Shown one piece after another: positions 1 to 32,120 of a DNA stretch of 32,120 nucleotides. The first letter of the stretch is position 1, and the number at the start of each line of letters is the position of its first letter. This DNA comes from Cytophagaceae bacterium (GTDB lineage: Bacteria > Bacteroidota > Bacteroidia > Cytophagales > Spirosomataceae): NCBI GenBank assembly GCA_026785975.1, contig JAJAZB010000284.1, positions 1 to 32,120 of the forward strand, written 5' to 3'. Below the pieces are notes generated by a model. The model was given only the letters and a program-made list of their open reading frames with translations. It did not search any database and was not told where the DNA came from. Both the position numbers and the translations under genes were made by a program.

Positions 1-390
1 CAGGGAACAACCAAGTTGGGTGAAGATTTGACCGCACCCTACGCCTTCACCTGGAGCAACGTGGCGGCGGGCAGCTACGCACTGACGGCCAAAGCCACCG
101 ATAACGCCGGGGCGACGAGCACTTCAGCAGTGGTGAACGTGACGGTGACCGCGCCCGCCAACCAGTCGCCGAGCGTAAGCCTGACATCCCCGGCCAACAA
201 TGCCAGTTTCACCGCTTCGGCCAGCATTGCGCTATTGGCCAACGCCAGCGACGGGGATGGCAGCGTTTCTAAAGTGGAGTTTTTCCAGGGAACAACCAAG
301 TTGGGTGAAGATTTGACCGCACCCTACGCCTTCACCTGGAGCAACGTGGCGGCGGGCAGCTACGCACTGACGGCCAAAGCCACCGATAAC
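1..390 (+). repeat. Coding tandem repeat: 1-105 is identical to 286-390 (period 285 bp, 95 aa)
   Basis: Direct base-by-base comparison of the two segments. Confidence 0.95.
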
Positions 391-984
391 CTGGGCGCAA
401 TGACTACGTCGGCGACGATCAACGTGACAGTTAACGGAGGCGGGCCGGTGGCCGACATCAGCGGCCCCGACTGCGCGAACACCAACGCCGTGCTGACGTA
501 TGAACTCAGTGCCGCCAACCGGGCGAACGCTACGAGCTACTCCTGGTGGTGTACCGGTTCGACGGCCAGCCTTGCTTCCCCGGCGGGCCAGCCCTACAAA
601 ACCACGATCGACTTTGGCCCCTGGTTCAGCGGCGGGCAGGTCTGCGTGGGAGTCGGCTACTCCGCCGCGCCCTGGCACAAGCAATTTTGCAAAACTGTAG
701 GCCGTTGCACCGCCCGCCTCAGTGCCGAAGTTTGGGAAGAATTGCCTACAAATCCAGTCTTTCCCAACCCCACGCCCGAAGGCTTCACCTTCGTGGCCGA
801 CCACCCCGTGCGCAGCCTGCGCGTACTCGACCTGTTGGGCCGTGAACACGTCAGCGCCGGGGTGCTTGAAATGGGCCAGCGCGTGAATTTTGGCGAACGC
901 CTGGAAGCCGGAAGCTATACGCTCCGCATCGAATATACCGACCAAACCCGCCGGACGGTGAAGCTGATGAAGACGGGGCGATGA
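1..984 (+). CDS. Secreted protein with tandem bacterial Ig-like domains and a probable T9SS type A C-terminal sorting domain (5' end outside the window)
   Basis: Open from the window start; repeated 'VEFFQGTTKLGEDLTAPYAFTWSNVAAGSYALTAKATDN' Ig-like units; C-terminus 'VFPNPTPEGFTF...LRVLDLLGREH...GSYTLRIEYTDQTRRTVKLMK' resembles a type A sorting domain. Confidence 0.85.
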   Translation, partial: QGTTKLGEDLTAPYAFTWSNVAAGSYALTAKATDNAGATSTSAVVNVTVTAPANQSPSVSLTSPANNASFTASASIALLANASDGDGSVSKVEFFQGTTKLGEDLTAPYAFTWSNVAAGSYALTAKATDNLGAMTTSATINVTVNGGGPVADISGPDCANTNAVLTYELSAANRANATSYSWWCTGSTASLASPAGQPYKTTIDFGPWFSGGQVCVGVGYSAAPWHKQFCKTVGRCTARLSAEVWEELPTNPVFPNPTPEGFTFVADHPVRSLRVLDLLGREHVSAGVLEMGQRVNFGERLEAGSYTLRIEYTDQTRRTVKLMKTGR

Positions 985-1029
985 GAGGGGACTGGCCCTT
1001 CCGAAAATACTCGTTCGAAATGCCCCCAA

Positions 1030-1093
1030 CCCCCTAAAAGGGGGCTTAAACAGCCTGGAAGAATCTGCCATAAAAAGCCCTCTTTCGGAGGGC
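1030..1093. terminator. Two small hairpins: ccccct-aaa-aggggg (1030-1044) and gccctc-tttcg-gagggc (1077-1093)
   Basis: Perfect short inverted repeats downstream of the Ig-repeat gene. Confidence 0.5.
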
Positions 1094-1123
1094 GGGGAAG
1101 CCCGTTCGTGAAAACTCCCTAAA

Positions 1124-1149
1124 CCCCACCCCGAGTACTCGGGGTGGGG
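1124..1149. repeat. 26-bp perfect palindrome CCCCACCCCGAGTACTCGGGGTGGGG
   Basis: Self-complementary by direct reading. Confidence 0.9.
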
Positions 1150-1161
1150 CGGGCAAGTATC

Positions 1162-1635
1162 ACGGGCTTTAGCCCTGACCCACCAAGCCCAGGTCGTACG
1201 TCAAAATTTGGGTACACGCCGTTTGGGGTACCAAACACCGGGAGCCACTGCTGACCCAATCGGTCAGAACCGAGCTTTTCAGGCACATTCGCGAGAATGC
1301 CCGTGTCAAGGAAATCTACCTGGATTTTATCAATGGCGTGGACGATCACGCGACGCCTTATTCGCGCTAAACGCTAACATGAGCATTGCCAAAATGATGC
1401 AACTCATCAAAGGCGAATCGTCGTTTTGGGCGAACAAAGAAGGGCTGTTGCCGAACGCCCCTCTCGAATGGTCGCAGGAGTATTTTGCCGTGTCCGTCAG
1501 TGAGTCGCAGGTTGAACGCGTACAGGAATTACATCCGCAACCAGGAGGAGCATCATCGTCAGAAGACGTTTGCCGGGGAATGCACGGAATTCCCGGAGAA
1601 ATACGGATTCACGCGCATTAAGGGCTAAAGCCCGT
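1162..1635 (+). mobile_element. Remnant IS200/RAYT-like element bounded by 15-bp inverted repeats ACGGGCTTTAGCCCT / AGGGCTAAAGCCCGT
   Basis: 1162-1176 is the exact reverse complement of 1621-1635; a decayed Y1-type transposase lies between. Confidence 0.75.
1191..1628 (+). pseudogene. Y1 (HUH) transposase, IS200-like/RAYT, with frameshifts and no start codon
   Basis: Spliced reading '...SYVKIWVHAVWGTKHREPLLTQSVRTELFRHIRENARVKEIYLDFINGVDDH / ALFALNANMSIAKMMQLIKGESSFWANKEGLL...EWSQEYFAVSVSESQVERVQE / YIRNQEEHHRQKTFAGECTEFPEKYGFTRIKG*' spans three frames. Confidence 0.8.
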
Positions 1636-1753
1636 TGGGTGGATTGCCACTCGGCCCCACCCTGAAGAGCGGGGTTTGGGGAGGAAAACGTGCTCTGCCG
1701 TCGTGGGCAGTATCCGCGCCGACCGGAGCTTAATTGTGTATTTTGACTTTTCC

Positions 1754-1792
1754 TACCGGTCGGACCCTGAGTTACTCGGGGTCCGACCGGTA
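1754..1792. repeat. Strong hairpin TACCGGTCGGACCC...GGGTCCGACCGGTA
   Basis: 14-bp perfect stem, with an additional GAG/CTC inner pairing. Confidence 0.85.
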
Positions 1793-1964
1793 TTGTTTTG
1801 TGCCGCTTCCTGACCCGGTTAAGCCTTCTCGCTTAAGTCGGTCCGTTCTCATTTGAAACGAGATAGAAAAAATAAATCGTGGTCGATAACCTCAGCAGGC
1901 CGGGGGCGATACACAGGAAAAGCAACATTCATTTTGATTTCCAACCTCCTAAACGTCTACTGCC

Positions 1965-2210
1965 ATGAAAGCTGTCTTTGCCCTAACCGGACTCCTGTTC
2001 TTCACCCTGTTGGGACTTCAAACCCAAATCACCCTGTTCGAATTGAAACTGGAGTTTCAGGTCTATTTTGAACTGAACTACCACCAGGGAAGGATCGGCC
2101 AGAACGAGCATCAGCCGGAAAATAATCAGTATCAAGCCAGCAACATCTCTCACTTAAACTCGAAATTATACGACAAGGTCGGAATGGGTGCAGCGAAAAT
2201 CTGGAGTTGA
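1965..2210 (+). CDS. Possible small hydrophobic-N-terminus protein; 3' end overlaps the antisense end of the TonB receptor
   Basis: ORF 'MKAVFALTGLLFFTLLGLQTQITLFELKLEFQVYFE...' with a signal-like N-terminus; no family recognised. Confidence 0.25.
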   Translation: MKAVFALTGLLFFTLLGLQTQITLFELKLEFQVYFELNYHQGRIGQNEHQPENNQYQASNISHLNSKLYDKVGMGAAKIWS

Positions 2211-4552
2211 TACGCTTTGGTAGCGCGGTTTTCGGTGCGAAAAAAGACGGAGTACGCGTTTTTACGCCCGTACAAATTATACACGGTAAACGTCCAGTGA
2301 CCCTGCCAACGGCGATCTTTCATGCTGGGGCTGTAGATATTCCACGAAAAATCGAGGCGGTGGTAGGCCGGAATGCGTTCCTGGTTGCGTTCGTTGTAGT
2401 ACGGGTAAATCCGGCCCTGATAGCCGATGTAGCCCTCCGGCGCGGTGTAGGGCCGTCCGCTGCTGTAAGCAAACGTGAACGAAAAACTGTGGTGCTTGCC
2501 CTGGTTGATGTTGAGGCTGGCGTTGAACGTATGCGGACGGTCGTAGTTGGCCCGGTACCAGTCGCCGCCGTTGATGCGCTCGCGAAAACTGGCTCCCTGA
2601 TCGACCTGGTTGAAGGTCCGGGCGAAGGTGTAGTTGACCCAGCCGGTGAGTTCGCCTTTCTTTTTGGCCAACATCACTTCCAAACCGTAGGCCTTGCTGC
2701 GGCCCTGCAAAAGTTGCGTTTCGGGGTAGGGTTGGAGCAGGAAATCGGCACCGGGTTTGTAGTCGATTACGTTTTGGGTCGTGCGCCAGTAACCCTCCAG
2801 CGTGAGTTCGTAAATGTTTTCGTTCAAATTCTGGAACCAACCCGCCGAGAGTAACTGGCTGATTTGCGGGCGGATGTGCTCGTCGCTGGTTTTCCAACGG
2901 GCGGTGGGCAGGGGCGTCGTCGTGTTGGTTACTACTTGCAAATACTGCCGCATGAGGTTGTAGCCAAATTTGACCGAGGCGTTGGGACCCACCGAGTAGC
3001 GAATGCCCAGGCGTGGCTCGAAGCCGCCGTAGCGGTGGGTCACCTGTCCGGCGCCATAGCGCACGGAATCGATTACGGATACTTCATCCACGGACTCGCC
3101 CGTGGCGTAACGGCGCACCAAACCCGGCCCGAGGTTCATGAAATACGAATACCGCAACCCCGCCGACACGGCCAGATTGGGCGTGAGACTCATCTCGTCG
3201 TCGGCGTGAATGGCGAGTTCAACGGCGTTTTCATTGGGCGTTTTCTGATAATTCACGCTCGGACTGCTGCCCGGCAGGAGTTCACCCGGATTGAGCCGGT
3301 AGTGCGTGGCGTTGACGCCCACTTCGGTTTTATGGTCTTTCCACTGGTAGTTGAGGTTGGTCTTAAACTGTCGTTGCAACAAGCCTTGCTGTAGCACGAC
3401 TTTGTTGGACGAGTTCAACTCGGGCGATAAAATCTTGGGCACGTAACTGGCCACGATGGCCGTGGTCTGGAGATTGAGGCGGGAGTTGATCGCCAGAAAC
3501 CACCGCGCCATGCCGTTGAGAGTTTTGTGGTCGTACTGCGTCGAGGTGGCGTTGATGTTGGCCAGACTACCCAGCAGCGAAGTCTGGAAAAAGTCTTTGC
3601 TCCAGTACCCCGACACCGTAAACGTGTTGCGGTCGTTGGCCCGCCAAAACAATTTCGCGGCGGCATCGCCAAAGTTGGCCTTGATGTTGTTGAGCCGCTT
3701 GGAGGCCAGTGGCAACAGGAAATCATTGAACGCGCCCCGGCCCGATACCAGCAAAGCCATTTTTCCCTTCACAATGGGAATTTCAGCAGTCAACCGATTG
3801 GAGACCAGACTGATACCTCCGGTCAGTTGAAACTTCTCCAGGCTGGGGTTTTTCAGGGCGATGTCGAGCACCGAGGCCGCCCGACCGCCGTAGCGGGCGG
3901 GTACGTTGCCTTTGTACAAATCCAACCCGCTGACGGCATCGGGCGGGAACGCCGAAAACAACCCGAACATGTGGGTAGGATTGAAGATGGGCATATCGTC
4001 GAGTAGAATCAGATTCTGGTCGGTGGTGCCCCCGCGTATGTTAACCCCGTTGGCGGCCTCGCCCACGCTGCTCACGCCAGGCAGCATTTGCAGCCCCCGC
4101 AAGATGTCGACTTCCCCCATGGCCGAGGGTAGTTTTTGCAAGGTTTTAATGTTAATCTGGCTCACGCCCAACAAGGGTTGCCGGATAGTGCGGTCGAAGC
4201 CCTTGCTGGTCACCACGACTTCCTCCAACTGGCTCGATACCGTACCCAGGCGCACGTCGAGGCGGGCATCGCGCTGGATGTTCATCACCACCCGGAAGGG
4301 TACGTACCCCACGTGCCGCACCACCACAATACGCGGCCCCGACGTGACGGTAATGGCAAAGCGCCCTTCGGCGTCGGTGTAGGTACCCGTCACCGATTTG
4401 TTGTAATCAACGACAATAGCCGCCCGGACGAGGGGTTTACCATCGGTCGAATCACGCACCACGCCGCTAAGCGTGTAGCCGTAGGTCATTTGGGCGGAGG
4501 CACGGTGCCCGAGCAAGGCCAGGGCAGTCAGGAAGAGGAGAAGTCGGTTCAT
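2150..4552 (-). CDS. TonB-dependent receptor with N-terminal carboxypeptidase-like regulatory domain and plug
   Basis: 'GVVRDSTDGKPLVRAAIVVDYNKSVTGTYTDAEGRFAITV', plug 'GEVDILRGLQMLPGVSSVGEAANGVNIRGGTTDQNLILLDDMPIFN', beta-barrel C-terminus. Start placed at MNRLLLFLTALALL (4550-4552), a signal peptide, instead of the longer ORF. Confidence 0.9.
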   Translation of the reverse strand: MNRLLLFLTALALLGHRASAQMTYGYTLSGVVRDSTDGKPLVRAAIVVDYNKSVTGTYTDAEGRFAITVTSGPRIVVVRHVGYVPFRVVMNIQRDARLDVRLGTVSSQLEEVVVTSKGFDRTIRQPLLGVSQINIKTLQKLPSAMGEVDILRGLQMLPGVSSVGEAANGVNIRGGTTDQNLILLDDMPIFNPTHMFGLFSAFPPDAVSGLDLYKGNVPARYGGRAASVLDIALKNPSLEKFQLTGGISLVSNRLTAEIPIVKGKMALLVSGRGAFNDFLLPLASKRLNNIKANFGDAAAKLFWRANDRNTFTVSGYWSKDFFQTSLLGSLANINATSTQYDHKTLNGMARWFLAINSRLNLQTTAIVASYVPKILSPELNSSNKVVLQQGLLQRQFKTNLNYQWKDHKTEVGVNATHYRLNPGELLPGSSPSVNYQKTPNENAVELAIHADDEMSLTPNLAVSAGLRYSYFMNLGPGLVRRYATGESVDEVSVIDSVRYGAGQVTHRYGGFEPRLGIRYSVGPNASVKFGYNLMRQYLQVVTNTTTPLPTARWKTSDEHIRPQISQLLSAGWFQNLNENIYELTLEGYWRTTQNVIDYKPGADFLLQPYPETQLLQGRSKAYGLEVMLAKKKGELTGWVNYTFARTFNQVDQGASFRERINGGDWYRANYDRPHTFNASLNINQGKHHSFSFTFAYSSGRPYTAPEGYIGYQGRIYPYYNERNQERIPAYHRLDFSWNIYSPSMKDRRWQGHWTFTVYNLYGRKNAYSVFFRTENRATKAYQLQIFAAPIPTLSYNFEFK

Positions 4553-4605
4553 GCAATTGTAAAGGGAATAATCGTCGGGGGTTGAAGGTTGGTAAAAAAC
4601 AAGAT

Positions 4606-5778
4606 TCATTGACGCCAGCCCTCCGGTTGGGTGGCCGTCCGGGTGTCGCTGGGAATGCAAAGCGCCGTGGGCGGACGAAAGCCAAACGGGGTTCTGACAA
4701 ACGGCTCGGGAATCGGCGCACGGTTTCCGTTCTGGGCTTGAAACAGCCCCAACGGAGTCCCGGTGGCGTTTTTTCGGTCGAGCCAGTAGCGGCTGGTACT
4801 CACGGCACCCACCGTAAAATAACCCACCACAATCTCACGCTCATTGGCGAGGTTACGTACGTTGCCAATGAGTGGAACCGGCGGGGTATCGGCCAGCCCG
4901 CCATTGGCCTGGGTTTGGGCCTGAAACAACTGGTAATAACGGTAGGCCTCGGCGGTCAGCGCTTGCTGACGAATCTCGACCAACGCACCCTGAGCCTGAT
5001 AGTACGGAATTTGCCCCGCTCGCCGCCCGATGATGGGTTGTCCGTTGGAAAAGCGGTCGGCGAAAACATTGATGTCCCGACTGAAGAACAGATCCCAGCA
5101 CTTGAAGCGGCAATTGTAATCGTACCAGTGTGGCGGAACCGCGTTGGGGTAGGAGAAAGGCGCATTGCTGCCGCACGCATTTTCGCCGATCAGCACGGTA
5201 CCCTGGCAGGAGTGGCACCAGTCCTGCCGTTCCCAGAGCGTCCAGGTCCAGCGGTAAAAATTACGGGCATCCGCCGGATCCTGCGTGTCGATGTACAGGT
5301 CGTGGGTCGGTATAAAATACTCCCGTTGCGCGTCGGCAATGCCCTGCGGATTAAACTGATCGTACACCTTGTTCAGGGGTGGCACGGTTTGCATCGTTTC
5401 CACCGTCGACTCGTAGCGTTGGCCTCCCGGCGTCGTGAAGCGCAACTGATATTGGTCGCCGATCCGTCCCCGGTAGCCCTCGGGCAATTCGTACGAACCT
5501 AGGGTAGTCTCGCGCAGGGAAATCGCCGCGCCGTTGACGAGGACCGTCACCTTAGCACCGGTCATGGGTTCTTCCACAAATTCATTGAAGGGCTTGGCCA
5601 GCGAGCGCACCAGCCGCACAAACTGACGTTCGGCCTGGTCGGTTATCGAGGCGTCTACCACGAGAATCTCGCCTTCGAGGTTGAGATTCGGGTCGTATTC
5701 TTCGACACACCCCTGCCCACCCATCAGCAAAGCGCCAAAAAGAAGGAGTCGAATCGTGCGAAAGTTTGTTGATGTCAT
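4606..5778 (-). CDS. DUF4249 lipoprotein, paralogue 1
   Basis: Lipobox-like N-terminus (LLMGGQGC), 'CVEEYDPNLNLEGEILVVDASITDQ...', C-terminal 'CIPSDTRTATQPEGW'; homologous to the next two ORFs. Confidence 0.85.
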   Translation of the reverse strand: MTSTNFRTIRLLLFGALLMGGQGCVEEYDPNLNLEGEILVVDASITDQAERQFVRLVRSLAKPFNEFVEEPMTGAKVTVLVNGAAISLRETTLGSYELPEGYRGRIGDQYQLRFTTPGGQRYESTVETMQTVPPLNKVYDQFNPQGIADAQREYFIPTHDLYIDTQDPADARNFYRWTWTLWERQDWCHSCQGTVLIGENACGSNAPFSYPNAVPPHWYDYNCRFKCWDLFFSRDINVFADRFSNGQPIIGRRAGQIPYYQAQGALVEIRQQALTAEAYRYYQLFQAQTQANGGLADTPPVPLIGNVRNLANEREIVVGYFTVGAVSTSRYWLDRKNATGTPLGLFQAQNGNRAPIPEPFVRTPFGFRPPTALCIPSDTRTATQPEGWRQ

Positions 5779-5804
5779 GCGGCGTTTTTCAAAATAACTC
5801 TAAT

Positions 5805-6977
5805 TCAGCGCCAGCCCTCCGGCTTGATGGGCGTGCGGGTGTCGCTGGGTACGCAACGGGCCGGTGGCGGGCGCAGTGGGAATGGCGTGGCCGGTTCGGG
5901 ATTGGGCGCGTGGCCAAACAAGGTCAGCAGCAGGCCGATGCCCGTGCCCGAGGTGTTCCGGCGGTCGAGCCAGTAGCGCACACCCGACACCGACGAAGCC
6001 GAGAAGTACCCCACCACATTTTCGCTGCTGACGTCGAGGCTGCGCACGTTGCCGACGATGGGCGAGGGCGGCGTATCGGCCAGGCCACCGGTGTTCTGGG
6101 TTTGGTCCTCAAATAGTTTGAAATAGCGGTAGGCACCCGGCGTGAGGGCATACTGGCGAATTTCAACGAGCGCGGGCTGCCGGTGGTAGAGGGGAATTTT
6201 AGCGACCAGCCGCCCGGTGAGGGGCCGGCCATTGCCGTACACATCAGCAAACAGGTTCAGTTCCACGCCCCGGATGATGTCCCAGCAGGGTGAGATGCAG
6301 TCGTAATCGAAAAAATTGTTGACGGGTAAGGTGTTGTCGGTTCGGCAATTTCCATCGCCCGTGAGGTCGTTGGTCGAGATAAAAATTCCCCGTTGGCAGG
6401 AAGCGCAGTACACCTGTTGTTCCCAGAGTGTCCAGCGCCACTGGTAGAAATTGCGCTCATCGGCTGGGTCCTGGGTATCGATATAAATCAGGTTGGCCGG
6501 GGTAAACCGCGTCCGCTCAGCATTAGCAATGCCCTGACTGTCAAAGGCATCGTACACCTTCCCGATTTTTGGGCCCGTTGGCATGGTTTCCACCGACGAT
6601 TCGTAGTGTTTGCCGTCGGGCAGTTGAAAGCGCAACTGGTAGCGGCTACCCGCCTGGCCCCGGAAGCCCTCGGGGAGTTCATACGTGCCGGGCGTTACGA
6701 TGCTCTCGTTCAATTTGATCCCCGGCGTCCCGTTGACGAGTACTTCCACCTGGGCACCCCTCACCGCGACGGTGGATGCGAAATTGCGGTTGAACACGCG
6801 CGACCGGCCAATTTTAACCGTCTGTTTTTCGGCAATATCCGTAAGCACGCCATCCACCACCAATACTTCAGCCGTCAGCGTGAGTTTGGGTTCGTAGGGA
6901 TCGACGCAGGCGGACAAACCCAGCAGCAAAGCGCCAACCACGACCATGGATTTTCGTAAAAAAGGGAGAGAAAGCAT
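5805..6977 (-). CDS. DUF4249 lipoprotein, paralogue 2
   Basis: 'LLLGLSACVDPYEPKLTLTAEVLVVDGVLTD...CVPSDTRTPIKPEGWR'. Confidence 0.85.
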   Translation of the reverse strand: MLSLPFLRKSMVVVGALLLGLSACVDPYEPKLTLTAEVLVVDGVLTDIAEKQTVKIGRSRVFNRNFASTVAVRGAQVEVLVNGTPGIKLNESIVTPGTYELPEGFRGQAGSRYQLRFQLPDGKHYESSVETMPTGPKIGKVYDAFDSQGIANAERTRFTPANLIYIDTQDPADERNFYQWRWTLWEQQVYCASCQRGIFISTNDLTGDGNCRTDNTLPVNNFFDYDCISPCWDIIRGVELNLFADVYGNGRPLTGRLVAKIPLYHRQPALVEIRQYALTPGAYRYFKLFEDQTQNTGGLADTPPSPIVGNVRSLDVSSENVVGYFSASSVSGVRYWLDRRNTSGTGIGLLLTLFGHAPNPEPATPFPLRPPPARCVPSDTRTPIKPEGWR

Positions 6978-7013
6978 GAAAACGGGTTCTGAGCAAAAAA
7001 CGGAGGCACAAAC

Positions 7014-8345
7014 TACCGATAGTTCAGTTGGGCACCAACGGCCCTGCTCGCGGGATAAATGGGATTGATCGCAAAATTTGCTCTGCTATTTTGGCCAACC
7101 CACTGGTTTAAAGGGCGTACGGCCCTCGCCGGGTACACAGACCGCCGTCGGTGGACGGAGGGCACTGGGAGGTTCGGGATTGGCCGGGCGGTTGTTGAGT
7201 CCGACGAATAAATTGATGGGTAGTCCGCTGACATTTTGCCGGTCGAGCCAGTAACGCACCGAGGCGACCGACGAAGCCCCGAAATACCCCGTTACCTTAT
7301 CCTGCTCGTCGGTTCGGTTGCGCACGTTGCCCAGGAGTGGCGCGGGCGGGGTGTCGGCCAGGCCACCCGTGTTCTGGCTTTGATCCTGGAGGAGCTTGAA
7401 ATACCGGTACGCTTCCCGGCTCAGGGAGGACTGCCGGATTTCGATCAGCGCACCCAGATTCTGATAATATGGAATCGTGGCGACCAGCCGACCCACCACC
7501 GGGCGGCCCTTGGAGTACGCGTCGTCGAACAGATTGACGTCCAGATTCCGAATAATTTCCCAGCACGAACCCAGGCAATTATAATCGTAAAGATTACTGG
7601 GTAGCAGCGAGCGGGTGGTCTGGCAACTCCCCGACAAGGCATTGGCACTCAGGTTATAAATTCCCTGCTGGCAGGTTGCACACCAGGTTTGCTGTTCCCA
7701 GAGCGTCCAATTCCAGCGGTAAAAATTACGCGCATCCGCCCGGTCCTGGAAGTCAATGTAGATCAGATTGGCGGGTAGCGCCCGCGTTTTTTCAATGTTG
7801 ACGACCCCCGCCGCGTCAAAACGATCGTACACTTTTCCAATGGGAGGCACCCCCGGCATTACCTCGACGGACGACTCGTAACTCTGGCTTCCAATCTGAA
7901 AGCGCAACTGGTAACTACTGCCCACTTTTCCCCGAAAATCATCGGGTGCTTCATATTGACCTTTGACGGTGCCCTCCCGCAAGGCGATCAGCGTCTGGCC
8001 GTTGACCAGAATCTCCGCGCGGGCACCCTCCACGGGTATCGTGGCCGGGATACCGTTGAATAGTTGGGCGCGGGCGATTTTCACGACCTGTTTTTCGGGT
8101 AAATCCGTCACGGTACCATCCACAACGAGCAGAACGGCATCAGTGACGAAGTTCCCTTCGTAAGGCGCTACGCAGGCGGACAAACCCAGCAGCAGGATAC
8201 CAACGACGATAGATTTTCGTGAGGAAAGAAAAGAAAGCATGAAACCTGGTTCAGAGAATCGAGCGAAGGCGCAAATTACGGATAGTTCGGGTAGGCACCA
8301 ACGGCCTTGCTCGCGGGATAACTGGGATTGGTCGCAAAGTCAACC
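7014..8345. repeat. Duplicated leader sequence upstream of DUF4249 paralogues 2 and 3 (about 7014-7080 and 8277-8343)
   Basis: 'gatagttcagttgggcaccaacggccctgctcgcgggataaatgggattgatcgcaaaa' versus 'gatagttcgggtaggcaccaacggccttgctcgcgggataactgggattggtcgcaaag'; offset about 1263 bp. Confidence 0.85.
7086..8240 (-). CDS. DUF4249 lipoprotein, paralogue 3
   Basis: 'LLLGLSACVAPYEGNFVTDAVLLVVDGTVTD...CVPGEGRTPFKPVGWPK'. Confidence 0.85.
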   Translation of the reverse strand: MLSFLSSRKSIVVGILLLGLSACVAPYEGNFVTDAVLLVVDGTVTDLPEKQVVKIARAQLFNGIPATIPVEGARAEILVNGQTLIALREGTVKGQYEAPDDFRGKVGSSYQLRFQIGSQSYESSVEVMPGVPPIGKVYDRFDAAGVVNIEKTRALPANLIYIDFQDRADARNFYRWNWTLWEQQTWCATCQQGIYNLSANALSGSCQTTRSLLPSNLYDYNCLGSCWEIIRNLDVNLFDDAYSKGRPVVGRLVATIPYYQNLGALIEIRQSSLSREAYRYFKLLQDQSQNTGGLADTPPAPLLGNVRNRTDEQDKVTGYFGASSVASVRYWLDRQNVSGLPINLFVGLNNRPANPEPPSALRPPTAVCVPGEGRTPFKPVGWPK

Positions 8346-8355
8346 CGGAACCCGT

Positions 8356-9621
8356 TTATTCATCGGCCAGGGTTTGCGAAATATTGATGCGGTAAATGCC
8401 CAGCGAAGGTAGCGCCGCCGCCAGCAGACCAATCAGCACCGTGCCCACCAGCAGCCAGCCCTCCTCGGGCAACAGCGTAAGGGCGTTGAGGTCGTAGTGG
8501 AAATTGTCCTCGACGTTTCGGCCCAGAATCCCCAGACCCAACCGGCTCAGCAGAATTCCCGCCGCGAAACCAATCAGGCTAATCATCAGCCCTTCGAGCA
8601 GGAGAAGCAGAAACAATTTTGCCCGCGTTGCCCCCATCGAAAGCATCAGGGCCATTTCGTAGCGACGCTCTTTCAAGGAATTGTAAAGCGAAACAAACAC
8701 GCTGATGCCCGAAATGATGATGATGGCCAGCGCGATGTACTGCAAGGTGTCGATGCCAAAACCGAGCAGCGTAAACAGGCGGTTGATTTCGATAGCGGGC
8801 GAAGCAGCCTGTAATTTTGAATTTTCGTTGATGGCGCGGGGCAGCGTGAGTTTGGCCAGCGGGCTGCGCACTTTCACGAGCAACGCGGTAATTTCCTGAC
8901 CAGGATCGTCGGTGGGGCCTGTTTCCGGGCCGGAATTTTTATCGGGTTCCTCCGGGGCAATCATCATCGGCATACTCACGCGGGGAGTAGTCGCCGCGCC
9001 GCCCTCTTCTCCGTGAATCGCCCAGACGCTTTCGACGGGGGTTAAAATCAACTGGTCAGCCACGGAATTGCTGTTTTCCAGAATGCCCACCACGCGGTAT
9101 TTCTTGTCGCCGTGCTCGTCGCCACCCGCATCCAAGCCGTGCGAACCGGCGAACTGATCGCCCGGTTTCAGGCCCGTCAATCGGGCTACTTTTGCCCCCA
9201 CCACCGCGTCGAGTGCCTGGCTGAACACGCGCCCCTGGCCAACTTTAGCCCCGTAATGCGTCAGGTATTTGGCGTTGGTCCCCACAATGCGGTAGCCTTT
9301 GAAATTGTCGCCCAGGGCCAGTGGAATGGCGTCTTTGATGAGCGGGTTGCGGGTGAGGCGGGTGGCTTCGGCCAGCGAAATATTGCCCGTTGGTGCGTCG
9401 ATTTGGTAAATGCTCGACAAAATCAATTGCAAGGGACTGCCTTTGGCCCCGATGACGAGGTCGACGCCCCGCACGTTTTTGGTGAATTGTTCGCTCAACT
9501 GTTTATTCAAAATTAGCAGCAGCGAAATGATCGTCACGCCCAGCGCCATGAGCAATCCGCTGAGGAAACTGCTCTAACTTTTGTCGCGAAGGTTCGCCCA
9601 GGAGATGCGGAGGAGGTTCAT
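8356..9621 (-). pseudogene. ABC transporter permease (FtsX/MacB-like) with an in-frame amber codon at 9574-9576
   Basis: Reading from ATG 9619-9621: MNLLRISWANLRDKS*SSFLSGLLMALGVTIISLLLILNKQL...; the body is otherwise intact. May still be expressed from an internal start (TTG 9555 or ATG 9549). Confidence 0.7.
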
Positions 9622-9689
9622 GGAGGAGGGGGCAGAATACCTATTTTCCGAACGGTTTAATCGACTGGTTTACGTTTTGTTTGACAGGG

Positions 9690-9770
9690 AGCCTCACCCA
9701 ACCCTCTCCGGTGGAGAGGGCTTCACTGGTCAGAAAAAGCCCCCTCCGGTGGAGAGGGTTGGGTGAGGCT
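9690..9770. repeat. Inverted-repeat element with 20-bp outer arms (9690-9709 / 9751-9770) and internal CCCTCTCC-GGT-GGAGAGGG hairpins
   Basis: AGCCTCACCCAACCCTCTCC is the exact reverse complement of GGAGAGGGTTGGGTGAGGCT. Confidence 0.85.
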
Positions 9771-9771
9771 C

Positions 9772-10398
9772 TCAAAGGCTAATCTGCTGCGCTACCCGGT
9801 TTTTCAGCCGCTGATCGTGGGTGACGATCACTAAACTGGCTTCGACCTCGTGGGCCTGCTGAGCTAGTAAATCCATCACGCGGTCGCAATTTTCATCGTC
9901 GAGGTTCGAGGTCGGTTCATCGGCCAGCAACACGCGGGCGCGGTTCATCAGGGCGCGGGCAATCCCCACGCGCTGTTGTTCGCCGAGGCTGAGCCGGGTC
10001 GTTTTTTTTGTCAAATAGTCGGCAAAACCCAGTCGCTCGGCCAGTTGCCGGGCACGGGTGCGGTCGGGCTTCAGCCTGGCCAGGTAGTTGGCCAGCAGCA
10101 AGTTATCGAGTACATTCAAGGCATGGACAAAGTGCGGCCGCTGGTACACAATACCGATATTTTTGGCCCGAAACCCCACCGTATCAGCCCCGGTAAGCTG
10201 GCTCAGGTCCGTGCCGTTGACGAGTATGTTGCCGCTTTCAGGGGTCAGTAGCAGGGCCAGCAGGTGGAGTAGGGTGGTTTTGCCCCGGCCCGATTGCCCC
10301 AGAATCAGGAGCGTATCGTCGTCGGCGCAACGCAGGTTGGGGAAGGCAAACCGCTTTTGGGAGTCGTAGGAAAAGGTCAGGTTATGAGTCTCAATCAT
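9772..10398 (-). CDS. ABC transporter ATP-binding protein (LolD/MacB-like)
   Basis: Walker A GQSGRGKTT, signature LSLGEQQRV, Walker B VLLADEPTSN; start set at MIETHNLTFSY. Confidence 0.9.
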   Translation of the reverse strand: MIETHNLTFSYDSQKRFAFPNLRCADDDTLLILGQSGRGKTTLLHLLALLLTPESGNILVNGTDLSQLTGADTVGFRAKNIGIVYQRPHFVHALNVLDNLLLANYLARLKPDRTRARQLAERLGFADYLTKKTTRLSLGEQQRVGIARALMNRARVLLADEPTSNLDDENCDRVMDLLAQQAHEVEASLVIVTHDQRLKNRVAQQISL

Positions 10399-10517
10399 GC
10401 CAAAACGTATATCGGGCTTCGTTTCAGAAGCCCGGCTCTTTTGACCCACCCGCCGGACGGCTGGCAGCGCTTTTGGGTTTTTCTCAAACTACTCAGTGAA
10501 GCCGCCCGACGGGTCGC

Positions 10518-11132
10518 TCAACTGTCGTAGCTCAACCCGTATTGTTTCAACACGTCGGCGGGTACGCCTTCCCACTGGTTGGGCGTGTTGCCCATATAGC
10601 CCAGGTCGGCGATGCCTATTTTACTGGTGAAAAAGCCTGTCGCCGTGAAGTTGCGCATCAGGTTGAAAAACGCCACGCCCTGGCTGGTGTCGGGCCGGGA
10701 CTTTTCGGGATAAGCAATGTCGTCGACCATAGCCGTTTGCTGGGCTTTGGTGCAGGCCACAAACTGCTTGCCGTAGCGCTTCACGCAGGTGTTGTCGAGC
10801 CAGCGGATACCCCCGCGAAAGGGCGTCTGGTTGCGGGGCTGGTCTTTCGCCATAAATTCGATGAACGCCGGGACGCCCGCCTGCGAGGCCGAACCCGACT
10901 TGGCATCGGCGGGAATAATCATGTCGACCAAAACGGTGACGGTTTGTAGTTCGTGGGGCGTGAAAAATTTCTCCGCCATCAACTTGGCATCACGAATGGC
11001 TTCGAACTTTTGCCGACCGCCGGGCACTTTAATCGGCGTTTCGGGGGGCGCGGGCACGGCGGCTTCAACGGTCGATACCGCCATACCCAGCGAACTCAGG
11101 GTCAGGGCTTTTAAGGAGTCTCTGCGTTTCAT
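10518..11132 (-). CDS. Gluconate 2-dehydrogenase subunit 3 family protein
   Basis: Tat-like N-terminus 'MKRRDSLKALTLSSLG'; 'TPHELQTVTVLVDMIIPADAKSGSASQAGVPAFIEF'; directly downstream of a GMC oxidoreductase. Confidence 0.85.
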   Translation of the reverse strand: MKRRDSLKALTLSSLGMAVSTVEAAVPAPPETPIKVPGGRQKFEAIRDAKLMAEKFFTPHELQTVTVLVDMIIPADAKSGSASQAGVPAFIEFMAKDQPRNQTPFRGGIRWLDNTCVKRYGKQFVACTKAQQTAMVDDIAYPEKSRPDTSQGVAFFNLMRNFTATGFFTSKIGIADLGYMGNTPNQWEGVPADVLKQYGLSYDS

Positions 11133-11148
11133 TTTACGGTTGGTTTAG

Positions 11149-12894
11149 TCAGATGTTTTTCTGTTTTACCTGATCGATCATGTACTCGCTGGTGCGCATC
11201 GAAGCCGCCAGGATGGTCCAGGTGACGTTTTTATCTCCCTGCGAAACGAACGGAGCCGCATCCACGACGAAGAGGTTTTTTACGTCGTGCGCCTGCTGAT
11301 ACTGGTTGAGTGCCGACTTTTTGGGGTCGTTGCCCATCCGCACCGTACCGACTTCGTGGATGATTTTGCCGGGCGCTTCGAGGCCATAGTTGTTTTCGGG
11401 GCCAGGCTTGTTGCCGAGCGGAACGCCGCCCATTTCCGTAATCATTTGCTCAAACGTATCCTGCATGTGTTTGGCCTGCTTCACCTCGTTGTCCGACCAT
11501 TTGTAGTGAAAACGCAGCGTCGGAATGCCGTATTTATCGACCGTGTTGGGGTCGATTTCGCAGTAATTGCTCTCCAATGGGATTGGTTCGCCCCGGCCCG
11601 CCATGCCCACGTAGGCACCGTAAAAACGACGATAATCATCTTTCAAACCGGCCCCGTAGCCCCCGGCGGCTTTCATTTTTCCGTCGCGGGTGGCGTACTT
11701 GCCATTGTTGTTTTCCATGCCAAACCCAAAGCCAAAGCCGGGCATGCCCATACCGCCACCGTACTCGATGTGGTAGCCCCGGGGGAAGTCCAGTTTTTTG
11801 TTGTCCAACCACCAGGGCGTGTACACGTGCATTCCACCGACGCCGTCTTCGTTGTAGCGTTTGCGGTCCATCAAGGCCGGAACGAAGCCACTCCGCGAAG
11901 CTCCCGTGGAGTCGTTGAGGTACTTGCCGACGACACCGCTGGCGTTGGCCAGGCCGGTGGGGAAGCGGCTCGATTTAGAGTTGAGCAATAGCCGGGCCGA
12001 CTCGCAGGTACTGGCCGCGAGTACCACCATTTTGGCGTTAATGGTTTGTTCCTGAAGCGTTTGCGTATCCACGTACGACACGCCCGTGGCCAGCCCCGTG
12101 TTGGGATCGGTCATCACTTCGCGGGCCATCGCTCCGTTGATGAGCGTCACGTTGCCGGTTTTCATCGCCGGTTTCACCAACACCGACGACGACGAAAAGT
12201 CGGCGTACACCTGGCAGCCCCGGCCGCACTGGTTGCAGTAAAAACAGGCCCCGCGCTCGTTGTTGATGGGCTTGGTCAGGATGGAAAGCCGCGAAGGGAA
12301 CACCGGAATTTTGAGGTTTTTCCCCGCTTTCTTAATCATCAACTCGTGCAAACGCGGCTTGGGCGGCGGCAGAAAAATCCCGTCGGGTTCGTTGGGGAAA
12401 TTCTCGACCGAACCAAAAATCCCGATGAGCCGGTCCACCTTGTCGTAGTAGGGCTTCATGTCGTCGTAGCCGATGGGCCAATCGTCGCCGATGCCCGAAA
12501 TGCTCCCCCGCCGGAAATCGTCGGGACCGAAACGCAGCGAAATGCGCCCCCAGTGGTTGGTGCGCCCGCCGAGCATCCGGGAGCGGAACCAGAAAAACTC
12601 GGTGCCCTGCTTGGCCGAGTACGGTTCGCCCTCGATGTCCCAGCCTCCCCAGGCGGCGTCAAAATCGCCGAAAGGCCGGGTGGAACCGGCCCCGCGCCGG
12701 GGCGATTCGTAGGGCCATTTGAGTTGAGTGATGTATTTGGGGTCGGCGGGATCGAAGTAGCCACCGGCTTCGAGCAGCACGACTTTAGCCCCGGCTTTGG
12801 CCAGCGTGTAGGCCGCCATGCCGCCGCCCGCGCCCGAGCCAACGATGCAGACGTCATAGACTTTGGCGGGTTTCTTGATCTGAAAGTCCAGCAT
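11149..12894 (-). CDS. GMC-family oxidoreductase
   Basis: FAD-binding 'YDVCIVGSGAGGGMAAYTLAKAGAKVVLLEAGG' and 'GTVRMGNDPKKSALNQYQQAHDVKNLFVVDAAPFVSQGDKNVTWTILAASMR'. Confidence 0.93.
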   Translation of the reverse strand: MLDFQIKKPAKVYDVCIVGSGAGGGMAAYTLAKAGAKVVLLEAGGYFDPADPKYITQLKWPYESPRRGAGSTRPFGDFDAAWGGWDIEGEPYSAKQGTEFFWFRSRMLGGRTNHWGRISLRFGPDDFRRGSISGIGDDWPIGYDDMKPYYDKVDRLIGIFGSVENFPNEPDGIFLPPPKPRLHELMIKKAGKNLKIPVFPSRLSILTKPINNERGACFYCNQCGRGCQVYADFSSSSVLVKPAMKTGNVTLINGAMAREVMTDPNTGLATGVSYVDTQTLQEQTINAKMVVLAASTCESARLLLNSKSSRFPTGLANASGVVGKYLNDSTGASRSGFVPALMDRKRYNEDGVGGMHVYTPWWLDNKKLDFPRGYHIEYGGGMGMPGFGFGFGMENNNGKYATRDGKMKAAGGYGAGLKDDYRRFYGAYVGMAGRGEPIPLESNYCEIDPNTVDKYGIPTLRFHYKWSDNEVKQAKHMQDTFEQMITEMGGVPLGNKPGPENNYGLEAPGKIIHEVGTVRMGNDPKKSALNQYQQAHDVKNLFVVDAAPFVSQGDKNVTWTILAASMRTSEYMIDQVKQKNI

Positions 12895-13031
12895 GAGGAT
12901 TTAGTGAATAGGTTTAGTTCGTAAACGAGGTCTTAAAAGTAGGAAATTCTGCGGTAGAGTTAGAGAGTCGGGGGAAAAAAGGAAAGGATTCTGATTTTCT
13001 AACTTTAGGAAAGTAAACAGCGCATTTCTTA

Positions 13032-13039
13032 TATTTTTG
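13032..13039 (+). promoter_or_regulatory. Possible Bacteroidota -7 element (TAnnTTTG: TATTTTTG) upstream of the DUF4062-like ORF
   Basis: Motif match 20 bp before the ATG; -33 element not clear. Confidence 0.25.
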
Positions 13040-13058
13040 ACGCTGAACCATTTCGGTC

Positions 13059-13472
13059 ATGCCCGTAACCCGTCAGCCTGTCAAAATCTTCATTGCCTCT
13101 TCTGGTGACCTTGTGCACGAGCGCGACCGTTGCGAATTGCTCCTCGGTCGCATCGGCAAAGAGCACGACCACCTGCACTTGGAGCCAATGCGTTGGGAGA
13201 AAGACCTCGAAAGCGGCAGTGTCCCTACCAACCGCATTCAGGATGCTATCACCCCATTTCTCGATGAGTCTAACTTCGTTTTCCTGCTCTGCTATTCCCG
13301 CATTGGCCCGTATACGCTTGAAGAATATCGCCGTGCCCTCGCTGCCGGGAAGAAGGTTTTTGTGTATTTTAAAACCGAATTTTCCCCCGCTACAAATAGA
13401 GAGAAAAAGGCCTTCAGTAAGGTTATCGATACTCTACCCGAAGATTTTCGAGTTAAAAAGCAAAAAGACTGA
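13059..13472 (+). CDS. DUF4062-like protein, probably 3' truncated
   Basis: 'VKIFIASSGDLVHERDRCELLLGRIG...EPMRWEKDLESGS...IQDAITPFLDESNFVFLLCYSRIGPYTLEEYRRALAAGKKVFVYFKTEF'. Ends abruptly just before IS4-like sequence. Confidence 0.65.
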   Translation: MPVTRQPVKIFIASSGDLVHERDRCELLLGRIGKEHDHLHLEPMRWEKDLESGSVPTNRIQDAITPFLDESNFVFLLCYSRIGPYTLEEYRRALAAGKKVFVYFKTEFSPATNREKKAFSKVIDTLPEDFRVKKQKD

Positions 13473-13510
13473 ACTTTGAAGCGACGAAGCACCAAAACCA
13501 GCCTTTAAGC

Positions 13511-13826
13511 ATGAAAACAATCATCAAATCCCAAGTTATAAATTTCTTAGACAAAGTGCCATTGGCAAAGAATTTAGCCAGAAAAAAAATTTATTTCCTC
13601 TTTCCTGATTGGACTGATAGATAGTAGAAAAATACAATTTAAGGAAATCGCATTACACATAGAGTCAGAAGCGAAACTTGAATCGATTGAACGGACCATC
13701 CAGTCATTTTTTAAAGATTTCGAGTTTGATTATCAGAAAGTGTGTCTGCTGCTGATACTATTTTTGCCTAAGGGCAAATTGGACTTATCCATCGACAGAA
13801 CAGAGTGGGATTTTGGCTGTCACCAA
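13511..13826 (+). pseudogene. N-terminal fragment of an IS4-like DDE transposase, frameshifted and cut off by the ISKra4-like element
   Basis: Spliced reading 'MKTIIKSQVINFLDKVPLAKNLARKKIYFL / FLIGLIDSRKIQFKEIALHIESEAKLESIERTIQSFFKDFEFDYQKVCLLLILFLPKGKLDLSIDRTEWDFGCHQ'; 'LSIDRTEWDFG' is the first catalytic Asp region of this family. Confidence 0.75.
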
Positions 13827-15101
13827 GGGTGTAATTCAAAACTATTCGGGAGCCGAAAAAGCTGCCAGTTGACTATCAAAAATTTGACTCTGACTTAATC
13901 TTCGCTAAATTACTACTCCGTTTAAACCGATAACCAACATGACTAAAGAAGAATTTGTCGCCCTGTCGCTCGAAAAATACGAAGAATTGCAACAACTTAA
14001 TCAAATTGGTGACTTCTACACCTATGAAAAGACATTTGAGCGTATCTGGACTGAATTTGGACGGCAGTCACTGGAAAAAAATATAGGCGAACTGCCCCTG
14101 AATGCTCAAAAAAAAACAGTATTCGAACCCGATACGGTAAAATAGATGTAGCCAAATCACATACATTTAGTGAACCCGTCTTAGGCAGTCGCACCAGTCC
14201 CTATTTACAGGAAAAATTAGTCATGTTAGGGACTCATCAGGTCTTCAGTGAAGTACCTGATTTGGTAGAATCGCTGTTGGGAATCAATGTCAGTCAAAGC
14301 CAGGTGTATCGAAGTGTGCAAACGGGGAGTAAATTAATGGAAGACCCTTGCCTGCCTTCGACTAATTTACAACAGAACCAAGACCAAACTGATAAACCAG
14401 TGTACGGCATGGTCGACGGGTCATTTCTATGTACTGATGCGGGTTGGAAAGAAATAAAAGTGGGGCGGGTTTTTACCGCTACGGCGGATGAATCTACCCC
14501 GTTAAAGTGGACAATGGATCAGTCCGAGTACATAGCTCAACGTGGTCATTATATCGGCTTTACGGAAAAATTTGAGCAACTTCTTCCGCCCGAAAGCCGT
14601 TGTAAAAAGGTGTTTATTACGAATGGTGCATCTTGGATAACCAACTGGCTAACAACTACTTATTCTGACTCTTTGCAGATTCTTGATTTCTACCACGTTT
14701 GCGAAAAATTAGCGTTGGCCTCTCAATTAGCAGGCTGTAAAAAAGATTGGTTTGAACAGCAGAAAGCACTTTTGCTGACGGGCGAAACTAGTGCGGTTTG
14801 TTCAACGATTAAACAATTAAATCGATTTGAGGGGCAGGTAGAGTTGCTGAATTATTTAGAAAAGAACCTATTTCGTATGCGGTATGATGATTACCGACGT
14901 AAAGGGTTAATGATTTCAAGTGGACCGATAGAATCGGCTCATCGCACCGTATTACAAATCCGCATGAAACGTAGCGGTCAGCGATGGTCAGATGGAGGTT
15001 GTGATTCGATGATTAAACTACGAACTGCTTATAGAAGTGCTAAATCATCGCTCATTACCAATGTTCTCAAAAAGCAGGCGGCATAGTTTTGAATTACACC
15101 C
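13827..15101 (+). mobile_element. ISKra4-like insertion sequence (1275 bp) with perfect 18-bp TIRs
   Basis: GGGTGTAATTCAAAACTA at 13827-13844 and its exact reverse complement TAGTTTTGAATTACACCC at 15084-15101; the transposase stop codon overlaps the right TIR. Confidence 0.88.
13939..15086 (+). CDS. ISKra4-like transposase in two overlapping frames (13939-14145 and the -1 frame through 15086)
   Basis: Frame 1 '...ERIWTEFGRQSLEKNIGELPLNAQKK' continues in the -1 frame as 'NSIRTRYGKIDVAKSHTFSEPVLGSRTSPYLQEKLVMLGTHQVFSEV...YGMVDGSFLCTDAGWKEIKVGRVF...GLMISSGPIESAHRTVLQIRMKRSGQRWSDGG'. The switch falls at A9 (14108-14116). Confidence 0.8.
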
Positions 15102-15621
15102 GTACCAATACTACCCATTACGTTCACTCAACTTCATCCAACATTGGCAATGGTTTATCGCACTCCTTTAGCGTAGTGGGTGGCAGTGGTGATATGAGCT
15201 TAGATATCACTGGAGCGAATGGCGGTGATTGTCAAATAAACATCTCTGGGAACACTGGAAGCCGTACTTTACGAATATCTGCTAACACTTCATGCGGTAG
15301 TAATTCAAGAGACGTAATCTTTTATATTCCGTCAGGATACCGCGCTTACTCAAATCCGGTTAAGGACAAACTAACCGTAGAGTTTACGAACGCCGACCTT
15401 CTCGAAGCCTTACCCGATCAACTTGAGATTGTCTCAGAAAAAGAAATGAAAACAGTTCTTACGGTCAATTTACCGGATGTTTTTAGCCAAAAAGCCTTCA
15501 AAAACGGCAAGCAAACCGAGTTTGATATCCGGGAGTTATCCCGTGGCGTGTTACCTCCGGGTCACCAATCCGCGCCAGGTTAAGGAAAAGCAAATCGAAA
15601 TGACCCGGCTACTTTTTGAGT
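15102..15621 (+). pseudogene. C-terminal remnant of a secreted protein with T9SS type A sorting domain; 5' part missing, frameshift near the C-terminus
   Basis: '...GYRAYSNPVKDKLTVEFTNADLLEALPDQLEIVSEKEMKTVLTVNLPD...FDIRELSRGV' then a frame change to 'YLRVTNPRQVKEKQIEMTRLLFE*'. Confidence 0.75.
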
Positions 15622-15633
15622 AAGTTGTTCTAC

Positions 15634-15685
15634 CACAAAAGCCGAACGGTTTCGACGTATACGCCAGAACCGTTCGGCTTTTGTG
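15634..15685. terminator. Bidirectional terminator-like hairpin between convergent genes, 18-bp perfect stem
   Basis: CACAAAAGCCGAACGGTT (15634-15651) and AACCGTTCGGCTTTTGTG (15668-15685), 16-nt loop. Confidence 0.85.
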
Positions 15686-15751
15686 AATCTGGTAATTCCC
15701 TGCTACTGCCGTGGTCTGGAACAGACTGCGATGGTAGCTTTTTTGAACGGA

Positions 15752-16234
15752 TTAAACCGGTAGCGACAGTACCCGCAAGGCCAGCAGCCAACCGATCAGC
15801 GTAAGTAGTTCCCGAATGGAATTCAACCGCACCCACCGGGTCACCATCGCCAACCCGGTTAAGGAAGACGTAGCTTCCGACTTCATTAGTCGGATGGCCG
15901 TTGGAATGAAGTACGCGAACGTGCCCATCCGTTCGAGTAGGGTTACGAGTGCCGCCGCGAGCCACCAGTCGTGCCGTGGGCCGGACGACTGAAAAGCAAT
16001 CACCAGGTTGGCCAGGGTAAGCAAGGTGAGCGGCCCGGTAGTCACGTAGGCCCAGAATCTCAGGCCCGAGTTGGTCTGACGCATGGCCCCACTGTTGACT
16101 TGCAGGCCAGCGGTTGGCGACTTATTGAACCACTGCGGCAGGACGACTCTTGTTTCGTACAAACCAGCCCCACACGCGATACCGAGGTTAATGACGAACG
16201 CCCAAAGGAGCGTTTCGGAAATGGAGGGGACCAT
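15752..16234 (-). CDS. Predicted small integral membrane protein, family not recognised
   Basis: 'MVPSISETLLWAFVINLGIACGAGLYETRVVLPQWF...', several hydrophobic segments; start trimmed from the longer ORF. Confidence 0.6.
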   Translation of the reverse strand: MVPSISETLLWAFVINLGIACGAGLYETRVVLPQWFNKSPTAGLQVNSGAMRQTNSGLRFWAYVTTGPLTLLTLANLVIAFQSSGPRHDWWLAAALVTLLERMGTFAYFIPTAIRLMKSEATSSLTGLAMVTRWVRLNSIRELLTLIGWLLALRVLSLPV

Positions 16235-16343
16235 AGTTTCTTTGAAAAAGGATGATTGCTGAATGAACTGCGAAAAGTAGAGGCGGTTCAGGCTTTCCAG
16301 GTGAAGGCTGTTACGCTGAAAACTGCCCTTGTCGGCGGGCATT

Positions 16344-16370
16344 TCGGGTCCGACGGTACGTCGGACCCGA
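16344..16370. repeat. Hairpin TCGGGTCCGAC-ggtac-GTCGGACCCGA
   Basis: 11-bp perfect stem, 5-nt loop. Confidence 0.85.
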
Positions 16371-16410
16371 CAACCCCCGTTCGCAAAATAATAAACACCT
16401 TCAACGCGCC

Positions 16411-17181
16411 CTACCCATTCAACCAAACCTTGAACGACTCGGCCCGTTCGCGGCTCACAAAGATTTCCTCCTCGGCGGGGCGATGCTTCAACCAAAGCCG
16501 AAGTTTGCCGTTGAAGTGCGGCTCGATGCGCCCGATGGCCGATAACCGACCGAGGTACTTGCGGTTGAGCCGGAAAAATTGGTTCGGATCGAGTTGACGC
16601 TCCAACTCATCGAGGGTTTCGTCGACAATGAATTTGCGCGATTGGGTCGTCACCAGAAAAACCACTTTGTCTTCGGCAAATAAGTAGTCCACCTCGCCTG
16701 TTTCAATGACTTCCAACCGCCCGCCCTGCCGAAGCAGAAACCGACTTTTGTGCGAAACCGGCTTCACGCCGTAGGCCTCGAGCATCCGCCCAAGTTGTTC
16801 GGTCAGAACTGTATTGGGGGGTATCCCGCGCGTTTGCCGGAATTTGTCCAACGCGACGGCCAGTTCTTCTTTTTCGATGGGTTTCAGCAAATAATCCACG
16901 CTGTTAACTTTGAACGCCCGCAGGGCGTACTCGTCGTAAGCGGTCGTGAAAATGACGGGCGCATTAATGGGCCTTTGCTGGAAAATTTCAAAACTCAACC
17001 CATCGGCGAGTTGAATGTCGAGTAGCATCAAATCGGGAGCTGGATGGGCGTCGAGCCAGCGCAGTGTTTCGCGCACACTCTCCGTCTGGCCCACGATTTG
17101 AGCGTCCGGGGCGACTTCCCGCAGCAACGTAGCGAGGCGTTTAGCGGCGAGGGGTTCGTCTTCAACGAGGAGAATAGTCAT
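16411..17181 (-). CDS. LytTR-family response regulator
   Basis: Receiver 'MTILLVEDEPLAAKRL...DLMLLDIQLADG...FTTAYDEYALRAFKVNSVDYLLKPI' plus LytTR 'SRFLLRQGGRLEVIETGEVDYLFAEDKVVFLVT...FFRLNRKYL'. Confidence 0.93.
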   Translation of the reverse strand: MTILLVEDEPLAAKRLATLLREVAPDAQIVGQTESVRETLRWLDAHPAPDLMLLDIQLADGLSFEIFQQRPINAPVIFTTAYDEYALRAFKVNSVDYLLKPIEKEELAVALDKFRQTRGIPPNTVLTEQLGRMLEAYGVKPVSHKSRFLLRQGGRLEVIETGEVDYLFAEDKVVFLVTTQSRKFIVDETLDELERQLDPNQFFRLNRKYLGRLSAIGRIEPHFNGKLRLWLKHRPAEEEIFVSRERAESFKVWLNG

Positions 17182-17194
17182 GGTTCAGTGAGTG

Positions 17195-17263
17195 AATGAA
17201 GGAATGAAAGAATGAGTGAATACAAGAAAGCATTGTATTCACTCATTCTTTCATTCCTTCATT
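17195..17263. repeat. Perfect 30-bp inverted repeat, 9-nt loop, between the response regulator and kinase genes
   Basis: AATGAAGGAATGAAAGAATGAGTGAATACA (17195-17224) and TGTATTCACTCATTCTTTCATTCCTTCATT (17234-17263). Confidence 0.95.
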
Positions 17264-17265
17264 GA

Positions 17266-18288
17266 TTAAAGCAGCGGTACTTTCACTACAAACTCCCCCG
17301 ACGTTTCGGCCACAACCAGTTCGCGCTCGGTCAGCAAGGCATTACGGTGGCGGAGGTTTTTAAGGCCAATGCCGGTTGAATCGGTCTGAAGGCGATTTTT
17401 AATCTGGAGCGTGTTGGTCACCACCAGCCAACCCCCGGCGGCTTCGATGCGGAGGTGCAGCGGTTTCTCGCGGGAGCATTCGTTGTGCTTGAGCGCGTTT
17501 TCGACCAACGTGAGCAGGCCCTGAGTCACTACCTGCTTTTCGGATTCTTCCGGCGGTACGGCGATTTTGTAGCGCAGGTTTTCGCCAAACCGCATTTGGT
17601 GAATGAACAGGTACGATTCCACAATTTTTAGCTCATCCCCCAGCCGACTTGTGGCGTTGTCCGTGTTCTGAAGGTTGTACCGAAACACTTTCGACATTCG
17701 CTCAACCATGGCTACGGCGTTGCCGGGGTCGTCAGGAATCAAGGCACTGAGGATGTTGAGCGAGTTGAACAGGAAATGTGGGTTAACCTGATTTTTCAAA
17801 CTCTCAAATTCTGCTCTCAACACGGTTTGCTTTAGTTCCTGTTCCAGAACCAGCATCCCCTTCCAGCGGTGAATAAACAATTTGAGCGAATAAATGGCCG
17901 TGACGGCGGCGGTGACCAGCGCAAACACGGGACCGTTGGTCAGGTAATCGGCGGCGGTGAATTCCACCCCGAGCAGGGCGTGAATGGCGGGCAACAACGC
18001 CAGGCAGGCGATGCCCCAGGCCTGCCCGCCGCTGGCCAGCACGGTGACGGCCACCAGTTCGCGCGGCGTGGTGGTTTCGGCCAACCGGTTGATGTGCCGG
18101 GGTACCAGCCAGGCCAGCAACGCGTACGTAAGTAGTCCCGCCGCCGCCACCTGTACGATCAGAAGCAGTCGGGTGAACACGTCGAGCTGGCTGGGAAATA
18201 GTAACAGCAGGTATGCCAGTACGCCCAGAATTACCATCACCACCAGCGCCGGAAAACCTTTCACTCGGGGAGCAGGGAGCCATTTCAT
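17266..18288 (-). CDS. LytS-type sensor histidine kinase (His_kinase family)
   Basis: 'EFESLKNQVNPHFLFNSLNILSALI' and ATPase-like 'LLTLVENALKHN...GIGLKNLRHR'; N-terminal TM segments. Confidence 0.92.
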   Translation of the reverse strand: MKWLPAPRVKGFPALVVMVILGVLAYLLLLFPSQLDVFTRLLLIVQVAAAGLLTYALLAWLVPRHINRLAETTTPRELVAVTVLASGGQAWGIACLALLPAIHALLGVEFTAADYLTNGPVFALVTAAVTAIYSLKLFIHRWKGMLVLEQELKQTVLRAEFESLKNQVNPHFLFNSLNILSALIPDDPGNAVAMVERMSKVFRYNLQNTDNATSRLGDELKIVESYLFIHQMRFGENLRYKIAVPPEESEKQVVTQGLLTLVENALKHNECSREKPLHLRIEAAGGWLVVTNTLQIKNRLQTDSTGIGLKNLRHRNALLTERELVVAETSGEFVVKVPLL

Positions 18289-18302
18289 AGTCGGGTTGTT
18301 GA

Positions 18303-19097
18303 TTAAACGTGAGTAATTGAACTGGCCCCGACGCTGTCGGCGCGGAGGGTGGGGTTGCCCCGGTACCGGATGCTGCTCGCCCCGATGGCCTCGGCGCTGA
18401 GTTCCTGGGTAACGAATACCTGCGCATTGCTTGCGCCGACGGCTTCAACGTGGGCCGTCTGGGCTTCAAGTTCGAAGGCATCGATCGATGAAGCGCCCAC
18501 TACTTCGGCGTTGAGGTGTTGGCATTGACCCCGGAGATTGATGCGCGAGGCCCCGACGGCCTCCGCCCGCAGGCGCTCCGCCTGCCCGCTAAACTTGATG
18601 ACTGTGGCCCCGGTGGCTTCGAGGTCGAGGGCAGGCTGGTTTTCAAACCCATTGATTTGCACCAGGCAGGCTCCTGAAGCCTCTACCGACCGAAGTGCGG
18701 GGAGAGTCACCAGCAGCATAACTTCCCGAAAGCGAAACCAAAACCCAAATCGATGGTAGGCGCGCAGGGTACGGCCCGTTTGCCGAACGGCCAGGCGGTT
18801 AATGCCCGCCGGAGTACCGCGTACCGCCACCCGAAACACCGGTCCCTGCGTGACGAGCATCCTCACGGCGTTGTGTATGTCGATGCTGTCGAAGTCGCTG
18901 AAATCCAGTACCCGTTCGCTCTGGGAAGAAGGCGTGGCAGTGCCATCGGGAGCCAGGGCTACCAGCGCGAGCGTGACCAGCCCGAGGGCCACGATGGTGG
19001 CCGTCAGGAAGGCGTTGACGGGGGCCGTTTGAACATCCTGACCCAGTGCCAGCGCGGGCAGTAAAAAGAAAATGAAAGTGGCAGAAAAGCGGGTCAT
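18303..19097 (-). CDS. Head GIN domain (DUF2807-like) protein with N-terminal hydrophobic segments
   Basis: 'FDSIDIHNAVRMLVTQGPVFRVAVRG' and repeated 'A(V/I)GAS.I' strand motifs. Confidence 0.8.
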   Translation of the reverse strand: MTRFSATFIFFLLPALALGQDVQTAPVNAFLTATIVALGLVTLALVALAPDGTATPSSQSERVLDFSDFDSIDIHNAVRMLVTQGPVFRVAVRGTPAGINRLAVRQTGRTLRAYHRFGFWFRFREVMLLVTLPALRSVEASGACLVQINGFENQPALDLEATGATVIKFSGQAERLRAEAVGASRINLRGQCQHLNAEVVGASSIDAFELEAQTAHVEAVGASNAQVFVTQELSAEAIGASSIRYRGNPTLRADSVGASSITHV

Positions 19098-19289
19098 GGG
19101 CGTTGCGGCTTGACGGGTTAAATTAGTTCAACAAAATTGACCCATTAACCCGTATCCGACAACGGACAACCGACCAACCGTAGCATAAACCGGACGAAGC
19201 GTAGCCGACAAGCCTGAAAATCGAAAAAACATTTTCAACCGCCTAACGTTGAAAAGCAGAACCTAAAAACTGCCCTTGCCCCGTCGTTT

Positions 19290-20132
19290 ATGCCTGAACT
19301 GCCCGAAGTTGAAACCTACCGACGTTATTTTGAAGAAACCTGCCTGTTTCAACCCATTGCCAACTTGTTTGTTGAAGATCGTAAACTGCTCACCACGGAC
19401 TATGACACCCTGCTGGTGGGATTGAGGGACCGTAGTTTTATTGGTACAAAACGGGTTGGCAAAAATCTATTCGTTCAATTGGATGGTTTGCCAGACGGCG
19501 AGTCGTCCGACGGTCTGACTGCGCCCTGGCTACACCTGCACTTTGGCATGACCGGCGATCTGGCCTATTTCCGCGACGTGGAAGACACCCCGCGTTTTGC
19601 CCGAATTTTGTTTTTCTTCCAAAACGGCTTCAAACTGGCGTTTATCTGCCCGCGTAAGTTTGAACGCGTCGGGCTGATCGACACCCCGGAAGCGTATTTG
19701 TTGCGCAAGAAAATCGGGAAGGATGGATTGGAAATCAGCGTGGAGGAACTGGCCGAAAAATTCCGCCGCAAGGCCGCGCCCATCAAACCCGTGCTGATGG
19801 ACCAGGCCACGGTGGCCGGGCTGGGCAACTGGATTGTCGACGAGGTACTCTTTCAGGCCCGCCTGCACCCCGAGCGCCGCGCCAACAACCTCACGCCCGA
19901 CGAAGTAGCCCGTCTCCACGGCGCGATTCAACTGGTGCTGACGACGGCCATCACGCAGGAGGCACAGTACAGTCGATTTCCGACGAGTTTCCTGATTCAC
20001 GCCCGCGAATGGGATTCGTCACCGTACCCGGAGGCCAATGCCCACCGCAGTTGCCCGGCCTGCCGGGGCGAGTTGACGGTTAAGCAAGTCGGCGGACGAA
20101 CGACGTATTTCTGTGGGGCGTGTCAAGGATAA
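19290..20132 (+). CDS. Formamidopyrimidine-DNA glycosylase/Nei family protein
   Basis: N-terminal MPELPEVETYRR, 'LHLHFGMTGDL', zinc finger 'CPACRGELTVKQVGGRTTYFCGAC'. Confidence 0.92.
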   Translation: MPELPEVETYRRYFEETCLFQPIANLFVEDRKLLTTDYDTLLVGLRDRSFIGTKRVGKNLFVQLDGLPDGESSDGLTAPWLHLHFGMTGDLAYFRDVEDTPRFARILFFFQNGFKLAFICPRKFERVGLIDTPEAYLLRKKIGKDGLEISVEELAEKFRRKAAPIKPVLMDQATVAGLGNWIVDEVLFQARLHPERRANNLTPDEVARLHGAIQLVLTTAITQEAQYSRFPTSFLIHAREWDSSPYPEANAHRSCPACRGELTVKQVGGRTTYFCGACQG

Positions 20133-20212
20133 ATCAATGAGTGAATGAGCGAATGAATCAATAGAAAACCATCCGTTAGATATTCATTCATTCGCTCATT
20201 CACTCATTGATT
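20132..20212. repeat. 27-bp perfect inverted repeat (20132-20158 / 20186-20212) after the glycosylase gene
   Basis: AATCAATGAGTGAATGAGCGAATGAAT and its exact reverse complement. Confidence 0.95.
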
Positions 20213-20274
20213 GTGCGCACAAGCACGAAGAATTTTCTACTTTCGTCCCTTGAAACCACGGACTACCTACGGCC

Positions 20275-22215
20275 ATGCTTCCCGAAACCGACACGCTGCT
20301 CGCTCCCCCTTCGCTCAATCAACCCATCGCTTTTGAGCGCATTCCGACCCAGATTTTCGCCGATTCCAACGACGCCTCGGCGGCAGTCGCCCGCGAAATT
20401 GCCAACATCATCCGGCAGCGACAGTTGCAGGGCAAACCCGCCGTGCTGGGCCTGGCCACCGGCTCGTCGCCCAAAAAAGTGTACGCCGAACTAATTCGGA
20501 TTCACCGGGACGAGCGGTTGAGTTTTTACAACGTCATCAGTTTTAACCTCGATGAATATTACCCCATGCAACCCGATGCGCTCCAGAGCTACGTCCGGTT
20601 CATGAAAGAGCAATTGTTTGACCACGTGGATATTCCGGTGGCCAATTACTTCATTCCCAACGGGACGCTTTCGCCGGAAAAAGTCACCGAGTTTTGCCAC
20701 GAATACGATCGGCACATCGACGATTTGGGCGGGCTGGATTTTCAAATTCTGGGGATTGGCCGCAACGGGCACATCGGATTTAACGAACCCGGTTCGCACG
20801 TCAGTTCCAAAACCCGACTGATGACCCTCGACCTCACCACGCGCATCGACGCCGCGCTGGATTTTGGTGGCTTGAGTAACGAGCCAAAAAAGGCCATCAC
20901 GATGGGCGTGGGGCAAATCATGCGGGCTAAGCGGGTGGTGTTGCTGGCCTGGGGCGAGCACAAAGCCCGCATCATCCGGCAGGCCATCGAGGGCACCGTC
21001 AGCGCCGAAACACCCGCGAGTTATTTGCAGGGTCACCCGAACGTACAGTTTATTCTGGACGAATCGGCGGCCTCGGAACTCACTCGCCGGAAGATGCCCT
21101 GGCTGGTGGAAGAAGTGACGTGGGACAAAAAGATGATCCGCAAGGCCGTGACGCACCTGGCGTTGACGTTGGAAAAACCGGTGTTGAAACTCACCAACCG
21201 CGACTACAACGACAACGGTCTCAGCGATTTACTGGCGCAGGTGGGTCAGGCGTACGAACTCAACATTGAGGTGTTCAATCAAATTCAGCACACCATCACG
21301 GGTTGGCCCGGCGGCAAACCCAACGCCGACGATACCAACCGGCCCGAACGCGCCACGCCCGCCCGCAAACGCTGTCTGATTTTTAGCCCCCACCCCGACG
21401 ACGACATTATTTCGATGGGAGGAACCTTTCAGCGGCTCGTCGATCAGGGCCACGAGGTACACGTGGCCTACCAGACTTCGGGCAACATTGCCGTCGCCGA
21501 CGACGAGGCCCTTCGATTAATTGATTTCGTGGTAGATTACAACCGGAAATTCGGCATCGAAAGCGCCGAGACCGACCGGATTTTCCGCGACGCGGCGGCG
21601 TTTTTGAAGTCAAAAAAAGACAGCGAACGCGACACAACCGACGTGCGCTACGTCAAAGGTCTGATTCGCCGGAGCGAAGCCAAAGCCACGTGCCGGTTCG
21701 TGGGCGTGCCGATGGAGCAGGTTCATTTTCTGGATATGCCGTTTTACGAAACCGGCACCGTGCAAAAGAAACCCATTGGCGAGGAAGACGTTCGCCTGGT
21801 CGCTGAGATAATCCGGGAGGTGAAACCCCATCAGGTGTACGCCGCCGGGGATTTGGCCGATCCGCACGGTACGCACAAAGTCTGCCTCGACGCCATCATG
21901 GAGGCTGTTCGGCAGTTGAAAAGCGAACCGTTCATGCAGGACTGCTGGATGTGGCTTTACAAAGGGGCCTGGGACGAGTGGGCCATCGACCAGATCGAAA
22001 TGGCCGTGCCCATGTCGCCCGACCAGGTGATGCGCAAACGGCAGGGAATCTTCAAACACCAATCGCAAAAAGACGGCGTGGTGTACCAGGGCACCGATTC
22101 ACGGGAGTTCTGGCAGCGGGCCGAAGAGCGGAATCGCACCACGGCGGCTTTTTACAACAAACTCGGTTTGGCGGAATACGAGGCGATGGAAGCCTTCGTG
22201 CGCTGGCACTTCTAA
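20275..22215 (+). CDS. nagB: Glucosamine-6-phosphate deaminase domain fused to a PIG-L/LmbE-type deacetylase domain
   Basis: 'FNLDEYYPM', 'GIGRNGHIGFNEPGS' (NagB) followed by 'RKRCLIFSPHPDDDIISMGGTFQRLVDQGHEVHVAYQTSGN' (PIG-L). Confidence 0.9.
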   Translation: MLPETDTLLAPPSLNQPIAFERIPTQIFADSNDASAAVAREIANIIRQRQLQGKPAVLGLATGSSPKKVYAELIRIHRDERLSFYNVISFNLDEYYPMQPDALQSYVRFMKEQLFDHVDIPVANYFIPNGTLSPEKVTEFCHEYDRHIDDLGGLDFQILGIGRNGHIGFNEPGSHVSSKTRLMTLDLTTRIDAALDFGGLSNEPKKAITMGVGQIMRAKRVVLLAWGEHKARIIRQAIEGTVSAETPASYLQGHPNVQFILDESAASELTRRKMPWLVEEVTWDKKMIRKAVTHLALTLEKPVLKLTNRDYNDNGLSDLLAQVGQAYELNIEVFNQIQHTITGWPGGKPNADDTNRPERATPARKRCLIFSPHPDDDIISMGGTFQRLVDQGHEVHVAYQTSGNIAVADDEALRLIDFVVDYNRKFGIESAETDRIFRDAAAFLKSKKDSERDTTDVRYVKGLIRRSEAKATCRFVGVPMEQVHFLDMPFYETGTVQKKPIGEEDVRLVAEIIREVKPHQVYAAGDLADPHGTHKVCLDAIMEAVRQLKSEPFMQDCWMWLYKGAWDEWAIDQIEMAVPMSPDQVMRKRQGIFKHQSQKDGVVYQGTDSREFWQRAEERNRTTAAFYNKLGLAEYEAMEAFVRWHF

Positions 22216-22222
22216 GAATTGA

Positions 22223-22285
22223 AAATTTAGAGTTGAGAATTGAAAGTTGAGAACTACATCATTTTCAATTCTCAACTCTAAATTT
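22223..22285. repeat. 23-bp perfect inverted repeat (22223-22245 / 22263-22285), 17-nt loop
   Basis: AAATTTAGAGTTGAGAATTGAAA and its exact reverse complement. Confidence 0.95.
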
Positions 22286-22311
22286 AGCTCACCCCCTCAT
22301 TTCTTGCGATC

Positions 22312-22731
22312 GTGAAAACTGAAAATACGCTGCTCGTGAAAAGCTATGCCTTTGCCTTGCGGATGGTGAAACTTCAGCAGTTTCTGGTGGAACACAAAAA
22401 GGAATACGTGCTTTCCAAACAGGCGGTGCGTAGTGGTACGTCGATTGGTGCTAATCTGGAAGAGGCTAATCAGGCAGAAAGCCTTGCCGATTTTATCCAT
22501 AAATTGTCAGTTAGCAACAAGGAGGCCCACGAAACGTATTACTGGCTGCGTCTGCTTCGCGACTCGGAATGTCTTGATGGCCGCCTTGCCGACTCCCTGC
22601 TCGCCGATTGCAGCGAACTCATCGGGATGTTGATAGCCTCTATCAAGACCAATAAACGCAAGCAAGCGTTACGTCTGAATTTATCTGTGCCAATCGTCCT
22701 GATTCCCCTCATCATCCGGGCATTTTTCTAA
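22312..22731 (+). CDS. Four-helix-bundle protein (23S rRNA intervening-sequence protein/bAvd-like family), GTG start
   Basis: 'KSYAFALRMVKLQQFLVEHKKEYVLSKQAVRSGTSIGANLEEANQAESLADFIHKLSVSNKEAHETYYWLRLLRDS' is characteristic. Confidence 0.88.
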   Translation: MKTENTLLVKSYAFALRMVKLQQFLVEHKKEYVLSKQAVRSGTSIGANLEEANQAESLADFIHKLSVSNKEAHETYYWLRLLRDSECLDGRLADSLLADCSELIGMLIASIKTNKRKQALRLNLSVPIVLIPLIIRAFF

Positions 22732-22754
22732 GCCTAGAAAACCATTTTCAACAT

Positions 22755-22772
22755 TCAACTTTCAATTCTCAA
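22755..22772. repeat. Inverted copy of 22233-22250 (18 bp) on the other side of the four-helix-bundle gene
   Basis: TCAACTTTCAATTCTCAA is the reverse complement of TTGAGAATTGAAAGTTGA. Confidence 0.9.
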
Positions 22773-22780
22773 TTTGACCC

Positions 22781-23878
22781 ATGCGTCTTCTCTCCCTCGA
22801 CGCCTTTCGCGGCCTGACCGTCGCAGCCATGATTCTGGTCAACAACCCCGGCGACTGGGGGCACATTTACGCCCCGCTCGAACACGCCGTTTGGCACGGC
22901 TGCACGCCCACCGATCTGGTCTTCCCGTTTTTCCTGTTTATCGTCGGCGTTTCCATCACGTTTTCACTGGGTGAATTACCGCAACAACCCGATCAGCATC
23001 GGGCGGCGGTGCGGAAAATCCTGGTGCGTGGCCTGAAACTCTTCGCGCTGGGGCTGTTTCTCAATCTGTTTCCCCGCTTCGAGCCTTCGACGGTGCGGAT
23101 CATGGGTGTGTTGCAACGCATCGCCCTCGTGTACGTAGTTTGCTCCCTGATTTTCCTGAAAACCACGCCCAGGCAGCAGGGCTGGTTATTTGCGTTAGTG
23201 CTTCTGGCGTACTGGCTACTGCTTTCAATGGTGCCGGTACCCGGAGTCGGAGCGGCGACGCTGGAACCCGAAACCAATCTGGGTGCCTGGCTGGACCGCT
23301 CGGTTTTGGGCGAAAAACACCTCTGGAAAGCCGTGCAGGGCCTCTGGGACCCGGAAGGTTTATTTAGCACTCTGCCCGCGATTGGTACCGGGTTGTCGGG
23401 CTTACTCGCGGGTCACCTGTTGCGGCGGCGTGGCAACGCCCCTAAGCGCACCGTGCGCCTCGTGGCGGCGGGGGTAGCGTTGGTAATCCTGGGCTTGATC
23501 TGGGATCATTGGTTTCCCATCAACAAATCACTCTGGACGAGCAGCTACGTTTGCTACACGTCCGGCCTGGCGCTGCTCCTGCTGGCGCTGTTTTATTGGG
23601 TAGCCGACGTACGGAAACACCGACGCTGGGCGCGTCCTCTGGCCGTATTCGGCGTGAATGCGATTACCGTATTTTTCCTGTCGGGCCTGATTCCCCGGAT
23701 GCTGAATCTGGTAAAAATCGGGGACGCGGGTGCGCAGAACTGGCTCTATAAAAATGGCATCGCGCCCGCCTTCAGCGACCCTTACCTGGCTTCGCTCGCT
23801 GGGGCAATCACCTGCGTGGCGATCTGGCTGGGCATTTTGTGGTGGATGTACAACCGGAAGGTGATGGTGAAGATTTGA
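22781..23878 (+). CDS. HGSNAT-like (DUF5009/COG4299-type) membrane acyltransferase
   Basis: 'RLLSLDAFRGLTVAAMILVNNPGDWGHIYAPLEHAVWHGCTPTDLVFPFFLFIVGVSI'; multiple TM segments. Confidence 0.88.
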   Translation: MRLLSLDAFRGLTVAAMILVNNPGDWGHIYAPLEHAVWHGCTPTDLVFPFFLFIVGVSITFSLGELPQQPDQHRAAVRKILVRGLKLFALGLFLNLFPRFEPSTVRIMGVLQRIALVYVVCSLIFLKTTPRQQGWLFALVLLAYWLLLSMVPVPGVGAATLEPETNLGAWLDRSVLGEKHLWKAVQGLWDPEGLFSTLPAIGTGLSGLLAGHLLRRRGNAPKRTVRLVAAGVALVILGLIWDHWFPINKSLWTSSYVCYTSGLALLLLALFYWVADVRKHRRWARPLAVFGVNAITVFFLSGLIPRMLNLVKIGDAGAQNWLYKNGIAPAFSDPYLASLAGAITCVAIWLGILWWMYNRKVMVKI

Positions 23879-23955
23879 AAGAGTCCGCCGGGTAGTTTGA
23901 AGTTAAGGATATGACCAAACCGCAAACCGCACGGCGAACCTCTTCAAACTAATCT

Positions 23956-24489
23956 TCAAAACAACTTCTCATTCGGCGGTTTCACGCCTTTCAGCCGCAA
24001 GTAAACCGTCGTCTGGCCACGGTGGTGGGTTTGGTGCTCGAAAGCCTTCATTAGCGCCGCCTCGCGGGACAGGTCGAAACGCCCGAATACCTTCACGCTT
24101 TCGCCCATCTGAGTGTCTTTCATGCCTTTCAGGGCATCGAGCACGAAATCATAGCTGTCCAGAACGGCCTTCGTTACGGCGGCTTTCGACTTATCCGTCG
24201 CCGTCTTTTCCATTGACCCCTGCATGGGGCTGGCCTTGCCACTGGCCGCCGCTGCAATCCCGAAATTGGCATCGGCGAGGTGGTACATCACCTCAGCAAA
24301 ACTGCGGATTTCGGGCGTAGGCTTGAAGGCGTAACCGTCGTCGGGCATGGCGTCGAGGTACTCTTTGGTGTAGACCCTGGCGCGCTCCCAGTCAGCGGTG
24401 AGTTGGGCCACGGTGGCGCGTTGCGGGCTTTGAAATCCGCTGAGGAGGAGCAGCAGGCCCGCTCCGAACGAGAGGAAAGTACGAGACAT
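23956..24489 (-). CDS. DinB-family protein with signal peptide
   Basis: 'LTADWERARVYTKEYLDAMPDDGYAFKPTPEIRSFAEVMYHLADANF...HQTHHRGQTTVYLR'. Confidence 0.85.
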   Translation of the reverse strand: MSRTFLSFGAGLLLLLSGFQSPQRATVAQLTADWERARVYTKEYLDAMPDDGYAFKPTPEIRSFAEVMYHLADANFGIAAAASGKASPMQGSMEKTATDKSKAAVTKAVLDSYDFVLDALKGMKDTQMGESVKVFGRFDLSREAALMKAFEHQTHHRGQTTVYLRLKGVKPPNEKLF

Positions 24490-24672
24490 GGGGTTTGGGG
24501 GGAGTTTTTAAGTGAAAACTAAGAACAAGGTACGCGTTTTTCAGTTTTGGCAAAGTCGATGTTGAGTGGCGTTTCCAGAAATTTTTTGGCCGAAACAGAG
24601 GATTATCGTAAAAAAAGAGCTTTACTAAACAGCAACCGACCTATCCGATGAGACCCGCTTTCCTGCCTGCCT

Positions 24673-25734
24673 GTGGATTCTAAACTTTTTCTCTTTTTTC
24701 TGCTGCTGGCTTCTCCGCTCTTCGCCCAGAAAGCCGACACGACGATTACCCTGAAAGCCATCGCCGGGCTGCAGTACGACCTGCCGCGCCTCTCGGTGCG
24801 GCCCGGTACGCGTGTCACGATTCTCCTCGAAAATTACGACGACATGGCGCACAACGTGGTTGTTACCCGGCCGGGTGCCCGGCTCAACGTCGTCAACCTG
24901 GCCCTGAACGTTGGTAGTGAGAAAAACTACGTTCCCCAAACGCCCCTGGTGTTGGCCGCCACCAAAATCGTGATTCCCGGCGCGGCGGAGCGCATTACGT
25001 TTACGCTCGAAAAAGAGGGCATTTATCCCTACGTCTGCACCTACCCCGGTCATGGGTTTGTGATGTACGGGGCGCTGTACGCGACGACCAGAGCACTCCC
25101 GCCGCTCGATAAAGACCCCAATATGCCACCAACGTTGAAGCCATCGAGCGGTCACATCGACCACGGCATGACGTCCGCCTCGCCGCATCCGTTTGCCATC
25201 GAGTACCCGATGCTCTACCGAACGTTTATCGCAGGGGCCAGTCCGGCGGCGATTGTTGTGAGCCTCAGCCCCAACCTCTCGTACTGCTGGGACGCGGGGC
25301 AGTGCCGCTTGCGCTACGCCTGGGCGGGCGGCGTGGATAACGATCCCCAGTGGGACGGGAAGGGCAATAAACTGAGCAAAGCGGTCGGGCCGGTGTTTTG
25401 GCGGGAAGACTCGCTCAACTACCCGATTCGCGTGGGTTCACCCGATAAAATGCCCGTTGTTCAGTACAAAGGCTACCGGCTGCTGAACCGTTTGCCGCAG
25501 TTTCGGTACGTCGTCGATGGGGTCGAAGTGACCGAAATCATTCGCGCTTTGCCCGGCGGCAAGGGCATCGTTCGGGAGTTTTTTACGAATAAATTTTTAG
25601 GTAAACCCATCTTCTTCAAAACAAGCCCCCAGAAAAACAGCCGCTACACGAGTTCAATCGGGGCGTTCAAAAATGGTGTGTTGAAAGTGCCAACGGGCAC
25701 CATGAAATTCTCGGTCACGATTCAAAAACTTTAG
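24673..25734 (+). CDS. Secreted cupredoxin (plastocyanin/azurin-like) domain protein with a large C-terminal extension; GTG start
   Basis: 'LSVRPGTRVTILLENYDDMAHNVVVTRPG...YPYVCTYPGHGFVMYG' gives a His/Cys/His/Met type-1 copper ligand pattern; C-terminal 'SYCWDAGQCRLRYAWAGGVD' domain. Confidence 0.8.
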   Translation: MDSKLFLFFLLLASPLFAQKADTTITLKAIAGLQYDLPRLSVRPGTRVTILLENYDDMAHNVVVTRPGARLNVVNLALNVGSEKNYVPQTPLVLAATKIVIPGAAERITFTLEKEGIYPYVCTYPGHGFVMYGALYATTRALPPLDKDPNMPPTLKPSSGHIDHGMTSASPHPFAIEYPMLYRTFIAGASPAAIVVSLSPNLSYCWDAGQCRLRYAWAGGVDNDPQWDGKGNKLSKAVGPVFWREDSLNYPIRVGSPDKMPVVQYKGYRLLNRLPQFRYVVDGVEVTEIIRALPGGKGIVREFFTNKFLGKPIFFKTSPQKNSRYTSSIGAFKNGVLKVPTGTMKFSVTIQKL

Positions 25735-25746
25735 AAGCGATTTACA

Positions 25747-25861
25747 TATCGTCATGCTGAACTTGTTTCAGTATCTTCCCACTCCCCGGCCTATTGCAGC
25801 TACGGTTAAACGACTCAGTCTGCCAATTGGAAGATGCTGAAACAGGTTCAGCGTGACGATA
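25747..25861. repeat. 33-bp imperfect inverted repeat (25747-25779 / 25829-25861); all three mismatches are G-U pairs in the plus-strand RNA
   Basis: TATCGTCATGCTGAACTTGTTTCAGTATCTTCC versus GGAAGATGCTGAAACAGGTTCAGCGTGACGATA. Confidence 0.9.
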
Positions 25862-25896
25862 CCTTCGGCATGACGATACGCTCAATGATTTTAACG

Positions 25897-27354
25897 ATGA
25901 AAACAGTACTTCTTTTCCTAACGCTCCAACTGACTGCCTCTGGCTTGGCGGCCCAAACCGATACGCTGTACGTGGCCGAAAACGTGCCCCTGCCCACCGG
26001 CCTGACCGCCGAAGTGGGCGGGCTGGACGTACTGCCCGACGGACGGCTCATGGTGGCTTTTCACCGGGGCGAAGTCATGACTTACGACCCGAAAACGGGA
26101 GTTTGGAAAAAATTCGCTGAGGGTTTGCACGACCCGTTGGGCGTCCTGGCGATTTCTAATTCAGAAATTCTGGTCATGCAGCGCCCCGAACTCACCCGCC
26201 TGAGCGACACCAACGGCGATGGGCTGGCGGATGATTACCAGGTGGTTAGCGATCAGTTCGGGATTTCGGGCAACTACCACGAATTCGCTTTTGGCCCCGT
26301 GCGCGACGGTGACGGCAATTTGTACATCGCGCTTAATGCGGGTTCCAACGGCGCGGGCATCCGGCCCGAACTGCGGGGCGAATTCAACGCCCTCGGTCGG
26401 CAAGGGCGGATGTATTCCTGCGTACCGTACCGGGGTTGGGTCATGAAGATTGGAAAAGACGGGAAAACGACGCCCTACGCCCTGGGTTTTCGTTCGCCCA
26501 ACAGCCTGGGTTTCGATGCGCAGGGCCGCCTGCTGGTGTGCGACAATCAGGGCGACTGGCTCGGTACGAGCAAACTGTACCACGTGCAGGAAGGCCGTTT
26601 TTACGGACACCCGGCGAGTTTGGTCTGGAAAGATAATTTTCCCGAAATCGATCCGCTGACTTTACCCGTGGCGAAACTCGATTCACTCCGAACGCCCGAA
26701 TCCATTGCGTTTCCGCACGGCTACGTCGCTAACTCGCCGACGCAACCGGTTTTAGACAAAACCAACGGCAAGTTCGGCCCCTTTGCCAATCAGGTTTTTG
26801 TGGGCGAAATGGACCATCCGTTTTTGTTGCGCCTGTTGCTGGAGGAGGTCGACGGAGCCGTGCAGGGTGCCTGCATTCCATTTCACGTCAAAGGGTTACG
26901 CCGGGGCAACAACCGGCTCGTTTTCGCGCCGGATGGTAGCCTCTGGGGGGGCCAAACTGCCCACGGCTGGGTGGGCAACCAGGGCCTGCAACGCATTGTT
27001 TACCAGGGAGGTGAGGGGATGGAGGTACTGAATATCAGCCTAACCAAAACGGGCTTCGACCTCACTTTCACCCAACCCCTCGACCCAGCCACCGCCCTAA
27101 AACCAGAAATGTATGGGCTGAACCGGTTTTACTACGAATATCATTTAGCCTACGGCTCCAAGAAATTTGACGAACAGCCCGTGGCCGTCACCTCGGCAAA
27201 ACTGTCGCCCGATGGTAAAACCGTTTCGCTCGAACTGGCGGAACTCAAGCCGGGGTATCTCTACGAAATGACGTTGGGGAATCTGACTTCAACCAGCGGA
27301 AAAACTCCGCTTAGTCGGCTGATTTGCTACACGTTGAATCGGGTGAGGAGGTGA
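25897..27354 (+). CDS. Secreted beta-propeller (sorbosone/glucose dehydrogenase-like) protein
   Basis: 'GGLDVLPDGRLMVAFHRGEVMTYDPKTGVWKKFAEGLHDPLGV...GFRSPNSLGFDAQGRLLVCDNQGDW'; start set at MKTVLLFLTLQLTASGLAAQ. Confidence 0.8.
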   Translation: MKTVLLFLTLQLTASGLAAQTDTLYVAENVPLPTGLTAEVGGLDVLPDGRLMVAFHRGEVMTYDPKTGVWKKFAEGLHDPLGVLAISNSEILVMQRPELTRLSDTNGDGLADDYQVVSDQFGISGNYHEFAFGPVRDGDGNLYIALNAGSNGAGIRPELRGEFNALGRQGRMYSCVPYRGWVMKIGKDGKTTPYALGFRSPNSLGFDAQGRLLVCDNQGDWLGTSKLYHVQEGRFYGHPASLVWKDNFPEIDPLTLPVAKLDSLRTPESIAFPHGYVANSPTQPVLDKTNGKFGPFANQVFVGEMDHPFLLRLLLEEVDGAVQGACIPFHVKGLRRGNNRLVFAPDGSLWGGQTAHGWVGNQGLQRIVYQGGEGMEVLNISLTKTGFDLTFTQPLDPATALKPEMYGLNRFYYEYHLAYGSKKFDEQPVAVTSAKLSPDGKTVSLELAELKPGYLYEMTLGNLTSTSGKTPLSRLICYTLNRVRR

Positions 27355-27429
27355 AAGGCACGTACGTACCCATGCCGTATTTGACTTAATTTCTTAGCTT
27401 TAATGCAAGCAGGCGCGTAAATTAGCATA

Positions 27430-27954
27430 GTGAAAAACAAGTCAACCCTCTTAGATTTCGTTATCGACAGACTGACCAATTCCGTCCGGAATACCATTTC
27501 GGGCGACAGCTTTACGACTGAAGTTTTACGCCTTACAAATGCTGACCTCAAAGGAATAACGAAGAAAGCGGGCTGGAACTTTAACTGGAAAGCCGAATTG
27601 GCAGACAACACCAGGGAAGTCTTTAAACTGACGATTACCAACAACCCAAGGATTATTCAAGGATTATTGAGCCTTTCTATTGAGCCTGATCATGTGTACA
27701 TGCACTTGCTGGAAAATGCACCTTTCAATACTGGGCATGGCAAGCTTTATGAAGGTGTGGCAGGAAATTTAGTGGCTCACGCCTGTAAAGTGTCTTTCCA
27801 GCAAGGATTTGATGGCTTTGTTGCTTTCACTGCCAAGACAAAGCTCATTGCTCATTACCAGAAGACTTTGGGTGCTTCTATTTTGAGTGGTCAGCGAATG
27901 ATTATCCCAACAGGCTCCGCGCAAATCCTGGTAAACAAGTACTTTAAATCGTAA
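27430..27954 (+). CDS. Uncharacterised protein, possibly GNAT-fold; first gene of a two-gene module (GTG start)
   Basis: 'FVIDRLTNSVRNTISGDSFTTEVLRLTNADLKGITKKAGWNFNWKAEL...GVAGNLVAHACKVSFQQGFDGFVAFTAKTKLIAHYQKTLGA'; the last segment resembles a GNAT acetyl-CoA-site/C-terminal motif. Confidence 0.7.
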   Translation: MKNKSTLLDFVIDRLTNSVRNTISGDSFTTEVLRLTNADLKGITKKAGWNFNWKAELADNTREVFKLTITNNPRIIQGLLSLSIEPDHVYMHLLENAPFNTGHGKLYEGVAGNLVAHACKVSFQQGFDGFVAFTAKTKLIAHYQKTLGASILSGQRMIIPTGSAQILVNKYFKS

Positions 27955-27959
27955 AGACT

Positions 27960-28133
27960 ATGGCATACATTAAAGAACCCGAAGGCATTGACCTCATCAT
28001 TCAAAGCGAGCCGCTGACAGACCAGGCAAGACGGGAAATAAGCGATTTCATCAAAAATCACAAGGCCAAAAATTCCCAAAGTACACTGCAGAGCGCTACT
28101 AACCTGAAGAGAAAGCAGACTGTCAACGGATAA
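27960..28133 (+). CDS. 57-aa charged protein, translationally close partner of the preceding ORF (absent from the supplied ORF track)
   Basis: MAYIKEPEGIDLIIQSEPLTDQARREISDFIKNHKAKNSQSTLQSATNLKRKQTVNG*; ATG 5 nt after the preceding stop. Confidence 0.7.
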   Translation: MAYIKEPEGIDLIIQSEPLTDQARREISDFIKNHKAKNSQSTLQSATNLKRKQTVNG

Positions 28134-28320
28134 ATTGGATAATTCTGCGCTGGCACGTGGGAACTTAGCTTCAACCAGCGGAAAAACGCCGCTTAGTCGG
28201 CTGATTTGCTACACGTTGAATCGGGTGAGGCGGTGAGAGGCGCGGTTTAGCTATGCGTACTTGTATCAACTTTGAGCTTAATTTTTTTGCTTTAAGCAGA
28301 AGTACAAGAAATAGAGGCAA

Positions 28321-28503
28321 TTGGAAACTGCCAAGAGTAGTAGGCACAAGTTACGTTTCGCTAAACTTGCGCCAGACGGAGTTTGCGGTCAGTTACGTAA
28401 AGTGGCCATTCCACCGCATTATTTTCTCTACTACACATTTCTCAACGAAGCCATTTGGATCCTGAACCTGCTCGATCAGCGGCAGTATCCAGAGCGAATT
28501 TGA
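28321..28503 (+). pseudogene. Possible toxin-like (RelE/ParE-type) ORF remnant
   Basis: TTG-start reading 'LRFAKLAPDGVCGQLRKVAIPPHYFLYYTFLNEAIWILNLLDQRQYPERI*'; C-terminal pattern vaguely RelE/ParE-like. Confidence 0.25.
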
Positions 28504-28664
28504 TTCCGGGCTGACGAGGGTTTGTCCCTGAATTTACGGCGTCTCGTCCCTTCCTGAAAATTAGCCTAACCCGAACTGACTTTTCCCCAAGAAAGCAACT
28601 TTCTGATTAACTTTATTCTTCATTGCGTAACTTTTCAGGGCAAACACAACCTGCCAGTTTACCC

Positions 28665-31600
28665 ATGAAAAAAACCTACCTTCTGCTCGTACTCGGCGCT
28701 CTGCTGAGTACGCATGTACAGGCGCAACCCACCGAAACCCTACTCTTGCGCGAACCGGCCCTGGGCCGTGACAAAGTCGCCTTCAGCTACGCGGGCGATC
28801 TCTGGACGGCCAACCACGACGGCTTCAACCCCCAACGCCTGACGGTGGGGCCGGGTGTAGAAACCAATCCGTATTTTTCGCCCGATGGTCAGTGGATTGC
28901 CTACACTGGCGACTACGATAATAACCCCGACGTGTACGTGATCGCGACGACGGGCGGGCAGCCCCGCCGCCTGACCTGGCACCCCGGCGCCGACGAGGTA
29001 CGCGGGTGGTCGCCCGACGGTAAACTCATCCTGTTCAACGGCGCGCAGGAAATCTATTCCCGCGCGTATCACCTGCTCACGGTGCCGTTGGCGGGTGGTT
29101 TTCCGGTACGACTGCCCCTGCCTATGGCCGAAAAAGGTTGCTACTCGCCCGACGGTGCGCGGCTGGCCTACACACCTATCGAGGATGCGTTTCGCACCTG
29201 GAAACGCTACCGGGGTGGGCAGACGACGCCCATTTGGCTGGTCGATTTGAAAACGCTGGACGTGGAAGCAGTGCCGCACGAAAACGCCTCGGATACTAGC
29301 CCGATCTGGTTGGGTGGCAACGTGTATTTTTTGAGTGATCGCAACCGCACCATGAACGTGTTTGAATACAATACCTCGACCAAACAGGTGCGGCAACTGA
29401 CGCAACACACCGACTACGACGTGAAGGCCCTCAACGGGCACGGCACCGATCTGGTGTACGAGCAGGCCGGACGGCTGCACCTGCTCAATACGGCCAATGG
29501 ACAAAGTAACACGTTGAAAATTAGTATCTCGCCCGAATTGTTGGCGCTGCGTCCGGGCTATCGGAACGTGACGAAGTTTATCCGGGAAATCAGCGCGTCA
29601 CCCACCGGCGTACGGGCGCTGATCGAAGCCCGAGGCGACATTTTTACGGTGCCGGTCAAAAAAGGAGACATTCGCAACCTGACCCGCACCGATAACGTCC
29701 ACGAACGCTTCCCGGCCTGGTCGCCGGATGGGAGCCGAATCGCCTATTTTTCGGATGCGTCGGGTGAGTACCAGTTGATGATTCAGGATCAGAAAGGCGT
29801 ATCCACGCCGGGCGAAAAACCTGCCGAAGCGATTTCGCTGGGCGGTGCTTCGTTTTATTTTTACCCAAAATGGTCACCCGACGGAAAGGGAATTTGCTAC
29901 ACCGACAAGCGTCTGAATCTCTGGTACATCGACCTCGCTACGAAGAAAACAACGAAAGTCGCCACCGACGCGTACGGCCCAATACTGGACCAGCCCGCGC
30001 TCGAACCGGCCTGGTCGCCGGATAGCAAGTGGCTGACCTACACGCAGTTGATGGATAACCACCTCCGCACGGTATTTGTGCATGAGTTGGCAACGGGCAA
30101 AAGTCACGCGGTCAGCGACGGGCGCGGCGATGCCATTTCACCGACCTTCAGCCGCGATGGAAAGTACCTGTTTTTTGCCGCCAGCACCAACGTCGGCCTG
30201 CGGACCGCCTGGCTCGATATGAGTTCATACGACCGGACCGTCAAACGCAATCTGTACGTCGTCGTGCTGAGTGCCAAAGACCCCTCGCCCTTTGCCCCGG
30301 AGAGCGATGAAGAAACCGTGAAAAAAGATTCGGCGACCACGGCTCCAGCGACGGTTGCCAAAAAAGCAGCGAAAAAAGGGGCTTCCGGTAAAGTTGACGA
30401 ACCCAAAAAGACGGATAGCGCGGTAGTCAAAGTGGTCATCGACCTGGCAAAGATCGACCAGCGCATCTTGTCGGTTCCCGCTCCGGCGGGCGATTTGCGG
30501 ACCCTGCAAGCGGCCGCCGACGGGAAGTTATTTTACCTCGAAACGCCCCCAACGGCCAGCGGCGAGGCTACGGTAAACCTGCACCGCTTCGATCTCAAAG
30601 AACGCAAAGACGAGGTTTTTCTGAGTGGAATTCAAGGATTCGACCTCAGCGCCGACGGAAAAAAACTCGTTTATTCAGCCCCGAAAGACGTGTACGGAAT
30701 CGTCGAAGCCGGTGGTAAACTGAGTCCGACGGAAGGCAAATTAACCCTGATGGCACTCGATGCATACATCGACCCCCGCCACGAATGGAAGCAAATGTTC
30801 AATGAAGTGTGGCGCCTGGAGCGCGACTATTTTTACGTACCCAACATGCACGGTCTGGACTGGGCGGCGATAAAGAAAAAGTACGAGTCTTTTCTGCCGC
30901 ACGTCGCGCACCGGGCCGATTTAAACTACCTGTTTGCCGAACTGATGGGCGAAATGGTCGTTGGCCATAATTACGTGCGCGGTGGCGATATGCCCGAAAT
31001 GAAGTCGGCTCCGGTGGGGTTATTGGGGGCGGATTATGAAATGGCGAATGGGCAGTACCGCTTCAGAACCATTTTTAACGGAGAAAATTTTAACCCCGAT
31101 CTGCGCGCACCACTCACCGAACCTGGTGTGAATGTGAAGCCGGGTGAATACCTGTTGGCAGTCAATGGACGACCGCTGCGCAGTACCGACAACGTCCACA
31201 GTTTTTTTGAAAATACGGTGGGTAAGCAAGTCACGCTGACGGTCAACAGCCAACCCAACGAAACCGGAGCGCGGCAGGTGACGGTGGTGCCCATTGCCAA
31301 CGAATTATCGCTGCGCCGCATGGCTTGGGTGGAAGGCAATCGCCGGAAAGTGGATCAACTCACCGGCGGACGGGTGGCCTACGTGTACCTTCCCAACACG
31401 AGTAGCCAGGGCTATGAATTTTTTAACCGATACTATTTCAGCCAGTTGGACAAAGAAGCCGTGATCATCGACGAGCGCTTCAACGGCGGCGGGTTCGTGG
31501 CCGATTACATCATCGACCTGCTCAACCGCCCCTTACTCAGCTATTGGGCACCGCGCGAAGGCAAGGCGTTTACGTCGCCGGGGGCTTCGATTTACGGCCC

Positions 31601-31976
31601 CAAAGTGATGCTCGTCAACGAGTACGCCGGGTCGGGTGGAGATGCGCTGCCCGCGTTTTTCCGTCGGCGCGGATTGGGAACTATCGTGGGCAAACGAACC
31701 TGGGGTGGCTTGGTGGGAATTTCGGGTTACCCGACGCTCATCGATGGGGGTAGCGTAACATCGCCGAGTTTTGCGATTTATAGTCCGGATGGTAAGTGGG
31801 AATTTGAAAACGTGGGCGGGGCCCCCGACGTGGAGGTCGAGATGTATCCTAAAACGACCCAGAACAACGCCGACCCCCAACTCGACCGGGCCGTAGAAGT
31901 AATTATGAGTGAGTTGAAAAAAACAAACTTCAAGACATTGCCTATTCCCGCTGCCCCGAATCGCGTAACCGAATAG
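28665..31976 (+). CDS. Tricorn-like S41-family protease with PD40 beta-propeller and PDZ-like region
   Basis: Repeated 'SPDG..IAY' PD40 motifs; 'DERFNGGGFVADYIIDLLNRP' and 'LVNEYAGSGGDALPAFFRRRGLGTIVGKRTWGG' catalytic region; start set at MKKTYLLLVLGALLSTHVQAQ. Confidence 0.92.
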   Translation: MKKTYLLLVLGALLSTHVQAQPTETLLLREPALGRDKVAFSYAGDLWTANHDGFNPQRLTVGPGVETNPYFSPDGQWIAYTGDYDNNPDVYVIATTGGQPRRLTWHPGADEVRGWSPDGKLILFNGAQEIYSRAYHLLTVPLAGGFPVRLPLPMAEKGCYSPDGARLAYTPIEDAFRTWKRYRGGQTTPIWLVDLKTLDVEAVPHENASDTSPIWLGGNVYFLSDRNRTMNVFEYNTSTKQVRQLTQHTDYDVKALNGHGTDLVYEQAGRLHLLNTANGQSNTLKISISPELLALRPGYRNVTKFIREISASPTGVRALIEARGDIFTVPVKKGDIRNLTRTDNVHERFPAWSPDGSRIAYFSDASGEYQLMIQDQKGVSTPGEKPAEAISLGGASFYFYPKWSPDGKGICYTDKRLNLWYIDLATKKTTKVATDAYGPILDQPALEPAWSPDSKWLTYTQLMDNHLRTVFVHELATGKSHAVSDGRGDAISPTFSRDGKYLFFAASTNVGLRTAWLDMSSYDRTVKRNLYVVVLSAKDPSPFAPESDEETVKKDSATTAPATVAKKAAKKGASGKVDEPKKTDSAVVKVVIDLAKIDQRILSVPAPAGDLRTLQAAADGKLFYLETPPTASGEATVNLHRFDLKERKDEVFLSGIQGFDLSADGKKLVYSAPKDVYGIVEAGGKLSPTEGKLTLMALDAYIDPRHEWKQMFNEVWRLERDYFYVPNMHGLDWAAIKKKYESFLPHVAHRADLNYLFAELMGEMVVGHNYVRGGDMPEMKSAPVGLLGADYEMANGQYRFRTIFNGENFNPDLRAPLTEPGVNVKPGEYLLAVNGRPLRSTDNVHSFFENTVGKQVTLTVNSQPNETGARQVTVVPIANELSLRRMAWVEGNRRKVDQLTGGRVAYVYLPNTSSQGYEFFNRYYFSQLDKEAVIIDERFNGGGFVADYIIDLLNRPLLSYWAPREGKAFTSPGASIYGPKVMLVNEYAGSGGDALPAFFRRRGLGTIVGKRTWGGLVGISGYPTLIDGGSVTSPSFAIYSPDGKWEFENVGGAPDVEVEMYPKTTQNNADPQLDRAVEVIMSELKKTNFKTLPIPAAPNRVTE

Positions 31977-32120
31977 GGGTTTGAGGTTTGAAGGGTTTGA
32001 GAGTTTGAAGTTTGATTGGGTTTGTTGGTACTGAACCTGTTTAGGACTCTGGAAAATATACATTTTCTGTCATCCCGACGTTAGGAGGGACCTTGCTGGG
32101 TAGCGAATACAGGGTCCCTC

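Follow-up and report, generated by a model that had tools for sequence, protein, structure and literature searches.

The window (the whole 32,120-nucleotide stretch of DNA analysed here) carries, at positions 27363-28158, what we regard on balance as a mobile, recombinase-less two-gene module, probably of toxin-antitoxin type, that was inserted just behind the stop codon of a beta-propeller gene, travels with the gene end of a related strain and enters by homologous recombination. The module recurs beside many different genes, with site-specific repeats at about one third of its sites. ParE toxin modules behave in the same way, and at one gene filled sites are interspersed with empty ones on the gene tree. 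Because the 3' end of the host gene stands on both sides of the module, that gene remains intact. The features of the locus are the following:

25897-27354, plus strand: host gene, encoding a secreted beta-propeller protein of ~485 aa (the program-called ORF begins at 25834)
27277-27362, plus strand: upstream copy (H) of the repeat, comprising the last 25 codons of the host gene including the stop, and 8 bp beyond; its core is 27287-27362
27380-27403, plus strand: leader block, similar to 28271-28295
27418-27425, plus strand: promoter-like box TAAATTAG, directly 5' of ORF1
27430-27954, plus strand: ORF1 (174 aa, starting with GTG), predicted GNAT fold, closest among solved structures to TacT3, AtaT, KacT and GmvT
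27960-28133, plus strand: ORF2, 57 aa, conserved partner and candidate antitoxin, one long predicted helix
28159-28244, plus strand: downstream copy (D) of the host gene 3' end
28271-28295, plus strand: leader block, similar to 27380-27403

A mechanical repeat search recovered the direct repeat formed by H and D (86 bp, 91% identity, spacing 882 bp), and local BLASTN matched the core at 72 of 76 positions with E=2e-31. Both searches bear out the claim of an earlier note on this DNA that the last 22 codons of the propeller gene recur at this distance downstream. In the propeller frame both copies translate to STSGKTPLSRLICYTLNRVRR followed by a stop codon, i.e., the same 21 residues. Similarity resumes in the leader, as had also been claimed, in a weaker second block (22 of 25 positions identical between the two leader segments), and the ORF listing agrees with the note that ORF1 and ORF2 are the only substantial ORFs between the copies. 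Over the core and four upstream codons, the copies differ at five codons (AAT/AAC, CTG/TTA, ACT/GCT, ACT/ACG and AGG/CGG), of which four are silent and one is a replacement. The repeated stretch is unique within the window genome, based on a genome search. The assembly is fragmented (523 contigs), yet its two copies are not identical, and the same gene-end arrangement occurs in named isolates (Persicitalea and Algoriphagus chordae) as well as in a genome that forms a single contig (G214).

The product of the host gene has a Pfam DUF7133 match and is PVC-type heme-binding / glucose-sorbosone dehydrogenase-like. The gene and the cupredoxin gene upstream of it are kept together in 12 relatives. 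In all of these but G035 the orthologs, which come from other genera, have a single propeller 3' end and lack the module, and a family-wide search found a second nearby copy of the last 62 residues of the propeller only in the window genome and in G035. The single 3' ends show that the earlier note had the right idea in proposing the arrival of a cassette that restores the gene end, and the mobility of the two genes as a unit of ~0.8 kb (see below) backs it further. No relative was seen to have the host gene twice in full, which the note had named as evidence to the contrary. The alternative offered in the note, a tandem duplication whose interior was replaced, is unsupported and is rejected, as the ORF1-ORF2 operon is a conserved family found elsewhere beside many unrelated genes.

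G035, from another genus, is an independent case at the propeller gene, in which a 134-bp duplication (94% identical) surrounds an unrelated 310-aa ORF. Two duplication cases at this gene among ~70 is striking, but the coincidence was noticed after the fact. The inserted ORF in G035 (2980-3912 of locus L029) is an orphan with relatives only in G167, where there are two close copies (83%) and one distant one; no flanking repeats were found around the two close copies.

Searches of Pfam, NCBIfam, PHROGs, PADLOC and PDB sequences gave no usable name for ORF1 or ORF2, and ORF2 has no Pfam match above the cut-off. ORF1 was modelled with AF2 from 47 sequences (mean pLDDT 86). The top Foldseek match of the model is AtaT (E 5e-6) and the best structural Z is that of TacT3 (Z 13.0, 2.7 A over 140 residues), and KacT and GmvT likewise rank high. 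The predicted GNAT fold is firm on the basis of this model. The assignment as a GNAT toxin is only a lead because GNATs form a large superfamily and the differences in Z among the top rows are small. The acetyl-CoA motif [RQ]xxGx[GA] is absent from the ORF1 of the window and from 44 of the 47 aligned members, and YEGVAGN is found instead. Tyr143 of ORF1 is invariant. ORF2 follows the pattern MGxIKEPKGVDFxIxSxPLTDxERKEISEFI with a K/R-rich tail, and a single helix is predicted from residue 21 to 56. A box resembling that of the window, CGTAAATT, precedes ORF1 at other loci, and it is from this comparison that we call it promoter-like. The size of the genes, the operon structure, the predicted fold and the behaviour of the pair indicate that ORF1-ORF2 is probably of toxin-antitoxin type.

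In their predicted GNAT fold, and in being a two-gene operon with a small partner, ORF1 and ORF2 resemble TacT-TacA, AtaT-AtaR and KacT-KacA, the toxins of which are the top structural matches. Unlike in those systems, the canonical motif is missing, identity of ORF1 to the toxins is only 11-20%, and the partner lies downstream and is predicted to be a single helix rather than a DUF1778/ribbon-helix-helix antitoxin.

Relatives of ORF1 were confirmed at 554 or more places in genome contigs, mainly of Bacteroidota, and the operon with ORF2 is conserved. Within the family of the window genome, 80 of 222 genomes have them. ORF2 is recognisable by sequence behind ORF1 at 91 of 109 loci, and diverged forms of it take that place at several others. 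Records of mobile elements contain the following relatives: one close relative on a viral contig, one in a phage, and those on 17 plasmid records, all with <60% identity and mostly from Bacillota. These records give no sign of a vehicle, and carriage of the module by phages or plasmids was rejected. The plasmid relatives include some with 44% identity on large Paenibacillus plasmids (NC_017543.1 177127-177648 and others). More distant relatives occur in Streptococcus, one of them annotated as a GNAT family N-acetyltransferase. The phage relative (Fusobacterium phage phiPaco, OR492274.1 34919-35428, 32%) is annotated as a minor head protein, which is probably a misannotation.

Flanking direct repeats were detected (cut-off E<=1e-4) at 40 of the 109 module loci and at 12 of 354 control positions shifted by 2-4 kb within the same loci (Fisher p ~3e-18). 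Because a few genomes were entered twice among the 109 (L086=L163, L091=L166, L102=L174, L118=L172 and L122=L165), the independent count is ~37 of 104. Chance is ruled out as a source of the window pair by its E value, and of the class by this excess over the shifted positions. The repeats at these loci are 20 to 310 bp long and are unrelated between loci, except for the duplicate entries and a few related arrays. Over all cases examined they measure 15-370 bp, differ in sequence at nearly every site and have no common core. They are of two kinds. Some are the 3' end of a neighbouring gene that is itself intact and that either precedes the module in the same orientation or follows it convergently; the others are intergenic repeats, dispersed or in arrays. 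At least 10 different host genes are involved, including those for GntP permease, FtsX permease, thiolase, acyl-CoA dehydrogenase, a xylose-isomerase-like TIM barrel, an HI0933-like flavoprotein, M24 peptidase, an ABC ATPase and PIG-L. The distance between repeats is mostly 0.78-0.9 kb, little beyond the operon, and the DNA similarity of modules in different contexts typically stops ~40-110 bp 5' of ORF1 and 110-300 bp 3' of it. Since repeat spacing and similarity limits coincide, what moves is the operon with little added to it.

A survey of the background, covering 1.1 Mb of three genomes and 766 genes of at least 150 aa, found only the known G035 case, and the background of gene-end duplications is therefore low. 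A detectable flanking repeat is missing at 69 of the 109 module loci, so other routes or decay must be common.

Gene-end duplication is not confined to the GNAT module; other hosts, ParE and other cargo show it as well. ParE toxin loci from the same family have flanking repeats in 10 of 29 cases, the GNAT module in 11 of 29, and short ORFs from three genomes, treated alike, in 8 of 180. At the prephenate dehydrogenase gene, 30 genomes of one genus (g5) were compared, and a site was counted as filled if ParE lies within ~0.5 kb after the gene. Eight sites are filled and 22 are empty; the gene end is duplicated at seven of the eight filled sites and at none of the 22 empty ones. At these seven sites, a copy of the final 15-61 bp of the gene, reaching the stop codon or extending a few bases past it, stands 0 to ~33 bp after ParE. 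This downstream copy is succeeded by the sequence that directly adjoins the stop codon in empty relatives, as in the filled G227 and the empty G207 (91% identical over 700 bp). In the gene tree of prephenate dehydrogenase, three filled genomes have strongly supported empty sisters, which implies repeated gain or loss at this site. Each downstream copy in g5 is at least as similar to the gene end of its own genome as to that of any other, which means either recent insertion or recombination between the copies.

How the two copies differ bears on how they arose. At module loci with a gene-end repeat, the copies differ by 70 silent and 33 replacement codons. We estimate that an idle local duplicate would show ~25% silent differences, or ~40% if the active copy also changes silently, and the observed ratio departs from the latter value with p ~1e-8. 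This silent-biased, ortholog-like divergence indicates that local duplication followed by decay is insufficient. It is probable that DNA bearing the module and a related gene end came in by homologous recombination, or that exchange with other strains altered the copies afterwards. For the acyl-CoA dehydrogenase gene end of Algoriphagus chordae (L145), the two copies show 23 silent and 6 replacement codon differences across 327 bp, which is on a par with the divergence of this gene from orthologs of other species (24-30 silent, 3-5 replacement); the downstream copy also has indels and forms the longer, more divergent branch. In a sibling species (G428, locus L222), another type of cargo sits between duplicates of this gene end:

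504-1418 of L222, minus strand: gene for an ORF6N-domain protein, flanked by the duplicated acyl-CoA dehydrogenase gene end (163 bp)

Here the copies differ by 13 silent codons and 1 replacement. Compared with the nearest relative, similarity is 0.933 for the downstream copy, 0.931 for the gene body and 0.902 for the active end. This suggests that the active end may have arrived with the insert and that the downstream copy may be the displaced native end, in what is one case with a handful of sites. At another locus (L178), the closest relatives differ in downstream context and both copies are equally distant from orthologs.

The main rival of the homologous-recombination model is long target duplication with later allelic exchange. 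By this account, which we consider rather unlikely, a staggered break or replicative copying duplicates 15-370 bp of recipient DNA, in Kobayashi's sense, and the copies, identical at birth, diverge by mutation and by allelic exchange of the active end. Two copies identical at insertion could indeed be made different by exchange with other strains, and the downstream copies are closer to the gene end of their own host than to those of other species. The silent bias, over all gene-end repeats as in L145 and G428, is unlike that of an idle local copy, and the later exchange is an extra assumption. The variable length, site-specific sequence, intact neighbours and lack of a recombinase all match the restriction-modification case as it is described in PMC3031569. 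There, insertion of restriction-modification genes with long, variable target duplication is attributed to inference from genome comparisons (Nobusato et al., 2000, pmid 11163967); the work is cited in two reviews of toxin-antitoxin and restriction-modification systems. The published case, as described there, and the present one both involve a module of selfish type with no recombinase, long and variable duplications of host DNA, and empty sites in relatives. The present case differs from the published one in involving a module of toxin-antitoxin type, Bacteroidota and gene 3' ends, and in the ortholog-like differences between copies, which point to imported ends and recombination between copies. 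The empty site is exact for ParE at prephenate dehydrogenase; for the propeller gene it is a single gene end in orthologs of other genera.

In the homologous-recombination model that we prefer, the module DNA would bring along, as a passenger, the host-gene end of a related strain. A small circle, formed by recombination between the two repeats, may be the carrier, and its DNA would enter the host gene end by a single crossover through ordinary homologous recombination. Run backwards, this step would remove the module and leave the gene exactly as it had been. How the module first comes to a new gene would lie outside the step and would still need an illegitimate or long-target-duplication event. 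We infer this mechanism as a whole, and it would account for host genes that stay intact, silent codon states of foreign origin, the part played by dispersed repeats at other loci, empty sites that are exact, and the absence of a recombinase.

Integrative elements that enter the ends of genes or tRNAs restore the 3' end of their target. The module resembles them in that the host gene end is intact and a second copy marks the far side, and a site-specific tyrosine recombinase acting in trans, with the element bringing a substitute 3' end, would explain why gene 3' ends are targeted, how a foreign end restores the gene, and the near-identical block close to the terminus in some pairs of copies. 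We consider this highly improbable. The element is tiny (~0.8 kb), holding only ORF1 and ORF2 and no integrase; one module uses many unrelated target genes; and the repeats are long and variable, with nothing in common that could be a core.

Chromosomal integron gene cassettes with attC-like repeats share with the module the small gene units and, at some module loci, a repeat between single small genes in arrays (L114, L142 and L169). As an explanation of the insertion they are barely credible: in the window and at other loci the repeat is the coding end of a gene, copying local host sequence rather than an attC site and differing from site to site, and the window repeat shows no more folding than shuffled sequences do (z -1.2 to 0.1). 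The attC reading was rejected for the gene-end cases, which neither the sequence of the repeats nor their folding fits, arrays such as L114 aside. In L114 (a Mucilaginibacter arboris contig of 8477 bp), single small ORFs form a gene-cassette-like array with a ~190 bp repeat between them (13 BLAST matches), and no integrase was noticed in the 8477-bp stretch. The arrays in L142 and L169 are similar and smaller.

Toxin-antitoxin modules are known to move from genome to genome, in most cases with no mobility genes to be seen. With less than even confidence, we extend the model to propose that such modules in Bacteroidota may be a class of minimal mobile units that borrow homology, taking the 3' end of the current host gene as passenger, recombining into the same gene of other strains and leaving without a scar, with no dedicated recombinase. 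A full-text literature search, with incomplete coverage that leaves novelty unproven, returned nothing that describes duplicated gene ends flanking toxin-antitoxin modules in Bacteroidota. Gene-end duplications at about one third of sites, in two unrelated module families and with filled and empty sisters, are a signature that can be searched for in any set of genomes, and the silent-site pattern can tell import by recombination from plain target duplication.

Upstream of the propeller gene (25747-25878), the window also holds an intergenic repeat of dispersed type, which has inverted arms (TATCGTCATGCTGAA ... TTCGGCATGACGATA). About eight other places in the genome have sequences like it, and several of these match in both orientations.
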